In this document: positions 1 to 64,000 of the stretch, in pieces
Numbering within the stretch: the stretch's first letter is position 1
Layout: the number at the start of each line of letters is the position of its first letter
Source of the DNA: Soonwooa buanensis
Lineage (GTDB): Bacteria; Bacteroidota; Bacteroidia; Flavobacteriales; Weeksellaceae
Direction: 5' to 3'
Assembly: GCF_900167905.1 (NCBI RefSeq)
Contig: NZ_FUYZ01000003.1
Coordinates: 1-64,000, forward strand
DNA: 64,000 nt
Notes under the pieces: generated by a model
Databases searched by the model: none
Told to the model about the DNA's origin: nothing
The model's input: only the letters and a program-made list of their open reading frames with translations
Program-made: the position numbers and the translations under genes

Positions 1-180
1 GAATTTGGATTTAAAAATGTCATTAAAGATTTAAAAACCGCTCAAAAAATGATTAAAGAAGCTGTGGGCATATACAACAACGAAAGAACGCATTGGAGTC
101 TAGATTTGAAGACGCCTGCGCAAGCTCATAACGAGTTCAATAAACACATTTATAAATCTTATTCAAAAAAATCTGCATGA
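1..180 (+). CDS. IS3-family transposase OrfB, C-terminal fragment (5' truncated by window edge)
   Basis: The frame is open from base 1 to the TGA at 178-180 and gives 59 residues. It includes the segment YNNERTHWSLDLKTPAQAHN, the typical C-terminal end of the DDE integrase core (rve domain) in IS3/IS150-type OrfB proteins, just after the catalytic Glu helix. The catalytic DDE residues and OrfA would lie upstream of the window. OrfB is normally made by programmed frameshifting from OrfA and catalyses copy-out/paste-in transposition. Family assignment rests on the YNxxRxHxxLxxxTPxxxH motif. Confidence 0.85.
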   Translation, partial: EFGFKNVIKDLKTAQKMIKEAVGIYNNERTHWSLDLKTPAQAHNEFNKHIYKSYSKKSA

Positions 181-324
181 TGTTGTTGGTGAAAAAAATC
201 GGTAAAAAAATGTGGGAAAATCAACTGGACAAAGCGAAGGAAATTTTTCCAAATTTTATTCCGACATTAAAAACAAAAATTCCTATTTTTAAATCGTGAA
301 GCAAATCCTAAATATTAACCAAAA

Positions 325-346
325 AGAGTCAACCTATTTCAGGACA
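325..346. repeat. Putative right terminal inverted repeat of the IS
   Basis: The sequence AGAGTCAACCTATTTCAGGA (325-344) followed by CA is a plausible IS3-type terminus. Read on the other strand it begins TGTCCTGAAATAGGTTGACT, the form expected for the left tip. The partner repeat is outside the window, so this is not demonstrated. A 3-base target duplication (TGA at 347-349) is possible but untestable here. Confidence 0.55.
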
Positions 347-830
347 TGACATGGTTTTACTTTTATTGTATCAATTGTATCTTAATCGGTTCGACAACGC
401 AGTTATCGATCCGTTTTCACGTTGGGTTGCCGGACAGGCTAATTGGTTCCAAAATACTTGTGGTTTTACATCAAGCTTACAAGATGGCGTCGGGAAGGAG
501 GGAATTCGGTTTATTATTCAAGGCGAATATTTGACCAGAATGGTGGAAGGCTGCAATGCGATTTCGGTGATGATTATGTTCGTTGCGTTCATCTTTGCGT
601 TTTATAAAGGTGCAAAAACCATTGTGTTTGTCATTCTTGGCTTGGTTGCGCTGCATGTGATGAATTTTGTCCGAATCGCTTGTCTTAATATGGTGATGTC
701 AGATTTTCCGCAATATGGGAAGATGTTTCATGATTATGTTTTTCCTGCGATTATCTATGGAACAGTGATTGTTTTATGGATTGTTTGGATCAAGTTTTTT
801 GCATTAAAAAAGGAAGATGAAGCCGCTTAA
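347..830 (+). pseudogene. xrtF: Exosortase XrtF, N-terminally truncated by IS insertion
   Basis: From the ATG at 351 a 159-residue membrane protein is readable that matches exosortase family protein XrtF of flavobacteria. These integral-membrane cysteine proteases are thought to process C-terminal sorting tags. The presumed catalytic triad is intact: Cys68 (VEGCNA), Arg108 (FVRIA) and His127 (FHDY). The product starts directly with LLLLYQLYLNRFDNAV, which in full-length XrtF follows roughly 20 more residues forming the start of the first membrane helix; upstream in frame there is only IS sequence and a stop (309-311). The next gene, the XrtF-associated protein, overlaps by 14 bases. The fragment might still be translated from 351, but loss of the first helix start probably impairs insertion or activity. 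Confidence 0.75.
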
Positions 831-1254
831 TATTCTTTTTGTTATTCTGGGACTTGCAGGATTAATCGCAGTTAGATTTTTGGAAGATAAACTATTTTAT
901 GATCCTTTTTTAGCTTATTTTAAAAATGAATTGGACGGAAGTAGCTTTCCAAAATTTGATGATACAAAACTTATTTTAAGCTATTTGCTGAGGTTTTTTC
1001 TTAATTTGATTTTTTCAACAATTATTATTCAGAATTTATTTCGAAATAAAATTTGGACTAAACAAGCAGTTGTTTTAATGCTTCTGGTCTATGCAATCGT
1101 CTTTCCAATCTATCTTTACTGTATCTATACCAACTTCGAAATCGGAAATTTGTTCGCTTTTTACATCCGAAGATTTGTTATTCAACCGATGACTTTGTTG
1201 CTAATTGTACCGATATTTTATTACAGAAAACATTTGTTAACGAAGTCGTCTTAA
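817..1254 (+). CDS. Exosortase F system-associated membrane protein
   Basis: This 145-residue protein overlaps the 3' end of xrtF by 14 bases, a spacing typical of translational coupling. Four hydrophobic segments are visible (about residues 5-22, 52-72, 83-104 and 122-136) with a basic, short C-terminus. In flavobacterial genomes a protein of this size and topology regularly follows XrtF and is annotated as exosortase F-associated; its biochemical role is unknown. I assign it from position and general sequence character. It ends 4 bases inside the convergent CDF gene. Because xrtF upstream is disrupted, its expression may now depend on transcription from the IS. Confidence 0.75.
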   Translation: MKPLNILFVILGLAGLIAVRFLEDKLFYDPFLAYFKNELDGSSFPKFDDTKLILSYLLRFFLNLIFSTIIIQNLFRNKIWTKQAVVLMLLVYAIVFPIYLYCIYTNFEIGNLFAFYIRRFVIQPMTLLLIVPIFYYRKHLLTKSS

Positions 1255-2255
1255 TTATTTCTGTCGTGTTTATCGGGTTGCGTAATATTTTGCGCAGTCC
1301 AAGTGATTCTTTTTAAAAATTCTTTTTCGCGAACGGGACAGTTTTTAAGTTGACAAACTTCACAAGATTTTGGCTTACAATCATCCATGTGAAAATTAAA
1401 TTCTATCTGACGTTTTGCATTTTTGGCTAGAACTAAAATCACTTTTTCCATCTCTTGATGAGCTTCTCGCAGCGAGTAATAGTAGGGAAGTGTGATGTGC
1501 GCGTCGATGTGAAGATTTGCACCAAATTGTTGAATTTTCATATTGTGGACATCGATCCAATCTTCCTCACGATTTTTTTCTAAGATATCAGCGACTTTTT
1601 CGACAAGTTTGATGTCTTGCTCGTCCATAATTCCACTGAGTGATTTACGAACGATTTTATAACCAATATAGATGATGTAAACGCCAAAAGCCAAAGCTAC
1701 TATAGCATCAAGCCAATAGATTTTAGTGAAATAAACTATGATTAAACTCAAAACTACACCACCAGTTGTAATGGTGTCGCTCATCAAATGCTTGCCCGAA
1801 CTTTGCAGCACCAAAGATTTTTCTTTTAAACCTTTTTGTAACGAAATATAACCCATCACATAATTGATAATTGCAGTAATAGCTACGATCAGCATTCCCC
1901 AATCCAATTTGCCTGGAATGTTGTTGCTTAAAAGAGAATTAACCGCCTGTACGATGATGACAACACCTGCAAATATAATTAGTGTACCTTCGACGCCAGA
2001 AGTTATAAATTCGACTTTTCCGTGGCCATAAGGATGATCTTCGTCTTTGGGTTTCGCTGCAACATAAAGCGAGTAAAGCCCCATGAAGGCAGCAATGATG
2101 TTGACGATGCTTTCCATAGCGTCGGAGAATACAGCATCAGAGTTTGTTAAGCGCCAAGCAATGAGCTTTGCAACAAATAATACAATCCCGATGATGGCAA
2201 CATTTCGCTGGAATCGAAAATTATTTTTGCTGATATTTTGACCGCTAGAATTCAT
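1251..2255 (-). CDS. Cation diffusion facilitator (CDF) family metal exporter
   Basis: The 334-residue protein has the CDF architecture: six hydrophobic segments over about residues 18-215, the family motif HPYGHGK near residue 75, and a cytoplasmic domain (about 220-290) that in this family binds metal and dimerises. CDF proteins exchange divalent metal (Zn, Fe, Mn, Co) for protons across the inner membrane. The helix-5 metal site reads HLMSD (HxxxD), while the helix-2 site reads ESIVN in place of the more usual DxxxD, so the substrate cannot be deduced. After the cytoplasmic domain there is a Cys cluster C293-x4-C298-x2-C301-x4-C306. It converges with the XrtF-associated gene. Confidence 0.9.
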   Translation of the reverse strand: MNSSGQNISKNNFRFQRNVAIIGIVLFVAKLIAWRLTNSDAVFSDAMESIVNIIAAFMGLYSLYVAAKPKDEDHPYGHGKVEFITSGVEGTLIIFAGVVIIVQAVNSLLSNNIPGKLDWGMLIVAITAIINYVMGYISLQKGLKEKSLVLQSSGKHLMSDTITTGGVVLSLIIVYFTKIYWLDAIVALAFGVYIIYIGYKIVRKSLSGIMDEQDIKLVEKVADILEKNREEDWIDVHNMKIQQFGANLHIDAHITLPYYYSLREAHQEMEKVILVLAKNAKRQIEFNFHMDDCKPKSCEVCQLKNCPVREKEFLKRITWTAQNITQPDKHDRNN

Positions 2256-2303
2256 AAGTTTGAAAATAGATTTGTCTTTTGTTCGGTTAATCTAATAATA
2301 AAA

Positions 2304-2329
2304 AAATGCCCACTTTTTGGTGAGCATTT
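2304..2329 (-). terminator. Rho-independent terminator after asd
   Basis: The inverted repeat AAATGC...GCATTT with inner CAC/GTG pairs forms a hairpin just beyond the asd stop. On the minus strand it is followed by a run of seven T residues, as expected for an intrinsic terminator. Confidence 0.75.
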
Positions 2330-2332
2330 GGT

Positions 2333-3322
2333 TTATACTAATTTCTTATCTAAAAGATATTCAGCGATTTGTACTGCGTTGGTTGCAGCGCCTTTTCGGA
2401 GGTTATCTGCGACAATCCAACAGTTAAGTGTTTTCGGTTGCGAAATATCTCTACGGATTCTTCCAACAAAAACATCATCTTTACCTTCCGCCATTAACGG
2501 CATTGGATATTGGTTGTTTTTAACATCATCCAAAACGGTAACACCAGGAGTTTCAGAAAGTATTTTTTTAACTTCATCAAGATCAAATTCGTTTTCGAAT
2601 TCGATGTTAACACTTTCAGAATGTCCACCTTGTACAGGAACTCTAACCGCCGTCGCCGTCAAATTAAAACTGTCATCACCCAAAATCTTTTTAGGCTCTT
2701 TCATTAATTTAATTTCCTCTTTGGTGTAGTCGTCATCAGCAAATACGTCACAATGCGGCAACGCATTTTTGAAAATTTGATAAGGATAAACTTTGTCTGC
2801 ATCTTTACCTTCGATCTCGGCATTCAATTGGTCAACAGCCGCTTTTCCAGTTCCTGTAACCGATTGATAAGTCGAAACTACAACACGTTTGATGTCGTAT
2901 TTTTTATTTAAAGGATGAAGAACCATCACCAACTGAATGGTCGAGCAGTTAGGATTTGCAATGATTTTATCTTCTTTTTCTAAAACATCTGCATTGATTT
3001 CTGGAACCACCAATTTTTTAGTCGGGTCCATTCTCCAAGCAGAAGAATTATCAATCACAAAAATACCAGCTTCTGCAAACTTTGGCGCCCAATCTAGAGA
3101 CGTACCTCCGCCAGCAGAGAAGATTGCTATTTCAGGCTTTTTGTCAATAGCAGTTTGCATGGATACCACTTCGTACTCAGTTCCTTTGTATTTGACCTTG
3201 CTACCGATAGATCTTTCAGAAGCTACGGGGATTAGCTCGGTTATAGGGAAATTTCTTTCCTCAAGAACTTTCAACATCACTTGTCCTACCATTCCGGTAG
3301 CGCCAACTACTGCTATTTTCAT
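2333..3322 (-). CDS. asd: Aspartate-semialdehyde dehydrogenase
   Basis: This 329-residue cytoplasmic enzyme reduces L-aspartyl-4-phosphate to aspartate-4-semialdehyde with NADPH, the branch point to lysine/diaminopimelate, threonine and methionine. The N-terminus has the Rossmann motif GATGMVGQ (residues 7-14). The active-site Cys is C126 in NPNCSTIQ and the catalytic His is H234 in GGHSES. Length is normal for the family. It is followed by its own terminator and preceded by a short AT-rich gap, so it is probably monocistronic. The start is the only Met before the nucleotide-binding motif. Confidence 0.96.
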   Translation of the reverse strand: MKIAVVGATGMVGQVMLKVLEERNFPITELIPVASERSIGSKVKYKGTEYEVVSMQTAIDKKPEIAIFSAGGGTSLDWAPKFAEAGIFVIDNSSAWRMDPTKKLVVPEINADVLEKEDKIIANPNCSTIQLVMVLHPLNKKYDIKRVVVSTYQSVTGTGKAAVDQLNAEIEGKDADKVYPYQIFKNALPHCDVFADDDYTKEEIKLMKEPKKILGDDSFNLTATAVRVPVQGGHSESVNIEFENEFDLDEVKKILSETPGVTVLDDVKNNQYPMPLMAEGKDDVFVGRIRRDISQPKTLNCWIVADNLRKGAATNAVQIAEYLLDKKLV

Positions 3323-3416
3323 TGATTTAAATAAAGGTTTTAAGGGTTTAATATTTAATGATTAAAAAATTATAAGTGTAAACTTAGTAACTCATAATTC
3401 ATAATTCAAAACTAAT

Positions 3417-3848
3417 TTAAGCTCCGAAAACTTTTGCCCAAGGGAATGCAAATGCAAATAATGCAATCGCTAAAATACCCATGATAACCACTTTTAAGTT
3501 GATTGTTTCGGCAGTTTTAACTTTTTTGTTGATGATCGTCATTAAGATTACGCCAATTAACATCGAGAAAGGATGTTCTACATATTGGAATCTTAAGTCT
3601 GCGTTTTTCATTACAGCGCCCATGTCTAAGCCTTTTGAGAAAGTTACAGCTAACATGATAACACCAATTAGTAATTGAATGTGGAAGAAAATCATTGTAA
3701 ACAATGTTGTTTTCTTTAAAAAGTTATTGACTTTGCCACTGTAACCGAACATCGTCATTAATAAGGCTACTAAGAATAAGGCAACTAACAAAAGCTCAAG
3801 ATAAGCGAATCCTTTGTGTGCGTTAATTAAAATGTTGTAAAATTCCAT
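3417..3848 (-). CDS. Four-helix membrane protein of unknown function
   Basis: This 143-residue protein consists largely of four hydrophobic helices (about 14-37, 46-70, 95-108 and 118-138). Histidines sit near or in helices: H11 near the N-terminus, one in FFHIQLL, and one in VEHPFSM. A His-bearing four-helix bundle recalls small cytochrome-b-like proteins, and flavobacterial relatives are sometimes labelled that way, but I see no decisive haem motif and assign no function. It lies alone between asd and the TonB-dependent receptor and has its own short upstream gap. Confidence 0.7.
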   Translation of the reverse strand: MEFYNILINAHKGFAYLELLLVALFLVALLMTMFGYSGKVNNFLKKTTLFTMIFFHIQLLIGVIMLAVTFSKGLDMGAVMKNADLRFQYVEHPFSMLIGVILMTIINKKVKTAETINLKVVIMGILAIALFAFAFPWAKVFGA

Positions 3849-3880
3849 AGTCTTTTATTTTAGGTTAACAAAGATAGCAA

Positions 3881-3905
3881 AAATCCCGACCAAAGGCCGG
3901 GATTT
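3881..3905 (-). terminator. Terminator after TonB-dependent receptor gene
   Basis: An 8-bp perfect stem (AAATCCCG/CGGGATTT) with further C-G pairs and an AAA loop lies 24 bases past the receptor stop. The minus strand continues TTTTTGC, giving a short U tract. Confidence 0.8.
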
Positions 3906-3928
3906 GAGATGTATTAATATTAAATTTC

Positions 3929-6532
3929 TTAGAAATTGAATGATAAACTTGTTGACCAAGTTCTTCCAAATCCGAAATAAACTCTGTTTGAAGCATCCAA
4001 TCCTTTATAGAAGTTATTAGGATTGTTGATGTATGTGTCAAATTGTTGTTGTGCAGTTGTTGTAACTCCCCCAACAGTTTTATCAGTAAAATCAGCAACA
4101 GTTTTAACTTTAATATTAGTTGAACCATCTTGGATGTAAGTAGTATCCAACAAATTATTAACATTAACTCCAATTGTGAAGAATTGTGATTTGTCGTTCA
4201 ATCTAATCTTATAAGAAGCACCTATATTAAGTAAGTTAAAGTTAGGCAACTCAAGAGCTGTTTTACCTTGTTTATCAAATTCAGCAACATTTAAAGAAGA
4301 ATAAATTTTGCCAACATACTGCCAATCTCCATAGATTTTAAGGTCTGTAACTGGAGAAATTGTTGCTCCTAAAGATGCTGTCATCTGTGGAATACTGTTG
4401 CTACCAGAACCACCAACTTTTACTTTATCCAAGTAAAGTGTTGTTTGATTAGATCCGTTAATTGCAACTGGCGTGTTGTCATCTAGGAAGTTAGATCCTT
4501 GTGCATTACCTTTATATTGGTAATCGCCATAAGAGAACATCCCGTTGAATTCTAGATATTTGTTTACTTTGTAGTTTCCTTCAAACTCAGCACCCATATG
4601 TATTTGAGTAATTCCACTGATCTCAGAATAACCATTATTGCCTAGACCGTCGATATCTTTAATCCCAGTTTTTCTAAAAAATCTGTCTTTCCATTCAGTT
4701 CTATACAAGTTAACTTTTGCGTTAAAATTGTGCGCTCTGAATCCGTAACCTAATTCTGCAGAGAAGATTTTTTCATTAGTTAAATTCGGGTTAAGCACTT
4801 GTTGGTTACTTGGATATACTGCTGACATAAATGGTTGTTTGCTATAGTAACCGATGTTAGCAAAAACGTTGTTTTGTTCATCGATATTATAGTTAGCACC
4901 CCCTTTGATGTTATAACCAAAGATATTTTTGAAACCTGTTTTTCTATCAACAGCTTGACCTTGTTGTAAAGTCCCTGGTTTTACGAAATCATCAATTCTT
5001 TGATAAGCTTGGTTAGATACTGATCCTTGTAAGAATGCAGATACTTTTTCTGTTGAATATTCAACTTGTCCAAATCCACTATACCACAATACTTCTCCGT
5101 CATTACTAAATACCATTCTGTCTTCCATTGGTGCATTAGCTCCACCGAAAGGATTCCATGATAATTTTTTGTAGTCGTAAGTTTTTCTAATCAAGTTATT
5201 TGTTGGCAGATTTTTATTAGTCGCATCTGTGTATCCAGAAGCTCCATAAAGATCCGATAAAACTTGGTAATGGTAACCATAGTAATATCTATCATCTGTA
5301 CCAATTGAGAAGTTCCAATTATCATTAATCTTATGTTGGAAATTCATTAAGATACCATACCAGTTATGTGAGTTAACACTTGATGTTCTAACCAATGTAT
5401 TACCTTGTACACCAACTGTTGGTGTTACTGCTGCATTTGCTGCAAAGATTTGATCAAAATTGTAGTGCCCTTCGTTATCTACAAAATCTTGCATTCCTTT
5501 TCCTCCAACTTTTCCAGCATTTCTTGCTCCACCACCACGTCCGTTAGACATGTAAGCAACTGTACTTAAAGTAGATTTATCACTAATATTCCAATCCCAG
5601 TTTAGCATCAATACTGGTTTTGCATAATAATTCATTGCGTTAGCAATTCCAACTCTTTTACCATTTGGTTGAGTTAAATATCCAAAATCTGAATTATACT
5701 GTCTGTATGGCGTACCATCTTTATCTGGATTGTATTTAATGTAATTAGAAATTGTTGGCGCATAAGATCTTTGATCATGCCATTGTGGCGATGAAGTGAT
5801 CATAAACTGCAAGTTATGTTTTTTGCTAGGTTGAAAACCTAAAGCAAAGAAGTAAGTATAAGCTTCATAATCTGTATTCTCGATGTATGTTGAACCAGAT
5901 TGTCTTGCCATTAAGAATGATGAAGACCAACCGTTTTCTGACTTACCAGTATTATAAGCGAAAGATGTTTTTAAGAAGTCATTGTTACCAATACCTAATC
6001 TTACGACACCACCTTGCTTCATGTCAGCAGCTCTAGTTACGAAATTAAGCGTACCACCAACTGAAGCGATAGCTAGTTTAGAAGAACCTAAACCTCTTTG
6101 TACTTGCATTGTACTAGTTACATCAGCAAGACCTGTCCAGTTTGACATGTATACAGAACCTCCTTCCATATCGTTAACAGGCATACCGTTAACCATAACA
6201 GCGATATTCTTACTTTCGAAACCACGCATTGTAATACCTGAATCTCCAAATCCACCACCACCTTTTGTAGCGTAAACTGAAGGTGTTGTATTTAAGATTT
6301 CAACCAATTCTTGGTTACCTAATCTTTCTACAATCTGTGCAGCCTTAATTGTTGAAACAGCTACAGGTGTTTTTCTGTCTTTAGCGATGTCTGTTACCCC
6401 CTTTGTGATAACCACTTCATCGATATCATTCGATTTTAGTGTGTCGATCGGTTTTTGCTGAGCAAAATAGATGCTCGCTGTTGATAGTGTTAAAACGATT
6501 GATAATGATCGTCTTCCGAAGTTGCTTTTCAT
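3929..6532 (-). CDS. TonB-dependent outer-membrane receptor
   Basis: The 867-residue product starting at 6532 has a signal peptide (MKSNFGRRSLSIVLTLS..., cleavage likely near FAQQ), a TonB-box-like DEVVITKG around residue 40, and a plug domain with PSVYATKGGGGFGDSG, ITMRGF and VMVNGMPVND. The remainder is a long beta-barrel with alternating aromatic strands ending in the aromatic sequence STSLSFNF. Such receptors import bound substrates (siderophores, vitamins, glycans or peptides) using TonB energy; the substrate cannot be read from sequence. Unlike many Bacteroidota receptors it lacks an N-terminal carboxypeptidase-like domain and has no SusD partner. The frame extends 23 codons further upstream, but the Met at 6532 begins the signal peptide and is preferred. 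Confidence 0.93.
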   Translation of the reverse strand: MKSNFGRRSLSIVLTLSTASIYFAQQKPIDTLKSNDIDEVVITKGVTDIAKDRKTPVAVSTIKAAQIVERLGNQELVEILNTTPSVYATKGGGGFGDSGITMRGFESKNIAVMVNGMPVNDMEGGSVYMSNWTGLADVTSTMQVQRGLGSSKLAIASVGGTLNFVTRAADMKQGGVVRLGIGNNDFLKTSFAYNTGKSENGWSSSFLMARQSGSTYIENTDYEAYTYFFALGFQPSKKHNLQFMITSSPQWHDQRSYAPTISNYIKYNPDKDGTPYRQYNSDFGYLTQPNGKRVGIANAMNYYAKPVLMLNWDWNISDKSTLSTVAYMSNGRGGGARNAGKVGGKGMQDFVDNEGHYNFDQIFAANAAVTPTVGVQGNTLVRTSSVNSHNWYGILMNFQHKINDNWNFSIGTDDRYYYGYHYQVLSDLYGASGYTDATNKNLPTNNLIRKTYDYKKLSWNPFGGANAPMEDRMVFSNDGEVLWYSGFGQVEYSTEKVSAFLQGSVSNQAYQRIDDFVKPGTLQQGQAVDRKTGFKNIFGYNIKGGANYNIDEQNNVFANIGYYSKQPFMSAVYPSNQQVLNPNLTNEKIFSAELGYGFRAHNFNAKVNLYRTEWKDRFFRKTGIKDIDGLGNNGYSEISGITQIHMGAEFEGNYKVNKYLEFNGMFSYGDYQYKGNAQGSNFLDDNTPVAINGSNQTTLYLDKVKVGGSGSNSIPQMTASLGATISPVTDLKIYGDWQYVGKIYSSLNVAEFDKQGKTALELPNFNLLNIGASYKIRLNDKSQFFTIGVNVNNLLDTTYIQDGSTNIKVKTVADFTDKTVGGVTTTAQQQFDTYINNPNNFYKGLDASNRVYFGFGRTWSTSLSFNF

Positions 6533-6571
6533 TTGATATGAATTACTATATTTATTTGACTCTGCAAATTT

Positions 6572-6601
6572 CAGAAATATAAATGAACCACGTTTTAACA
6601 A
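6572..6601 (-). promoter_or_regulatory. Probable promoter of the TonB-dependent receptor
   Basis: On the minus strand TTG (6601-6599) is separated by 19 bases from TATTTCTG (6579-6572), one mismatch from the Bacteroidota -7 consensus TANNTTTG at normal spacing. It lies about 40 bases upstream of the chosen start codon. Confidence 0.45.
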
Positions 6602-6674
6602 ACAATTAACATTTGTCAGTTTACAAGAAATTTAATATTCAGTTAACATTATGTTAAATAAAAATTAACAAATG

Positions 6675-7535
6675 CTACTTAACTGCCTTGAGACTCAGGT
6701 CGATATTGTCCGCAGAATGTGTTAAGGCTCCAGCCGAAATATAAGTGACACCTGTTGCTGCAATCTCTTTAAGTTGTTCTCTCGTGATACCTCCGGAAGC
6801 CTCGCTTTCACATTTTCCATCGATTAATTCGACTGCTTCTTTCATCGTTTTCACATCCATATTGTCGAGCATTATTCGGTCTACTTTAGCATCGATGGCT
6901 TCAGAAACTTCTTTTAGATTGCGAGTTTCGACTTCAATTTTTAGTTTCAATTTATTCTTTTGAATATAATCTTTTGCCATATTAACGGCATTTGTAATAC
7001 TTCCGTTATAGTCAATATGATTGTCTTTTAACATAATCATATCGTACAATCCATATCTATGGTTAGTTCCGCCGCCGATAGCAACAGCCCATTTTTCACA
7101 GATTCTAAAATTAGGAGTTGTTTTACGCGTGTCTAGTAGTTTGGTTTTAGTACCAACCAATCTTTGATCCCATTCGTGGGTTAAAGTAGCAATACCACTC
7201 ATACGTTGCATACAATTGAGAACCAAACGTTCGGCTGTTAGGATAGATTGTGCTTTTCCAGATACTAAAAAAGCAATTTCACCAACTTTTGCTTGTTCAC
7301 CATCATTAATAAAAACTTCAACACTCAGATCTTTATCCACATATTTGAAAATCTCTACAGCCATATCAACGCCTGCCAAAATACAATTTTCCTTAACCAA
7401 AAGCTTAGCTTGTTGCTCAAGTTCTTTTGGAATAGTCGCTAAGGTTGAGTGGTCGCCTGTGTTAATATCTTCTTGTATCGCAGCTTTTATAAAAGTCTGT
7501 AATGCTTTGTTGGTTACGTATGATGGTTTTTTCAT
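6675..7535 (-). CDS. nadC: Nicotinate-nucleotide pyrophosphorylase (carboxylating)
   Basis: This 286-residue enzyme converts quinolinate plus PRPP to nicotinate mononucleotide, CO2 and PPi, completing the de novo NAD branch begun by NadB. Recognisable family blocks are EDINTGDHST at the N-terminus, the central RLVLNCMQRMSGIAT, LLDTRKTTPNFR with the substrate-binding Arg/Lys residues, the GGGTNHRYGL loop, and the C-terminal EASGGIT and ISAGALTHSA phosphate-binding segments. Length is standard. It follows nadB by 60 bases on the same strand, so both are probably co-transcribed; no nadA is seen in the window. Confidence 0.96.
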   Translation of the reverse strand: MKKPSYVTNKALQTFIKAAIQEDINTGDHSTLATIPKELEQQAKLLVKENCILAGVDMAVEIFKYVDKDLSVEVFINDGEQAKVGEIAFLVSGKAQSILTAERLVLNCMQRMSGIATLTHEWDQRLVGTKTKLLDTRKTTPNFRICEKWAVAIGGGTNHRYGLYDMIMLKDNHIDYNGSITNAVNMAKDYIQKNKLKLKIEVETRNLKEVSEAIDAKVDRIMLDNMDVKTMKEAVELIDGKCESEASGGITREQLKEIAATGVTYISAGALTHSADNIDLSLKAVK

Positions 7536-7595
7536 GATAAATAATTGAAAATATATTACTTAATTTAAAATAATTAAAGTTTAACTTTAGCAGGT

Positions 7596-9167
7596 TTATG
7601 CAAAGTCTTTATTGTAAAATGCACCTTTATTTTGTTTCATTTCTAAAGATTGGTCGATAATAAGTCCCGAAACGCTAACAAGATTTCTAAGCTCTGAAAG
7701 TTGCGGCGAAAGAATAGAGTAGTTGTACAATTCGCTTACCGCTTCGGAAATATCTTGATGTTTTTTCTTTGCAATTTTTAGACGTTCGTTGCTTCTAACA
7801 ATACTTACCAAATCGCTCATCATTTCTTGAAGTTGTTTTCTGAGATAAGTTACCAAAACCATTTCATCCATTATTTTCATGCCATCTTCATTCCACTCGG
7901 GGATGGCTTTTAGATCATCGAAGTTGAAATTATTCTCTTCAAGCAAAGTCATGGATTTCAAAGCGGCATTATGCCCGAAAACTAAACCTTCTAGTAACGA
8001 ATTGGATGCTAGTCTATTAGCGCCATGAAGTCCAGAGTTGGTACATTCTCCAACAGCAAAAAGATTTCTGATAGACGATTGTCCATCTTTATCAATGTTA
8101 ATGCCGCCCATCAAATAATGTGCAGCAGGAACTACCGGAATCAGTTGTTTGAAAGGATCAATACCTTCGCTCAGACATTTATTATAGATGTTTGGGAAAT
8201 GTTTCATGAATTTTTCCTTGTCCATTTCGCGACAATCAAGGCCAACATATTCGTCACCTGAGGTTTTCATTTCGTTGTCAATCGCACGAGCAACGATGTC
8301 ACGAGAAGCCAATTCTTCACGCGGATCGTATTTTTGCATAAAAGGTTTTCCGTTCTTGGTGCGAAGTTTTGCGCCATCACCACGAACAGCTTCCGAAATC
8401 AAAAATAACATTCCGTCAAGCTTCGAATACAGCGCTGTTGGATGGAATTGATAATATTGCATATTGCTAACTTTGCCGTAAGCTCTTGCTACAAAGGCAA
8501 TTCCGTCGCCTGTTGCGATAATTGGATTAGTCGTATTTTTATAAACGTGACCAGCACCACCCGTCGCCACCAAAGTTATTTTCGCAGTTATTTTTTTGAT
8601 TTGTTTTTGCTTTTCGTCCAAGATATAAGCGCCGTAACAATGGATGTTTTCTGGATCCAACTCTTTTCCTGGAACGTGATGTTGCGTCAACAAGTCGATC
8701 ACATAATGATATGGAAGGATTTCGATATTTGGAGAATTACGCGCCGTTTCCAAAAGAGCACGTTCGATTTCAAAACCAGTGATGTCTTTGTGATGGACAA
8801 TTCTATTTTCGGTATGACCGCCTTCGCGTCCAAGTGCAAATTTTCCGTTTTCTTGATCAAATTTTGCGCCCCATTCAACGATTTCGTTAAAACGTTTTGG
8901 CGCTTCTTCCACCACCATTTTTACAACGTCGGGATCGTTTTCTCCATCACCAGCACGTATCGTATCGTCAATATGTTTTTGGAAGTTATCGTTCTGAAAA
9001 TCAGTGACTACAGCGAGTCCGCCTTGCGCGTACTTCGTATTGCTTTCATCTTCGTCTGCCTTGGTGACAATCATTATTTTGGTGTCTGGCAACTTCTCCG
9101 AAATTTTTATAGCATAGGACAATCCAGAAATGCCCGATCCTATTACTAAAACATCCGTTTTTATCAT
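7596..9167 (-). CDS. nadB: L-aspartate oxidase
   Basis: The 523-residue flavoprotein oxidises L-aspartate to iminoaspartate, the first step of de novo NAD synthesis. The N-terminus carries the FAD dinucleotide-binding motif GSGISGLS (near residues 10-17). Other signatures are TKYAQGGLA, the HTENRIVHHKD substrate region, the FHPTAL motif with SEAVRGDGA, and the C-terminal FAD loop AVGECTNSGLHGANRLASNSLLE. The NRLASNSLLE form and the overall length separate it from fumarate reductase/succinate dehydrogenase flavoproteins. It sits directly upstream of nadC and 17 bases downstream of a nitroreductase gene. Confidence 0.96.
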   Translation of the reverse strand: MIKTDVLVIGSGISGLSYAIKISEKLPDTKIMIVTKADEDESNTKYAQGGLAVVTDFQNDNFQKHIDDTIRAGDGENDPDVVKMVVEEAPKRFNEIVEWGAKFDQENGKFALGREGGHTENRIVHHKDITGFEIERALLETARNSPNIEILPYHYVIDLLTQHHVPGKELDPENIHCYGAYILDEKQKQIKKITAKITLVATGGAGHVYKNTTNPIIATGDGIAFVARAYGKVSNMQYYQFHPTALYSKLDGMLFLISEAVRGDGAKLRTKNGKPFMQKYDPREELASRDIVARAIDNEMKTSGDEYVGLDCREMDKEKFMKHFPNIYNKCLSEGIDPFKQLIPVVPAAHYLMGGINIDKDGQSSIRNLFAVGECTNSGLHGANRLASNSLLEGLVFGHNAALKSMTLLEENNFNFDDLKAIPEWNEDGMKIMDEMVLVTYLRKQLQEMMSDLVSIVRSNERLKIAKKKHQDISEAVSELYNYSILSPQLSELRNLVSVSGLIIDQSLEMKQNKGAFYNKDFA

Positions 9168-9184
9168 ATTGTTTTGTGCTAGTT

Positions 9185-9811
9185 TTAAATAAATTTAATA
9201 AATTTTTCGACAGGTTTTCTAACTTTTTTCAAATGCTGAAACCCATCATCATCAGCTCTTTTTCCTAAAGTCAAAACCACCGCAACGCGTTCTTCTTCCA
9301 TATTTAATTCCAAAAGTTCTGACAAAACATCGTGTCGAAAGCCTTCCATCGGACAAGTGTCAACACCTTCTTCTGCAGCAGCGACAATCATGGTTCCAAG
9401 AAGTATATAAGCTTGTTTTTCAGACCAATGTCTTAGGTCAATTTCAGTATGGCTCGAAGTGTATTGTTCGATGTTTTTTCTAAACGCGGCAAGTATTTCC
9501 AAATCGATATTTCGTTCCTTAGAGATGTGCGAAAAGTAGCCGTCAACGTATTCCGAATCGATTTTCGTTTTCGAAACAATCGCAACAACATGCGAACAAG
9601 TGCTCACTTGCGACTTGTTATAAAAAGCAGGCATTATCTTTTCTTTCTGCGCATCAGATTCGATAACAATCAATTTGTAAGGCTGCAACCCCAGCGAACT
9701 TACCGACAGTCGCCCCGCTTCCAAAATATTTTGCAAGGATTTCGAATCGATTTTTTCACCACTAAATTTCTTTACAGAATAGCGCCAAGCCAAAGCCTCT
9801 AGATAATTCAT
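9185..9811 (-). CDS. Nitroreductase-family NAD(P)H-dependent oxidoreductase
   Basis: The 208-residue protein starting at 9811 (MNYLEALAWRYSVKKF) has the FMN-binding Arg/Ser pair of nitroreductases near the N-terminus (RYSVKKFSGEKI), the SSLGLQPYKLIVI segment, and the C-terminal CPMEGFRHDVL block. Such homodimeric flavoproteins reduce nitroaromatics or quinones; the physiological substrate is unknown. The frame is open 20 codons further upstream, but the family N-terminus begins at the Met chosen here. With 17 bases to nadB it probably forms an operon with nadB-nadC. Confidence 0.88.
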   Translation of the reverse strand: MNYLEALAWRYSVKKFSGEKIDSKSLQNILEAGRLSVSSLGLQPYKLIVIESDAQKEKIMPAFYNKSQVSTCSHVVAIVSKTKIDSEYVDGYFSHISKERNIDLEILAAFRKNIEQYTSSHTEIDLRHWSEKQAYILLGTMIVAAAEEGVDTCPMEGFRHDVLSELLELNMEEERVAVVLTLGKRADDDGFQHLKKVRKPVEKFIKFI

Positions 9812-9863
9812 GTAACAAAGATAATCAACCATCTTCAAAATTAATTCTAAAGTTTTGTTAATT

Positions 9864-9967
9864 AGGAGCAATTCCAGCTTTCACTAGTCGCTATCTTGTA
9901 TTTTCCAAAGCTTTTGCCTTTACAAAATACAAGATGAGCTCCAACATGCCGTTCAATCTGGGCTAGG
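9864..9967. repeat. REP-like structured intergenic repeat
   Basis: The 192-base gap between the nitroreductase and rnhA holds a strong hairpin: a 12-bp perfect inverted repeat (ATCTTGTATTTT at 9893-9904, AAAATACAAGAT at 9924-9935) around a 19-base loop. It is flanked by GAGC/CAACA words and ends in GGGCTAGG. The AGCTCCAACA word (9938-9947) also occurs in the repeats at 29.3 and 58.6 kb. The layout resembles REP-like elements I associate with flavobacterial intergenic regions. A 73-codon frame crosses it and is best regarded as spurious. Confidence 0.6.
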
Positions 9968-10003
9968 AGATTAGGTTTCCAAAGAAGATTTTCGGAACAG
10001 AAT

Positions 10004-10480
10004 TTAGAATAATCCGCCTTTGTTTTGATTTTCAAAAAAATCGTCGATTTGTAGATTTGCGCCTTGCGAAGCTTTAACAGCAAGTTGATCGACCAATTCG
10101 TTTTCCGCGTGTCCAGCGTGACCTTTTATCCAATGGAATTTCGGAGAATGTGTTTTAAGAAAAGGAATTAAAGCTTGCCAAAGATCAGGGTTTTTCACAT
10201 TTTTCCAACCACGTTTTACCCAACCAGCTATCCAGTTTTGGTTAATCGCGTCCGATACATATTTACTATCGGTAAAGATATGGATGTCGTGCCCTTCGTC
10301 TTTTATTTTGGAAAGAGCCACAACAACAGCCATCAATTCCATACGATTGTTGGTCGTTAGTCGGAAGCCGGCCGAAAAATGTTTTTGATATTGTTTCTCG
10401 GGGACGCGCATCAAGATTCCGAATCCGCCTTTTCCGGGATTGCCACTACATGCACCGTCGGTAAAAATTTCGATTTTCAA
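10004..10480 (-). CDS. rnhA: Ribonuclease HI
   Basis: The 158-residue endonuclease degrades RNA in RNA-DNA hybrids, removing primers and R-loops. The catalytic acidic residues are all present: D8 (FTDGACSGNPG), E48 (NRMEL), D71 (FTDSKYV) and D131 (ELVDQLA). The HAGHAEN loop (H121-H124) contains the catalytic His. The basic protrusion (WVKRGWKNVKNPDLW) typical of bacterial RNase HI is also present. It lies 10 bases downstream of dnaB on the same strand, a sensible replication-linked pair. Confidence 0.96.
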   Translation of the reverse strand: MKIEIFTDGACSGNPGKGGFGILMRVPEKQYQKHFSAGFRLTTNNRMELMAVVVALSKIKDEGHDIHIFTDSKYVSDAINQNWIAGWVKRGWKNVKNPDLWQALIPFLKTHSPKFHWIKGHAGHAENELVDQLAVKASQGANLQIDDFFENQNKGGLF

Positions 10481-10490
10481 ACTCTAAATT

Positions 10491-12110
10491 TTAGAAAGGC
10501 ATTTCATCATCATCGTCATCGTTCATTGCAGAACCAGAAACTTGTCCGCTAGAAGGTGTCGGCGGACCAAAAACAGAATTAGGATCACCAGTTACAGTAA
10601 TTTTAGCAAAATCCGGAGCTTCAAAAGCGCCACCGCCAAATCCTCCACCGCTAGGCGATGGTGCACCACCACCAAATCCTCCATAATAAGAATTGCCTAA
10701 AGTTTCTAAATCTGCAAACTTACCAATATGTTTATGGAATGCTAATCTAACATCGGCTGTTGCACCGTTACGGTGTTTTGCGATGATAATCTCGGCTTGG
10801 TTTTCGGTTTGTGTTTCTGCACCTTCTTCGTCATTATCCCAAACAGCAATTTTGTAATACTCAGGACGGAAAATAAAAGATACAATATCGGCATCCTGCT
10901 CAATCGCTCCAGATTCTCTAAGATCCGAAAGCATTGGACGCTTTCCTGGACGCGTTTCCACAGTTCTTGATAACTGCGAAAGTGCAATCACTGGGACGTT
11001 AAGTTCTTTTGCAATCGCTTTTAAAGATCGAGAAATCATTGCAATTTCTTGTTCACGGTTTCCACCTCCTTTTCCAGAACTTGCTGTCATCAGCTGAAGA
11101 TAATCGACCATGATAATCCTAACGCCATGTTGCATTACAAGACGTCGGCATTTTGCACGGAAGTCAAAAATCGAAAGCGATGGCGTTTCATCAATGAAAA
11201 GAGGTGCATTTTCCAAAGCCGAGACATTGGTAAAAAGGCTGCTCCATTCTTGATCGGACAAAGTTCCTTTCCTTAAATTTTCTGAAGAAATCCCAGTTTC
11301 TGAAGCGATCATCCTTGTGATCAACTGTACAGACGCCATCTCCAGAGAGAAAAGCGCAAGTGGAATATTGTTATCAACCGTGATGTTTCTCGCCATCGAA
11401 AGAATAAAAGCAGTTTTACCCATCGCAGGACGTGCTGCAATAATGATAAGGTCGGAATTTTGCCAACCTCCCGTTTCTTTATCCAAAGCTGTGAATCCTG
11501 ATGGTACACCAGAAAGCCCTTCTTTATCTTTAAGCGATTTAATCTTGTCAATCGCTTCTTTTACCAAAGAGTTTGCGGTGTCGAATCCTTTTTTAATCGT
11601 TCCGTTGGTAATTTCGAAAAAGGATTGTTCGGCTTTGTCAAGAAGTTCGAAGACGTCAGTTGATTCTTTATAAGAAGTATCGATAACGTTAGCCGAAACA
11701 TTAATTAGTGAACGAAGAATATATTTTTCCAAAATCACACGAACGTGATATTCGATGTGTGCAGACGAGCTGACACCCAAAGTCAAGTCGATGATGTAAT
11801 GGTCGCCACCTGCCAGATTTAGTTTTTCAGTTCTTTTTAACTCCTGAATAACCGTCATCATATCGATCGGCGAGTTGCTTTCGTATAGTTTTAAAATGGC
11901 AGAAAATATCGTCTGATGTCGAGGATCGTAAAAAACTTCGGGCGTTAGTAAGTCAATAGAGTGGTCAAGCCCTTTTCTATCAATTAAAAAAGTACCGATA
12001 ACAAGTTTTTCAAAATCAACAGCATTAGGTGGCATTTTGCCATCAGAAATCGATAATTCTTTAGCAAAATTGCCTTGTGTAAGCGACGATAAGGTTTCTT
12101 TCTGAGCCAT
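10491..12110 (-). CDS. dnaB: Replicative DNA helicase DnaB
   Basis: The 539-residue protein has an N-terminal DnaB domain (about 25-125, including FYDPRHQTIFSAI and ldlTLGVSSSAHIEYHV), a linker, and the RecA-like ATPase domain from about 185. Walker A is ARPAMGKTAF, Walker B is RIIMVDYLQLM, and SQLSRTVETRPGKRP and DLRESGAIEQDAD are helicase core motifs. The C-terminus is extended by a Gly-rich stretch and an acidic tail ending DDDDDEMPF, reminiscent of the acidic tips that bind partner proteins in SSB; that role is inference. The hexamer unwinds DNA at the replication fork. No intein is present. Confidence 0.96.
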   Translation of the reverse strand: MAQKETLSSLTQGNFAKELSISDGKMPPNAVDFEKLVIGTFLIDRKGLDHSIDLLTPEVFYDPRHQTIFSAILKLYESNSPIDMMTVIQELKRTEKLNLAGGDHYIIDLTLGVSSSAHIEYHVRVILEKYILRSLINVSANVIDTSYKESTDVFELLDKAEQSFFEITNGTIKKGFDTANSLVKEAIDKIKSLKDKEGLSGVPSGFTALDKETGGWQNSDLIIIAARPAMGKTAFILSMARNITVDNNIPLALFSLEMASVQLITRMIASETGISSENLRKGTLSDQEWSSLFTNVSALENAPLFIDETPSLSIFDFRAKCRRLVMQHGVRIIMVDYLQLMTASSGKGGGNREQEIAMISRSLKAIAKELNVPVIALSQLSRTVETRPGKRPMLSDLRESGAIEQDADIVSFIFRPEYYKIAVWDNDEEGAETQTENQAEIIIAKHRNGATADVRLAFHKHIGKFADLETLGNSYYGGFGGGAPSPSGGGFGGGAFEAPDFAKITVTGDPNSVFGPPTPSSGQVSGSAMNDDDDDEMPF

Positions 12111-12311
12111 TTTACAAAGATAGAGCTTTTAAAAATTGTGTAAAATCAAGTTCTTCACAAAAAATTGTAAAAGTGATAAAAGTCTTTTGTTAAAGGAGTT
12201 TTTGATGTTGATAACTTAAATTTTAACCAAGTTTTAATCTCGAAACTGTAACAATGTTGCATTTAATTCAACTAAATTTATATACGAGTTTTTATTTTAA
12301 ATCTTACTGAT

Positions 12312-13778
12312 ATGATCAAACGTTTTGCAGTTTTAGAATTCAGGAACTTTATGCGATCCAGCAGTTTTGCCTCCAATCTTGTGATGAAGATTTTGCAAGC
12401 GATGCTTATTGTGTATTTTCTGATAGCATTTGTTGGGGTTAGCGTTGCGGCTTTTTATTATCCAAAAGAAAAACTTCTGACAGATCCTCTGTATTTTGTT
12501 GGACAGTTTTTGTTGTATGCTTTTTTGGCGGATGTGTTTTTGAGATACTTTGTGCAGCAGATGCCGACGCAGAATATCAAGGCTTTTTTAACCATGAATA
12601 TTCCTAAAAATACGGTGGTGAAATATCTAATTTCGAAGACATTTTTGTCATTTTTTACTTGGGGAAATGCCTTTCTGTACGTCCCGTTTGTAGTTTTATT
12701 ATTGATAAATGGTTACAGTATTATAGGAAGTTTGGCGTGGCTATTTGCTATTATGTGTCTGTACTTTATCAGCAATCTCATTAATATTTTAATGAACGGT
12801 AAAGACATTATTGCTTACATCATTGGAGGATCTTTGTTGGTTTTGGCGACTTTAGATTATTATGGAATTATCAATTTTCGATATTTTTCTGGGCAATTAT
12901 TTTACTCGTTTTACACAAAACCTTGGCTTTGTATTGTTCCGGTTTTGATATTTATTCCTTTATTGTTTTTGGTTTTTAAACAAATTAAATCCAATTTTTA
13001 TCTTGATAAAGGTCTTGAATTAAAAAAAGAAGAAGGTCAAACCGAGAATATTCAATTCTTGAATAGATTTGGGATTATGGGAACTTTTCTTAACAACGAC
13101 ATCCGAATGCTGAAACGTAGCAAAGCTGCAAAATCTGTAGCAATGGGCGGATTTTTATTTTTGTTTTACGGATTATTGATGTTTGCAAGTCCAACTTACA
13201 AAACGCCAACAATGATGATGTTTCTAGGGATTTTTGTGACGGGCGGCTTCCAAATGTTGTTTGGTCAAAAAGTGCCGTCTTTCGATAGCTCATATTATCC
13301 GTTGATGATGACGTTAAATGTCCCTTACAAAGATTATCTAAAAGCAAAATGGTGGCTCGTAAATATTGTGACTTTTGTGTCGATGATTTTCGCTTTATTT
13401 TATGCATATTTCGGTTGGGAAGTTTATTTCACCTTCTTTGCGGCTGGACTTTATAATATCGGCGTTAACTCACAAGTGACGCTGCTTTCGGGTGCGTTTA
13501 ACAAAAATCCTATCGATCTTAATGCCGCAAAAAAATCGATGGGACAACAGAATAATTTTAGTTTTAAAAATATATTGTTAGCGATTCCGAAAATGGCATT
13601 GCCAATGTTAATCTATGGTGTAACAAGTACGTTTTTCGGGACAGTTGCCGCCGTTGCCGCGATTGCAATACTTGGTGTTATTGGATTTTTGATTCGTGAA
13701 AAAATATTCGATTACATCGTTCGACTTTACAAAAAGGAAAAATACGACACTTTAACCGCTTTCAAAAAAACAACTTAA
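12312..13778 (+). CDS. DUF5687 family ABC-type membrane protein
   Basis: This 488-residue protein has roughly ten to twelve hydrophobic segments and starts with a short basic cytoplasmic end (MIKRFAVLEFRNFMRSSSF). Length, hydropathy and position immediately before an ABC ATPase (12-base gap) match the DUF5687 family of Bacteroidota, presumed permease subunits of exporters. No substrate is known and none can be inferred. It starts a plus-strand run opposite the dnaB-rnhA block, with about 200 AT-rich bases between, which must contain both promoters. Confidence 0.85.
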   Translation: MIKRFAVLEFRNFMRSSSFASNLVMKILQAMLIVYFLIAFVGVSVAAFYYPKEKLLTDPLYFVGQFLLYAFLADVFLRYFVQQMPTQNIKAFLTMNIPKNTVVKYLISKTFLSFFTWGNAFLYVPFVVLLLINGYSIIGSLAWLFAIMCLYFISNLINILMNGKDIIAYIIGGSLLVLATLDYYGIINFRYFSGQLFYSFYTKPWLCIVPVLIFIPLLFLVFKQIKSNFYLDKGLELKKEEGQTENIQFLNRFGIMGTFLNNDIRMLKRSKAAKSVAMGGFLFLFYGLLMFASPTYKTPTMMMFLGIFVTGGFQMLFGQKVPSFDSSYYPLMMTLNVPYKDYLKAKWWLVNIVTFVSMIFALFYAYFGWEVYFTFFAAGLYNIGVNSQVTLLSGAFNKNPIDLNAAKKSMGQQNNFSFKNILLAIPKMALPMLIYGVTSTFFGTVAAVAAIAILGVIGFLIREKIFDYIVRLYKKEKYDTLTAFKKTT

Positions 13779-13790
13779 AAAAAGAAAATC

Positions 13791-14492
13791 ATGATATCTA
13801 TAAATAATTTATCAAAAACATACGGAGACAGAACGGTTTTAAAAATCGAAAATCTAGAATTTCCTAAAGGTCAAACGATTGGTTTGGTTGGTAATAATGG
13901 CGCAGGAAAAACAACATTATTTAGTTTGCTTTTGGACTTGATAGAAGCAACGACAGGTTCTGTGACAATTGATGGCGAAAAAGTTAACACATCCGAAAAC
14001 TGGAAAAACAAAGTGTCGGCTTTTATTGACGAAAGTTTTTTGATTGGCTATTTGACGCCAGAAGAATATTTTTATTTCTTGGGCGAATTGCGTGGACAGA
14101 ACAAAGCGAGTGTTGATGAGTTTCTTAAGCAGTTTGATGATTTTTTTAATGGAGAAATTTTAAACTCAAAAAAATATATTCGTGATCTTTCTAAAGGAAA
14201 TATGAAAAAAGTTGGGATTGTTGGTGCTTTGATTGGTAAACCAGAAATTATTGTTTTGGATGAGCCTTTTGCGAATCTCGATCCTACGACACAAATCAAA
14301 CTTAAAAATTTGGTGAGAAATTGGTCTCAAAATTCGGAGTCAACATTTTTGATTTCTAGTCACGATTTGGCGCACACCACCGAAATTTCCGAAAGAATAG
14401 TTGTTCTCAACAAAGGAGAATTGGTTCGCGATATCCAAACCTCGCCAGAAACCCTTCAAGAGTTGGAAGCTTTTTTTGCAGAAGGCCTTTAA
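13791..14492 (+). CDS. ABC transporter ATP-binding protein, partner of DUF5687 protein
   Basis: A 233-residue ATPase with all core motifs: Walker A GNNGAGKTT (about residues 35-43), signature LSKGNMKKV, Walker B IIVLDEPFANLD, and the switch His in SSHDLAHT. It lacks extra domains, so it is a stand-alone nucleotide-binding subunit, likely dimeric. It begins 12 bases after the DUF5687 gene, so the two probably form an ABC-2-like exporter. Substrate unknown. Confidence 0.93.
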   Translation: MISINNLSKTYGDRTVLKIENLEFPKGQTIGLVGNNGAGKTTLFSLLLDLIEATTGSVTIDGEKVNTSENWKNKVSAFIDESFLIGYLTPEEYFYFLGELRGQNKASVDEFLKQFDDFFNGEILNSKKYIRDLSKGNMKKVGIVGALIGKPEIIVLDEPFANLDPTTQIKLKNLVRNWSQNSESTFLISSHDLAHTTEISERIVVLNKGELVRDIQTSPETLQELEAFFAEGL

Positions 14493-14527
14493 TTTTGTTT
14501 AAAATTTAGAAAAATATTAATGAAACT

Positions 14528-14552
14528 GTAACAAAATCGAATTTTTTGTTAC
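14528..14552 (+). terminator. Hairpin between ABC ATPase and M16 peptidase genes
   Basis: GTAACAAAA (14528-14536) and TTTTGTTAC (14544-14552) are perfect inverted repeats with a loop of seven bases. The T-rich right arm could serve as a weak terminator for the ABC operon; a regulatory role for the following gene, which starts 29 bases later, is equally possible. Confidence 0.45.
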
Positions 14553-14580
14553 CTATTGAGGAGATTAACCAAAGTCAAAA

Positions 14581-15894
14581 ATGAAATTAAAATTTTTATC
14601 TACGGCGGCTTTAGCATTGACAGGAATGCTGATGAACGCGCAAGAAATCAAATTCGAGGAGTATAACCTTCCGAACGGGATGCACGTTATTTTGCATCAA
14701 GACAACTCGGCACCTGTTGTAACGACGGGCGTTATGTACCATGTTGGTGCTAAAGATGAGGAAGTTGGAAGAAGTGGTTTTGCACACTTTTTTGAGCACC
14801 TTTTATTCGAAGGGACAAAAAATATTAAAAGAGGAGATTGGTTCAAAATAGTATCATCAAACGGTGGAACTAACAATGCCAATACGACTAATGATAGAAC
14901 TTACTACTACGAAACTTTTCCTAGTAACAACTTACAATTAGGTCTTTGGATGGAAGCTGACAGATTGCGTCAGCCGATCATTAACCAAATTGGTGTTGAT
15001 ACACAACGCGAAGTTGTAAAGGAAGAAAAAAGATTGCGTATGGATAACCAACCTTACGGTAATCTTTTGACAGCTTTACAAACCAACCTTTTCGCAAAAC
15101 ATCCTTACCGTTGGACAACAATTGGTACAATGGAAGATCTTAATAGTGCGAAATTGGAAGAGTTTCAGGATTTCTTCAAAAAATATTATTCGCCAAACAA
15201 CGCAACTTTGGTTGTAGCAGGTGATTTCAAAAAAGATGAAACTAAAAAATGGATCGAAGAATATTATGGTTCTATTCCAAAAGGTCCAGAAGTTAAAAGA
15301 ACAACAATAAAAGAAGATCCAATTACGCAAGCTAAGGAAGTAACTTGGAATGATCCTAACATCCAACTTCCAGCTTATTTATTTTCTTACAGAGTGCCAG
15401 GAAGTCGTGATAAAGAATCTTATGCTTTGAGCATGCTTTCGACTTATTTATCAAATGGAAAATCATCTGTTCTTTATAAAAAATTAGTGGACCAAGAGAA
15501 GAAGGCTTTAGAAGTACAAGCGATTAACTTGGGTCTAGAAGATTATGGTATTTTCGCATTTTTTGCAATTCCGATGGGATCTACAAGCAAAGATGTTTTA
15601 CAAAAAGATATTGATGCCGAAATCGTAAAATTACAAACCAACCTTATCTCTGACGAAGATTATCAAAAACTTCAGAACATTGTTGAGAATCAGTTTGTAA
15701 ACGCAAACTCGAGCATTCAGGGGATTGCAAGTTCTTTGGCAACATACAATGTGTTATATGGCGATACTAACTTGATTAATAAACAAATTGACATCTATCG
15801 TTCTGTAACTAAAGAGGATCTAAGAAACGCAGCGAAGAAGTATCTTAATCCTAACCAAAGAGTAATCATCAATTATCTACCTGAAAAAAAATAA
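14581..15894 (+). CDS. M16-family zinc metallopeptidase (catalytic subunit)
   Basis: The 437-residue protein has a signal peptide (MKLKFLSTAALALTGMLMNAQ) and two M16 half-domains. The inverted zinc motif HxxEH is intact at H69-F-F-E-H73, with the distal ligand expected in the REVVKEEKR segment. M16 proteases such as pitrilysin-like enzymes degrade peptides inside a closed chamber; this one would act in the periplasm. It is followed after 4 bases by a second M16 protein lacking the zinc motif, the usual active/inactive pair that forms a heterodimer. Confidence 0.93.
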   Translation: MKLKFLSTAALALTGMLMNAQEIKFEEYNLPNGMHVILHQDNSAPVVTTGVMYHVGAKDEEVGRSGFAHFFEHLLFEGTKNIKRGDWFKIVSSNGGTNNANTTNDRTYYYETFPSNNLQLGLWMEADRLRQPIINQIGVDTQREVVKEEKRLRMDNQPYGNLLTALQTNLFAKHPYRWTTIGTMEDLNSAKLEEFQDFFKKYYSPNNATLVVAGDFKKDETKKWIEEYYGSIPKGPEVKRTTIKEDPITQAKEVTWNDPNIQLPAYLFSYRVPGSRDKESYALSMLSTYLSNGKSSVLYKKLVDQEKKALEVQAINLGLEDYGIFAFFAIPMGSTSKDVLQKDIDAEIVKLQTNLISDEDYQKLQNIVENQFVNANSSIQGIASSLATYNVLYGDTNLINKQIDIYRSVTKEDLRNAAKKYLNPNQRVIINYLPEKK

Positions 15895-15898
15895 TCAA

Positions 15899-17938
15899 AT
15901 GAAAAAGCAACTTACATATATAGCCGCAAGTTTTCTGATTTCAGGAATGACGATGGCTCAAAAAATAGATATCAACGCAATGCCGAAAGCTGGTCCAACG
16001 CCTAGCATCAATATTGCAACACCTCAGACTTTCAAACTTAGCAATGGTTTGACGGTTATGGTTGTAGAAAACCACAAACTTCCGCGAGTTAACGTAACAC
16101 TTTCTATGGATCGTCCGCCTGTATATGAAGGCAAAATAGTTGGCGTTAACAGCATTATGGCAGACCAATTAGGAAACGGAACGACAACAATGTCAAAAGA
16201 CGATTTCAACAAAAGAGTTGACTTTTTAGGTTCGACAATTAATTTTAGTTCGAATGGTGCTTTTGCAAATACCTTGTCAAAATATTTTCCAGAAATCCTT
16301 GGTTTGATGGCAGATGCGGCGATTAATCCTAAATTCTCTGCTGACGAAATTCAGAAATCTAAAGAAAGAAGCATCGAAGCTTTAAAACTTGACGAAAAAA
16401 GTGCACAGTCCATCGCTTCAAAAGTTTCTAATGCTGTTATCTACGGTAAAAATACTGCAAGAGGTGAGTTCGAAACAGAAGCTTCAATCAATGCAATTCA
16501 GTTGAATGACGTTCAAGATGTTTATTCTAAATATTTTGCGCCAAACAACGCTTATTTAGTTGTTGTTGGTGATGTTAAATTTAAAGATGTTAAAAAACTT
16601 GTTGAAAGCAAATTTAATGCATGGAAAAAATCTTCAACAACAATTCCTGCGGTTGAACCAGCTAAGAATGTTGCTAAAACAGAAATCGAAATGATCGATG
16701 TGCCATCTGCGGTACAATCTGTAATTTCGGTTGGGAATATCACAACGCTTCAGATGAAAGACCCTCAGTTTTTCGCTGCAACAATCGCGAATTACATTCT
16801 TGGCGGCGGCGGCGAAGCGCGTCTTTTCATGAATCTTCGTGAGAAAAATGCCTTTACTTATGGTGCTTATTCAAGTTTGTCAACCAGTAAATATTCACCG
16901 GAATTCAATGCTGAGTCTAGTGTAAGAAACGAAGTGACGGACAAAGCTGTTACTGAATTTTTAAATGAATTAAAAGGTATTTCGACGATCAAACCTGAAG
17001 AATTGGCTAATGCAAAAGCGAAGTTAAAAGGCGACTTTATCCGTTCAATGGAAAAGCCAGAAACTATGGCGAAATTTGCGGTTAATTCAGAAATTTATAA
17101 CCTTCCAAAAGATTTTTATGCTAACTATCTTAAGGCGATCGACAATGTAAGCGTTGAAGATGTTCAAAACGCAGCCAAAGCTAATATTCTTCCTAACCAA
17201 AGTAGAATTTTTGTAGCTGGTAAGACATCAGAAGTTGCCGATGGTTTAGAAAAACTAGGTTTCGCCGTTAACTATTATGACAAAGATGCCAACAAAATTT
17301 CAAAACCGACAGTTCAAAAAATAGATGTTACAGCGGCGCAAGTTGCTGACAAATACATTACTGCAATTGGAGGTAAGGCTGCTTTGGATAAGGTGACATC
17401 TATTGCTACAACGGCGGCTGCTTCGGTTCAGGGTATGAATTTGGATATGACAATGGTAAAAGCTAAAGGAGGCAAAATGTTGATGGACATGAAGGTGATG
17501 GGCAACAGTATGCAAAAAGTAGTATTCGACGGTGTTAATGGTAAAATGACTGCGCAAGGTCAAACGATGGATCTTCCTGCGGAGATGAAAGCTGAGTTTG
17601 CAAACGATAAAGAATTGTTTCCAGAAGTAGCTTTTGCCAAGAAATCTGCTCTTAAAGTATCAGGTATCGAGAAGATCAACGGCGAAGATTCTTACGCGAT
17701 CAAAGATGGATCGACGGTTTACTATTACAGTGTAGCCTCAGGTCTTAAAACTGGTGAAACCAAAACACAAAAAATGAACGGTCAAGAGGTTACAATCCCA
17801 ACAACATACGGCGATTACAAAGCTGTTGATGGTGTTAAACTTCCATATAAAATTTCGCAATCGATGATGGGGCAAAGCCTTGATTTCGTTGTAAGTAAGT
17901 GCGAGTTAAACAAAGCTAAAGACGCAGATTTCAAGTAA
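15899..17938 (+). CDS. M16-family inactive partner with extra C-terminal domain
   Basis: This 679-residue protein has a signal peptide (ending TMAQ) and two M16 half-domains over about residues 35-455. The HxxEH position is replaced by SIMADQLGNGT, so it cannot bind zinc; a Gly-rich loop (LGGGGEARL) typical of the second half-domain is present. Beyond about residue 470 there is an added domain beginning VADKYITAIGGKAALDKV. It resembles periplasmic lipoprotein-carrier or DUF4292-like beta domains, but I am not certain. Overlap of function with the preceding catalytic subunit is expected from the 4-base spacing. Confidence 0.88.
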   Translation: MKKQLTYIAASFLISGMTMAQKIDINAMPKAGPTPSINIATPQTFKLSNGLTVMVVENHKLPRVNVTLSMDRPPVYEGKIVGVNSIMADQLGNGTTTMSKDDFNKRVDFLGSTINFSSNGAFANTLSKYFPEILGLMADAAINPKFSADEIQKSKERSIEALKLDEKSAQSIASKVSNAVIYGKNTARGEFETEASINAIQLNDVQDVYSKYFAPNNAYLVVVGDVKFKDVKKLVESKFNAWKKSSTTIPAVEPAKNVAKTEIEMIDVPSAVQSVISVGNITTLQMKDPQFFAATIANYILGGGGEARLFMNLREKNAFTYGAYSSLSTSKYSPEFNAESSVRNEVTDKAVTEFLNELKGISTIKPEELANAKAKLKGDFIRSMEKPETMAKFAVNSEIYNLPKDFYANYLKAIDNVSVEDVQNAAKANILPNQSRIFVAGKTSEVADGLEKLGFAVNYYDKDANKISKPTVQKIDVTAAQVADKYITAIGGKAALDKVTSIATTAAASVQGMNLDMTMVKAKGGKMLMDMKVMGNSMQKVVFDGVNGKMTAQGQTMDLPAEMKAEFANDKELFPEVAFAKKSALKVSGIEKINGEDSYAIKDGSTVYYYSVASGLKTGETKTQKMNGQEVTIPTTYGDYKAVDGVKLPYKISQSMMGQSLDFVVSKCELNKAKDADFK

Positions 17939-17961
17939 ACCGAAATTTTTAGTTTAAATAT

Positions 17962-17993
17962 AAAACTCCGAGTTCTATCTCGGAGTTTTTTTT
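17962..17993 (+). terminator. Strong terminator after the M16 pair
   Basis: An 11-bp perfect stem AAAACTCCGAG/CTCGGAGTTTT with a six-base loop is followed by further T residues, 23 bases past the stop codon. This is a canonical intrinsic terminator on the plus strand. Confidence 0.9.
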
Positions 17994-18003
17994 GTTTTTA
18001 TTT

Positions 18004-18084
18004 GGGCGCCTTTTCCCGCTATCCGCTTTTACTCCTCGCTCGCTTTCAGCTCGCTGTGGGGTAACCGCTTCTATCGGGGGCGCA
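18004..18084. repeat. REP-like intergenic repeat
   Basis: The 311-base gap between the M16 pair and fumC holds a terminator, then this GC-richer block bounded by GGGCGCC and GGGGGCGC. Inside are CCCGCTATCCG, a TCGCTCGCTTTCAGCTCGCTG stretch and CTTCTATCGGGG. Composition and wording differ sharply from the AT-rich surroundings and resemble structured intergenic repeats of flavobacteria. Its GGGCG-CC-TTTTCCC beginning echoes the start of the repeat at 58441. No coding capacity is visible. Confidence 0.6.
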
Positions 18085-18119
18085 ACAATCAACTGCTATC
18101 AATCTTGGTTATTCAAAAA

Positions 18120-18153
18120 AAACCTGAAAGGCTTTCAAAGCCTTTCAGGGTTT
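18120..18153. repeat. Palindromic hairpin repeat
   Basis: CCTGAAAGGC and GCCTTTCAGG form a perfect 10-bp stem around TTTCAAA, bounded by AAA and GGTTT. The design parallels the hairpin at 58469-58503 (AAACCTCATAGG...CCTATGAGGTTT), suggesting one family of mobile palindromes. It may also act as a terminator. Confidence 0.6.
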
Positions 18154-18210
18154 AACATTTCTTTAAATAATATCCTCTACAAATTCAAGGTTTCATTAAA
18201 TAAAAAATTT

Positions 18211-18250
18211 CAATTCTCAATCTTGGCTCTTGGCTCTCGACTCTTGCATC
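18211..18250. repeat. Degenerate short-word tract
   Basis: This run repeats variations of CTTGGCTC/CTCGACTC/CTCTTGCATC three to four times next to the 3' end of fumC. It has no coding role that I can see; similar word-like tracts occur at 3391-3412 and 27676-27795. Confidence 0.4.
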
Positions 18251-19644
18251 TATTTCAAACTTCCCACCATATCTTCAGGTTTTACCCAAGCGTCAAATTG
18301 TTCAGGCGTTACCAAACCAAGATTTACGGCTTCTACTTTTAAAGTTGTTCCGTTTTTATGAGCGGTTTTTGCAATTTTTGCTGCGTTTTCGTAGCCGATA
18401 TGCGTGTTCAATGCAGTTACCAACATCAAGGATTTATCTACTAATTCTTTAATTCTTGGCAAGTTGGGTTCAATTCCAACCGCGCAATGATCATTAAAGG
18501 AAATACAAGCATCTGCAATCAATTGAGCCGATTGCAAAAAGTTGTAAGCCATCACAGGTTTGAAAACATTCAACTCGTAATTTCCTTGCGTTCCAGCAAA
18601 TGAAATTGTGGTGTCGTTTCCTAAAACTTGCGCGCAAACCATCGTCAATGCTTCATTTTGCGTTGGATTTACTTTTCCAGGCATAATGGAAGAACCGGGC
18701 TCATTTTCAGGAATGTGGATTTCTCCAATTCCGGAGCGTGGTCCCGAAGCCAACATTCGGATGTCTTGTGCAATTTTAAATAATGACACCGCCAATTGCT
18801 TCAAGGCACCGTGAGATTCTACAATCGCATCATGTGCCGCCAAAGCTTCGAATTTATTTTCCGCCGTGATGAAAGGATGTCCTGTTAATTTTGAAATATA
18901 TTCTGCAACTTTTACATCGTAACCTTTTGGCGTGTTCAACCCTGTTCCGACTGCCGTTCCGCCTAATGCGAGCTCTGAAAGATGCGGAAGTGTATTTTTC
19001 AAAGCTCGCAATCCAAACTCCAATTGTGCGGCGTATCCCGAAAATTCTTGACCTAAAGTCAGCGGCGTTGCGTCCATTAAATGCGTTCTACCAATCTTTA
19101 CAATATCTTTAAAAGCTTCCGATTTTTCCTTCAATGTAACTTTTAGTTTCTCAACTGCAGGAATGACTACATCAACCACTTTTGCATAAGCCGCGATGTG
19201 CATTGCCGTTGGATACGTATCATTTGACGACTGCGATTTGTTGACATCATCATTTGGATGGATTTCAGATTTTTCACCCAACGCTCCACCATTCAAAACA
19301 TGAGCACGGTTGGAAATTACTTCGTTTACATTCATGTTCGATTGCGTTCCAGAGCCAGTTTGCCAAATCACCAAAGGAAATTGATCATTTAGTTTTCCTG
19401 CTAAAATCTCATCAGCCACTTTTCCTATCATATCGCTTTTTTCTTTTGGAAGTACGCCTAAATCTGCATTAGTAAGCGCTGCAGCTTTTTTTAAATACGC
19501 AAAAGCTTCGATAATTTCATGCGGCATCGAACCTTCGGGGCCGATTTTGAAATTGTTGCGTGAACGCTCCGTTTGTGCTCCCCAATATTTATTAGCAGGC
19601 ACTTTTACTTCGCCCATTGTGTCATGTTCTATTCTGTAATCCAT
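18250..19644 (-). CDS. fumC: Fumarate hydratase, class II
   Basis: The 464-residue enzyme hydrates fumarate to L-malate in the TCA cycle without an iron-sulfur cluster. The signature [14 protein letters not shown] (fumarase/aspartase superfamily loop) is intact, as are [14 protein letters not shown], the [13 protein letters not shown] block and the [20 protein letters not shown] catalytic region. A second, unrelated class I fumarase is encoded at 25960-27567. The gene stands alone, with about 110 bases to the upstream TPR gene, and ends beside a repeat-rich gap. Confidence 0.97.
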
Positions 19645-19756
19645 ATTTTAAAAAATTAATTTTTAATTACAATAAAGTTACAAAGAATAGCTTAGCACAG
19701 CATTTTTTTTAACATAGATTAAAACAATTTTGATTTTTTAGAAAAACAAAAAACCT

Positions 19757-21145
19757 TCAAATTTTTGGCTTTTGTCGTTTTAACTTTTCATTTTTTTCTA
19801 AAAGTTTGTGCACGATTAAATGTTCTAATTTGTGGTGTAAGGGAATTAGGATTCCGGCGATACACGCTAAAGACAATAACATCAAAAAAGGTTGGTGATG
19901 CGTCCATTCGCCGATATAAGGATGAAGCAATAAGTTTAGAAATTCAAAAACCAAAAGCATGGAAAAGGTGCCTAAAAACCGGATAAAATTAGGATGAACT
20001 TTCACTTTGTGACTGATGATTAAAAATAAAATTAAAAACGCTAAAAGTCCAATAGCAATGGCGGCATTTTGTAGATTTTCGGCTCTTTCTTGTTTTTCTT
20101 TTTCTTTTTTTAAAGCCATTTCCCGCTCTATGTTTTCTCTTTTGAAAGTGAGATTTTGGAGTGTTGTTAAATTATGTGCCGTATAAATTTCATTGCGCAA
20201 CTCATTAGAAATTTTTGAATATTCGTACGCTTTTGCAATATTTTTCTCTTGGTCGTAGGCTTTTTGCAAAATATCTGCAAGACCAATGGCGCTCAGTTTA
20301 TCTTTGGTTTTGATAGCGGCATCAAAGCCGTCTTTGGCAATCTTTATGGCTTCTTGACTTCGCCCATTAGCATAAAGAAGTTCTGCATAGCTCGTGGAAT
20401 TGTAAGCCAAAGATTGCTCCATAGAATTTGCTCGCACAATAGAATCTACTTTTTTAAAATTGAGTTCGGCTTCAGAAAAATTTCCTGCTTTGAAATTGAT
20501 TAAAGCATAATCTGTAACAATCCCTGTAGTGAAATAAATATCATCTGGATGTGTGCTTTTTTTTGCATAAATCAGTCCTTTTTTTACGCTTGCTAATGCT
20601 TCGTTTATTCTATTTAATTTTAAAAGATTAAGGGCAAAATTATCATAAGAATTTATCATGTTAGGAATATAACCAGGGTATTCCTTCTCTTTTTTTGGCA
20701 AAGACAAAAGTATATTCACTGCTTTTTTCCCAGTTTCCGCACCTTTTTGATAGTTCCCAATTTGGTAAAAGCAAAAACTAAGATTTTCGTTGGCAATTGC
20801 CGTCCTGAAATCAGTTTTCAGTTTTTCTGATAACGCCAGGGATTTTAGATAATAGTCTAGCGCAAGACCAAATTCGCTTGTCCCGCTATAAGCGTTTCCA
20901 AGCAGATTGTATGCTTTTTGCATGATGGTGTCGTTACCAGACTTTACAGCTAAAGGATAAAATTCCTGCGCCATGTCAAGAATTTTATCCGTTTTACCTT
21001 CTTTTTGATATTGAATGTATAAATCGCCAATTTTTTTTAGTTCAGATTTGTAATCTTTAGTTGGTTTTTGGGCAAAAACATGAACTCCAAAAATCAATAA
21101 CATGATTAGCAAAATTCTTGAGTGATATTTCAAAAAGCTTTTCAT
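19757..21145 (-). CDS. TPR protein with C-terminal membrane region
   Basis: A 462-residue protein with an N-terminal signal peptide (ending VFAQ) and about five to six tetratricopeptide-like helix pairs (residues 35-310, for example YNLLGNAYSGTSEFGLALDYYLKSLALSEKL). A charged coiled-coil-like segment follows (about 330-360, KRENIEREMALKKEKEKQERAE), then three hydrophobic helices and a basic tail. The layout matches the sensor half of Bacteroidota TPR histidine kinases or LuxR-like regulators, but no kinase or DNA-binding domain follows. Function unknown; protein-protein scaffolding at the inner membrane is an inference. Confidence 0.8.
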   Translation of the reverse strand: MKSFLKYHSRILLIMLLIFGVHVFAQKPTKDYKSELKKIGDLYIQYQKEGKTDKILDMAQEFYPLAVKSGNDTIMQKAYNLLGNAYSGTSEFGLALDYYLKSLALSEKLKTDFRTAIANENLSFCFYQIGNYQKGAETGKKAVNILLSLPKKEKEYPGYIPNMINSYDNFALNLLKLNRINEALASVKKGLIYAKKSTHPDDIYFTTGIVTDYALINFKAGNFSEAELNFKKVDSIVRANSMEQSLAYNSTSYAELLYANGRSQEAIKIAKDGFDAAIKTKDKLSAIGLADILQKAYDQEKNIAKAYEYSKISNELRNEIYTAHNLTTLQNLTFKRENIEREMALKKEKEKQERAENLQNAAIAIGLLAFLILFLIISHKVKVHPNFIRFLGTFSMLLVFEFLNLLLHPYIGEWTHHQPFLMLLSLACIAGILIPLHHKLEHLIVHKLLEKNEKLKRQKPKI

Positions 21146-21436
21146 TCTATATTTTTAAAAACTTAATTTATGATTAATCTGACTGTAATTTCATCGAATA
21201 AAAAAACTTAAATTCTCATCCTACTTACCTTTTGCAAATCCGCCTACTTTTGCAAAAACAATTTTGGTGCTATTGACTTTTACTTATCATTTTTCGGAGA
21301 ATCCCATATATTCATCAAAAAAAAATTAAGTTATTCCAGAAACTTTCAACATCATTTGCTGTAAAAAACGGAACTAATCTTTAATGTTAGAGCTATTTAC
21401 AAACACAGGTTTTTAAATTTCTGTTGGATTTTACTA
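21146..21436. other. Intergenic region with TTTTGCAAA inverted repeat
   Basis: These 291 AT-rich bases lie between two minus-strand genes. The only structure I see is TTTTGCAAA (21230-21238) and TTTGCAAAA (21249-21257), an inverted repeat with a 10-base spacer about 90 bases upstream of the TPR gene, which could be an operator. No ORF or RNA gene is apparent. Confidence 0.4.
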
Positions 21437-23248
21437 TTACTCTTTCTTTTTTAATTCAAATTCGCCAGTACTAGAAACTTGAGTAACAGAAGTCACTTTT
21501 CCGTTTTCAAGTTTGAATACCACTTTAATATCAGAAAATTCTTTTAGCTTAAATTCATTTTCTTTATACGGGACCAATTGATAATCGGGTTGTCCGGGTA
21601 TTGAAATTGTTAGTTGATCGTTTTTTAAAGCAACAGTTACAATAGTTCCTGCGGATTCGTATTTGCCTTCGTAGATTTTTAATTTTTGCGGGTTGCTAAA
21701 ATTAGCATCTACTTTTTTGTTGAAGAACACTTCACCTTCGTCTAAAGAAATTGTAAATCCATCGATGTCGCCTTGTGGATTGGTTCTGTAATTGATAGAA
21801 TATTGTCCCAAGTTTTCATCATTATCAGTATCAAAACGGTCATAATGATAATGATGAAGTGGAAGTATAAGATTATTGAGTTTAAATTGTAAATCTTTGT
21901 CTTTTTGGGAAATGGTAATCGTTCCATAAGGTTCATTGGAGAAATCCCCAAGGTAATCTGCTATTGGATGCGATGGTTTGGTGTTGGGTATTTGGCTATT
22001 TGTTGCTTTGCTTCTGGCTTCTTTATCTGCTTTTTTGGCATCGATATGATCTTTTAGTAAACGTTCGCTCCAAGGGGTTTGTGATAAACCTAGTAGTCGC
22101 TCATAAACATTAGAGGTAATGGTATTGTACAAAACGGCACTTTGATCTCCAATAACAAACACCACTACGCCTATGTTATCTTTCGGCATCATAGAAATTT
22201 GTGAATGTATGCCGTTTAAATCTCCGCCATGCATTAGCAACAAATGCCCACGATATGGAACAGACATGCGTGCTAGCCCATAATTGGCATTGAGTATTTC
22301 GTTATATTTGGGTGAATTGGGTAATGATAATCCTGGTTCTAAAGTAGCTTTTAAAACATCAGAAGGAATTACTTGCTTGCCATTGTATTTCCCATCATTC
22401 ATTAGTGCCATCAACCAATGAGAAATATCGTTGATATTAGACATCAATCCACCAGCAGGATTTAAGCCTTCGCCATCAAAATAAATGGGTATTTCATACA
22501 ATATGTCGGAATCTCTTTTTTCGTTGTATGGCACAACAAAATCTCCTGTTTTTCGCATGGCAGCTTCCTCAAAGGTGGAAGTAGTCATTTGCAGTGGGTT
22601 GAGAATATTCTCATGTACGAAGGCTTCGTAAGATTTGCCTGATTTTTGGCTTATAATTTGGCCTATGGTTGAAAATAATAGGTTGTTGTAGAGAAACTTG
22701 GTGCGCAAAGGTGCGGATGGTTCCAGGTATTTTATTTTATCAAAGATTTGTTTCCCTGTAATGTTTGATTTAAACCAAACCATATCGTGGCGAGAGATGC
22801 CAGTTCTGTGTCCCAGCATGTCTTGCAGGGTTACCGTGTTGTTTAAATCATTGTTATAGAAGTTGAGTGTTGGCACATCGTTTTTTATGGGTTTGTCCCA
22901 TGATAGCTTGCCATCATCTACCAACATACCCGCAGAAACAGCGGTAAATAGTTTGGTGTTGGAAGCAATCTGAAATAAAGTGTTTGGTGTGACGGGTAGT
23001 TTTTTGCCATAGTCGCGGTAACCGTAACCTTTGGCGAAAACAAGTTTTCCTTTGTAAACTACTCCTACGCCGATACCTGGGCAGTTCCAATCTTTTAATA
23101 ATTTATTAGCATAATCATCAAAGCCTTTTAATTGCTTCTCAATGTTGATTGGCTTTGCTTCGCTTGTTTCCGCTTTTTCTTGAGCAAACGCTGTGTTTAC
23201 AACGAGGGTCAATGCAAAAAACAATGTTTTTGGTGAGCTTAATTTCAT
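21437..23248 (-). CDS. Serine hydrolase, beta-lactamase (class C/PBP4*-like) family
   Basis: The 603-residue secreted protein has a signal peptide (ending AFAQ) and a beta-lactamase-fold domain over about residues 38-400. The catalytic SxxK is S96-N-T-K99, the YxN motif is YNN in KFLYNNLLFS, and the third motif is HGG in LLLMHGGDLNG. The C-terminal part (about 430-600) is beta-rich, like the DUF3471 domains attached to such hydrolases. These enzymes act as peptidases or esterases in the periplasm; true beta-lactam hydrolysis is not implied. It is the last gene of a small operon with two tiny upstream ORFs (29-base gap). Confidence 0.9.
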   Translation of the reverse strand: MKLSSPKTLFFALTLVVNTAFAQEKAETSEAKPINIEKQLKGFDDYANKLLKDWNCPGIGVGVVYKGKLVFAKGYGYRDYGKKLPVTPNTLFQIASNTKLFTAVSAGMLVDDGKLSWDKPIKNDVPTLNFYNNDLNNTVTLQDMLGHRTGISRHDMVWFKSNITGKQIFDKIKYLEPSAPLRTKFLYNNLLFSTIGQIISQKSGKSYEAFVHENILNPLQMTTSTFEEAAMRKTGDFVVPYNEKRDSDILYEIPIYFDGEGLNPAGGLMSNINDISHWLMALMNDGKYNGKQVIPSDVLKATLEPGLSLPNSPKYNEILNANYGLARMSVPYRGHLLLMHGGDLNGIHSQISMMPKDNIGVVVFVIGDQSAVLYNTITSNVYERLLGLSQTPWSERLLKDHIDAKKADKEARSKATNSQIPNTKPSHPIADYLGDFSNEPYGTITISQKDKDLQFKLNNLILPLHHYHYDRFDTDNDENLGQYSINYRTNPQGDIDGFTISLDEGEVFFNKKVDANFSNPQKLKIYEGKYESAGTIVTVALKNDQLTISIPGQPDYQLVPYKENEFKLKEFSDIKVVFKLENGKVTSVTQVSSTGEFELKKKE

Positions 23249-23277
23249 TTTAACTAGTTTTTATAGTTAGACGTTTT

Positions 23278-23517
23278 TTATTTTTTTTGCAGTCTTTTAT
23301 TTATAAGGGCAACTTGTTTTTTACGCTCATTTTGCTGCTTCACAGAGTCTTTTTGCACAATTACATATATGGTTTTAAACGATTTTTCAATGTCTGCAAT
23401 ATTCATTAAATGAGATTTTGGTTTAGAATTATCAAAGTCTTTTTTTACCACGGTTTGTGCTTTGGAAACTATTAGTATAGAGCATCCAAAGCACAGGGTA
23501 AATAATTTTGTTCTCAT
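23278..23517 (-). CDS. Small secreted protein of unknown function
   Basis: A 79-residue product with a probable signal peptide (MRTKLFTLCFGCSILIVSKAQ) followed by a basic, helical mature part rich in Lys and Gln that ends KRLQKK. I do not recognise the family. It begins one base after the stop of the 50-residue ORF upstream and is followed 29 bases later by the serine hydrolase, so all three are probably translated from one mRNA. Its mature part of about 58 residues could be a binding partner of the hydrolase; that is only inference from position. Confidence 0.6.
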   Translation of the reverse strand: MRTKLFTLCFGCSILIVSKAQTVVKKDFDNSKPKSHLMNIADIEKSFKTIYVIVQKDSVKQQNERKKQVALINKRLQKK

Positions 23518-23518
23518 T

Positions 23519-23671
23519 TTAGGGTCGTCTTAGAGCATGATTACTAGCAATAATTGCAGAATTCATGGTAGAACTTACGCTTTCGAGACATTTTAGAAAG
23601 CAAATGGCAAAACAGATCATTCCCACTGCAATGCAGAGGCAGATGCCGATGGTTAAAGATTCTTTTTTCAT
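23519..23671 (-). CDS. Small Cys-rich single-pass membrane protein
   Basis: This 50-codon frame runs from the ATG at 23671 to the TAA at 23521-23519; the next gene starts after one intervening base, a strong sign of coupled translation. The product has a basic start (MKKES), one hydrophobic helix of about 22 residues containing four Cys (GICLCIAVGMICFAICF), a fifth Cys in LKCLES, and a polar tail. No homologue is recognised. Support is the tight spacing, the membrane-protein-like composition and the fact that no larger gene occupies the region. Confidence 0.5.
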   Translation of the reverse strand: MKKESLTIGICLCIAVGMICFAICFLKCLESVSSTMNSAIIASNHALRRP

Positions 23672-23830
23672 GGTTATTAGTTTTTATTGGTTTAGTTTTA
23701 GTTGATTTTTTTGCACAAAAAATCCCATTATTTATTCGAGAAAAAAATAAAATTCAAGAAACGTTTTCTTGAAGAATTTTTCTTCCCTATAAAAAACAGG
23801 ATATAAAGGAGCTTCCATGGTTATTAGTTT
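23669..23830. repeat. 15-bp direct repeat around two start codons
   Basis: CATGGTTATTAGTTT occurs at 23669-23683 and again at 23816-23830, 147 bases apart. On the minus strand each copy reads AAACTAATAACCATG. The first copy carries the start codon of the 50-residue ORF; the second precedes a 28-codon frame. This looks like a duplicated leader or a remnant of a decayed tandem gene. Confidence 0.5.
23753..23773 (-). terminator. Terminator after AraC-type regulator
   Basis: A 9-bp perfect stem TTCAAGAAA/TTTCTTGAA around CGT, followed on the minus strand by TTTTATTTTTTT, lies about 120 bases beyond the regulator's stop codon. It separates the regulator from the small-ORF/serine-hydrolase operon. 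Confidence 0.75.
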
Positions 23831-23891
23831 ATGGAAGTGTAAAGTTAGCGGTCTAGAATGTGCGGAAAACGCAAAAAAATGTGCAAAAAAA

Positions 23892-24893
23892 TTAACTTTT
23901 TACATACAAAGCAGGGCTTTTACCATAGATTTGCTTAAATGACCTTCCGAATGCAGAAACGTCTTTATAATCTAATTTATAAGCTACATCTTTTACGTTA
24001 TAGCCCAATTGCAGGAGGTTTAGTGCTTCTTTCATTTTTAAATTTCGAAAATAATGAGCAGGAGAAATCCTAAAATTGGTTTTGAACTTTTTACTAAATG
24101 AACTCTCGGAAATGCAACATAAATCTGCCAGAAAATCGCTGCCTGGAAACTCTCCATTGACGTGTTTTTCCATCCAGTTTAAAGCAGATTTCAGCTCTCC
24201 GTAACTTATTTTTATCAATTTAATTTCCGGATTGCTATCAAATTCTTCATCAAAAAATTTACTGATTAAATTATACGATAATGCCTTTAAATTCAAACTT
24301 TTTGAAAGCGATTCTTTTGAAATTTGCGTACAAATTTCGGTTACTAAATCTTTGTAAATCTCTGTTTTTGTAGAAATGCTTGTTTTTCTATTACCTTCGA
24401 TTATTTCGTTAAAAGCAGTATTATTTTTAATTTGAATAGGATTAATGTTTCTCTCAATCCAATTTTTGTGAATGTCTAAACGTAATCCAAACGCTTTTAA
24501 TTTTGATTTTATGAAAATCTCCGCGTTCATTTTTCCATTAAAAAACATAGAAATTTGGTCGCTCGAATAAAATTGCTCTTCCAATTTCAGATATAAAGGG
24601 TTTTTCGTCCGTGTTTCAGTAAAATAAAAAACCATCGTAAGATATTCGGAGTTTGGGTTTGGAAGAAACTCGTATTCAGCATCTACAGGACTATAGCTGC
24701 TAAAAGTGAACAAAAATAAATCCTGTTCTAAAAGCTCATAGCGAAAAGAAGAATCTAAAATCCCATTGTTAATCTCGATAAATCCCGAATGTTCGTCGTG
24801 AATCGCATCTGGATGCATTTGAAACATTTCTTTGATATATGCTTCTGGGTCGGCGATTGTAGAAGAAAAACGAATCGATTTTGGAAGTTCCAT
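23892..24893 (-). CDS. AraC-family transcriptional regulator
   Basis: The 333-residue protein has an unassigned N-terminal ligand-sensing part (about 1-215) and a C-terminal double helix-turn-helix domain (about 225-333). The second HTH shows the AraC signature: VKDVAYKLDYKDVSAFGRSFK followed by GKSPALY. The first HTH is FLADLCCISESSFSKKFK. Such proteins bind DNA as dimers and usually respond to a small molecule. It lies upstream of, and in the same orientation as, the serine-hydrolase operon, but a terminator intervenes; regulation of that operon is plausible but unproven. Confidence 0.92.
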   Translation of the reverse strand: MELPKSIRFSSTIADPEAYIKEMFQMHPDAIHDEHSGFIEINNGILDSSFRYELLEQDLFLFTFSSYSPVDAEYEFLPNPNSEYLTMVFYFTETRTKNPLYLKLEEQFYSSDQISMFFNGKMNAEIFIKSKLKAFGLRLDIHKNWIERNINPIQIKNNTAFNEIIEGNRKTSISTKTEIYKDLVTEICTQISKESLSKSLNLKALSYNLISKFFDEEFDSNPEIKLIKISYGELKSALNWMEKHVNGEFPGSDFLADLCCISESSFSKKFKTNFRISPAHYFRNLKMKEALNLLQLGYNVKDVAYKLDYKDVSAFGRSFKQIYGKSPALYVKS

Positions 24894-25034
24894 GAGAGAA
24901 TAATTAGTTTAAAACAAATGTATGTTAAAAACATAATTAAAAGTTTAATAATTTATGAAAAAAGTAGTGTTTTAATTTATTTTTAAGGAATATCGCAAAT
25001 TAAGCTTGCTTGTTGTATCAAAAATTCCTTTGTT

Positions 25035-25793
25035 TTAGAATTTTCTCGGGTCAGGATGAAGAAATTCGTACTTCAAATCATTTTCTAAATTTGTAGAAAT
25101 AATTTTACGTCCAAAGCTTTCTTCAATTTTTGCTTCAATATTCTTGGTTTGAAAATCTACAACTTGTTGTTTTGTTGGATGCAAAGGCGCGACCAAATTA
25201 TAGGTTTTCGATTGTAAATTTTCGTCAATTATTTTTTCAACAATTCTAGAAATGTCTTCAAAATGAATGTGATTCACGATTTGTTGCGGTTCTTTAATTT
25301 TATACTTACTCAAATAGCGGTCATCGCCCATCAATCCGCCTAAACGCAGAATGTTGATTTGCGGAAAATTCTTTTTCATTAAATTTTCAATCCCGAAAAT
25401 ATTTGGATTCAGTAAACTTTCATCCAAATTAGTTTCTGAGATTTCTTCCTCAATTTGAGGATAAACTCCTATAGAACTCATCAAGAAAATTGGTTTTTCA
25501 AAATTTTTAAGGAAAGAACTTAGATTTTCGAATCTGTTTTTTAAAACTTCAAAATCCGCAGATTTAGAAAAAGGAATCGTGATAATGATAACATCTAAAT
25601 TCTTCCAAATTTCATTCGGTTTTAAAAATTCACCTGTATCAAAATCAATTTTAAATGCTTGAAAACTCAAGTCAGAAAGCATTTTTATTTTATCATCAGA
25701 CGTTGTTGTCGCAAAAATTTCATGCGTTGAAAAAAAATGTTTTGCCATTCTAAAACCCAACCAACCGCAACCGATAATTCCTATTTTTTTCAT
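25035..25793 (-). CDS. NAD(P)-binding Rossmann-fold protein, SDR/epimerase-like
   Basis: The 252-residue product starting at 25793 (MKKIGIIGCGWLGFRMAKHF) has the dinucleotide-binding motif GCGWLG at residues 8-13 and the strand-acid arrangement of extended SDRs. SSIGVYP near residue 105 matches the SSxxVYG Ser/Tyr region of YeeZ/epimerase-like proteins. No standard YxxxK active site is obvious, so catalytic activity is uncertain. The frame is open 16 codons further upstream, but the Rossmann strand begins at the Met chosen. It is transcribed divergently from the class I fumarase gene. Confidence 0.85.
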   Translation of the reverse strand: MKKIGIIGCGWLGFRMAKHFFSTHEIFATTTSDDKIKMLSDLSFQAFKIDFDTGEFLKPNEIWKNLDVIIITIPFSKSADFEVLKNRFENLSSFLKNFEKPIFLMSSIGVYPQIEEEISETNLDESLLNPNIFGIENLMKKNFPQINILRLGGLMGDDRYLSKYKIKEPQQIVNHIHFEDISRIVEKIIDENLQSKTYNLVAPLHPTKQQVVDFQTKNIEAKIEESFGRKIISTNLENDLKYEFLHPDPRKF

Positions 25794-25959
25794 TCCAAAC
25801 TTTCGTTGTTTAAAATTAGGAAGAATAATTTTCAGAGCCAATTTATAATCATTATAAATATCAATAAGCTTTACTGATTTTACTCATTTTGTTCAAGTAG
25901 AGCATTTTGCAATGCTTAATTTTACGGGAATTAATTTTATTTCAGAAATCAATCAAATT

Positions 25960-27567
25960 ATGGAATTTTCTTATCAGGAACCATTTCCTATTTTAAAAGA
26001 CGATACACAATACAAAAAGCTTTCTTCTGACTTCGTAAAAGTGGAGAAATTGGGCGACAGGGAAATCTTAACCGTTGACCCAAAAGCTTTGGAACTTCTT
26101 GCAGAAAACGCTTTGAAAGATGTTTCTTTCATGCTTCGTTCAGCTCATTTACAAAAGCTAAAAAACATTATCGACGACCCAGAAGCTACAGATAACGACA
26201 GATTTGTTGCTTACAATTTGCTTCAAAACGCGGCGGTGGCGGTTCAAGGTGCTTTGCCATCTTGTCAAGATACAGGAACGGCGATTTGCGTTGCTAAAAA
26301 AGGTGAAAATGTTTACACAGGCGCAAACGACGCAGAATGGATTTCGAAAGGAATTTACAATACGTATCAAGAGCAGAATTTAAGATATTCTCAAATCGTT
26401 CCTTTAACGATGTTTGATGAGAAAAATTCGGGCTCTAACTTGCCTGCTCAAATTGATATCTATGCGGAAGAAGGCGATGCTTACAAATTTTTATTTTTAG
26501 CAAAAGGTGGAGGTTCTGCCAATAAGACTTTCTTATATCAAAAAACAAAATCTTTGTTGAATGAAGCTTCTTTGGACGCTTTCGTGAGAGAAAGAATTAT
26601 GGATTTGGGAACGGCGGCTTGTCCTCCTTACCACTTGGCTTTGGTGATTGGCGGAACTTCTGCGGAAGCTAATTTGGCAGCGGTTAAAAAAGCAAGTGCT
26701 GGTTATTATGATAATCTTCCGACTGAAGGAAACATGGGCGGTCAAGCCTTCCGTGATTTGGAATGGGAAAAAAGAGTTCAGAAAATTTGCCAAGAAAGTG
26801 CAATTGGAGCGCAGTTTGGGGGAAAGTATTTAACGCATGATGTTCGTGTGATTCGTTTGCCTCGTCACGCGGCTTCTTGTCCCGTTGGAATGGGCGTTTC
26901 GTGTTCTGCGGATAGAAATATCAAAGGAAAAATCACCAAAGACGGTATTTTCTTGGAGCAATTGGAAACCAATCCAGAGAAATTCTTACCTGCAACACCG
27001 CCACATTTGGAAGAGCCTGTAACCATTGATTTGAACAAACCTATGCCAGAAATCTTGGCTGAATTATCAAAATATCCAATCAAAACACGTTTGAAACTGA
27101 ACGGAACTTTAATCGTTGCAAGAGATATTGCTCATGCAAAAATCAAAGAATTGTTGGACGCAGGAAAACCAATGCCAGAGTATTTCAAAAATCATCCAAT
27201 TTATTACGCAGGGCCAGCAAAAACTCCAGAAGGAATGCCTTCAGGAAGTTTCGGACCAACAACCGCGGGTAGAATGGACGTTTATGTGGACGAATTCCAA
27301 GCAAACGGAGGAAGTATGGTGATGCTTGCGAAAGGAAACAGAAGTAAAGACGTAACCAACGCTTGCGGAAAATATGGCGGGTTCTACTTAGGTTCTATCG
27401 GTGGTCCAGCTGCAATTTTGGCGAAAGACAACATCAAATCTGTTGAAGTGGTAGATTTCCCAGAATTAGGAATGGAAGCGGTGCGTAAAATTGAAGTCGT
27501 TAATTTCCCTGCGTTCATCATTACCGATGATAAAGGCAACGATTTCTTTGCAAATTTGGCGCATTAA
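25960..27567 (+). CDS. Fumarate hydratase, class I (iron-sulfur)
   Basis: The 535-residue enzyme (start at 25960, MEFSYQEPF) is a class I [4Fe-4S] fumarase combining the N-terminal alpha domain and the C-terminal beta domain in one chain. Cluster-ligand candidates are the Cys in PSCQDTGTA, in GTAACPPYH, and in RHAASCPVG. The beta-domain blocks GPTTAGRMD and [19 protein letters not shown] are intact. It catalyses the same fumarate/malate step as fumC but is oxygen-sensitive. The frame is open 16 codons upstream of the chosen start, but family proteins begin here. A strong terminator follows. Confidence 0.94.
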
Positions 27568-27612
27568 ACTGAGAAGAAACTTTACGAAAAGTTTAAAAAT
27601 ACTTATAAAATG

Positions 27613-27648
27613 AAAACGGTTGTAAATAAAACTTTGCAGCCGTTTTTT
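27613..27648 (+). terminator. Terminator after class I fumarase
   Basis: AAAACGGTTGTAAA (27613-27626) pairs with TTTGCAGCCGTTTT (27633-27646) over 14 bp including two G-U wobbles, followed by TT. It lies about 45 bases past the stop. Confidence 0.85.
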
Positions 27649-27675
27649 AATTATAATCGTAATTAGATTTAAACT

Positions 27676-27795
27676 TGCTTTACGCATTAGGCTTTATGCA
27701 ATACGCTATCTGCCCGTCTATTAAATAAAAATAGATATTCTAGCTTGATCCAATTTATAAATTGTAGCTTCATCGCTTAAAGCTTAAGGCATATA
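27676..27795. repeat. Degenerate GC-TTA-GC word tract
   Basis: The gap before the HutD-like gene contains loosely repeated words such as GCTTTACGCATTAGGC, TATGCAATACGC, CGCTTAAAGCTTAAGGC and ATATAGCC. They form no clean stem and encode nothing. Similar tracts appear at 18211-18250 and 3391-3412. Confidence 0.4.
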
Positions 27796-27834
27796 GCCTA
27801 CTGCAAAATATGGATTAAAAATTCTCTCATTAAA

Positions 27835-28383
27835 ATGAAATATATTAAAATCTCAAAACAACATATTACTCCTTCGATTTGGGATGGCGGAAAAACCTTC
27901 GAGTATTTCATCTATCCACCAGAAACAAACTATGCAAAGAGAGATTTTTTATTTCGAATCAGCGCTGCTTCTATAGAAAAAGAACCTTCTATTTTCACTC
28001 GTTTTGAAAATTTTCAACGTTTTTTGGTGATGCTAGATAATGATTTAAATATCAGAAGAAACGATAAAATAGAGCATTATTCGCAACAAGATGTTTTTGT
28101 ATTCGACTCCAACGATGAAATTGTTTCGCATAGTTTAGGTAATGATTTTAATGTAATGGTTTCCAAATCTGTCGCGTTTTCAAAAGTCGAAATCTTAACC
28201 GAATTTAATCATTCCATTGCGGATTTTATCTTTGTTTTTGCAAAAGTAGAAACTGAAATACAATTAAATAATCAAAAAATAACATTGGAAGTAGACGATT
28301 TATTGGTGATAGAAAATCTAAGTCAACAAGAAATAAGCGTAAAAAGTCAACAAAAAATCATTTGTAGTTTTATTAAAATCTAA
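27835..28383 (+). CDS. HutD-family cupin protein
   Basis: This 182-residue protein matches HutD/Ves-like proteins. The N-terminus has a W-GG-T motif (SIWDGGKTFEYFIYPP), then DFLFRISAASIEKEPSIFTRF and the NFQRFLVMLDND strand. The rest has a double-barrel cupin character. HutD proteins are often near histidine-utilisation genes and have been proposed to limit formiminoglutamate, but no hut gene is in the window, so the role here is open. Length is normal. The gene appears monocistronic. Confidence 0.85.
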   Translation: MKYIKISKQHITPSIWDGGKTFEYFIYPPETNYAKRDFLFRISAASIEKEPSIFTRFENFQRFLVMLDNDLNIRRNDKIEHYSQQDVFVFDSNDEIVSHSLGNDFNVMVSKSVAFSKVEILTEFNHSIADFIFVFAKVETEIQLNNQKITLEVDDLLVIENLSQQEISVKSQQKIICSFIKI

Positions 28384-28456
28384 AGTTATTATCATCTTAA
28401 ATAGTCAATTGGTTTTTATGTTAAAAATTTTAAAATAAAAATCATAAGTAAAACTT

Positions 28457-28486
28457 TTGCAGAAAAAGAAAAATGTCCTATTTTTG
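28457..28486 (+). promoter_or_regulatory. Bacteroidota-type promoter
   Basis: TTG (28457-28459) is separated by exactly 19 bases from TATTTTTG (28479-28486), a perfect TANNTTTG -7 box. Transcription would begin about 7 bases later, a few bases before the ATG at 28505. Confidence 0.75.
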
Positions 28487-28504
28487 CCTTAAATAATTAA
28501 GAAA

Positions 28505-28777
28505 ATGATGTTATCAGCATTTTGGCCGTTTTACCAGTTCCTTTGGACTATCTATTTTATTACAATGTTCTTGGCTGGATTTTGGTGTATTTTTATGTTC
28601 GCAACTTTTATCGTTCCACTTTGGTTAACAGAAGGTGTTGCTGAATATTTTGGAAAAATCAATAAAAACTTTGATCCAGAAAAAGTACGTTACCAAAAAC
28701 TATACGAGCAAGAAGGTGTAGAAGTAATCTACGAAAGACCTGCTGGTGAGAAGCCTGCAACGCACGGTCACCACTAA
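28505..28777 (+). CDS. Small membrane protein, 90 residues, unknown
   Basis: The product has one long or two short hydrophobic helices at the N-terminus (about 5-42, rich in Trp and Phe) and a hydrophilic C-terminal half ending in a His-rich tail (THGHH). I do not recognise the family. It has a perfect consensus promoter with a very short leader and a strong terminator downstream, so it is probably an independent, well-expressed unit. Confidence 0.7.
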   Translation: MMLSAFWPFYQFLWTIYFITMFLAGFWCIFMFATFIVPLWLTEGVAEYFGKINKNFDPEKVRYQKLYEQEGVEVIYERPAGEKPATHGHH

Positions 28778-28830
28778 GAGTTGGCAATTTCTGTTTTGGG
28801 AATTGCACTCAAAGCGAAACAACATATATT

Positions 28831-28867
28831 AAAAAGCTTTTCGAATTTATTCGGAAAGCTTTTTTTG
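28831..28867 (+). terminator. Terminator after the 90-residue membrane protein
   Basis: AAAAAGCTTTTCGAA pairs with TTCGGAAAGCTTTTT with one mismatch, followed by extra T residues, 54 bases past the stop codon. Confidence 0.85.
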
Positions 28868-28904
28868 CTTTATTATGAAATTTAAATTTATGTAAATTGT
28901 GACT

Positions 28905-29264
28905 ATGAAAGTACTTTTGAAATTAGAATATGTAGCCATTTTGATTATATCAATTCTTGCATTTGCACATACTGAGTGGTCATGGTGGTGGTATGTGGGA
29001 TTGTTTTTTGCGCCAGACATTTCTATGTTAGGTTATTTGGTAAACACCAAAGTTGGTGCGTTTTTCTATAATCTTTTCCATCATTGGGGAATTGCGGTTT
29101 TAGTTTATATCGCAGGTTATTTATTTGGATTAACGGTATTGGAAGTTGTTGGTTCTATTTTGTTGGGACATTCTGCTTTTGATAGAATTGTTGGTTATGG
29201 ATTAAAATACGAAGATAGTTTCCAGAACACGCATTTGGGCAGAATAGGGAAGGATAAGAAATAA
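28905..29264 (+). CDS. DUF4260 family membrane protein
   Basis: A 119-residue protein (start at 28905; an ATG two codons upstream at 28899 is also possible) with three to four hydrophobic segments. Features of the DUF4260 family are LLKLEYVAI at the N-terminus, FFAPDISMLGYL, the NLFHHWG segment, and the C-terminal HSAFDRIVGYGLKY with acidic tail. Its function is unknown. It sits between a terminator and a repeat element and appears to be a single-gene unit. Confidence 0.85.
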   Translation: MKVLLKLEYVAILIISILAFAHTEWSWWWYVGLFFAPDISMLGYLVNTKVGAFFYNLFHHWGIAVLVYIAGYLFGLTVLEVVGSILLGHSAFDRIVGYGLKYEDSFQNTHLGRIGKDKK

Positions 29265-29283
29265 TTTACGGTTAGTAGTCTCT

Positions 29284-29425
29284 GTGAGGGCGAAGCGCAT
29301 TGTTGGAGCTCTTTATTGTGGTGGCTGAGCGGAGCCGAAGCCTCCACAAGAAAAGCGACTGCGCGTAGACCGACCCGCTTGTTTTTGTAAGGCTTTAGCA
29401 TTGGCAAAACAAAAGGGGCACAGCC
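29284..29425. repeat. Intergenic inverted-repeat element, copy A
   Basis: Read on the minus strand, 29387-29284 is about 95% identical (five mismatches seen by eye over about 104 bases) to 58513-58616, so it is the same element in opposite orientation. The core includes CGGGTCGGTCTACGCGCAGT, an imperfect hairpin built from GTGGAGGCTTCGG and AGCCACCACAA, and GAGCTCCAACAATGCGC. The flank up to 29425 (GGCACAGCC region) also resembles the start of copy B. It occupies the gap before prfA; no ORF is credible. Confidence 0.85.
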
Positions 29426-29476
29426 AAAAAAATAATTCATTGAAAATTCGTATTTTTGCATTCTTAAAATTACACG

Positions 29477-30562
29477 ATGTCAAAATCTCTGATTCCAAAA
29501 CTGGAAGCGATAAAACAACGATATAACGAAGTTGCTGATCTGATCATCCAACCGGATGTTATCAACGACCAAAAACGATATTCGACACTTAACAAAGAAT
29601 ACAGCGATTTAGGAAAAATTGTTGTTGTCTATGACCAATACAAAGGCGCTTTGGATGCTATTGAAGAATCTGACGAAATCATTGCTGATGGATCAGACAA
29701 AGATTTGGTGGATTTAGCAAAAATGGAAAAACAAGAGGCTATCGACAAAATTCCTGCGTTGGAAGAGGAGTTGAAAGTTCTTTTGATACCGAAAGATCCT
29801 GCTGATGACAAAAACGTTATCGTGGAATTACGTGCCGGAACTGGAGGTGACGAAGCGGCGATTTTTGTGGAAGATATCTACAGAATGTACACGATGTACT
29901 TTAAAACCAAAGGTTGGAGACATGAAGTGACGGATTCTAACGAAGCTGCGAAAGGCTACAAAGAATTGATTATGAAGGTTGAAGGCGACGGCGTGTATGG
30001 TGTGATGAAATTCGAGTCTGGTGTGCATCGCGTGCAACGTGTTCCTGAAACGGAATCTCAGGGTCGTGTGCATACATCGGCGATTACGATTGCGGTTTTA
30101 CCAGAAGCCGAAGAAGTTGATTTTGAACTAAATCCTGCTGATATCGAAATGCAAACGTCTCGTTCGGGAGGTGCTGGTGGACAGAACGTTAACAAGGTTG
30201 AAACGAAAGTTCAGTTAACGCACAAGCCATCTGGATTGGTTGTTGTTTGTCAACAAGCTCGTTCTCAGCTTGCTAACCGCGAATTGGCGATGGAAATGCT
30301 TCGTACAAAATTGTATGACATCGAGTTGCAAAAAGTGCAAGGTGATATCGCAGCGCAAAGAAAGTCGATGGTGTCAACTGGTGACCGTTCTGCAAAGATC
30401 AAAACTTACAATTATCCGCAAGGTCGTGTGACGGATCACAGAATTAATAAGTCGATTTATAATCTTGATTCGTACATGAATGGCGATATCGGCGAAATGA
30501 TTGATGCGGTTATCATGGCTGAAAATGCTGAGAAAATGAAAGGCGAAGAAGAAGGAATGTAA
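29477..30562 (+). CDS. prfA: Peptide chain release factor 1
   Basis: The 361-residue translation factor recognises UAA/UAG and triggers peptide release on the ribosome. The catalytic loop is [11 protein letters not shown] (GGQ). Domain order is normal: an N-terminal helical region, the PCRF domain with [11 protein letters not shown], and the RF-1 domain with [21 protein letters not shown]. The stop-codon recognition motif PxT is not obvious; VPETESQGR lies at the usual tip region. A -7-like TATTTTTG precedes the gene at 29451-29458, without a clear upstream TTG. Confidence 0.97.
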
Positions 30563-30583
30563 TTGATTTCTTTTAAACTATAT

Positions 30584-30617
30584 AAAGCTCTGGACAAATC
30601 GTTCGGAGCTTTTTTGT
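30584..30617 (+). terminator. Terminator after prfA
   Basis: AAAGCTC pairs with GAGCTTT, and the inner bases (TGGAC/GTTCG) continue the stem through wobble pairs. Six T residues end the structure. Confidence 0.8.
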
Positions 30618-30664
30618 TTTTAATTGGAATTTTATTTTTAATTTAATGCTTGAAAAAACACATT

Positions 30665-31348
30665 ATGAAGTATTTTAAAATTTCGTTTATTCTTGTCGCT
30701 CTGTTTTCTGCGCAAGTGATTTTTGCTCAAGAAGAAGTTAAAAAGCCAGATGAGGTTTTTGGCTTGTATTTTCGAGCAATGATGAATATGAACGATGGCG
30801 CCATCGCAGAACTTAATGATTATCTACGACCAACAAGCAAAGGAAGCGATGTCTATGGTAATCTAAGTAAAAAAGCTGTTGTCGAAGAAGTTAAAGCTAG
30901 TACTGATAAGTTTATAGATGCTAATTTTTCTAAAGATATTTCGGAGTCCGTAAAAGCCTCTGTAGGAGAATTTTTTATGGCGATGTTTCAGAATCTTTGG
31001 GATTCTTCTTACAAAATTAAAGAAGTAAAATTAGTGGACAATCCTTTTATTAAAGGTGATAAAATTGCAGAAGTCAATTATACGTTTAGTTTTAAAAAAC
31101 CAAATATTAGTTTACAAGAATCGCTTAATGCCTATCAAAATAAAACGACTAAATCATTAACTGAAAAAGATGTTAATAAAATCTTTAAAGTATTGACTGA
31201 AGCTTATGGAACACAAGCTGTCGAAGTTAAAGTCGATCAAAAAGTAAATCTTTATCAAAGAAAATTCGACTCTAAATTATATTACATCGGAGATAATATT
31301 TCTAAAACAATGACCGGAAATTTAAAGGATATTTATTTAGGAAATTAA
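30665..31348 (+). CDS. Secreted protein of unknown function
   Basis: The 227-residue product starting at 30665 has a clear signal peptide (MKYFKISFILVALFSAQVIFAQ) and a soluble mature part with mixed alpha/beta composition. It includes the segment KPDEVFGLYFRAMMNMNDGA, which may be an NTF2/DUF4878-like fold by general look; I am not certain of a family. The TTG at 30650 could add five residues but is less likely than the ATG. It is bounded by the prfA terminator and converges on a lipoprotein gene. Confidence 0.75.
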   Translation: MKYFKISFILVALFSAQVIFAQEEVKKPDEVFGLYFRAMMNMNDGAIAELNDYLRPTSKGSDVYGNLSKKAVVEEVKASTDKFIDANFSKDISESVKASVGEFFMAMFQNLWDSSYKIKEVKLVDNPFIKGDKIAEVNYTFSFKKPNISLQESLNAYQNKTTKSLTEKDVNKIFKVLTEAYGTQAVEVKVDQKVNLYQRKFDSKLYYIGDNISKTMTGNLKDIYLGN

Positions 31349-31369
31349 ATAACTTTCGCAATTTTTGAG

Positions 31370-31741
31370 TTAATTAGCAATTGGAGGCGGAGGCGTCAGA
31401 GTTTGCGAAGATTCTTCTTTGGACTTTTCTTTAGTTTTTTCGGTTTCAGTCTTTTTTGCTTTCTCCTTCTCGTCGGCTTTCTTTTTTTCTTCTTCTTTTT
31501 TCTTTTTTTCGAGATCTTTAATTTGGGTTTCCAATTCTTTCTTTTTGGCCTCAGCAGCGCTATCTTTAACGACAATTACCTTTGGTGCCATATTAGCTGG
31601 CGTTGCTCCAGGTGCGAAAGAATCAATCGCAATAGTGTCATAATCTAACTTCTCAGGAATTTCCACACTGGCGTTGACATCAGTTTTTTTTGAACATGAT
31701 GTAAGAATAATTGCGCCTAGGATAATTAGATATTTTGTCAT
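31370..31741 (-). CDS. Lipoprotein with Lys/Glu-rich coiled coil
   Basis: A 123-residue protein with a lipoprotein signal (lipobox LTSC, Cys at residue 16). A short mature part contains GATPANMAPKV, then comes an extreme charged stretch of about 45 residues made almost wholly of Lys and Glu with some Asp and Ala (about 65-112), and a Pro-rich end (LTPPPPIAN). The charged region should form a long single helix or coiled coil. No known family. It is the last gene of a minus-strand run that includes the EEP-family, rhomboid and mutL genes with nearly no gaps. Confidence 0.65.
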   Translation of the reverse strand: MTKYLIILGAIILTSCSKKTDVNASVEIPEKLDYDTIAIDSFAPGATPANMAPKVIVVKDSAAEAKKKELETQIKDLEKKKKEEEKKKADEKEKAKKTETEKTKEKSKEESSQTLTPPPPIAN

Positions 31742-31745
31742 CGTT

Positions 31746-32726
31746 TTATTGGATTTTAAAACTTGCTAAAACTGGAAAATGATCCGAAATATGAACACTT
31801 CTGTCAACACGATAATTTAAAGCTTTTATCGATTCTGATGTGAAAATATGGTCAATTTTTATTGGAAATTTAAATTCATGAAAGCTTGTTCCGCTTCCAC
31901 TTCCTGCTTCCACAAAAGCATCTTTTAGATTTTTTGAAGCCAAATAATATTCGTAAGAATTAGGAACTGCATTAAAGTCTCCAGCAAAGACAACAGGATA
32001 AGGTGATTTGTCCACCGCAGTCATCGTGTTTTGCATTTGGATTTGATGTTCCTTAAAAATAGGAAGCATTTTCTTTACTAAACCTTTTGCTTTCGCTTCG
32101 TTTTCGTTCATGGATTTGGTTGGTCTAACCATTTGCTTATCAATCTGAAAGGGTTCCATATAGATGTTTACAAAACGTATTGTTTTTCCCTTAATATTAA
32201 TATCGGTATAAAAACTATTGCCTATATCAACTTGCGTTTTAATATCTTCAAATTTTTCAATAGGAAATTTTGAATAACACTGAATATGTGGAAATTGTTG
32301 AAGTTTATGAGGATATTTTGTGAGATTAAATTCAATTGATGCTTCTTGTAGCAGAACAATATCAGGGTCTTTTTCAGAAATATAGTTTTCAATTTCTTCT
32401 TTACCCATCGTGCCGTTTCTTACATTAAAGCTCATCAGTGTAAAATCTGCTTTGTATTTTTTCTCTGGCGAATAATTAATCCATCGACGCGTTGGCGTAA
32501 TAAATAAAATCGAAATTACTAAAAATAAAATTGCTCTTTTCTTAAATAAAATAATCCAATAGATACAAAGTAAAATATTTAAAATCATTAAGATAGGAAA
32601 ACCTAAAGACAACAAATTCAATAATGAAATTTGGCTTGGCGATATCCAATTATTAAGCAGCATTGCCATTAGCAAGCTTGCAATAACTAAATGTCCTATC
32701 GTTAAAATGAAATTAAAAACCTTCAT
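31746..32726 (-). CDS. Membrane-anchored endonuclease/exonuclease/phosphatase-family protein
   Basis: The 326-residue protein has about three N-terminal hydrophobic helices (up to residue 80) and a C-terminal EEP domain. Domain motifs are SFNVRNG, DIVLLQEAS (catalytic Glu), FAGDFNAVPNS (Asp/Asn), KIDHIFTS and the final SDHFPVLASF (Asp/His pair), so all metal-dependent catalytic blocks are present. Substrates in the family range from nucleic acids to phospholipids; the active domain should face the periplasm. The start codon overlaps the stop of the rhomboid gene by one base. Confidence 0.9.
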   Translation of the reverse strand: MKVFNFILTIGHLVIASLLMAMLLNNWISPSQISLLNLLSLGFPILMILNILLCIYWIILFKKRAILFLVISILFITPTRRWINYSPEKKYKADFTLMSFNVRNGTMGKEEIENYISEKDPDIVLLQEASIEFNLTKYPHKLQQFPHIQCYSKFPIEKFEDIKTQVDIGNSFYTDINIKGKTIRFVNIYMEPFQIDKQMVRPTKSMNENEAKAKGLVKKMLPIFKEHQIQMQNTMTAVDKSPYPVVFAGDFNAVPNSYEYYLASKNLKDAFVEAGSGSGTSFHEFKFPIKIDHIFTSESIKALNYRVDRSVHISDHFPVLASFKIQ

Positions 32727-33478
32727 TATCCACCAATAATGTTATTGTGTTTTTTCCAGTTTCTGATGTAGAGATAGCCGACTAATGCGCCACCAATATG
32801 TGCAAAATGTGCTACATTATCCCAACTAAATTGTCCTACACCTAAGAATACCGAAATCAAAATAATAATTGGTAAAAGATATTTTGCTTTGATTGGCGCT
32901 GGTATAAACATGAACATCAATTTCGCATTTGGGAATAATGTCGAGAATGCCGCAACAACTCCAAAAATGGCGCCTGAAGCACCTACCATTGGCGTTCTTA
33001 AGATGTTGAACAAAGACTGCGCTTTCTCTTGAACTTCTGGATTCGAAGACGTAAAAGGCATATCACCAACGTAGCCGATAGTTGCGTATTTATAGATTTC
33101 GTTAATATTATAATCGTTTTCTTTTAGAAATTGTGTAATTCTAAAAACCTCTACAAGATTGATAATGTTGTAAAGAGCAAAACCTCCGATACCTGCTAAA
33201 AAGTACAAAATTGTAAATTTTTTTCCTCCCAAAACTTGTTCTAAAACAGGTCCAAAACTCAATAAAGTTAACATGTTAAATGCAATGTGCATAATGCTTC
33301 CGTGCATAAACATATGCGTAATAATTTGCCAAGAACGGAAATTAGGCGACAGCGGAAAAAAGCCAGCAAGCCACTGTGTTACAAATATTCCGTAGTTTTC
33401 TAAAAGTAATGTAGCTACAAAAACAATAACATTGATAATGATAATGTTCTTTGTAATTGGCGTAATATTTTGAAACAT
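32726..33478 (-). CDS. Rhomboid-family intramembrane serine protease
   Basis: A 250-residue protein with six hydrophobic helices. The catalytic Ser is in GASGAIFG and the His in FAHIGGALVGY, the two-residue dyad of rhomboids. HMFMHGSIMHIAFNML contains the conserved His/Asn block of helix 2. Insertion of about 40 residues between helices 3 and 4 (near NLVEVFRITQF) is somewhat longer than the minimal fold. It lies four bases after mutL and overlaps the EEP gene by one base, so the three are co-transcribed. Natural substrates are unknown. Confidence 0.93.
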   Translation of the reverse strand: MFQNITPITKNIIIINVIVFVATLLLENYGIFVTQWLAGFFPLSPNFRSWQIITHMFMHGSIMHIAFNMLTLLSFGPVLEQVLGGKKFTILYFLAGIGGFALYNIINLVEVFRITQFLKENDYNINEIYKYATIGYVGDMPFTSSNPEVQEKAQSLFNILRTPMVGASGAIFGVVAAFSTLFPNAKLMFMFIPAPIKAKYLLPIIILISVFLGVGQFSWDNVAHFAHIGGALVGYLYIRNWKKHNNIIGG

Positions 33479-33481
33479 ATT

Positions 33482-35275
33482 TTAAAATTTATTTTTAAAA
33501 TCATCGAAAGGTATTTCCTCAAAACACTTCTTGCCAGAAGCGGTATATTGTGGAAAGCCTAAGTCGATAAAATCTTTTATAAGTTGTTCTACTTCAGTTT
33601 TATAAATAAAATCGAATTTAGATTTGCTGTGTACTTTTAACCATTGATCTTGGTAAAAACTCATGAAGTCATCTTCGGTTCTGTAATCTAAAATCTCAAA
33701 TATTTTTTCTAAAAATCCGGCAACCGCAGATTCTTTAAGACCTTCTGGCACTGCGTTGATTCTTAACACATTATCGTGTGCAATAACCATATCGAATCCA
33801 AGTGATGGCAAATATTTTTTAATCGATTTGTATTTGTTTTTTTCAATTTCGTTGAGATGATATTCAATCGAAAAGAGAAGGTGTTGCCCGTTTTTATTTG
33901 GTTTAAATTCTTTCTGCTGCGATTGCAAAATCACACGATGTATTCTTCCCAAATCCAGCATCAAGGTTTTTCCATCTTTGTTAAACAACCAATAGCCATT
34001 TGGAAGTCGGAAAAGATCTTCCTCCAAATCGTCGTCGTCCTCAAAAAGATTAATTTTCGAAGGTTCCGCAGTTGGCACATCGGCATTGTACATTTCTGAC
34101 AGATTAAAACTTTCGATTGCAGAAGGTTTTTCAGAAGTAAATGGATTAAAACTTCGATCAACTTTTACCGCTTTCGAAAATGAAGATCCTCCGCTGCTGC
34201 TAGTTTCAATGTTAGCTTTGCTCGGTTGCGGCTGGAAGAAAGCATCCATCGCAGGATCTCTATCAAAATCCAAACTGGGCGCAATGTTATAAATTCCTAA
34301 AGCTTTTTTAATTGTTGAACGTAGAAGAGCAAAAATTAAAGCTTCGTCCTCGAATTTTACTTCCGTTTTTTGAGGATGAATATTAACGTCGATTTTCTCT
34401 GGATCAAGCTCCAAATACAAGAAAAAACTCGGAATATAACCTGGTTGCAAAAGTCCTTCAAACGCCTCTTGTACAGCTTTGCTCAGATAAGGACTGCGGA
34501 AATATCTTCCATTAACGAAGAAAAACTGTTCGCCACGGGTTTTCTTAGCGCCTTCTGGTTTTGCAACAAATCCGTTAAGCGTTACCCAACCCAAGTCTTC
34601 TTTAATCGGGATTAAAAGTGGTTGAATTTTTCTTCCGAAAACTTCCACGATGCGTTGCATTTGTCCGCCTTTTCTCAGTCGGAAAATAGGCTCGTCGTTG
34701 TGGAACATTTCGAACTCTACATTTTCGTGAGCCAATGCCACACGCTGGAATTCGTCGATGATATGACGGAATTCTATATTGTCGTTTTTCAAAAACTTGC
34801 GTCGTGCAGGTACATTGAAAAACAAATTTTTAATTAGAAAGTTAGAACCTTCCAAAGTTTGTACAGGTTCCTGAAACTGCAATTCGCCACCTTCGATGTA
34901 GATGTTAGTCCCAACAGAAGCTTCGGCTTTTTTAGTTTTTAATTCCACCTGAGCAACAGCAGCAATCGAGGCTAAAGCTTCGCCACGAAAACCTTTGGTT
35001 GCGATTTTAAAAATATCTTCGGTGCTTTTAATTTTGGAAGTCGCATGACGTTCAAACGCCAATCTTGCATCGGTGTCGGACATGCCAACGCCGTTATCAA
35101 CAACCTGAATCAGATTTTTTCCAGCATTACGAACTATAAGTTCTACCTTGCTAGCGCCAGCGTCTATTGCATTCTCCATCAATTCTTTAACGATGGAGGC
35201 GGGACGTTGGACAACTTCTCCAGCAGCAATTTGGTTGGCAACGTGATCGGGTAAAAGTTGTATAATATCTGACAT
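33482..35275 (-). CDS. mutL: DNA mismatch repair protein MutL
   Basis: The 597-residue protein starts at 35275 (MSDIIQLLPDHVANQIAAGEV). The N-terminal GHKL ATPase is complete: ENAIDAGAS, DNGVGM, HATSKI and GFRGEALASI, followed by the transducer domain with NIHPQKTEVKF. A variable linker separates the C-terminal dimerisation domain (from about residue 415). The endonuclease motif DQHAxxExxxxE expected there reads instead LMLDLGRIHRVILQ, so the nicking site seems lost. MutL couples MutS mismatch recognition to downstream repair. The open frame extends 15 codons upstream, but the chosen Met matches family N-termini. Confidence 0.94.
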   Translation of the reverse strand: MSDIIQLLPDHVANQIAAGEVVQRPASIVKELMENAIDAGASKVELIVRNAGKNLIQVVDNGVGMSDTDARLAFERHATSKIKSTEDIFKIATKGFRGEALASIAAVAQVELKTKKAEASVGTNIYIEGGELQFQEPVQTLEGSNFLIKNLFFNVPARRKFLKNDNIEFRHIIDEFQRVALAHENVEFEMFHNDEPIFRLRKGGQMQRIVEVFGRKIQPLLIPIKEDLGWVTLNGFVAKPEGAKKTRGEQFFFVNGRYFRSPYLSKAVQEAFEGLLQPGYIPSFFLYLELDPEKIDVNIHPQKTEVKFEDEALIFALLRSTIKKALGIYNIAPSLDFDRDPAMDAFFQPQPSKANIETSSSGGSSFSKAVKVDRSFNPFTSEKPSAIESFNLSEMYNADVPTAEPSKINLFEDDDDLEEDLFRLPNGYWLFNKDGKTLMLDLGRIHRVILQSQQKEFKPNKNGQHLLFSIEYHLNEIEKNKYKSIKKYLPSLGFDMVIAHDNVLRINAVPEGLKESAVAGFLEKIFEILDYRTEDDFMSFYQDQWLKVHSKSKFDFIYKTEVEQLIKDFIDLGFPQYTASGKKCFEEIPFDDFKNKF

Positions 35276-35422
35276 ATTTCTTATTAACCCCCAAAAATAC
35301 GGATAAGTATCGAGGCTCAAAAATTAAATGTTTGTGAAAATGTCTTAATAAACGCTAATTCTGTTGTATATTGTTGTCAAATTTTTAATAAAATTTTATC
35401 CTTTAATTATTTGATAATCTGA

Positions 35423-36514
35423 ATGAAAAGAGATTTATATATTGATTTTGCAAAAGGTTTTGCAACACTTTCAGTAATTTTTATCCACACGGTTTTTTGG
35501 TCAGGACAGTTTTATGTGCCGACAGAAGTGCGTGTGATGTCTTTGTTTTTTGATGTGATTTTGTTTTACGCCCTTAGCGGAATAACTTCTGGTAATAACA
35601 TCGAAAAGACTTTTTATCGATTGTTGAAATTACAGGTCACGTATATGATTTTTGTGACTTTTCTTTTTGTTTTAGATTATTTGTTCAAGGTTTTTGGTTT
35701 GACATTTTTCTCGATGGATTGGCTCAAATCGTTCTATTCGACATTTGGTGGGAAATATGTTCCGCAGAATATTTCTGTAGAACCACAATGGCAAAATCTA
35801 GGAAATTGGTATCTCCATCAATATTCTAATGCTGATACTTTCCCTGTTGTGATGGGAAGTTTTTGGTATCTTAAGGTTTATTACATTTTGACGGTTTTTG
35901 GGGTTTTAGTTCTTAAATTCTTCCCCAAACATATCAATTGGTTTATCGGACTTTGTGTCGCTTTAACCTTGATTTTCAATTTATTTCCGCAATATTATCC
36001 AAATGGACAAGTTGGTTATGTCGCGTTTTACTTTGCTGTGTTTTTGATTGCGCATCAGATGCGTGGGAAAAAAATCCCTACAAAGATGATTCCTGTTTTG
36101 TATGGAATTGTGGCAATCGCTTTGGTCGGAATGTTTTGGTATTACGGAGGTGAGATGTTTTATAAACTAAATAAGAATAAATTTCCGCCGAAATTACCAT
36201 ATATTATTTGGACGCTTTTTGCAGTTGTCACCTTGTTTGTTGGTTATAATCGTTTGAAAATCAATAATAAAAACTTTTTGACGTATATCGGAAATAATGC
36301 GATTTTCTTTTACTTTTCGCAAGGGATAAGTTCATCTTTAATTTACTTTATTGTTGTGCCTTTCAAAGATGATGTTAATTGGATTTTGCTTTTAATTCCA
36401 GTTTATATTATCAATGTTGTACTTGCAGTTATCATTGCAGAAGGACTTAAAAAAGTAGATGCTTTTGGCTGGAAAATTTTAAATATTTTGCGAAAAAAAA
36501 CCGCCTCTAGTTAA
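35423..36514 (+). CDS. Acyltransferase-3-like integral membrane protein
   Basis: The 363-residue protein has about ten hydrophobic helices and begins RDLYIDFAKGFATLSVIFIHTVFW, the acyltransferase family 3 start with Asp in the first helix and the conserved His at its end. Members O-acetylate surface polysaccharides or other envelope compounds. The helix order and the final short cytoplasmic tail fit the family. The acceptor substrate cannot be inferred because there are no polysaccharide genes nearby. It is transcribed alone, divergent from mutL. Confidence 0.85.
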   Translation: MKRDLYIDFAKGFATLSVIFIHTVFWSGQFYVPTEVRVMSLFFDVILFYALSGITSGNNIEKTFYRLLKLQVTYMIFVTFLFVLDYLFKVFGLTFFSMDWLKSFYSTFGGKYVPQNISVEPQWQNLGNWYLHQYSNADTFPVVMGSFWYLKVYYILTVFGVLVLKFFPKHINWFIGLCVALTLIFNLFPQYYPNGQVGYVAFYFAVFLIAHQMRGKKIPTKMIPVLYGIVAIALVGMFWYYGGEMFYKLNKNKFPPKLPYIIWTLFAVVTLFVGYNRLKINNKNFLTYIGNNAIFFYFSQGISSSLIYFIVVPFKDDVNWILLLIPVYIINVVLAVIIAEGLKKVDAFGWKILNILRKKTASS

Positions 36515-36523
36515 GAAACGGTT
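36499..36523 (+). terminator. Weak hairpin at the acyltransferase stop codon
   Basis: AACCG (36499-36503) and CGGTT (36519-36523) form a short stem that overlaps the stop codon and is followed by ATG and eight T residues. Plausible intrinsic terminator, weak stem. Confidence 0.4.
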
Positions 36524-36542
36524 ATGTTTTTTTTGTTAATAT

Positions 36543-36779
36543 TTAGTTTTTGCTTCCGCCACCTCGCATAATAAGTGCGATAATAATGATAAGTACAACG
36601 CCACCGATAATGAGATAAGTTGGGTTGGTGTACCATTCGCCAGCGCCACCTCCTTTGTTGGTGTTAATGTCAACAGTTAAATCTGCGCCTTTGTCTTGAG
36701 CAAAGATAAGTCCAGTGCTGAAGAAAGATAAAAGCATAATCAGAACGCTTTTAAGTCTTGTTGATAAGTTGCTTTCCAT
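36543..36779 (-). CDS. Small envelope protein, 78 residues
   Basis: The product has an N-terminal signal (ending IFAQ), a short polar stretch with DLTVDINTNKGGGAGEWY, and a C-terminal membrane helix (LIIGGVVLIIIIALI) followed by MRGGGSKN. It is therefore a small protein anchored in the inner membrane with its polar part outside. Proteins of this form are common in flavobacteria; no function is known to me. Single-gene unit. Confidence 0.7.
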   Translation of the reverse strand: MESNLSTRLKSVLIMLLSFFSTGLIFAQDKGADLTVDINTNKGGGAGEWYTNPTYLIIGGVVLIIIIALIMRGGGSKN

Positions 36780-36895
36780 AATTTTGATTTTGTTATGTTG
36801 ATGTATTGTGTTAAATGTTTTTCAAATTCACAATTATTGTACCAAAATTATATTTAGTTCGTAAATGTATTGCGGGTTTTTTATAAACTTAAATT

Positions 36896-37756
36896 TTAAA
36901 AATGTTTAATAACAGCGTTTTTAAAATGATATCTCGGCGTTGGGATATTGTCGCTAATTTTTTGATCAAACCAAGGATTTTCGTTTTCAGAAAGAATATG
37001 TATCGATTGTGCTGGCGTATAACCTTCGATCAAAGCATAACGTTTTTGGGCGCCGTTTTCGATTTTGTCAACAACCATCACAACGTGACCAGGGCTTCCT
37101 GGCGTGATAATTAAATCACCGATTTCAAATTCTTTTTTGTTGGAATCCAATTTTAAATCTCGAGCTAAAGAAATTGTCCCTGCGTAAGTGTAAATTATGT
37201 CTAAATATTTTCTAAATTCTTGATAATTATTCAACTGATTTGTGTTTGCAGATTGCGAAAACCTCACCGAATTTCCGTTGATGATTGGGCGAATACCTTT
37301 TGCATAAGAGTCCCAAGAATAATTATCACCGCTTGTAAATCGAAAATGGATGTCGCTATATTTTTCATTTTTAAATAAATACTCAGCCCGAAGTCGTATC
37401 AACGCATCGGCGCATTGTTGCAAGTCGGTTGTCCCAATGTCATAAGTCAAAATCCCAACATGATGCTTTTGATCAGATATTTCGGAGCCATCATATTTAA
37501 GAATTGGTTTTCCAAAATCCTGCAGTTTTAGATTTTGTAGAAAATTTTCCCAAGAATTGGCTGGCGTTTCAACTCTTTTAAAACCAGAAATCGGAAGAAG
37601 TCTATCTTTTAAAATATTAGCTTTTGGATTGATTAATGTAATGTTTTCAGCTTTCAGTTCTGGAGAATTTAATGCAGGTTTTTCTATAATTTTTTCTTGT
37701 TTATTACAAGCAATTACGACAAGACTTAGAATTATTAATTTAAAAATTTTCATCAT
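36896..37756 (-). CDS. DUF4846 family lipoprotein
   Basis: A 286-residue lipoprotein (lipobox VIAC, with adjacent alternative starts at 37756 and 37753). DUF4846 features are ISGFKRVETPANSWENFLQNL, YDIGTTDLQQCADALIRLRAEYL, the HFRFTSGDNYSWDSYAKGIRP block, and a C-terminal GDLIITPGSPGHVVMVVD with the His of an NlpC/P60-like look followed by YHFKNAVIKHF. The GHVVMV segment suggests a papain-like fold, which is inference. It is divergent from miaE. Confidence 0.85.
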   Translation of the reverse strand: MMKIFKLIILSLVVIACNKQEKIIEKPALNSPELKAENITLINPKANILKDRLLPISGFKRVETPANSWENFLQNLKLQDFGKPILKYDGSEISDQKHHVGILTYDIGTTDLQQCADALIRLRAEYLFKNEKYSDIHFRFTSGDNYSWDSYAKGIRPIINGNSVRFSQSANTNQLNNYQEFRKYLDIIYTYAGTISLARDLKLDSNKKEFEIGDLIITPGSPGHVVMVVDKIENGAQKRYALIEGYTPAQSIHILSENENPWFDQKISDNIPTPRYHFKNAVIKHF

Positions 37757-37822
37757 TCCTGAATTTGTATTAAAAATAAAGGAAATGCGCTTAAAATTCT
37801 TATTTTTACGAAAAAAATTGAA

Positions 37823-38401
37823 ATGTTTAGGTTAAAGCTACTTACGGATCCGCGTTGGGCAAATATTGCAGAAGGCAATTTGGAAGAAATATTAACTGAC
37901 CACGCTTGGTGCGAACAAAAAGCAGCCACTAATGCGATTGGATTGATTACGATGTTGCCAGAATATCCCGAAATTGTTACCGAACTTTTGGCGATTGCAC
38001 AAGAAGAGTTAGACCACTTCAACCAAGTGCATGAGATTATCAAAGAACGTGGTGGCGTTTTGGGACGACCAAGAAAAGACGATTACGTAAATGATTTAAT
38101 CAAATTTGTTGTGCAAGGAAGTCGTGAAGATTTAATTGTTGACAAAATGCTTTTTGCTGCGATGATTGAAGCTAGAAGTTGCGAACGTTTCAAAGTTTTA
38201 ACAGAAAATATTAAAGACGAAAAGCTAAAGAAATTCTATCATGAATTGATGGTTTCGGAAGCGAATCATTATACAACTTTCATAGGATTTGCACGTCAAT
38301 TGGGCGATCCCGAAAAAGTAAATCAACGTTGGGAAGAGTGGCTAGACTACGAGTCCCAAATTATCCGTTCTTACGGAAATAAAGAAACCATCCACGGATA
38401 A
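37823..38401 (+). CDS. miaE: tRNA-(ms2io6A)-hydroxylase MiaE-like
   Basis: The 192-residue protein carries the carboxylate-bridged diiron motifs of MiaE: E in ILTDHAWCEQKAA, ExxH in EELDHFNQVHE, E in MIEARSCERF, and ExxH in SEANHYTTF. MiaE hydroxylates the isopentenyl side chain of modified A37 in tRNA using O2. Length matches the family. The following DUF502 gene begins one base after the stop, so the two are probably translated together. Confidence 0.92.
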   Translation: MFRLKLLTDPRWANIAEGNLEEILTDHAWCEQKAATNAIGLITMLPEYPEIVTELLAIAQEELDHFNQVHEIIKERGGVLGRPRKDDYVNDLIKFVVQGSREDLIVDKMLFAAMIEARSCERFKVLTENIKDEKLKKFYHELMVSEANHYTTFIGFARQLGDPEKVNQRWEEWLDYESQIIRSYGNKETIHG

Positions 38402-38402
38402 T

Positions 38403-39017
38403 ATGAAGAGAGGATTCAACGACTATATAGGATTAGCGTTCCGAAATTTTTTACAAGGTCTTGTTATTATCGGGCCTTTGGCGGTTACGGCATGGATTAT
38501 TTGGTACATTGTTTTTAGTATCGATAACATTATTCCGTCTGTATCCGAGAAGTTTCCGGGATTGGTTTTCGTAGTGGTGATTGCTGCGACGACACTTATC
38601 GGCTATTTTGGGAACAAATTTATCATCGGTCGAATTATCGTTGATAGCGTTGACTACATCCTCGAACATACGCCGGGCATCAAATTTATCTACACGTCGC
38701 TTAAAGATGTGATGGGTTCTTTTGTTGGTGATAAAAAGAAATTCAATGTGCCTGTTTGGGTTAAAACCAATGAGAACCCAGAAGTTTGGCGCATCGGGTT
38801 TTTAACTCAAAACGATATGTCAGCCGTTAAAATGGATGGGATGATTGCGGTTTATCTTCCGCATTCTTACGCCGTTTCGGGTTGGGTTATTGTAACTAAA
38901 TTTAATAATATAAAAGAAGTTGATGGCATGAGCGCTGCCGAAGCAATGAAGTTTGCAGTAAGTGGTGGTGTTGCTGGATTCCATAGCGATGATAACGTTT
39001 TCAAAGCACCAGAATGA
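38403..39017 (+). CDS. DUF502 family membrane protein
   Basis: A 204-residue protein with two N-terminal hydrophobic helices (about 14-35 and 50-72) and a soluble C-terminal domain. DUF502 features include the RNFLQGLVIIGPLAVT start, YSSLKDV-like IYTSLKDVMGSFVGDKKKF, and the GWVIVTKFNNI region. Function is unknown. Coupled to miaE by a one-base gap, but no shared role is evident. Confidence 0.87.
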   Translation: MKRGFNDYIGLAFRNFLQGLVIIGPLAVTAWIIWYIVFSIDNIIPSVSEKFPGLVFVVVIAATTLIGYFGNKFIIGRIIVDSVDYILEHTPGIKFIYTSLKDVMGSFVGDKKKFNVPVWVKTNENPEVWRIGFLTQNDMSAVKMDGMIAVYLPHSYAVSGWVIVTKFNNIKEVDGMSAAEAMKFAVSGGVAGFHSDDNVFKAPE

Positions 39018-39110
39018 TGTTTGATTTTTAAATATGAAAAACACTTTAGGTTAAAAACACATTTGACTTAGAAAAAATCAATTTTTAAAAATCTACAAAA
39101 CATTATTTAT

Positions 39111-40487
39111 ATGAAATTACCTTATGCAGAGCCATTTAGAATTAAAATGGTTGAAAATATCCAACAGTCTACACGAGAGCAAAGAGAACAATGGCTAAAA
39201 GAGGCTGACTATAATTTATTCAATTTAAAATCGTCACAAGTATTTATTGATTTATTAACTGATAGCGGAACTGGTGCAATGTCTGACCAACAATGGGCAG
39301 CTTTGATGACTGGTGACGAAAGTTATGCAGGTTCTCGCTCGTTCCAAGAATTGCAATCGACTGTTGAAAGAATTACAGGATTTCCTTATCTACTACCAAC
39401 GCACCAAGGTCGTGCAGCGGAAAATGTATTGTTTTCAGTTTTAGTAAAAGAAGGCGATGTTGTACCAGGGAATTCACATTTTGACACGACTAAAGGTCAT
39501 ATCGAATTCCGTAAAGCGCACGCTATCGATTGTACTATTGATGAAGCTTTTGATATTAATGATCTTTATCCTTTCAAAGGAAATATCGATCTTAACAAAC
39601 TTGAAGAGGTTTATAAATCCCATCCAAAAGAAAATATTCCGTTTTGTTTAGTTACCGTGACTTGTAATTCTTCTGGTGGTCAACCTGTATCTTTAGAAAA
39701 CATAAAAGCGGTTAGAGAATTGTCGAATAAATATGGAATTCCAGTTTATTTTGACTCAGCGAGATTTGCAGAAAACGCTTATTTTGTTCAACAAAGAGAA
39801 GAGGGTCAAAAGGAGAGAAGCATCAAAGAAATTTGTAAAGAAATGTTCTCTTATGGTGATGGTATGACGATGTCGTCAAAGAAAGATGGATTGGTGAATA
39901 TCGGTGGATTTATCGCACTTAACAATCAAGAGGTTTTTGAAAAAGCTTCTAATTTCACGATTATCTACGAAGGTTTCATCACTTATGGTGGAATGGCGGG
40001 AAGAGATATGGCGGCTTTGGCAGTTGGTCTGGACGAGGCGACAGAAAGTGCTTATCTGGAAAGTCGAATCTCGCAAGTTGAATATCTAGGAAATAAATTA
40101 ATAGAGTACGGTGTGCCTGTACAAAAGCCAATTGGTGGACATGCTGTATTTGTAGATGCACTTAGTTTCTTACCAAATATTTCTCGTGAAGAATTTCCGG
40201 CACAGACTTTAGGTCTCGAACTTTATATTGAAGCAGGTATTCGTGGTGTAGAAATCGGAACTTTGTTAGCCGATCGTGATCCCGAAACGCGTGAAAATCG
40301 TTATCCAAAATTAGAGCTTCTTCGTTTAGCAATTCCGAGAAGGACTTATACTAACAATCACATGGATTATATTGCAGCGGCTGTTAGCAATGTCTATGAG
40401 CGTAGAAACGATATCACCAAAGGTTACAAGATTGTGAAAGAACCAGCGATTTTAAGACACTTTACTGTGAAGCTAGATAAAGCTTAA
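39111..40487 (+). CDS. tnaA: Tryptophanase (tryptophan indole-lyase)
   Basis: The 458-residue PLP enzyme splits L-tryptophan to indole, pyruvate and ammonia. PLP-binding residues are DSARFAENAYF (Asp215, Arg218) and the Schiff-base Lys258 in SSKKDG. Residues that separate it from tyrosine phenol-lyase are present in tryptophanase form: Asp125 in HFDTTKGH (Thr in tyrosine phenol-lyase), GVEIGTLLADRDP instead of the SMERG form, and His450 in LRHFT (Phe in tyrosine phenol-lyase). No tnaC-like leader peptide is evident in the 93-base upstream gap and no tryptophan permease follows. A bidirectional terminator ends the gene. Confidence 0.94.
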   Translation: MKLPYAEPFRIKMVENIQQSTREQREQWLKEADYNLFNLKSSQVFIDLLTDSGTGAMSDQQWAALMTGDESYAGSRSFQELQSTVERITGFPYLLPTHQGRAAENVLFSVLVKEGDVVPGNSHFDTTKGHIEFRKAHAIDCTIDEAFDINDLYPFKGNIDLNKLEEVYKSHPKENIPFCLVTVTCNSSGGQPVSLENIKAVRELSNKYGIPVYFDSARFAENAYFVQQREEGQKERSIKEICKEMFSYGDGMTMSSKKDGLVNIGGFIALNNQEVFEKASNFTIIYEGFITYGGMAGRDMAALAVGLDEATESAYLESRISQVEYLGNKLIEYGVPVQKPIGGHAVFVDALSFLPNISREEFPAQTLGLELYIEAGIRGVEIGTLLADRDPETRENRYPKLELLRLAIPRRTYTNNHMDYIAAAVSNVYERRNDITKGYKIVKEPAILRHFTVKLDKA

Positions 40488-40500
40488 ACATAATACAAAA

Positions 40501-40530
40501 AAAACCGACACTCAGCTGAGTGTCGGTTTT
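40501..40530. terminator. Bidirectional terminator between tnaA and porW
   Basis: A perfect 15-bp palindrome (AAAACCGACACTCAG and its complement) with T/A runs on both sides lies one base from the porW stop and 13 bases from the tnaA stop, serving both converging genes. Confidence 0.95.
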
Positions 40531-40531
40531 T

Positions 40532-43072
40532 TTATTTTTCACTTTTTAATTGTTGAATAGAAGCGTCTGCAGCATCAGGAGAAATCGCTTGCATTTTAGG
40601 CTTTGGTGGGCCTTCTGTTTGATTGATTCCTGGACGTCCTGGTCTTGGAGTAGCTTCTATACTTCTCATTTTGATAGACTTTTCCTCATCCGGATTTGGC
40701 GCATTATTGACTTTCTGAGGTTCGGTAGGAGCAATCTTTTTACCTTCGCCGTCTGTCATTTCAAGTTTAATATCACTTTTCAAATACTTAAGAAGTTGTT
40801 TTGCTTTGTCGCCTTCCATAGTATTGGCATAGTTAAGAACAATCTGCTCAAGCTGAAGAATCATGATTTCTTTACCAGCAGATTTTCCAGCGTTATAAGC
40901 ATTTAATAAATATAATTTCGGAACCAAAGCGTCTTTTTTGTTTTCGTCAATGGTTTTAAGAATTAATTCTGAAGAGGCTTGGTATTTTCCTTCGTCATAA
41001 AGTTTGTAAGCTTCTTCATATTTTTTCTGAACATCTTCAGACGACTTGTTGAAGTTTTTATCACGAGGATTTTTTACAAACTCTGCATACGAAGTGTACG
41101 GATATTTTTCCAAAATCATGGTTTTTGCACGTTCTGCAGCACCAGGATTTTTTTCATAATTAACAACAAATGCTTGATAAAGCGCTTTCAGTTCTGTGTC
41201 CTCGTCAGGCTGCCCGTCTACAAGGTCATAAAGTGTTTTAGTCGCTAATTTAGAATTGCTAAAGAAGTTCTCAAACATAATTCCTAAACCTAGACTTGCC
41301 GTATCTCTATCTTTTTTAAGCTTTGCAATATCCGAAGTATTGCTCGGTATTTTTTCTGTATAAAAACTTGGTTCAAAACGACGAGGATCGGGCGCAGTTG
41401 TTACACCTAATGCTTCGTTTTTAAGATCTTCTATCGTTTGAGATTTAGCAGAGTAACGCCAGTTGTCAGCTAATGTTCTGTTGCCCCAGATCTGCTTAAA
41501 GTTAGTCTCTCCACGCGGGATATTGTTGGTATTTGCAAAGTAGAATGTACTTTTGTTATCACCAGCCATATTGATGTCTCCGAAAGTCCCAGCGCCAGAG
41601 TTGGCGAACATCGAGTTAGCATTGTAATCGCCAGTGTCAAAACCTTTTGATCGCTCAGCTCTTTTTCTTTCGATTTCTTCTGCGGCTTCTTTCGCTTTCA
41701 ACTTATCAATATGCTTTGCAAAATAGGCTTCTTGTTGCTCTTTAGACATTTTTGTAAGTGCAAGAATACTATCATTTTTCTTTATTAAATAATAGTTTTT
41801 CGAAAGCTTTTTAATATTGGTTGTAAGCTCTGTGAGACGTGCTTTTTCTGGTGCGTAAGTCATAACCGCCAACGCACTATCGTAGTAAGCGCCCGCTGTC
41901 AAATAATCGTCTTGTGCAAAATATTTTTTTCCAATTTCTGAAAATGCTAAACCTCTGATTTGTGGATCCGATACTTTTGCTGAAATCGATTTTCTAAACA
42001 AAGAATCTGCGTCTTTATCTTGCTTTGCATTAAGCGCTAAAAGCCCCATAGCATAATACAATTCGTTTTTACGAGAAGCGTAAGTTCCTTTTTTAGCTAT
42101 CTTTTCTAGATAAGCTAAAGCTTCGTCATAATTGTCGTTGGTATTATCGAATGTTTTAGCAATTTGGATTTGCGTTTTAACCTCGAATTCGAAATCATAA
42201 GCATATTTGTAAGCCGTTGTGAAAGACTCTCTAGCTTCTTGCTTTTTACCTAATTCTGCCAAGATTTGTCCACGTAGATAAGCAATTCTACTTCTTGTTT
42301 TTCTAACTTTATTATACTCAAAAGCTTCTTCTAACTCGGTTACAGCATCATTCTTTTTGCCCCATTTTAATAACATTTCAGAGTAGAAAATACTTAAAGT
42401 TCTTTTTTCTTCTTTGTTAAGTTTTTCATCCTTAAGTTCAACGAAAAGGCGATCTGCTTTTTGATAGTCTTTTAGTTTAGCATAGATTTCGGCTTGATAA
42501 ATTCTTGCAGTGTTAATGCGTTTATGTTTTGGCATATTATTAAAAATATAACCTAGCGCATCTAGAGCTTCAAGGTTTTTACCCTGATACATTCTAGATT
42601 TTGCCAATAACATATAAGCGTCAAACATATACGAGTTCTTCTCTACACCGTTAACAAGAACTGAGTTTTTTGAAATCGTTTTTAATGCTTTGGCTTCTGC
42701 AATTTGTAAAATAGATGCTCCTTTTCCAGAAGTACTAGGTCGCGATGGACTTCCTCCCATTGTAGAATTTGCATTGGGCGAAGCAGGACCTTTGTTGCCG
42801 CTCATGTTGGTCATCGGGTTTCCTGCACCAAAGTTAGAAACTTCCGTTGCTACATCTTCTGTAGTAAGAATCGGAATATAAGCTTCGTAAAAGTTGTCTT
42901 TAAAACTTTTAGTACGATTTTGCATTTCTGTATTAAAGGCTTCTTTACTATTAAACATGGTGTTATAATAGGTAGAAAAGCGATTCATCGGGCCACTCTT
43001 CGTCTTCTTTTTACGAGGTGTACATCCAACAACAACAAAAATAGAAAGTATAATAAAGGCGAATTTTCTCAT
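40532..43072 (-). CDS. porW: Type IX secretion system lipoprotein PorW/SprE
   Basis: The 846-residue lipoprotein (lipobox VVGC, Cys17) starts with TPRKKKTKSGPMNRFSTYYNTMFNSKEAF, characteristic of PorW/SprE. Then follow numerous TPR units (about 130-450 and 690-780), a conserved central part (NRTLADNWRYS, LGLGIMFENFFSNSKLATKTLYDL), and a Pro-rich C-terminal tail. SprE/PorW is required for type IX secretion and gliding in flavobacteria; it links envelope T9SS complexes. No other por/gld gene is in the window, consistent with its usual isolated location. Confidence 0.9.
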   Translation of the reverse strand: MRKFAFIILSIFVVVGCTPRKKKTKSGPMNRFSTYYNTMFNSKEAFNTEMQNRTKSFKDNFYEAYIPILTTEDVATEVSNFGAGNPMTNMSGNKGPASPNANSTMGGSPSRPSTSGKGASILQIAEAKALKTISKNSVLVNGVEKNSYMFDAYMLLAKSRMYQGKNLEALDALGYIFNNMPKHKRINTARIYQAEIYAKLKDYQKADRLFVELKDEKLNKEEKRTLSIFYSEMLLKWGKKNDAVTELEEAFEYNKVRKTRSRIAYLRGQILAELGKKQEARESFTTAYKYAYDFEFEVKTQIQIAKTFDNTNDNYDEALAYLEKIAKKGTYASRKNELYYAMGLLALNAKQDKDADSLFRKSISAKVSDPQIRGLAFSEIGKKYFAQDDYLTAGAYYDSALAVMTYAPEKARLTELTTNIKKLSKNYYLIKKNDSILALTKMSKEQQEAYFAKHIDKLKAKEAAEEIERKRAERSKGFDTGDYNANSMFANSGAGTFGDINMAGDNKSTFYFANTNNIPRGETNFKQIWGNRTLADNWRYSAKSQTIEDLKNEALGVTTAPDPRRFEPSFYTEKIPSNTSDIAKLKKDRDTASLGLGIMFENFFSNSKLATKTLYDLVDGQPDEDTELKALYQAFVVNYEKNPGAAERAKTMILEKYPYTSYAEFVKNPRDKNFNKSSEDVQKKYEEAYKLYDEGKYQASSELILKTIDENKKDALVPKLYLLNAYNAGKSAGKEIMILQLEQIVLNYANTMEGDKAKQLLKYLKSDIKLEMTDGEGKKIAPTEPQKVNNAPNPDEEKSIKMRSIEATPRPGRPGINQTEGPPKPKMQAISPDAADASIQQLKSEK

Positions 43073-43157
43073 TTAAGTAGATAACTTGCTAAAAGGCAAT
43101 TTATTATTTAAAACATTAATTTTTGTAAAAATAATCTTTTTCTTTTTAAAAACGAAT

Positions 43158-43736
43158 TTATATCAAGAATCCTTCAACAGGAAAGTATTTTGACAGATAT
43201 TTATACACCAAATGTGTCGGAAGTCCCATAATGCTATAATAGCTCCCGTTGATGTTTTCGATTTTGCTCATCCCCAACCATTCTTGTATGCCGTAACTAC
43301 CAGCTTTGTCAAAAGGTTTGTATTTTTCGATATAATAATTGATCTCGTCATCTGAGATAATTTGCATTGTCACATCGGCGCAATCGGTTTCTGTTATTAA
43401 ATTATCAAGCGTTTTAATACAAATTGATGTGTAGACTTGATGTGTTTTGCCTGACAGTTTTTTTAACATATCAAAGGCTTCGTTTGCGTTTTTTGGTTTT
43501 AAAAGAATTTCGTCTTCCAAAGCGACAATCGTGTCCGAAGTCAAAAGGATTTCATTTTCTTTTAAATCTTTATAGGCTTCAGCTTTTGTTTTGGCTACAA
43601 AACCAGCAATATCTTTTGTTGCTAAATCTTCGGGATAAGACTCGTCGCAGTTAATTTTTACAACTTCGAAAGGAAAATTTAATGATGCTAAAAGTTCTTG
43701 ACGACGTGGCGACGCTGAGGCTAACAATAACTTCAT
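43158..43736 (-). CDS. maf: Maf-family nucleotide pyrophosphatase
   Basis: The 192-residue protein starting at 43736 (MKLLLASASPRRQELL) has the Maf signature ASASPRR near the N-terminus, LTSDTIVAL, GKTHQVYTSICI and FDKAGSYGIQEW. The SYGIQ form belongs to dTTP/UTP pyrophosphatase-type Maf proteins, which clear modified or non-canonical nucleotides. An upstream in-frame Met at 43757 overlaps the KdsC-like gene; the second Met is preferred because it begins the first strand. It directly follows the KdsC-like gene. Confidence 0.93.
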   Translation of the reverse strand: MKLLLASASPRRQELLASLNFPFEVVKINCDESYPEDLATKDIAGFVAKTKAEAYKDLKENEILLTSDTIVALEDEILLKPKNANEAFDMLKKLSGKTHQVYTSICIKTLDNLITETDCADVTMQIISDDEINYYIEKYKPFDKAGSYGIQEWLGMSKIENINGSYYSIMGLPTHLVYKYLSKYFPVEGFLI

Positions 43737-43737
43737 T

Positions 43738-44259
43738 TTAGGTTGATTTGGTGTCATCTTCTAGATTCCAACGATTTTGAATTTTCATAACTTGTTCGAT
43801 AACATCACGTACTGCGCCCTTTCCACCTTCGATGGGCGAGATATAATCTGCGATGTCTTTAACTTCTGGTACGGCGTTAGCTGGTGCTGCCGCAATCGCG
43901 ACTTGTTTCATAATACCAATATCCGGAATGTCGTCACCCATCATCAAAACTTTGGAGTCGTCGATCTGATATTTTAGTTTAAAATCTGTATAATCCGACA
44001 CTTTATGAGCTGACTTTGCATAATAATCTTTAATCCCTAAATAGTCGATGCGATGACGCACCATAGGATCATCTCCGCCTGTGATAACCGCAATTTTGTA
44101 ACCTGCTTTTATCGCTTTAACAACGGCGTAACCGTCTAGCACATTCATAACGCGAGACATATTTTTGTCGGGAAGAAGATAGACGCTTCCGTCTGTGAAA
44201 ACACCGTCCACATCGAAGACAAAAGCACGTATATTTTTTAGTTTTTCTAAATAGCTCAT
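43738..44259 (-). CDS. KdsC-like HAD phosphatase (KDO 8-phosphate phosphatase)
   Basis: The 173-residue HAD hydrolase has motif I FDVDGVFTDGS (catalytic Asp16/Asp18), motif II ITGG, a Lys in the AKSAHK segment, and motif IV GDDIPD. The small size without a cap domain fits the C0 KdsC class, which makes KDO for lipopolysaccharide. No other KDO genes are in the window; the pairing with maf is common in Bacteroidota. The two genes are joined with no more than a one-base gap. A terminator upstream isolates the pair from the GLPGLI gene. Confidence 0.9.
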   Translation of the reverse strand: MSYLEKLKNIRAFVFDVDGVFTDGSVYLLPDKNMSRVMNVLDGYAVVKAIKAGYKIAVITGGDDPMVRHRIDYLGIKDYYAKSAHKVSDYTDFKLKYQIDDSKVLMMGDDIPDIGIMKQVAIAAAPANAVPEVKDIADYISPIEGGKGAVRDVIEQVMKIQNRWNLEDDTKST

Positions 44260-44266
44260 AATAAAA

Positions 44267-44288
44267 AATCCCTTGTTGATAAGGGATT
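44267..44288 (-). terminator. Terminator after GLPGLI gene
   Basis: AATCCCTT/AAGGGATT, an 8-bp perfect stem with a six-base loop, followed by TTTT on the minus strand. It lies 37 bases beyond the GLPGLI stop codon. Confidence 0.8.
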
Positions 44289-44325
44289 ATAAATGTAATA
44301 AATATTAGTGAATTTTGAAATCAAA

Positions 44326-45216
44326 TTAAGGAAACAAACTTGGTTCGATAGGATTGTTATCGTTTTTGATACTTTCCTTCTGGCTTTTTTCCATATTTCT
44401 GATAATGTCATTGGTATCAGTTATTTCTTTACCGTCCATATTCATTTTTATTTTGACATTGCCTTGGCTTAGCATCTGGCGCATATCTTTTACAGGATCG
44501 TTTTTGTATTCTTTCCATAATTGTGTAAACTTCGCTTCTGTAACGTCAAGAGGTTTCCCTTTGCTACCGCCGATTATCACAGTTGTTCTGCCATTGCTGT
44601 CATTCGCACTTTCTTTAATTTCGACATCATCAAATTTTTTAAGTCCAATGAATTTGTAAGCGTGTGTGCCCGTAGCATCTTGCATTTCTAATATTAAACC
44701 AGGAAGTCCAGAGAATTTGTAAGGTCCATCTTGGAAAGGTAATTCTTGCGTGAACCATGCTGTCCAGCTTCTTCCTCCAAATTCTGTCGTTGCTTTTTGA
44801 GCCGTGAATTTGTCTATCTTTTTTGTGTCGGGTTCAATTTTCCAAACGATGGCTTTTTCGTTTTTAATGGCATAATTGTTTGTATTGATTGGCGTTTTAA
44901 GAACAATATTAAAATCAGGATAAGACTTTTCTACCGTGTATTTAACAGCGCCAGGATTGGTACCTTTAAAATTGAAATTCGTGCTTCCTGTTGCGCGCAT
45001 TTTTTTCATGTACTCATCGCGTAGAGAATCTGCTAAAAATTTTTTTTGACTGTAGAATTTGCTGCCATCTTTTCGAATATCGAGAAAGACAGTTTCTTTT
45101 TTTATCGAATCTTTTTGATTGATGTTTGGCGCAAATTCATACTCGTAGGCGATGCGCGTGCCTTGTCCAAAAATGGAAATGCTAAGAAGTAATAAAAGTA
45201 GATGTAAATGTTTCAT
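44326..45216 (-). CDS. GLPGLI family protein
   Basis: The 296-residue protein (start at 45216, MKHLHLLLLLLSISIFGQ) has a signal peptide and the family-naming motif SGLPGLILEMQD near residue 195, preceded by WTAWFTQELPFQDGPYKF. Members are secreted beta-rich proteins of unknown function, restricted mainly to Bacteroidota. The gene follows the outer-membrane barrel gene 45313-48021 in one orientation with a 96-base gap; this pairing recurs in the phylum and suggests a functional unit. An alternative start 14 codons upstream would precede the signal peptide. Confidence 0.9.
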   Translation of the reverse strand: MKHLHLLLLLLSISIFGQGTRIAYEYEFAPNINQKDSIKKETVFLDIRKDGSKFYSQKKFLADSLRDEYMKKMRATGSTNFNFKGTNPGAVKYTVEKSYPDFNIVLKTPINTNNYAIKNEKAIVWKIEPDTKKIDKFTAQKATTEFGGRSWTAWFTQELPFQDGPYKFSGLPGLILEMQDATGTHAYKFIGLKKFDDVEIKESANDSNGRTTVIIGGSKGKPLDVTEAKFTQLWKEYKNDPVKDMRQMLSQGNVKIKMNMDGKEITDTNDIIRNMEKSQKESIKNDNNPIEPSLFP

Positions 45217-45312
45217 GACTAAAAAATTAGTTATACGAATGTAAAAAATATTTCGCAATGTTTCAGCGAAATATTTTTTTATTGAAAAATTATAATATTC
45301 TGATTTTAAAAT

Positions 45313-48021
45313 TTATTTAAAATTAAATTTAACAGTAAACATAAACTGACTTGGTCGTATGTACATTTGGTTAGTTGAGATCAAGCTTTGTGCAACGTCT
45401 ACACTAACTGTTTCATAGACTTTACGATTTGCGATGTTTAACCATTTTAGCTCAAAATCAATTTTCTTTTTAACCCAAGTGTATTGATAAGAGACGTCAA
45501 AGAAAGAGTTTCGGAAATTAGTGCCTTTTACTTTTGTTGTCAAATCATCCCAGAAGAATCCAAAAGTGTGATTTTCGCTAGGGTAGATGTAAGTGCTTAG
45601 ATTATGATTCCAGCCAGACGTTTTCACATCGATATTGTCAGTTGTGTTGCTACTTTTTGACCAGTTAAAACCAACATTGTAATCAACACTTAACCAACTG
45701 AAATAAGCATTATTAAATTTAATTCCTAAATTTTGTCGGTTAGAATCTGTTTCGCGTAGATCGTTAAAAAATGAAAACGAATTAGAGTCTGTATTGGTGG
45801 CAGATACTGATAAGTTCATTTTATACTTAGGGAAATACTTTCCAATTTCCGCGCTTTCGGTTTGACTTTTAGACGTGTTGTCCATTGTTTCCAACACTAA
45901 CTCATTTGTGAAACCGTTGGTTTTGTAAGATTCAATAATGTTTCTTTTGTTAGTCGAATAATTATATCTAACATTGAAGAACAAATTGTTAAGAGGATTT
46001 CGGTATTCTAATCTAGAGCCAATGCTTCTTGTTAAATATTCTGGCATTTCGATGTTGTCCGCACTACGCACTCTAAGACTTGTTGGGCTTGTTAGCATTT
46101 TTCCGCCATACAAGAATCCAAAGTTTCCGAAATCGTATTTTTGGTTAGCAAAAGCCCAAAGTTTGAAGAATGAAGCAAACTCATAATTTGCAAATAAAGT
46201 GGGTTCAAAAACCGTTTTGCTTTGGTCAAGATATTTGTTGCGGATATTATCTCTATATGTAATGCCGTAGAAATTAACAGGCAAAGTCATATTCAGATTA
46301 AAATTTTGAGATTTGAAATTAACGCCCAACTGTGTGTATGGTTGGATTTCGTTCCAGTCAACATCGTTAAGCATATCGCTTCCCAGAAAGTGATTGGTGC
46401 CGCCAACTTCACCATTAATCGCAGAATTTAAGTTATTAAAATTCATATTTAAACCAACTTCTGGCGTGAAAGTCCATTTTTTGTAGCTAAATCCTACCGA
46501 CACCGAATGATCAACTTCTAAGGTTTTTGAAGTCGCATATTGGTTGATCTTACTATAATTTCCGAATCCAAAGTCAATAAGATAACTTCCTGGATTAATG
46601 CTCATCGTTTGTCTATCTTTTTGATATTTGACATAACTCATCACGTTGAAAAGCTTTTCCTTCCAAGGTACAATCGTACTTAACGAATTTTGGAAAATAC
46701 CACTCGGTGAGTTAAGATCTTCCATTGCCATTTTATGAATAGCATTCGTTTCTCCAACAGCTGGTGGTAGATAATTGTCAACTTTTGCGCGATCTGTATT
46801 CCAGAAACTATTCCAAGTTGTTGTGTTTTTGAAGAAACCTTTTTTTGCATTTTTAGTGAAGATTAGTTCTCCTTTTGCAGCATTGTCATAGAAATTATTA
46901 GAGGTACTTGACGTAAAAGTTCCGCCCAATGGTACTGTTCTGGAGCCAACATCATAAACGCTAACTTGATAATCCTCACGTTTGATGCTGTTGTTGGTAT
47001 AAGATGCATTGGCTTTTAATTCCCATTCTTTATTTTTGAAAGGACTTGTCAACAAATTAGCCGAGAAGAAATGAACATTGTTTAACAAATATCTTTTTTC
47101 TCCAATATTGGGTGTGCCCGCCGTTTCTACATTGGTCCAAGATTTTTGTGATGCTTGCGATCGACGACCTTCCCAACGCGATCCAAAAGAAAGCATGTTG
47201 CCTTCATTCTCTACAGATTCGCCATTGTTATTCGCTTTATAGTTAACGACCCATTGATTTTTCTGCCCAAAAAACATTGGCGTTAATTTAACATTCCAAA
47301 GAAAAGGACTAAAGCCAGCGCCAACCTCGCCACGCCCCGTCATCGTCACCGATTTTTTTAGTTTAATATTAAGCGCAGCGTTTTCTGAAGGGACTTTGTC
47401 TTGCAAAATTTTAACTGGCTGATGGTTCTCAAGAACTTCAACTTTAGCAACGGCATCTTTTGGAAGCGAATTGTTAATTGTTCCGTAACCGCCTTCCATT
47501 AAGTCTTTTCCGTTAACGTAAAATTTATTAATCGGCTCACCTTGATAAAGTACAGTACCATCTTTATTAACTTCGATACCTGGCATCTTTTTCAAAACAT
47601 CAGCAAGACTACGGTCCGATTTGTTTTCGAAAGCTTTGATGTCGTAAGAAATCGTGTCACCTTTTTTGGTGATTAGTTTGGTTTTAATTTTTACTTCTTC
47701 AATTTCGGTTGTTTCGCCAGCTAGTGAGAAGTTTTGAGTTTGATCAGCATTTTTGATGGTTTTGCTTTGCGTTTTTTGATTAAAAGCTTTAACCTTTAAA
47801 ATCACATCGCTTTCTGATGAGGTGAAAATAATCTTGTATTCACCTTTAGAATTGGATATTGCATAAGCCAGAATTGCGTTTTTGCCAGGTTCCTCAATAG
47901 TTACACTGGCGCTTGGTAATGCTTTTCCGTTAGAGTCGGTAATGTTTCCGCTAATTGTTTTTTGAGCTAAAACAATTATTGAACAACAAAATACCAAAAT
48001 AAAACTGAGTAGATTTTTCAT
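45313..48021 (-). CDS. Outer-membrane beta-barrel (TonB-receptor-like) with carboxypeptidase-like N-terminal domain
   Basis: The 902-residue protein has a signal peptide (ending VLAQ), a carboxypeptidase-regulatory-like beta-sandwich (about 20-95, KTISGNITDSNGKALPSASVTIE), a plug-like part (LADVLKKMPGIEVNKDGTVLYQGEPINKFYVNGKDLMEGGYG) and a long outer-membrane barrel ending FMFTVKFNFK. It belongs to the OMP_b-brl_3 type of TonB-receptor-like proteins that pair with GLPGLI proteins. The transported ligand is unknown. The upstream 227-base gap has no ORF. Confidence 0.9.
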   Translation of the reverse strand: MKNLLSFILVFCCSIIVLAQKTISGNITDSNGKALPSASVTIEEPGKNAILAYAISNSKGEYKIIFTSSESDVILKVKAFNQKTQSKTIKNADQTQNFSLAGETTEIEEVKIKTKLITKKGDTISYDIKAFENKSDRSLADVLKKMPGIEVNKDGTVLYQGEPINKFYVNGKDLMEGGYGTINNSLPKDAVAKVEVLENHQPVKILQDKVPSENAALNIKLKKSVTMTGRGEVGAGFSPFLWNVKLTPMFFGQKNQWVVNYKANNNGESVENEGNMLSFGSRWEGRRSQASQKSWTNVETAGTPNIGEKRYLLNNVHFFSANLLTSPFKNKEWELKANASYTNNSIKREDYQVSVYDVGSRTVPLGGTFTSSTSNNFYDNAAKGELIFTKNAKKGFFKNTTTWNSFWNTDRAKVDNYLPPAVGETNAIHKMAMEDLNSPSGIFQNSLSTIVPWKEKLFNVMSYVKYQKDRQTMSINPGSYLIDFGFGNYSKINQYATSKTLEVDHSVSVGFSYKKWTFTPEVGLNMNFNNLNSAINGEVGGTNHFLGSDMLNDVDWNEIQPYTQLGVNFKSQNFNLNMTLPVNFYGITYRDNIRNKYLDQSKTVFEPTLFANYEFASFFKLWAFANQKYDFGNFGFLYGGKMLTSPTSLRVRSADNIEMPEYLTRSIGSRLEYRNPLNNLFFNVRYNYSTNKRNIIESYKTNGFTNELVLETMDNTSKSQTESAEIGKYFPKYKMNLSVSATNTDSNSFSFFNDLRETDSNRQNLGIKFNNAYFSWLSVDYNVGFNWSKSSNTTDNIDVKTSGWNHNLSTYIYPSENHTFGFFWDDLTTKVKGTNFRNSFFDVSYQYTWVKKKIDFELKWLNIANRKVYETVSVDVAQSLISTNQMYIRPSQFMFTVKFNFK

Positions 48022-48194
48022 ATAGTTACTGTATCACTAAACAATTAGTAGAAGTTTAATTTTTTTGTTACAGTTGTTTGAGAAATATTTTGATGAAAAG
48101 TTAAATCCTTGTCAATTTTGTTAGTGTTAATCGGCAATAGCAGATTTTAATAGATAAAATAATTTAGAATCATTATAATTAAAAACTATTTTTT

Positions 48195-48227
48195 TTGACC
48201 ACACTCCACAAAAAATTAATAATTTTG
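48195..48227 (+). promoter_or_regulatory. Bacteroidota-type promoter of the cupin gene
   Basis: TTG (48195-48197) and TAATTTTG (48220-48227), a perfect -7 box, are separated by 22 bases, inside the 17-23 range described for Flavobacterium promoters. The start codon is 22 bases downstream. Confidence 0.6.
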
Positions 48228-48248
48228 TAACATATTAAGTTAAGCAAA

Positions 48249-49133
48249 ATGGGAATCATTCTGAAACCGATTGATGTTGTTGATGACATCACGAAAGAGG
48301 AGTTCGAAAATAAATACCTTAAAACCCGTACACCGGTGGTTATCAAGAATATGGCTAAAAAATGGCCAGCTTACCAAAAGTGGACGATGGACTATATGAA
48401 GCAGGCTGTAGGTGATGTTGAGGTGCCTTTGTATGACAGCTCTAAAGCTGATCCAGCTGCACCAATTAACGCTTCCGCAGCGAAAATGAAGTTTGGAGAT
48501 TATATCGATTTGATACAAAGAGAGCCAACAGATCTTAGAATTTTCTTATTTGATCCGATTAAAAGCGCTCCAAAATTATTAGATGATTACATTTCTCCTA
48601 AAGAATTAATGGGCGGTTTTTTAGATAAATACCCAAACATGTTCTTCGGAGGGAAAGGTTCTGTAACTTTTTTACATTACGATATCGATATGGCGCACAT
48701 CTTCCACACACATTTTAATGGAAGAAAACATATCATGCTTTTCGATTACAAATGGAAAGATAGATTGTATCAAATACCTTATGCGACTTATGCATTGGAA
48801 GATTATGATATCGAAAATCCTGATTTCAAAAACTTCCCAGCATTAGATGGCGTTGAGGGTATCGAGTGTTTTTTGGAACATGGTGATACGCTGTTTATGC
48901 CAACTGGTTGGTGGCATTGGATGAAATATTTGGACGGAAGTTTCTCAATTTCGTTAAGAGCTTGGGACAAATCTTGGGGCGTAAAAGCACACTCGCTTTG
49001 GAATCTTACTGTACAAAGAACTTTTGACAACTTTATGAAGAAAAACTTCAAAATTAGATACATGACTTGGAAAGAGAAAAAAGCCATAGAAAGAGCAAAT
49101 TATGCTTTGAAACGCGGACTTCCGAGAAAGTAG
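48249..49133 (+). CDS. Cupin-like (JmjC/Cupin_8) domain protein
   Basis: The 294-residue protein opens with RTPVVIKNMAKKWPAYQKW, typical of JmjC-like cupin_8 proteins. The iron-binding facial triad is likely H and D in FLHYDIDMAHIFH plus the distal His in LEHGDTLFMPTGWWHWM. NGRKHIMLFDYKW holds the basic residue for 2-oxoglutarate. Such proteins are Fe(II)/2-oxoglutarate-dependent hydroxylases of proteins or small molecules. The C-terminal 50 residues are helical and basic, perhaps for dimerisation. Target unknown. The gene begins a plus-strand run with small envelope genes. Confidence 0.88.
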   Translation: MGIILKPIDVVDDITKEEFENKYLKTRTPVVIKNMAKKWPAYQKWTMDYMKQAVGDVEVPLYDSSKADPAAPINASAAKMKFGDYIDLIQREPTDLRIFLFDPIKSAPKLLDDYISPKELMGGFLDKYPNMFFGGKGSVTFLHYDIDMAHIFHTHFNGRKHIMLFDYKWKDRLYQIPYATYALEDYDIENPDFKNFPALDGVEGIECFLEHGDTLFMPTGWWHWMKYLDGSFSISLRAWDKSWGVKAHSLWNLTVQRTFDNFMKKNFKIRYMTWKEKKAIERANYALKRGLPRK

Positions 49134-49161
49134 ATTTTGAGTTTAAATCCTTTCCTACAGT

Positions 49162-49548
49162 ATGTTTAAAATAATTCGAAATTTAAGTATTTTCAGTTGT
49201 GTTGTGCTATTTACAGTTTCTTGTAAAAGTAGCGATGACTCGGACTTATTTAGAGCATACGTGGAAGGCAAAATGACTCTTGGTCCAAAAAGTGCAAGTA
49301 ATCTGATGATTTCTCCAATACATTTGGTGAGTAATAATCGTATTATCGGCGAAACTTTTCCGAAGGACAATGGACAATTCGTCGTTGCTGGTCCATACAC
49401 CACAGGGGATTATAAACTTTTATTTAAATCAAAAATAGAAAGTTTTTCCGGCGGTAATCCCCAATGCAAAATAGATGGAGATTCTCTTAGTATTATTATA
49501 CCCTCAGGAGTTACTTATTTAATTTTTAATGAAATAAAATTTAAGTAA
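49162..49548 (+). CDS. Small lipoprotein, unknown
   Basis: A 128-residue product with a lipoprotein signal (lipobox TVSC, Cys21) and a mature part that looks like a single beta-sandwich: PIHLVSNNRIIGETFPKDNGQFVVAGPY is reminiscent of carboxypeptidase-regulatory or transthyretin-like folds. No family is recognised with confidence. Its stop codon shares bases with the ATG of the next gene, so the two are translationally coupled. Confidence 0.7.
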   Translation: MFKIIRNLSIFSCVVLFTVSCKSSDDSDLFRAYVEGKMTLGPKSASNLMISPIHLVSNNRIIGETFPKDNGQFVVAGPYTTGDYKLLFKSKIESFSGGNPQCKIDGDSLSIIIPSGVTYLIFNEIKFK

Positions 49549-50168
49549 TGTCAAGATTTGGGCTACTTTTCTTAATTGTGCCAGCAATTTTTTTTTCGCA
49601 ATCAAGAAAGAAAAAACCACTGCTAGAAGAGATGTCCTTTTCTATCGAACCGAACGTTCGTGTTATGAAAGCTATTGGGAATAATTCGATGAATAAAGCT
49701 TTGTCTCCATTTGTTGGTTTTGGGCTTGGCGGCACCTTATATGTTTACAAAAATTTTGGTTTAAGTGCCGACTACAATTATATGACCGCAAATCTTGATA
49801 AAGAGAGTAATGGAGGTTTGTTTGGTTATATGTCCGCTGCGAGCATGCATAATATCGAAGTGTCAGGAGTTTATAAATATAATCTTGGAGAGGATGTCGA
49901 CCTAGAAGGTCTTGCCGGAGCTAGCATTTACAGGATTTCTTCAAAATTTATTGATAAGGGCGGGAAATTTAGTGAAGGCAACGCAGGTTTTCACATAGGC
50001 GGAAAATTACTTTATACTCTAGATCGTGAAGGTGTGCAACAAGTAATTTTAGGAACAAAACTTAACTATTATACAGCTAGTATTCGCAATCAAAACCCCG
50101 ATATTGAGCGGTTTTATTCTAAGGCTTGGTTTTTAAATTTCAGTGCGGCTTATCGTATTAATTTTTAA
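49548..50168 (+). CDS. Small outer-membrane beta-barrel protein
   Basis: A 206-residue product with a signal peptide (FGLLFLIVPAIFFSQ) and a repeating pattern of amphipathic strands, with glycines and aromatic girdle residues (FVGFGLGGTLYVYKNFGLSADYNY), ending in FSAAYRINF as barrels do. It resembles eight-stranded porin-family or OmpX-like barrels. No specific function. It is coupled to the preceding lipoprotein gene, so the two may form an outer-membrane pair. Confidence 0.8.
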   Translation: MSRFGLLFLIVPAIFFSQSRKKKPLLEEMSFSIEPNVRVMKAIGNNSMNKALSPFVGFGLGGTLYVYKNFGLSADYNYMTANLDKESNGGLFGYMSAASMHNIEVSGVYKYNLGEDVDLEGLAGASIYRISSKFIDKGGKFSEGNAGFHIGGKLLYTLDREGVQQVILGTKLNYYTASIRNQNPDIERFYSKAWFLNFSAAYRINF

Positions 50169-50282
50169 TATTTCTTTTAATATTTTTTTAATCTTTAATA
50201 ATTTATAGTTAAAATTCTGAAATTCGTTTTCGTGAATCAATTAATGCTATACATTTACCAAAGAATTCACAACCAAAGTAAG

Positions 50283-50573
50283 ATGAAAAAAATACTAGTA
50301 GTTGTAGCTTTAAGTTTAGGATTGGGGTTTGCAACGGCGCAAAGTACACAACCGACAGCTACGAAAACAACTCCAGTAAAAGCCAATACAACAACGCTTA
50401 AGAAAACAGAAGTAAAAGAAGTAAAATCTTCTGGTGGAAAAGCGGTAGTAACAGATACAAAAACAACAACTGTAAAGCTAAAAAAAGACGGTACACCTGA
50501 TAAACGTTATAAGCAAAGTCAGCATCTTAAAAAAGATGGTACGCCTGATAAGCGATACAAAGAAAACAAATAA
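50283..50573 (+). CDS. Small secreted protein with tandem KDGTPDKRYK repeats
   Basis: The 96-residue product starting at 50283 has a signal peptide (MKKILVVVALSLGLGFATAQ), a Thr/Lys-rich low-complexity stretch and two C-terminal copies of LKKDGTPDKRYK separated by QSQH. The motif KxDGTPDxRYK is repeated in small secreted proteins of flavobacteria and other bacteria, role unknown. It is very basic (Lys-rich) and lacks Cys. The frame is open 17 codons upstream, but the Met chosen starts the signal peptide. Confidence 0.8.
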   Translation: MKKILVVVALSLGLGFATAQSTQPTATKTTPVKANTTTLKKTEVKEVKSSGGKAVVTDTKTTTVKLKKDGTPDKRYKQSQHLKKDGTPDKRYKENK

Positions 50574-50600
50574 TTTTTCATAACTTTTATTTTTAGCGTG

Positions 50601-50636
50601 AACCTTGTTTCGGAATTTCTGAAGCAAGGTTTTTTG
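50601..50636 (+). terminator. Terminator after the KDGTPDKRYK gene
   Basis: AACCTTGTTT pairs with AAGCAAGGTT with one wobble, and the stem is followed by five T residues. It lies 28 bases past the stop. Confidence 0.8.
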
Positions 50637-50968
50637 TTTTACTGATCTAGGAAGTGTTGAAGATAGAAAACGAAGTAATTTGACGTTAGTTTTGTTCGGG
50701 TTTAACTTTTCGATTTTCTCAGTTTGGTTTTGTGAGGGACATGAAATGCAAAAAAACGCTCTATTCGTGGAGGGTAAATGTACTATCGAGATTGCTTTAA
50801 AGATGTTGATTAGCTATATTATCCAGTGTTTGATTGTCGTTTTATTTTAGAATAAAATTTGGCCACCTAAAAGTATGCCTCTAATTTCAAAAATTGAGGT
50901 TTTAAAATTTTGTTCATTAAATTAAGATCTCTGTAAAAGCTTATGAATAGGGAAGTGTATAGAAATAA
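50637..50968. other. Intergenic stretch without a recognised gene
   Basis: About 330 bases between two terminators. A 34-codon frame (50746-50850) is present but has no support. A weak hairpin (CCTCTAATTT...AAATTGAGG, about 50877-50900) lies near its right side. The word GGCCACCTAAAAGTATGCC (50861-50879) looks out of place but I cannot identify it. Confidence 0.4.
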
Positions 50969-50998
50969 AAAATCCCAAATCTTTCGACTTGGGATTTT
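50969..50998 (-). terminator. Terminator after tRNA-Val
   Basis: AAAATCCCAA/TTGGGATTTT, a 10-bp perfect stem just 4 bases beyond the tRNA 3' end, followed by TTTATT on the minus strand. Confidence 0.88.
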
Positions 50999-51001
50999 GT
51001 G

Positions 51002-51076
51002 TGGGTCCTGAGGGATTCGAACCCCCGACCCTCTCGGTGTAAACGAGATGCTCTGAACCAACTGAGCTAAGAACCC
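51002..51076 (-). tRNA. tRNA-Val (anticodon UAC)
   Basis: On the minus strand a 75-base cloverleaf is readable: acceptor GGGTTCT paired with AGGACCC, D-arm GCTCAGTTGGTTCAGAGC, anticodon stem TCTCG/CGAGA with loop TTTACAC (anticodon TAC), and T-arm GGGTTCGAATCCC-like. The discriminator base is A; the 3' CCA is not encoded. It reads GUA valine codons, and GUG by wobble. A hairpin terminator follows directly. Confidence 0.96.
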
Positions 51077-51123
51077 TCTTTTCGAGATTTATTTTCTCGT
51101 TTTGAGTGGTGCAAATATACAAC

Positions 51124-52392
51124 TTATTCTTTACTCTCCAAATTTTTTTCTAAAAATTCTCCTACAACAAAGTTGCTTCCACCAATAAAAACAATTTCCT
51201 CATCTGTAGCTTCTTGTTTTGCAGCAAGATAGCCGTCTTGTACATTGTCAAAAATTTTATAAAAAATTTTCGATTCTTCTAATAGATTTTTATAATCTTC
51301 TGGGTGTCGACCACGATGTATAGCCGGTTTTACAAAATAGTAAGTCGAGTTTTCTGGAAGAATTTTCATGACTTCATCTATTTTTTTGTCATTGACAAAG
51401 CCTAAAACAATGTGTTTTTTTTGTGGATAACTATTAAGTTGTGCAAAAACTTGCTCTAACCCCGCTTGGTTATGTCCTGTGTCGCAAATTGTCAACGGTT
51501 TTTCGGCGAAAATAAACCAACGTCCGATAAAACCAGTATTTTTATGAACATTAAGAAAGCCTTCACGGATATTTTCTTCAGTTATATTTAATCCAAGTTT
51601 TTTTAATTCTTCAACAATCGCAAATACTACCTTTTTATTTTTCGCTTGATAAATGCCTTGTAAGTCCGATGGATAGTCGATATTTAATTCTGTGGCATCG
51701 ATATACATTGCGCCAACTTCTAAAGCCTTATTTTTGATAATATCTTTGACGATTGGATTTTCATCACCAGAAATTATCGGAACATTAGCTTTAATAATAC
51801 CAGCCTTTTCGAATGCGATTTCTTCGATTGTATCACCCAAAACATTTTGATGATCTAACTGTACATTTGTAATAGCGCTCACCAAAGCTTTAATAATATT
51901 GGTAGCATCTAGTCGTCCGCCAAGACCAACTTCAATTATCGCATAATCGACATTTTGGCGTTTAAAAAACTCAAATGCCATAATGGTTGTAAATTCAAAA
52001 AAAGATGGCTGAATCTCGTCAGGAAGTTCTTGCAATTTCAGAATCATTTCATATACAAAATGCTTGTCACATTGTTTTCCGTCAACTTTGATGCGTTCTG
52101 TAAAATGGATTAAATGTGGTGAATTGTAAAGTCCGACTTTGTAACCAGATTCTTGAAGAATGGAAGCTAACATATTACTCGTAGAACCTTTGCCGTTGGT
52201 TCCGCCAATGTGGATGCATTTTAGGCTGTCTTGAGGATTTCCGAAATGCTGACAAAGTTTGATGATATTTTGTAAACCTGGTTTGTAGGCAGATTGTCCA
52301 TCACGTTGATAGTAGGGAACTTGCGCAAATAGCCAATCGATGGCGTCTTGATAATTTTGTTCTGTAAATTCTTTAGGAGATTTTAACGACAT
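51124..52392 (-). CDS. folC: Bifunctional folylpolyglutamate/dihydrofolate synthase
   Basis: The 422-residue enzyme adds glutamate to folates and, in many bacteria, makes dihydrofolate from dihydropteroate. Mur-ligase-fold motifs are GGTNGKGSTSNML (P-loop), SPHLIHFTERI, the EVGLGGRLDATN block, LDHQNVLGDTIEEIAFEKAGI, and the C-terminal ICDTGHNQAGLEQ. Length is normal. The upstream neighbour is the TonB-like/ExbB cluster, 74 bases away; no other folate genes are nearby. Confidence 0.95.
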   Translation of the reverse strand: MSLKSPKEFTEQNYQDAIDWLFAQVPYYQRDGQSAYKPGLQNIIKLCQHFGNPQDSLKCIHIGGTNGKGSTSNMLASILQESGYKVGLYNSPHLIHFTERIKVDGKQCDKHFVYEMILKLQELPDEIQPSFFEFTTIMAFEFFKRQNVDYAIIEVGLGGRLDATNIIKALVSAITNVQLDHQNVLGDTIEEIAFEKAGIIKANVPIISGDENPIVKDIIKNKALEVGAMYIDATELNIDYPSDLQGIYQAKNKKVVFAIVEELKKLGLNITEENIREGFLNVHKNTGFIGRWFIFAEKPLTICDTGHNQAGLEQVFAQLNSYPQKKHIVLGFVNDKKIDEVMKILPENSTYYFVKPAIHRGRHPEDYKNLLEESKIFYKIFDNVQDGYLAAKQEATDEEIVFIGGSNFVVGEFLEKNLESKE

Positions 52393-52466
52393 AATTTTTT
52401 AATTATGGTGTAAAAGTAATGCTGAGAATCTTTAGATTGATAAAGATTCAAAAGTTTAATAAAAAT

Positions 52467-53117
52467 TTAAAACTTAATGGTGTAAGTTCCAGTTGATGTT
52501 TCGTTGGTTTTTTTCTCCGCTTTCACGTATTTTTTCAACCAAATAACAGCGGCGGTAACCGCACATGGATCCGAAATTCCTTTGTTACGGCCAGCAGAAG
52601 TCACATTTCCGGCTTCGTCCACAGTAATGTACATGCTTAATTCGCCTTTAGCTTTGCAATTATTAGTAGGCAATTTTCCAGCTTTGCCCATTGTTCCAGG
52701 GATAAAAGCTGTTAATTTTCGTTCTGTACCGATTTTCGTTTTCTTAGGCTCTTTAGATTTTTTGTCTTCCTCTTTTTTAGCTTTTAAATCCTCTTTCTTT
52801 TGGTTAGCGATATTTTCGTCTTCCTTTGTTATAAGAGGTTCTTCTTTAGCATTAGGTTTTGTGACAACAGTATCGATAGGCTGTACCGCAACATCAGGGA
52901 CGTAAATTTCAGGTTTTGAAAGACTGTCTATTTCAGGTTCTTCAGCTATAGTTTCAGGCGCAACCACAAGACTATCGATAGCCGCATTGGGTATGCTAGC
53001 TTCGGGATGTGTGAATCTAGAATTTGCCCAAAACAAACTAATCACCAATAAGGCAAGGACAATGTAGATCCCAACAGGAGTTCCAGTTAAAGCTTTGGTT
53101 TTTCTGCGGAAAATCAT
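52467..53117 (-). CDS. TonB-like protein in the usual ExbD position
   Basis: A 216-residue protein with a short basic N-terminus, one membrane helix (about 16-34, GIYIVLALLVISLFW), a Pro/Glu/Lys-rich periplasmic linker (35-130) and a C-terminal domain. The domain begins IGTERKLTAFIPGTMG, closely matches the C-terminus of the 54744-53815 protein, and keeps paired Cys residues (NNCKAKG and DPC). The YP motif of classical TonB is absent, as is the Asp in the helix that would mark ExbD. It follows exbB by one base, so it may replace ExbD or act as a second TonB. Confidence 0.75.
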   Translation of the reverse strand: MIFRRKTKALTGTPVGIYIVLALLVISLFWANSRFTHPEASIPNAAIDSLVVAPETIAEEPEIDSLSKPEIYVPDVAVQPIDTVVTKPNAKEEPLITKEDENIANQKKEDLKAKKEEDKKSKEPKKTKIGTERKLTAFIPGTMGKAGKLPTNNCKAKGELSMYITVDEAGNVTSAGRNKGISDPCAVTAAVIWLKKYVKAEKKTNETSTGTYTIKF

Positions 53118-53118
53118 C

Positions 53119-53757
53119 TTATGCAGGCTTATTAATAACGTCTAAAAACTCGTTGGTATGGTATTGAATTTTCATCACCATATAATCGATTTTAGCTACT
53201 AAATAATTATTAAAAATGTAGGCTAAAAAACCAACAATTAATCCAACCAAAGCTGGAGATAAGGCTTTATAGAAAGCTGCTGACATTACTTGTTGAGAAT
53301 CAATTGAGGTATGACTCATCCCAGAAAAAATAGAAGCAAATGCAATGACACTTCCAATGCTTCCCAAAATAGGCGCAATACCAGAAAAACTTGCTAAATA
53401 ATTAACGTATTTTTCAGCATAATGAACTTCAACCTGTGCTTGAGTTTCCATTGCGTTAGAAATTTCGCTGATCGGTCGACCAACACGCGAAAGTCCTTTT
53501 TCTATACAACGTGCTTCGGGAGAATCATCTCTTCTACAAAAATCAATAGCCGCATCAACACGCGCTTCGCTGAGCATGTCATTAATATTTTTAATCAAAT
53601 AAGGATCAACTTTATTTTCTTTATTAAGTTTTAAAACACGAACTACAAAGAAGTAACATACCGCCAATCCGATAAGAAATAAAATGATAACGATAAGTGT
53701 CTCAATAAGTCCACCACCAAAAAGAAATTCTAATACAGAAATATGTTTGTCTGCCAT
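53119..53757 (-). CDS. exbB: ExbB/TolQ/MotA-type proton channel protein
   Basis: The 212-residue protein has three hydrophobic segments (about 15-35, 115-140 and 155-178) and the ExbB signatures SGIAPILGSIGSVIAFASIFSGM and FYKALSPALVGLIVGFLAYIFNNYLVAKID. ExbB forms the pentameric channel that harvests the proton gradient for TonB. Its length is at the short end of the family. It is flanked on both sides by TonB-like genes on the same strand, with no ExbD in the window. Confidence 0.93.
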   Translation of the reverse strand: MADKHISVLEFLFGGGLIETLIVIILFLIGLAVCYFFVVRVLKLNKENKVDPYLIKNINDMLSEARVDAAIDFCRRDDSPEARCIEKGLSRVGRPISEISNAMETQAQVEVHYAEKYVNYLASFSGIAPILGSIGSVIAFASIFSGMSHTSIDSQQVMSAAFYKALSPALVGLIVGFLAYIFNNYLVAKIDYMVMKIQYHTNEFLDVINKPA

Positions 53758-53814
53758 TTGATTTTAAAAATTTTATGACGTTAAAGTTAGGTTATTATTA
53801 GGTTTTAAAGAAAT

Positions 53815-54744
53815 TTAAAACACGATTTTATAGGTTCCTTTTGATGAAACAGAAGATTTTTCCGCTTTCACATATTGCTTCACCCATTTAATAGAAGTCG
53901 ACACAACACAAGGATCCGAAACGCCGCCAGCACGCGATGCAGAAATAACATTTCCTGCTTTGTCAACTGTGTAGGCAATACTTATGCTACCAGATCCAGA
54001 ACAATCATGTTTTGGCTGTGCGCCACCACGTCCCATAGTTCCGGGGATAAAGCCAACCAATTTTCTATCGACGCCAATTTTGCTGTCGCCATCTCCTGCG
54101 CCTCCAAGCGGATCTCCAGCATTTCCGCTACCAGAGCCAGTACCTTGGCTTGATCCTTTTGTACCACGCCCTGCAAGTAAGTTTCCAATTGCGGCGTTAC
54201 CTCGGCCATCGCCAGTTCCGCCTTCTTTCTTTATCGGACCTTTTATTTTTGTTGAGGCATCAGATTTAGCAACCGTTGTAGACGTCGTATTGGTTTTCGC
54301 TTTTTTATCAGCTTTAGAAGCTTTTGGTGTAACAACAACCGCTTTTTCTCGTGTTGGGACAGGGACTGTGTTTTCAGGAATTGGTTTGTCAGCCTTTTCG
54401 ATGCTTGGTTTTTCGACTTCTGCAATCTCTTCCTGATGTTTTTCAGTAAGTGGAGCAGGGCTAGATTCTGATTTTTTCGGTTCTTCGATGCCTTTTCCGT
54501 TGGTGTTGTCTCCGAAGTTTATGAGCATATTGGTAACATCCATTTGTACCATGTCTTCATGCTCATTTTTTTTGTCATTGGGCGCTTTTACTCCTGAAAA
54601 GAACAATAAAAACAATAATAAAAATACGGAAACTCCTATTAATAAAGCCTTCGTAAGTGTATGGTCATAATGTTTACGAAAAGCATAAGCGCCGTAAGCT
54701 TTATGTCGGTCTTCAAATACTATGTCGTCTAGATCTTGATACAT
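53815..54744 (-). CDS. TonB-family energy transducer
   Basis: A 309-residue protein with a cytoplasmic N-terminus typical of Bacteroidota TonB (EDRHKAYGAYAFRKHYD), one membrane helix (about 33-50), a Pro/Lys/Ser and Gly-rich linker (up to about 220) and a C-terminal domain starting IGVDRKLVGFIPGTMGRGG. The domain carries Cys in HDCSGSG and SDPC, ends KGTYKIVF, and is paralogous to that of the 216-residue neighbour. TonB spans the periplasm to drive outer-membrane receptors such as those at 3929-6532 and 45313-48021. The linker is unusually Gly-rich and GC-richer than its surroundings. Confidence 0.85.
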   Translation of the reverse strand: MYQDLDDIVFEDRHKAYGAYAFRKHYDHTLTKALLIGVSVFLLLFLLFFSGVKAPNDKKNEHEDMVQMDVTNMLINFGDNTNGKGIEEPKKSESSPAPLTEKHQEEIAEVEKPSIEKADKPIPENTVPVPTREKAVVVTPKASKADKKAKTNTTSTTVAKSDASTKIKGPIKKEGGTGDGRGNAAIGNLLAGRGTKGSSQGTGSGSGNAGDPLGGAGDGDSKIGVDRKLVGFIPGTMGRGGAQPKHDCSGSGSISIAYTVDKAGNVISASRAGGVSDPCVVSTSIKWVKQYVKAEKSSVSSKGTYKIVF

Positions 54745-54840
54745 TTACTTTTGGTTTTATTACAGAAAAGCCTATCTGTCGTTATAAATTGTTACTATAA
54801 CGAGTTAGATAGGTTTTATATTATTAGGTTAAATTATCGA

Positions 54841-55299
54841 CTAGTCATCAACTTCGATGTCATCTTGTTTGAAATGACATTTTAGCTTAAATGGAATCGT
54901 CTCGTCGCTACCTGTGTAGAAGTCATCTATCTCACCTTCCCAAAAAAGTTGTAATTCACCATTTTCGTTAAGGTCAAAGCTTAATTCATTTTCATAAAGA
55001 TAAGCATCTTCGTCGTCGAACAGATCAACTTCCGTATAGACTACATCGTCATTGTCATCGATTTTAAAACTTTGATTTTGAAGATTTTCGGAGTTAATAG
55101 GAAAGTCGGAAACTTTGAACGACAATTGTGGAAAATTGTACTGAAGCGAATCGTCATCTACATGATCTAGAGAGTCATCCGTAATTATTTCAACTTCCAA
55201 AGTGTTTAACGAATTGTTGTAGACTGCTTTGCAATACGTGTTCTGGATGTGATATTTTAAAGTTTCATCCGGATGATAAATTTTTAATAGCCCTTTCAT
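54841..55299 (-). CDS. Acidic cytoplasmic protein, unknown
   Basis: A 152-residue protein without signal or membrane segment and with a striking excess of Asp and Glu, ending DDIEVDD. It looks like one all-beta domain (alternating aromatic and acidic residues, for example LSFDLNENGELQLFWEGEIDDFY). I recognise no family. It lies 96 bases upstream of the TonB-like gene on the same strand, but the gap and its composition give no evidence for a shared role. Confidence 0.65.
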   Translation of the reverse strand: MKGLLKIYHPDETLKYHIQNTYCKAVYNNSLNTLEVEIITDDSLDHVDDDSLQYNFPQLSFKVSDFPINSENLQNQSFKIDDNDDVVYTEVDLFDDEDAYLYENELSFDLNENGELQLFWEGEIDDFYTGSDETIPFKLKCHFKQDDIEVDD

Positions 55300-55468
55300 T
55301 GTAAGGTTTACTAATGTTGTTTGTTTTTAAATTGATTATTGTATTGGAACAAAGATAAAAAATTGATTTAATTGGGAAAATTTTTGTTTTAAAATTTTAC
55401 ATCAATTATTATAATTGAAAAGTTATGAGATTTCGTTAATTTTGTTAGCTATAAGTCCAATTTGTAAT

Positions 55469-57280
55469 ATGAAGAAGATACTAATTAATATAAGCCTTGG
55501 TGTTTTGATACTTGTTGCTGCGAGCTCTTGCAAAAAGAATGATTCGCCTGTGCAGAAAGTTCAAGATCAACCTAACAAAGGTTCTAACCTAAACGACATC
55601 GCTGATAAATATTATGAGGAATATCTCAAGATGTATCCTTTGGAGTCCACAGCGCAAGGTGATAGTTTGTACAATGATCAATTGCCGATTAATATTGCAC
55701 CAGAATTTATTTCTAAAGAAATTTCGTTTTATAACGATGTACAAAAACAGCTCAAGCAAGTCGATTATGATGGGCTTTCGGATGAAGATAAAGTGGTGTA
55801 CGATGTTCTAGATGCGACACTTAAAGATAAGGTGGAACGCTATGTTTATCATCCAGAATATATACCGTTCACGCAATTTTCTGGTTTGCCATTGGAGTTT
55901 CCGTTGTTCGGAAGTGGGAAAGGAGGTCAACCTTTCAAAACCGAATTGGATTATGAAAATTGGCTAAAGCGTATGGATCAATTTCCGCTTTGGATGGATG
56001 CAGCGATTACAAATTTCAGAACAGGGATGTCAAAAGGCGTTGTTCTTCCAAAATCTTTGGTTGTTAAAATGATTGACCAAATGGCGGCTGAGGAGATTAA
56101 TACTTTGGATTTTAATAAAAATATTTTCTTTGGTCCGATCAAAAATTTACCACAGAACTTTAAACCTGTTTCTGCTAATAAATACGCTAAACTTTATCAA
56201 GAAGCTATTAAAAGTAAAATTGTCCCTGCATACATAAAAATGCATACGTTTTTAAAAGATGAATATCTTCCGAAAGCTAGATTGACAGACGGTTACAATG
56301 CGCTTCCTTCCGGCGATAATATTTATAAATACTATGTTAAAAGTTGGACAACGACCGATAAAACACCAGAAGATATCCATGCTTTAGGTCTTAAAGAAGT
56401 GGAGCGAATCCGTAAAGAAATGGATGTTGTTAAAAATAAAGTCGGTTTCAAAGGAAGTTTGGAAGAGTTTTTAACGTTTGTAAAACAAGATCCGAAGGCA
56501 ATGCCTTATAAAACGTCAAAAGAAATTTTGGATGGTTTTCAATCAATTTTGGATAAAATCACGCCAAAGCTTCAGACGATGTTTAATGTAACACCAAAAA
56601 CACCTTTTGAGATTCGTCAAACCGAAAAGTTCCGTGAAGCGAGTGCTAGTGCAGAATATATCCAAGGCACACCAGATGGCAAACGTCCAGGGATTTTTTA
56701 TATTCCGATTCCTGATCCCAAAAAGTTTAATGTAACCTCTGGAATGGAATCTTTATTCTTGCATGAAGCGATTCCAGGACATCATTATCAAGTTTCGTTA
56801 CAGCAAGAAAACACTAAGTTGCCGAAATTCATGCGATTTGGATGGTTAGGCGCTTATGGTGAAGGTTGGGCGTTGTACTGCGAATCTTTAGGTCCTGAAT
56901 TTGGACTTTATACAGATCCTTACCAAAAAATGGGTTCTTTAAGTGACGAAATGTTACGTGCCGTACGTTTGGTGATCGATACAGGTTTGCATACAGGTCA
57001 AATGAATCGTGAGGAAGCGATTAAATATTTCTTGAGTAACGTTGCTTATGATGAAGCTGGTGCAACTGCAGAAGTGGAGCGTTACATGGCGATGCCAGGT
57101 CAAGCTTTAAGCTATAAAATTGGTGCATTAAAAATCCGTGAACTTCGTGACAAATACCAAAAACAATTGGGCAAGAAGTTTAACATTGCGGCTTTCCATG
57201 ATGAAGTGCTTAGCCAAGGTTGTTTGCCGTTAGATGTCTTAGATCGAAAAATGAATCTTTGGTCTAAAAAACAAAAATAA
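55469..57280 (+). CDS. DUF885 family metallopeptidase lipoprotein
   Basis: The 603-residue lipoprotein starting at 55469 has a lipobox (ASSC) and the DUF885 fold. The zinc motif is HEAIPGHHYQ (HExxxGHH) in the second half, with the distal ligand region GEGWALYCESLG some 30 residues later. These M32-like/DUF885 enzymes act as carboxy- or oligopeptidases in the periplasm. The open frame extends 18 codons upstream from a TTG, but the ATG starts the lipoprotein signal. Together with the S46 and M16 enzymes it adds to peptide processing. Confidence 0.92.
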   Translation: MKKILINISLGVLILVAASSCKKNDSPVQKVQDQPNKGSNLNDIADKYYEEYLKMYPLESTAQGDSLYNDQLPINIAPEFISKEISFYNDVQKQLKQVDYDGLSDEDKVVYDVLDATLKDKVERYVYHPEYIPFTQFSGLPLEFPLFGSGKGGQPFKTELDYENWLKRMDQFPLWMDAAITNFRTGMSKGVVLPKSLVVKMIDQMAAEEINTLDFNKNIFFGPIKNLPQNFKPVSANKYAKLYQEAIKSKIVPAYIKMHTFLKDEYLPKARLTDGYNALPSGDNIYKYYVKSWTTTDKTPEDIHALGLKEVERIRKEMDVVKNKVGFKGSLEEFLTFVKQDPKAMPYKTSKEILDGFQSILDKITPKLQTMFNVTPKTPFEIRQTEKFREASASAEYIQGTPDGKRPGIFYIPIPDPKKFNVTSGMESLFLHEAIPGHHYQVSLQQENTKLPKFMRFGWLGAYGEGWALYCESLGPEFGLYTDPYQKMGSLSDEMLRAVRLVIDTGLHTGQMNREEAIKYFLSNVAYDEAGATAEVERYMAMPGQALSYKIGALKIRELRDKYQKQLGKKFNIAAFHDEVLSQGCLPLDVLDRKMNLWSKKQK

Positions 57281-57297
57281 ATAATTGATGTTATAAT

Positions 57298-57332
57298 CCA
57301 GCGGCGCCGAATCTCCGATTCGGCGCCGCTGG
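57298..57332. terminator. GC-rich perfect palindrome between DUF885 and nth genes
   Basis: A 16-bp perfect stem (CCAGCGGCGCCGAATC and its complement) with a TCC loop lies between the converging stops at 57280 and 57337. Its GC content is far above the surroundings. T runs are weak, so it is either a strong bidirectional terminator or an inserted palindromic repeat. Confidence 0.75.
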
Positions 57333-57336
57333 TATT

Positions 57337-57957
57337 TTACTTCTCAAAAAGCATTTTCGTGATAAAATCTTTTTCCCCTTTTCCTCGTGCTGGTGAGTAT
57401 TCTCGACCATAGAAAATGATCTGAAGATGTAGCTTGTTCCAAGTATTTTCTGGCCAAAGTTTTTTGGCGTCGTTTTCGGTTTGGACAACATTTTTACCTT
57501 CCGTCAATTTCCATTGTTTCATAAGGCGATGGATGTGCGTGTCTACAGGAAAAGCTGGAACTCCAAAAGCTTGACTCATAACAACCGACGCTGTTTTATG
57601 TCCCACGCCTGGCAAAGCTTCCAATTCTTCAAAAGTCTGCGGAACTTCGCCGTTGTGGCGTTCTAACAAAAGCTCAGACATTTTTTTTAAATTTTTTGCT
57701 TTGGTATTGCTAAGGCCAATTTCTTTGATGAGTTCTTTTATTTCCCATTCTTCCAATTTTGCCATGCGCTGCGGCGTTCCAGCAACTTCGAATAAGGCTG
57801 GCGAAATTTCGTTAACCTTTTTGTCGGTCGTTTGTGCAGACAATGCCACAGCTACTAAAAGTGTGAATGGATCGGTGTGGTGCAACGGGATTGGTTGCAC
57901 AGGGTATAATTTTTCCAATTCGTCCAAGACGATTTGGGCTCTTTGTTTTTTTGTCAT
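57337..57957 (-). CDS. nth: Endonuclease III without iron-sulfur cluster
   Basis: The 206-residue DNA glycosylase/AP lyase starting at 57957 (MTKKQRAQIVLDELEKLYP) removes oxidised pyrimidines. The helix-hairpin-helix LPGVGHKTASVV contains the catalytic Lys and the segment VDTHIHRL the catalytic Asp. The usual C-terminal CysX6CysX2CysX5Cys ligands are missing: the chain ends FYGREYSPARGKGEKDFITKMLFEK, with Ser where the first Cys normally lies. The frame extends 23 codons upstream but without family similarity. Its start is 28 bases from the divergent bcp. Confidence 0.92.
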   Translation of the reverse strand: MTKKQRAQIVLDELEKLYPVQPIPLHHTDPFTLLVAVALSAQTTDKKVNEISPALFEVAGTPQRMAKLEEWEIKELIKEIGLSNTKAKNLKKMSELLLERHNGEVPQTFEELEALPGVGHKTASVVMSQAFGVPAFPVDTHIHRLMKQWKLTEGKNVVQTENDAKKLWPENTWNKLHLQIIFYGREYSPARGKGEKDFITKMLFEK

Positions 57958-57985
57958 ATTGGACGTAAATTTACACAAAAAAGAA

Positions 57986-58435
57986 ATGTTGAATGTAGGT
58001 GATGCGCTTCCAGAATTCGAAGCCAAAAATCAAAACGGAAAAATAATTAAGTCTTCCGATTTTAAAGGTAAAAAATTAGTTGTTTTCTTTTATCCAAAGG
58101 CAAGTACGCCTGGTTGTACGGCAGAAGCATGCAATCTTCGCGACAATTATTCGGTGCTAAAAAAGCAAGGTTATCAATTACTAGGCGTTAGCGCAGATTC
58201 CGAAAAGCGTCAATTAAATTTCGCCACTAAAAACGAATTGCCCTTCGATTTGTTAGCTGACGAAAGCCACGATATTATCGAGAAATTTGGTGTTTGGCAG
58301 CTTAAGAAATTTATGGGACGAGAATTTATGGGCATTGTCAGAACGACTTTTGTGTTTGACGAAAATTCCATTTGTACCGAAGTTATCGAAAAAGTAAAAA
58401 CCAAAGACCACGCGGCGCAGATTTTAGAATCTTAA
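57986..58435 (+). CDS. bcp: Thiol peroxidase BCP (peroxiredoxin)
   Basis: A 149-residue thioredoxin-fold peroxidase that reduces peroxides. The peroxidatic and resolving Cys lie in PKASTPGCTAEACNL, five residues apart as in atypical 2-Cys BCP enzymes. GVSADSEKRQ and ESHDIIEKFGVW are further family blocks. Divergent from nth (28-base gap), so oxidative DNA repair and peroxide defence share a promoter region. The frame continues open far upstream but overlaps nth and lacks similarity there. Confidence 0.95.
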   Translation: MLNVGDALPEFEAKNQNGKIIKSSDFKGKKLVVFFYPKASTPGCTAEACNLRDNYSVLKKQGYQLLGVSADSEKRQLNFATKNELPFDLLADESHDIIEKFGVWQLKKFMGREFMGIVRTTFVFDENSICTEVIEKVKTKDHAAQILES

Positions 58436-58440
58436 AATTT

Positions 58441-58616
58441 GGGCGTGCCCCTTTGTTTTCCCTTGGCTAAAACCTCATAGGTTTTCAAAAAACCTATGAG
58501 GTTTCCCAGCCGCCAAAACAAGCGGGTCGGTCTACGCGCAGTCGCTTTTGTTGTGGTGGCTTCGACTCCGCTCAGCCACCACAACAAAGAGCTCCAACAA
58601 TGCGCTTCGCCCTCAC
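58441..58616. repeat. Intergenic inverted-repeat element, copy B with nested palindrome
   Basis: 58513-58616 is about 95% identical to the reverse complement of 29284-29387. It contains an 11-bp or longer stem (TTGTGGTGGCT/AGCCACCACAA around TCGACTCCGCTC). The left part starts GGGCGTGCCCCTTTGTTTTC like copy A's outer end, and is interrupted by a hairpin, ACCTCATAGGTTTT/AAAACCTATGAGGT at 58469-58503, that copy A lacks. It fills the gap between converging bcp and GNAT genes; no ORF is credible. Confidence 0.85.
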
Positions 58617-58671
58617 GCAGATTCGGCGTTCTAAGAAAATTTTGAAACAGTAGAATTTGTTTTAATAAAAA

Positions 58672-59190
58672 CTACAAATCCATTTCGTAATACATTAATT
58701 CGTCATCGTCATCAGCAAAAGGTTTTACCATTTTTTGATAACTCAAACCAAGTTTTTCGATAAGTTTTTGAGATGCAATATTAGTAGGAAGTGTAATTGC
58801 TGACACTTTTTTTAATTCAAATTCCGATTTTGCAACTTCTAAGATTTTCTTTGAAGATTCATAGCCATAACCTTTACCGTCAAAGCCGTCAAGAAAAGCA
58901 AATCCAATATCAACGACTTCTAGAGTTTCTCTTTTAAAAAGTCCACTCGAACCAATTTTGTTTCCGTTTTCTTTTAAAATTAAAGTATAACTTCCAAAAC
59001 CATTTTTTTCAAAATTCGGAATATGTCGATCGATGATGTATTGTTTAGCATCCTCTTTTGTTTTGATGTTTCGGTCGCCAATATATTCAATCCATTTTGG
59101 CGAGTTCATCAATTCAAAAATAAAATCTACATCTTCTAAATCTGTTGGTTTTAGAATAAGTCTTTCGGTTTCAAAACTTTTGTAACTCAT
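58672..59190 (-). CDS. GNAT-family N-acetyltransferase
   Basis: The 172-residue protein has the RimJ/RimL-like layout: FETERLILKPTDLEDVDFIFELMNSPKWIEYIGDR at the N-terminus, the central GSSGLFKRETLEVVDIGFAFL, and the acetyl-CoA pyrophosphate loop GKGYGYES. LPTNIASQKLIEKLGL is the last conserved block. Substrate unknown; such enzymes acetylate ribosomal protein N-termini or small amines. It is separated by 2 bases from the exchanger gene upstream on the same strand. Confidence 0.93.
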   Translation of the reverse strand: MSYKSFETERLILKPTDLEDVDFIFELMNSPKWIEYIGDRNIKTKEDAKQYIIDRHIPNFEKNGFGSYTLILKENGNKIGSSGLFKRETLEVVDIGFAFLDGFDGKGYGYESSKKILEVAKSEFELKKVSAITLPTNIASQKLIEKLGLSYQKMVKPFADDDDELMYYEMDL

Positions 59191-59192
59191 CT

Positions 59193-60260
59193 TTAGGGTA
59201 CAATTACAGTGAAAATATAAGCCATTAACACCACGAGAAGTACAACGCCATATAAGACATTGGTTTTTCCTCGATTTAGCGAGAGCATTACAATATATAA
59301 TGATAACGCCATTAACACCATCGATTTGATATCAAGGCCTAACACTAATGGGAAATCGTAGATTAAACAAACAATAGCAACTGCAGGAATCGTAAGCCCA
59401 ATACTCGCTAATGCAGAACCTAATGCAAGATTAAGACTGGTTTGCAAATGATTTCTTCGAGCAGCTTTTATCGCGGCAACGCCTTCTGGTAGAAGCACAA
59501 CTGCTGCAATAATAACACCGACTAAGGATTTGGGAGCGCCAGCATTGTGCACAATTTCTTCAATTTTTGGAGAAAGCGCTTTCGCCATTAGCACAACAAT
59601 TCCGAGACAAATTAAGAGATAAACCAAACTAACGATTGTATTAGTATTAGTTGGAGGAACAACATTATCATGCTCGCCTTCGCCTTCTGCTAGAAAATAG
59701 TTACGGTGACGGACGGTTTGCACCATCAGGAAAGTTCCGTAGATGACAAGAGAAGCTATCGCAAAGAATATTAACTGTGCATTGTTAAACAATGGAGCAT
59801 TAATACTTGTTGTATAATTTGGGAGAACCAATGTTAAAACCAAAATAGCAACTAAGCTTACCAAAGCTGTATTGGCGGAAGATCTTGCAAAATATTGCTC
59901 ATGAAACTTTGCACCACCAACCAAAAGGCAAGCACCGAGAATTCCATTTAAGATTAACATAATGGCAGCAAAAACGGTATCACGTGCTAAAGTAACTGCC
60001 GAATCGCCACCTGCAATCATAAGTGATATAATAAGCGCAACTTCGATAATGGTGATGGCTAGAGCAAGAATGATGGTTCCGAATGGCTCGCCGACTTTTA
60101 ACGCGACAACTTCGGCGTGATGAACTGCTGACAAAACACATGTTATGAGTAACACGGCTCCTATTAAACTGAACCAGCCGTTGTTATCTGTGATTCCCGT
60201 AAAGTAATATATCCATGCTAAAATCGGGAATACGTGTGTCCAGTGCAGTTTGAGCTTCAT
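59193..60260 (-). CDS. ChaA-type calcium/sodium:proton exchanger
   Basis: The 355-residue protein has about ten to eleven hydrophobic helices. The two inverted half-repeats of the cation/proton exchanger family are visible in GEPFGTIILALAITIIEVALI and LPEGVAAIKAARRNHLQTSLNLALGSALASIGLTIP, each with the conserved acidic residue. Relatives are called ionic transporter y4hA or ChaA. Probable role: export of Ca2+ or Na+. Start at 60260 is chosen because family proteins begin MKLKLHW; the upstream open frame crosses a terminator hairpin. Confidence 0.88.
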   Translation of the reverse strand: MKLKLHWTHVFPILAWIYYFTGITDNNGWFSLIGAVLLITCVLSAVHHAEVVALKVGEPFGTIILALAITIIEVALIISLMIAGGDSAVTLARDTVFAAIMLILNGILGACLLVGGAKFHEQYFARSSANTALVSLVAILVLTLVLPNYTTSINAPLFNNAQLIFFAIASLVIYGTFLMVQTVRHRNYFLAEGEGEHDNVVPPTNTNTIVSLVYLLICLGIVVLMAKALSPKIEEIVHNAGAPKSLVGVIIAAVVLLPEGVAAIKAARRNHLQTSLNLALGSALASIGLTIPAVAIVCLIYDFPLVLGLDIKSMVLMALSLYIVMLSLNRGKTNVLYGVVLLVVLMAYIFTVIVP

Positions 60261-60310
60261 CGAAATTCTATTTGTCACAAAATACAATTTTTTGAAAAAA
60301 GATGCAAAAA

Positions 60311-60338
60311 AAAGAGACGCTAAATTTAGCGTCTCTTT
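60311..60338 (-). terminator. Terminator after S46 peptidase
   Basis: A perfect 14-bp palindrome (AAAGAGACGCTAAA and complement) lies 23 bases past the S46 stop, followed on the minus strand by TTTTT. It ends the S46 transcript before the exchanger gene. Confidence 0.92.
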
Positions 60339-60360
60339 AATATTTATAAATCTGTAAGGA

Positions 60361-62493
60361 TTATTTAGAAAGTTCCATTTCGCTGATAAGGTGACCAGCG
60401 CCAGAGAATTTGTCAATTACCCAAAGTACAAATCTTGCATCAACGTTGATGGTTCTTTGTAATGCAGGTTCGAAAACGATATCACCACTCAAAGCTTCAC
60501 TGTTACCATCGAAAGCAAGTCCGATTAGGTGACCGTTAGCGTCTAAGATTGGAGATCCAGAGTTACCACCTGTAATGTCATTGTTTGATAAGAAGTTAAC
60601 ATATAGGTTACCGTCTTTGTCAGCATATTGACCGAAATCTTTTTTCTTAGCTTGGCTAATTAATTTCGTAGGAAGATCAAATTCTTCATCTCCTTTTTTG
60701 TACTTAGCAACCATACCATCGATAGTTGTGTAGTAGTTTTCTTTGATGCCTTTGTAGTTTCTATCAGCTCTTTTTGGAAGCGTGTCGATAGATCCATAAG
60801 TTAATCTCATTGTTGAGTTAGCATCTGGATAGAAGCTTTTGTTAGGTTGAGATTTTCTCAATCCGTCTAAGAATAATCTTGTGTTGTTAGCAAAATTATC
60901 ATCTACTTTCTCATAAGTTTCGCCAGCTAATTTTTGTTCAGTAACGATACCGTCAGCGATTTTCTTAAGTGGATCCGCATCGATAGCTAATCTATCTGGG
61001 TTGTTTAAGAATTTCATAGCAGAATCTTTGTTAGCAAAAATAGAAGCAAACGCTACATTCGCAAGAGAAGGGATGTCAGTCTTCATAATTGTAGGAGATG
61101 CAACTTCTTTGTTAACTCTTAATTGATAAAGGTTAAACATCGCTGTTAACATATTACCTTCCAATTGAGGATTGAAAGTTTCGTACACTCTATTGATAGC
61201 GTCAGTTACCTTTTGCTTCATTTGAGCTTTTCCGTTGTCATCTTGGTCAGCATAAGTTTTGAACATGCTTCCTAAAGATGCAGCAATACTCACATATTTA
61301 GCGTTTCTCGAAAGTTGAGACATGTAGTTTCTTTCAACATTTCTGTTAGAAACTTGTTTGTAATAAGCATCGATGTTAGGAAGAACTCCGAAGTACGTTG
61401 CATTATTATCTGGCATAGCCGCCCATTGCGAGTAAGCTTGCTCTACTTTTTGTTTGTCAGCAATTGTTCCGTTTTTGATAACAGCATCAATTGTACCTTG
61501 TCTGTTTTTCCAATAGTTAGCAACAGATGCATATTGAGACGCATAACCTAACTTAACAGCTTGGTCTTTGTCCATATATTTTTTCATAACATCCATAGCA
61601 ACTTTAGAAGCTTCTACCCAAGCTGGATAGTCTTTTTCTACCATTTGCTTAATGCCATAAGATGTTAAATAACGGTTAGTTCTACCAGGATAACCCATGA
61701 TCATTGCAAAATCACCAGGCTTGTATCCTTTAAGAGAAACAGGTAAAGAATGCTTAGGTTTTAACGGAACGTTGTTAAGAGAATATTCTGCTGGGTTTCC
61801 ACTAGCATCAGAGTAAATTCTGAATACTGAGAAATCTGCAGTATGTCTTGGCCACTCCCAGTTGTCAGTGTCTCCACCGAATTTTCCTAATGAGTTAGGA
61901 GGTGTACCAACTAATCTAACGTCTTTGTAATCTTGATATACGAAATAATAGAACTCATTACCGTTAAAGAAATCTCTTACGATGACAGTATATTTTCCGT
62001 TTTCGCTGTTTTCAGCTTGGATAGCTTTATATTCTGCATCGATAACTTTTTTTCTGTCCTCAAGAGACATACTGTTATTCAATTTAGAAGTAATTCTTTG
62101 TGTTGCATCATCCATTCTTACTAAGAATCTTACAGAAAGACCTTTAGCAGGAAGTTCTTCGCTTCTCTTCATTGCCCAAAAACCATTTGTTAAATAGTCT
62201 TTTTCTGGTGTAGAAAGCGCTGCGATGTTACCGTATCCACAATGGTGGTTAGTGAATAATAAACCTTCTTTAGATACAACTTCTGCCGTACATCCACCAC
62301 CGAATTGCACGATAGCGTCTTTAAGACTTGAGTTGTTAACCGAATAGATTTCTTCAGGCGTCAATTTTAGGCCTTCTTTTTGCATGTCAACGCCATTAAG
62401 ACGCTTGATAAGCATTAATAGCCACATTCCTTCGTCTGCTCTCATCTGAGCAAAACTCAAAAGAAAAGTAAGTGCTAAAAATATTCTTTTCAT
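60361..62493 (-). CDS. S46-family dipeptidyl-peptidase, DPP7-like
   Basis: The 710-residue secreted enzyme has a signal peptide (ending MRAD, mature start DEGMWL) and the S46 chymotrypsin-like double barrel. Catalytic residues are the His of TNHHCGYG (H83/H84), the Asp of TADFSVFRIY and Ser645 in GGNSGSPIL. The residue that sets P1 preference, 18 after the Ser, is Gly663 (AFDG), as in DPP7, which favours hydrophobic P1; DPP11 has Arg there. It releases dipeptides from oligopeptides in the periplasm. Confidence 0.93.
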   Translation of the reverse strand: MKRIFLALTFLLSFAQMRADEGMWLLMLIKRLNGVDMQKEGLKLTPEEIYSVNNSSLKDAIVQFGGGCTAEVVSKEGLLFTNHHCGYGNIAALSTPEKDYLTNGFWAMKRSEELPAKGLSVRFLVRMDDATQRITSKLNNSMSLEDRKKVIDAEYKAIQAENSENGKYTVIVRDFFNGNEFYYFVYQDYKDVRLVGTPPNSLGKFGGDTDNWEWPRHTADFSVFRIYSDASGNPAEYSLNNVPLKPKHSLPVSLKGYKPGDFAMIMGYPGRTNRYLTSYGIKQMVEKDYPAWVEASKVAMDVMKKYMDKDQAVKLGYASQYASVANYWKNRQGTIDAVIKNGTIADKQKVEQAYSQWAAMPDNNATYFGVLPNIDAYYKQVSNRNVERNYMSQLSRNAKYVSIAASLGSMFKTYADQDDNGKAQMKQKVTDAINRVYETFNPQLEGNMLTAMFNLYQLRVNKEVASPTIMKTDIPSLANVAFASIFANKDSAMKFLNNPDRLAIDADPLKKIADGIVTEQKLAGETYEKVDDNFANNTRLFLDGLRKSQPNKSFYPDANSTMRLTYGSIDTLPKRADRNYKGIKENYYTTIDGMVAKYKKGDEEFDLPTKLISQAKKKDFGQYADKDGNLYVNFLSNNDITGGNSGSPILDANGHLIGLAFDGNSEALSGDIVFEPALQRTINVDARFVLWVIDKFSGAGHLISEMELSK

Positions 62494-62588
62494 AGAGTAA
62501 AATTTTTGCTGGCTAATTTACTCAATTTATTCTATAAAGTCTTAATTTTAGAGTGTTAAAATGATGTTTAACCCAAATTTTAGCTGAA

Positions 62589-63023
62589 ATGAAACTTATA
62601 AAATCAAAATATTTTCTTTTTCTCATCCCTTTATTTATGCTTTTAAATTGTAAAGCTTTGATTTCGAAACAGAACTTACCCATCGAGTTAGAACGACAAT
62701 GGATGTTAACGTCTATTACAGGTTTTACTAAAGAAAAATTAATGAAAAATAAAGCGCAGCTAGATCTGACGCAATATTCTGGCAGGAAAGCCAATCTTGG
62801 TTGTGGTGATTTTTTAGTTGAAGTGCTTCAAGTTAATGCTGATAAAATTAAATTTAAAACCAAAGAAAATTCTTCTAAAAAATGTATCGACTCAGATGTT
62901 TTAGAATATGTTTTCAGAAACGAATTAGGCACTGTTAATCGATATAAAATTGAAGGACATTTCTTAAAATTATATCAAAACGACAAAATTGTCATGGAAT
63001 TTGTAGCTGCTGATTGGGATTAA
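62589..63023 (+). CDS. META-domain lipoprotein
   Basis: The 144-residue product is a lipoprotein (lipobox LLNC, Cys21). Its mature domain resembles META/HslJ: ERQWMLTSITGFTKE at the start, NLGCGDFLVEVLQV with the typical G-C/N region, and NRYKIEGHFLKLYQNDKIVMEFV at the end. Two additional Cys residues (GCG and KCID) could pair. HslJ-type proteins are linked to heat and drug resistance, but function here is unknown. The osmC gene follows after 17 bases, so both could be one transcript. Confidence 0.82.
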   Translation: MKLIKSKYFLFLIPLFMLLNCKALISKQNLPIELERQWMLTSITGFTKEKLMKNKAQLDLTQYSGRKANLGCGDFLVEVLQVNADKIKFKTKENSSKKCIDSDVLEYVFRNELGTVNRYKIEGHFLKLYQNDKIVMEFVAADWD

Positions 63024-63040
63024 CCTTAAAACAAAATAGT

Positions 63041-63454
63041 ATGAAAAGACAAGCAACAGCCGTATGGACCGGCACCGTAAAAGAGGGAAGTGGTCATTTG
63101 ACAACTGCCAGTAAGGTTTTAGATAAAACGCAATATTCCTTCAAAAGTAGATTCGAAGATGGGATTGGGACAAATCCTGAAGAGCTTTTGGCAGCAGCAC
63201 ATGCGGGATGTTTCACCATGAAAACTTCTGCAGATTTGACGGAAGCGGGTTATGTGCCAGAAAGTTTAGAGACGACATCCGTGGTCCTATTCGAAGATGG
63301 AAAAATCGCAAGATCCGAGTTGACTTTAACAGCAAAAATACCAGGAATTTCAGAAGAAGAGTTTCAAAAAATTGCTGCTAACGCGAAAGAAACTTGCCCA
63401 GTAAGTGTTGCTTTTAGTTTCGAAAAAACCTTGATGGCAACTTTGGTTTCTTAG
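63041..63454 (+). CDS. osmC: OsmC-family peroxiredoxin
   Basis: The 137-residue protein starting at 63041 (MKRQATAVWTGTVKEGSG) carries the two redox Cys residues of OsmC: AAHAGCFTM and AKETCPVS. The Arg/Glu of the active site fit FKSRFEDGIGTNPEELLAA. OsmC reduces organic hydroperoxides. The open frame extends nine codons upstream, but the Met chosen matches the family. Together with bcp at 58 kb it supplies thiol-based peroxide defence. Confidence 0.94.
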   Translation: MKRQATAVWTGTVKEGSGHLTTASKVLDKTQYSFKSRFEDGIGTNPEELLAAAHAGCFTMKTSADLTEAGYVPESLETTSVVLFEDGKIARSELTLTAKIPGISEEEFQKIAANAKETCPVSVAFSFEKTLMATLVS

Positions 63455-63747
63455 TTTTTTGTATCAAATTTAATAACATTCCAAAATAGTTCTGCGGTTT
63501 TCGGCAGAGGTATTTTGGAATTTTTATTTATAATAAAATCCTTTATTGATGAGGTTTTATTGCAATAGTTTTTGATTTTAATTAAATATAATTCTACATC
63601 ATTTGGTGTAAAAGAGATTTTAAAATCATCTCTCAGTTCTTCATTTTCAAAAGCAAAACAAACTCTGCTAGAATCTTCATTGTTTAATTCTAGTTTCAAA
63701 ACATTTTGCAAATGATCCAATAAAATTTCAAAATCTGTAGGCTTCAT
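63451..63747 (-). CDS. Small cytoplasmic protein, 98 residues, unknown
   Basis: The product starting at 63747 (MKPTDFEILLDHLQNVLKLEL) has no signal or membrane segment and appears alpha/beta. I recognise no family. Its stop codon overlaps the osmC end by 4 bases, and its last 20 codons contain a 44-base hairpin that can end osmC transcription. The frame is open 18 codons upstream but the preferred Met gives a clean globular start. Moderate confidence that it is expressed. Confidence 0.65.
   Translation of the reverse strand: MKPTDFEILLDHLQNVLKLELNNEDSSRVCFAFENEELRDDFKISFTPNDVELYLIKIKNYCNKTSSIKDFIINKNSKIPLPKTAELFWNVIKFDTKN
63478..63521 (+). terminator. Terminator hairpin for osmC inside the convergent gene
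   Basis: ATTCCAAAATA pairs with TATTTTGGAAT, then after one mismatch TTCTGC with GCAGAG, giving a 44-base hairpin followed by TTTTATTTAT on the plus strand, 23 bases past the osmC stop. It also encodes the C-terminus of the minus-strand 98-residue protein. Confidence 0.8.
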
Positions 63748-63841
63748 AATTTTTAAAATTAGTAAAAAAATAAGCTTTGTTTTTTTGCATTTTTTATTCA
63801 AAAAAACTATCTTGTGAAACTTACAAAAAGATACATATTTA

Positions 63842-64000
63842 ATGCTAGATAAAAAAACACATCAGTACGAAAAAGCCGTATTGGTAGGACTTGTAACCAG
63901 AGATCAAGACGAAGAAAAACTTCAAGAATATATGGATGAGTTGGAGTTTTTGGCGTACACGGCGGGCGCAACTGTCGAAAAACGTTTTACCCAAAAATTG
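63842..64000 (+). CDS. hflX: GTPase HflX, N-terminal fragment (3' truncated by window edge)
   Basis: Fifty-three codons are visible from the ATG at 63842. The sequence (HQYEKAVLVGLVTRDQD, then LEELEFLAYTAGA-like ELEFLAYTAGATVEKRFTQKL) matches the N-terminal HflX domain; the GTPase domain lies beyond the window. HflX is a ribosome-associated GTPase that splits stalled ribosomes. The gene is divergent from the 98-residue protein, with about 95 AT-rich bases between them. Confidence 0.88.
   Translation, partial: MLDKKTHQYEKAVLVGLVTRDQDEEKLQEYMDELEFLAYTAGATVEKRFTQKL

Follow-up and report, generated by a model that had tools for sequence, protein, structure and literature searches.

Two inverted copies of a modular two-hairpin repeat, related to Flavo-1, in Soonwooa buanensis

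The window, a stretch of 64,000 nucleotides from the Soonwooa buanensis genome, holds a single long inverted repeat pair, recovered by a repeat search at 29279-29385 and 58515-58621 (107 nt, 94% complementary). BLAST aligns the cores of the two copies, called A and B, at 96% over 102 nt, with about four mismatches and two more in the outer stem, and for a 22-nt piece of this core the number of matches expected by chance is 0. The first-pass annotation had described an inverted pair of about 104 bp with some five mismatches, and these searches bear it out. Each copy is longer than that 104-bp core, which spans block A, the first hairpin (hp1) and block B; the match had appeared as the core only because the second hairpin (hp2) differs between the copies (41 nt in copy A, 75 nt in copy B) and hides the remainder. 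The outer end of copy A had been placed correctly, at about 29425, whereas copy B continues to 58441, an end that had gone unseen.

Copy A (29282-29425, forward strand) lies at prfA, upstream of the promoter box. It has the A-hp1-B-hp2-C anatomy common to 20 or more copies, is matched by the covariance model and has an ortholog at the same place in a congener (L083). In its block A (29282-29311, delimited by alignment), the 5' strand of the outer stem P0, CTGTG (29282-29286), is followed by AGGGCGAA, the 5' strand of the core stem P1, GCGCA (29295-29299), and TTGTTGGAGCTC. The hypervariable hp1 (29312-29353) contains the palindrome GGTGGCTGAGCGGAGCCGAAGCC, and block B (29354-29374, again by alignment) comprises AGCGAC, the P1 3' strand TGCGC (29360-29364) and GTAGACCGAC. 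After hp2 (29375-29415), block C (29416-29425) supplies the P0 3' strand CACAG (29419-29423), which pairs with 29282-29286; relative to the GCGTG/CACGC of the family, this outer stem carries two compensatory changes.

Copy B (58441-58618, reverse strand), also with a congener ortholog (L061), retains P0 as GCGTG (58618-58614) and CACGC (58447-58443). On the same strand lie its block A (58589-58618), hp1 (58547-58588), block B (58526-58546), hp2 (58451-58525) and block C (58442-58450). Its hp1 is a perfect 15-bp stem, and two positions are left unpaired in that of copy A, in agreement with the hairpin differences described in the first pass. A perfect palindrome, AAACCTCATAGGTTTT...AAAACCTATGAGGTTT, is nested in the hp2 of copy B at 58470-58504; similar pieces occur in the hp2 of two other copies (L013, L077).

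A dispersed family with a closed fold

Comparison of 13 genome copies yields a common plan of block A (GCGTGAGGGCGAAGCGCATTGTTGGAGCTC), hp1, block B (AGCGACTGCGCGTAGACCGAC), hp2 and block C (GGGCACGCCCAAA). The architecture of what we call the A/B family is thus that of an outer stem P0 (GCGTG/CACGC), a core stem P1, the hypervariable hp1, the variable hp2 and a closing strand, in a unit that spans 95-180 nt (144 in copy A, 178 in copy B) and combines three conserved blocks with two separate hairpins. A covariance-model search finds about 15 copies in the S. buanensis genome (G000) and 13 in its congener (G001), so the multi-copy, intergenic and structured family proposed from two copies is real. 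In another genus belonging to the same taxonomic family, g2, two genomes have 15 and 3 copies, and a dozen other genera of that family have one to three; outside it, there is one weak match only. An exact-pattern search returned matches in Epilithonimonas, Chryseobacterium and Riemerella, and the phage, plasmid and viral collections scanned contained no copy.

The copies are intergenic, and their orientation to neighbouring genes is mixed (17 --, 14 +-, 9 -+ and 9 ++). That they might belong to a fragment of a known gene, a possibility raised in the first pass, is ruled out, no coding frame running across them on either strand except chance short ORFs. A role as terminators is likewise ruled out, since a U-tract is lacking and divergent genes flank 9 of the 49 copies. 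On the G001 chromosome, 35-38 of 55 block A-to-C strands of the A/B family and Flavo-1 lie on the lagging side (p 0.006-0.06), a weak bias that is confounded with gene direction and varies in count and p with the origin chosen. In Riemerella anatipestifer, copies L034, L036, L038 and L041 immediately follow the 5S gene in several rRNA operons; their flanks are nearly identical and their hp2 sequences differ.

The closed fold formed by P0, P1, hp1 and hp2 is maintained by Watson-Crick swaps. When 20 copies drawn from several species are aligned without gaps and with the variable loops cut to equal length, standard pairs make up 94.4% of the positions in P0, P1, the 3-bp stem beside hp1, hp1 and hp2, against 77.9% in shuffled alignments. 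The covariation score is 0.416 (0.102 when shuffled), 14 pairs have changed on both sides, and no one-sided change occurs in P0, P1 or hp1. Among 45 copies, P1 exists as eight duplex types (GCGCA, GGGCA, GTGCA, GCACA, AGGCA, ATGCA, AGCCA and GGCAA), each paired with its exact complement, 224 of the 225 P1 pairs being Watson-Crick. For P0 and P1 combined, 443 of 450 pairs are Watson-Crick and 3 are G-U; tRNAs compared over the same loci have G-U at 22 of 300 pairs (7%). Predicted folding energies as single-stranded DNA are -53 kcal/mol for copy B (z -8.3) and -28 kcal/mol for copy A (z -2.2). The Watson-Crick-only pattern shows either constraint or arm-to-arm copying and does not by itself identify the active molecule. 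Strict covariation alone is no proof of a functional RNA, as arms copied from each other would mimic the signal.

Flavo-1 and other flavours

Among the unexplained "RNA" families of flavobacteria, Flavo-1 is one of the more numerous. It corresponds to Rfam RF01705 (Weinberg et al. 2010, PMC2864571), which Rfam classes as sRNA. The window copies have no match to RF01705 at its gathering score of 42 bits, nor to any other Rfam model, and copies L001, L005, L007, L009 and L010 have none to Rfam Flavo-1 at E<=5. Two weak DNA matches of the A/B-family search (L015, L017) are themselves Flavo-1, which numbers about 58 copies in G000, 38-42 in G001, 5 in G002, 14 in G036 and, in other genomes, up to at least 94. 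Its closing strands are TAGC ... GCTCC, with CCCG/CGGG and a variable hp1 as further elements, and its 2-bp core duplex takes the forms GC/GC, GT/AC, AC/GT and AT/AT, Watson-Crick in 78 of 78 pairs. The RF01705 model lacks the outer stem P0 and hp2 because it stops before the closing strand GCTCC; the missing outer stem could be added to it.

Between the two families stand intermediate forms. L125 is a hybrid in which a Flavo-1 core (66.9 bits) lies within the A/B-family ends GCGTGAGGG...GGGACACGCCC, and it is also matched by the A/B-family covariance model (E 0.003). A further flavour, type IV (L110, L166), combines an A/B-family outer stem with a core whose Flavo-1 score is 32 bits. L014 presents a third flavour (GCGCTCCGGATTGAACGGC...AAAGCGCC), and within about 300 bp on the left flank of L084 lies another element-like flavour.

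Insertion, exchange and turnover in place

The divergent rbfA/mce junction offers filled and empty versions of one site. G000, G001, G005 and G035 all have an element there, identically placed and oriented, with the same P1 and all arms different; that of G007 has a different core. Filled in three genera, the junction is empty in four others (G012, G013, G021 and G002), where rbfA and mce are adjacent with 56-74 nt between the homologous parts. G009 has a Flavo-1 copy just upstream of mce. The start codons of the two divergent genes lie on either side of the element, which does not include the rbfA promoter box, and its flanks are too diverged for a target duplication to be called. As an empty site the prfA junction is uninformative, since other genera have a different gene upstream.

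Duplication of the exact unit is seen in the type-IV flavour. Two G000 copies of 156 nt are 99% identical and have unrelated flanks, which sets the ends of the element at TTTGCGTGAG...CACGCCCAAA; no target duplication was seen at this pair. Together with the filled and empty rbfA/mce sites, this recent exact-length duplication in a sister flavour supports the mobility proposed in the first pass. The two copies (L166, G000:C13:97500-105500) are in direct orientation and bracket about 6 kb. The bracketed segment carries genes for a secreted protein and an AraC-type regulator, and the congener has one element at the junction.

Some sites that carry the A/B family in one species are occupied in another by Flavo-1, type IV or a block C remnant. 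At several of these exchanged sites the neighbouring gene on the far side is different as well, which places copies at points of rearrangement. Synteny is broken at about 5-7 of the 15 junctions that carry an element. In a control stretch of 19 kb it is broken at 3 of about 19 junctions between genes, and the excess is suggestive only.

Within persisting loci, the interior is replaced while the locus and its P0 remain. Eight G000 copies, both window copies included, have a G001 ortholog, with flanks 77-84% identical. At these eight loci hp1 is no more alike between orthologs (identity 0.605) than between non-orthologs (0.605), and orthologous hp1 arms have undergone double-sided swaps at about 30 of 64 positions with complementarity kept. 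Copies A and B are 93.5% identical over block A-hp1-block B, against only 84% between either copy and its congener ortholog; the window copies, closer to each other than to their orthologs, have therefore been homogenised. Since copy A retains its locus-specific P0, CTGTG/CACAG, the homogenised tract must lie inside P0. Paralogs in general usually match through block A-hp1-block B and differ in hp2. Recent transposition as the source of the likeness between A and B is ruled out, both sites being occupied in the congener.

Nature of the element and known systems

On our preferred reading, to which we give about an even chance, the A/B repeat is an old, slow-moving, non-autonomous dispersed element of folded DNA, a sister of Flavo-1 homogenised by conversion or replacement. 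Replication would expose its active form, a folded single strand of DNA or a cruciform. Template switching could re-copy one arm from the other, leaving arms renewed yet complementary, and ectopic conversion between copies may homogenise the interiors. A putative enzyme reading the P0/P1 fold would occasionally move whole units or swap flavours. Counted against this folded-DNA reading are the finding of no enzyme, target duplication or excision product and the slightness of the replication-strand bias. Long persistence at some sites, such as rbfA/mce in three genera, could mean that the element has a host function.

A structured non-coding RNA family, acting as sRNA or within UTRs and spread by ordinary duplication, would account for the strong predicted RNA fold (z -6.6), the covarying stems and the sRNA listing of its relative Flavo-1. 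Against it, G-U pairs are almost absent from the A/B family and the Flavo-1 core, at a rate well below that of tRNAs, copies face their neighbours in either orientation, and the elements at rbfA/mce and prfA lie outside and upstream of the respective promoter boxes. Flavo-1 matches in F. psychrophilum are moreover sense or antisense to transcribed regions, with many copies silent (PMC9723704). The scarcity of wobble pairs, the mixed orientation, the prfA position and these transcript data favour a DNA element, although they are no proof of one, and we consider the RNA explanation unlikely. A classical MITE, derived from a DDE insertion sequence by internal deletion and mobilised through its terminal inverted repeats, fits the exact-unit duplication, the empty sites and the ends, which form short, imperfect inverted repeats (TTTGCGTG vs TTTGGGCGTG). 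This part of the MITE-like assignment made in the first pass stands; the type-IV pair shows no target duplication, a covarying P1 flanked by variable hairpins is unexpected for a MITE, and the collections scanned, of phages, plasmids and viruses, yielded no parent IS with such ends. We hold a MITE to be improbable.

The first-pass annotation had also likened the repeats to REPs, which are palindromes of 20-40 bp with a GTAG or CGTC tag and would here be moved by a RAYT/Y1 transposase. Palindromes and intergenic position agree with this, Y1_Tnp genes are present in G000, G001 and many relatives, and the palindromes inside hp1 could be REPs in their own right. The units are unlike REPs in size and tag, ending in GCGTG...CACGC, and the two Y1_Tnp genes of G000 sit within the car and trp operons, with no copy nearby. 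The complete genome G002 (3 A/B copies and 5 Flavo-1) and G036 (14 Flavo-1) have no Y1_Tnp; the gene is not co-distributed with the repeats, which speaks against RAYT as the partner; we consider a REP-like element decidedly improbable. The two genes (L042, G000:C29:378232; L043, C11:296688) sit between carA/carB and trpF/trpB, with small palindromes behind the former. Finally, the copies might be folded recombination sites whose single strands are read by a tyrosine recombinase, like integron attC, flavour swaps and island boundaries being its products. The combination of conserved stem ends and a terminal hairpin free in sequence recalls attC logic, different flavours occupy the same sites, and two direct type-IV copies enclose the 6-kb segment. 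However, attC sites have R/L box pairs (GTTRRRY) and form cassette arrays, whereas the ends here are GCGTG/CACGC, the copies are dispersed singly and no recombinase is linked to them; we regard this as a highly improbable origin.

Set beside known systems, the A/B family shares with REP/REPIN elements and their RAYT transposases palindromes that are scattered between genes and can fold as single-stranded DNA, and differs from them in its length, its three conserved blocks, its multibranch fold and the lack of a neighbouring or co-distributed Y1_Tnp. Like bacterial MITEs of the ERIC, RUP and Correia type, it is short, non-coding and dispersed, with short terminal inverted repeats; the differences are that no target duplication was seen, that it conserves an internal core structure and that it has its arms renewed in place. 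With integron attC it has in common a structure that is kept while the hairpin sequence is free, and single-strand recognition is plausible in both; lacking attC boxes, arrays and a linked integrase, it bears a resemblance only.

Flavo-1 likewise has an outer closing stem, a short strictly Watson-Crick core duplex, a hypervariable hp1 and a variable spacer or hp2 ahead of the closing strand, and is intergenic and present in many copies in the same genomes, the hybrid L125 being scored by both models. The A/B family differs in its core and outer sequences, its far fewer copies and its narrower range, and is, in Chryseobacterium-like bacteria, an undescribed sibling of Flavo-1 within a superfamily of modular two-hairpin elements. 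It is possible, if doubtful, that Flavo-1 and its siblings are not RNAs at all and form one superfamily of folded DNA, in which cores are exchangeable, arms are continually recopied from each other and interiors are swapped between loci; a putative fold-reading enzyme would move its members. The sibling, the hybrid, the empty sites and the near absence of wobble pairs make the choice between RNA and DNA element directly testable.
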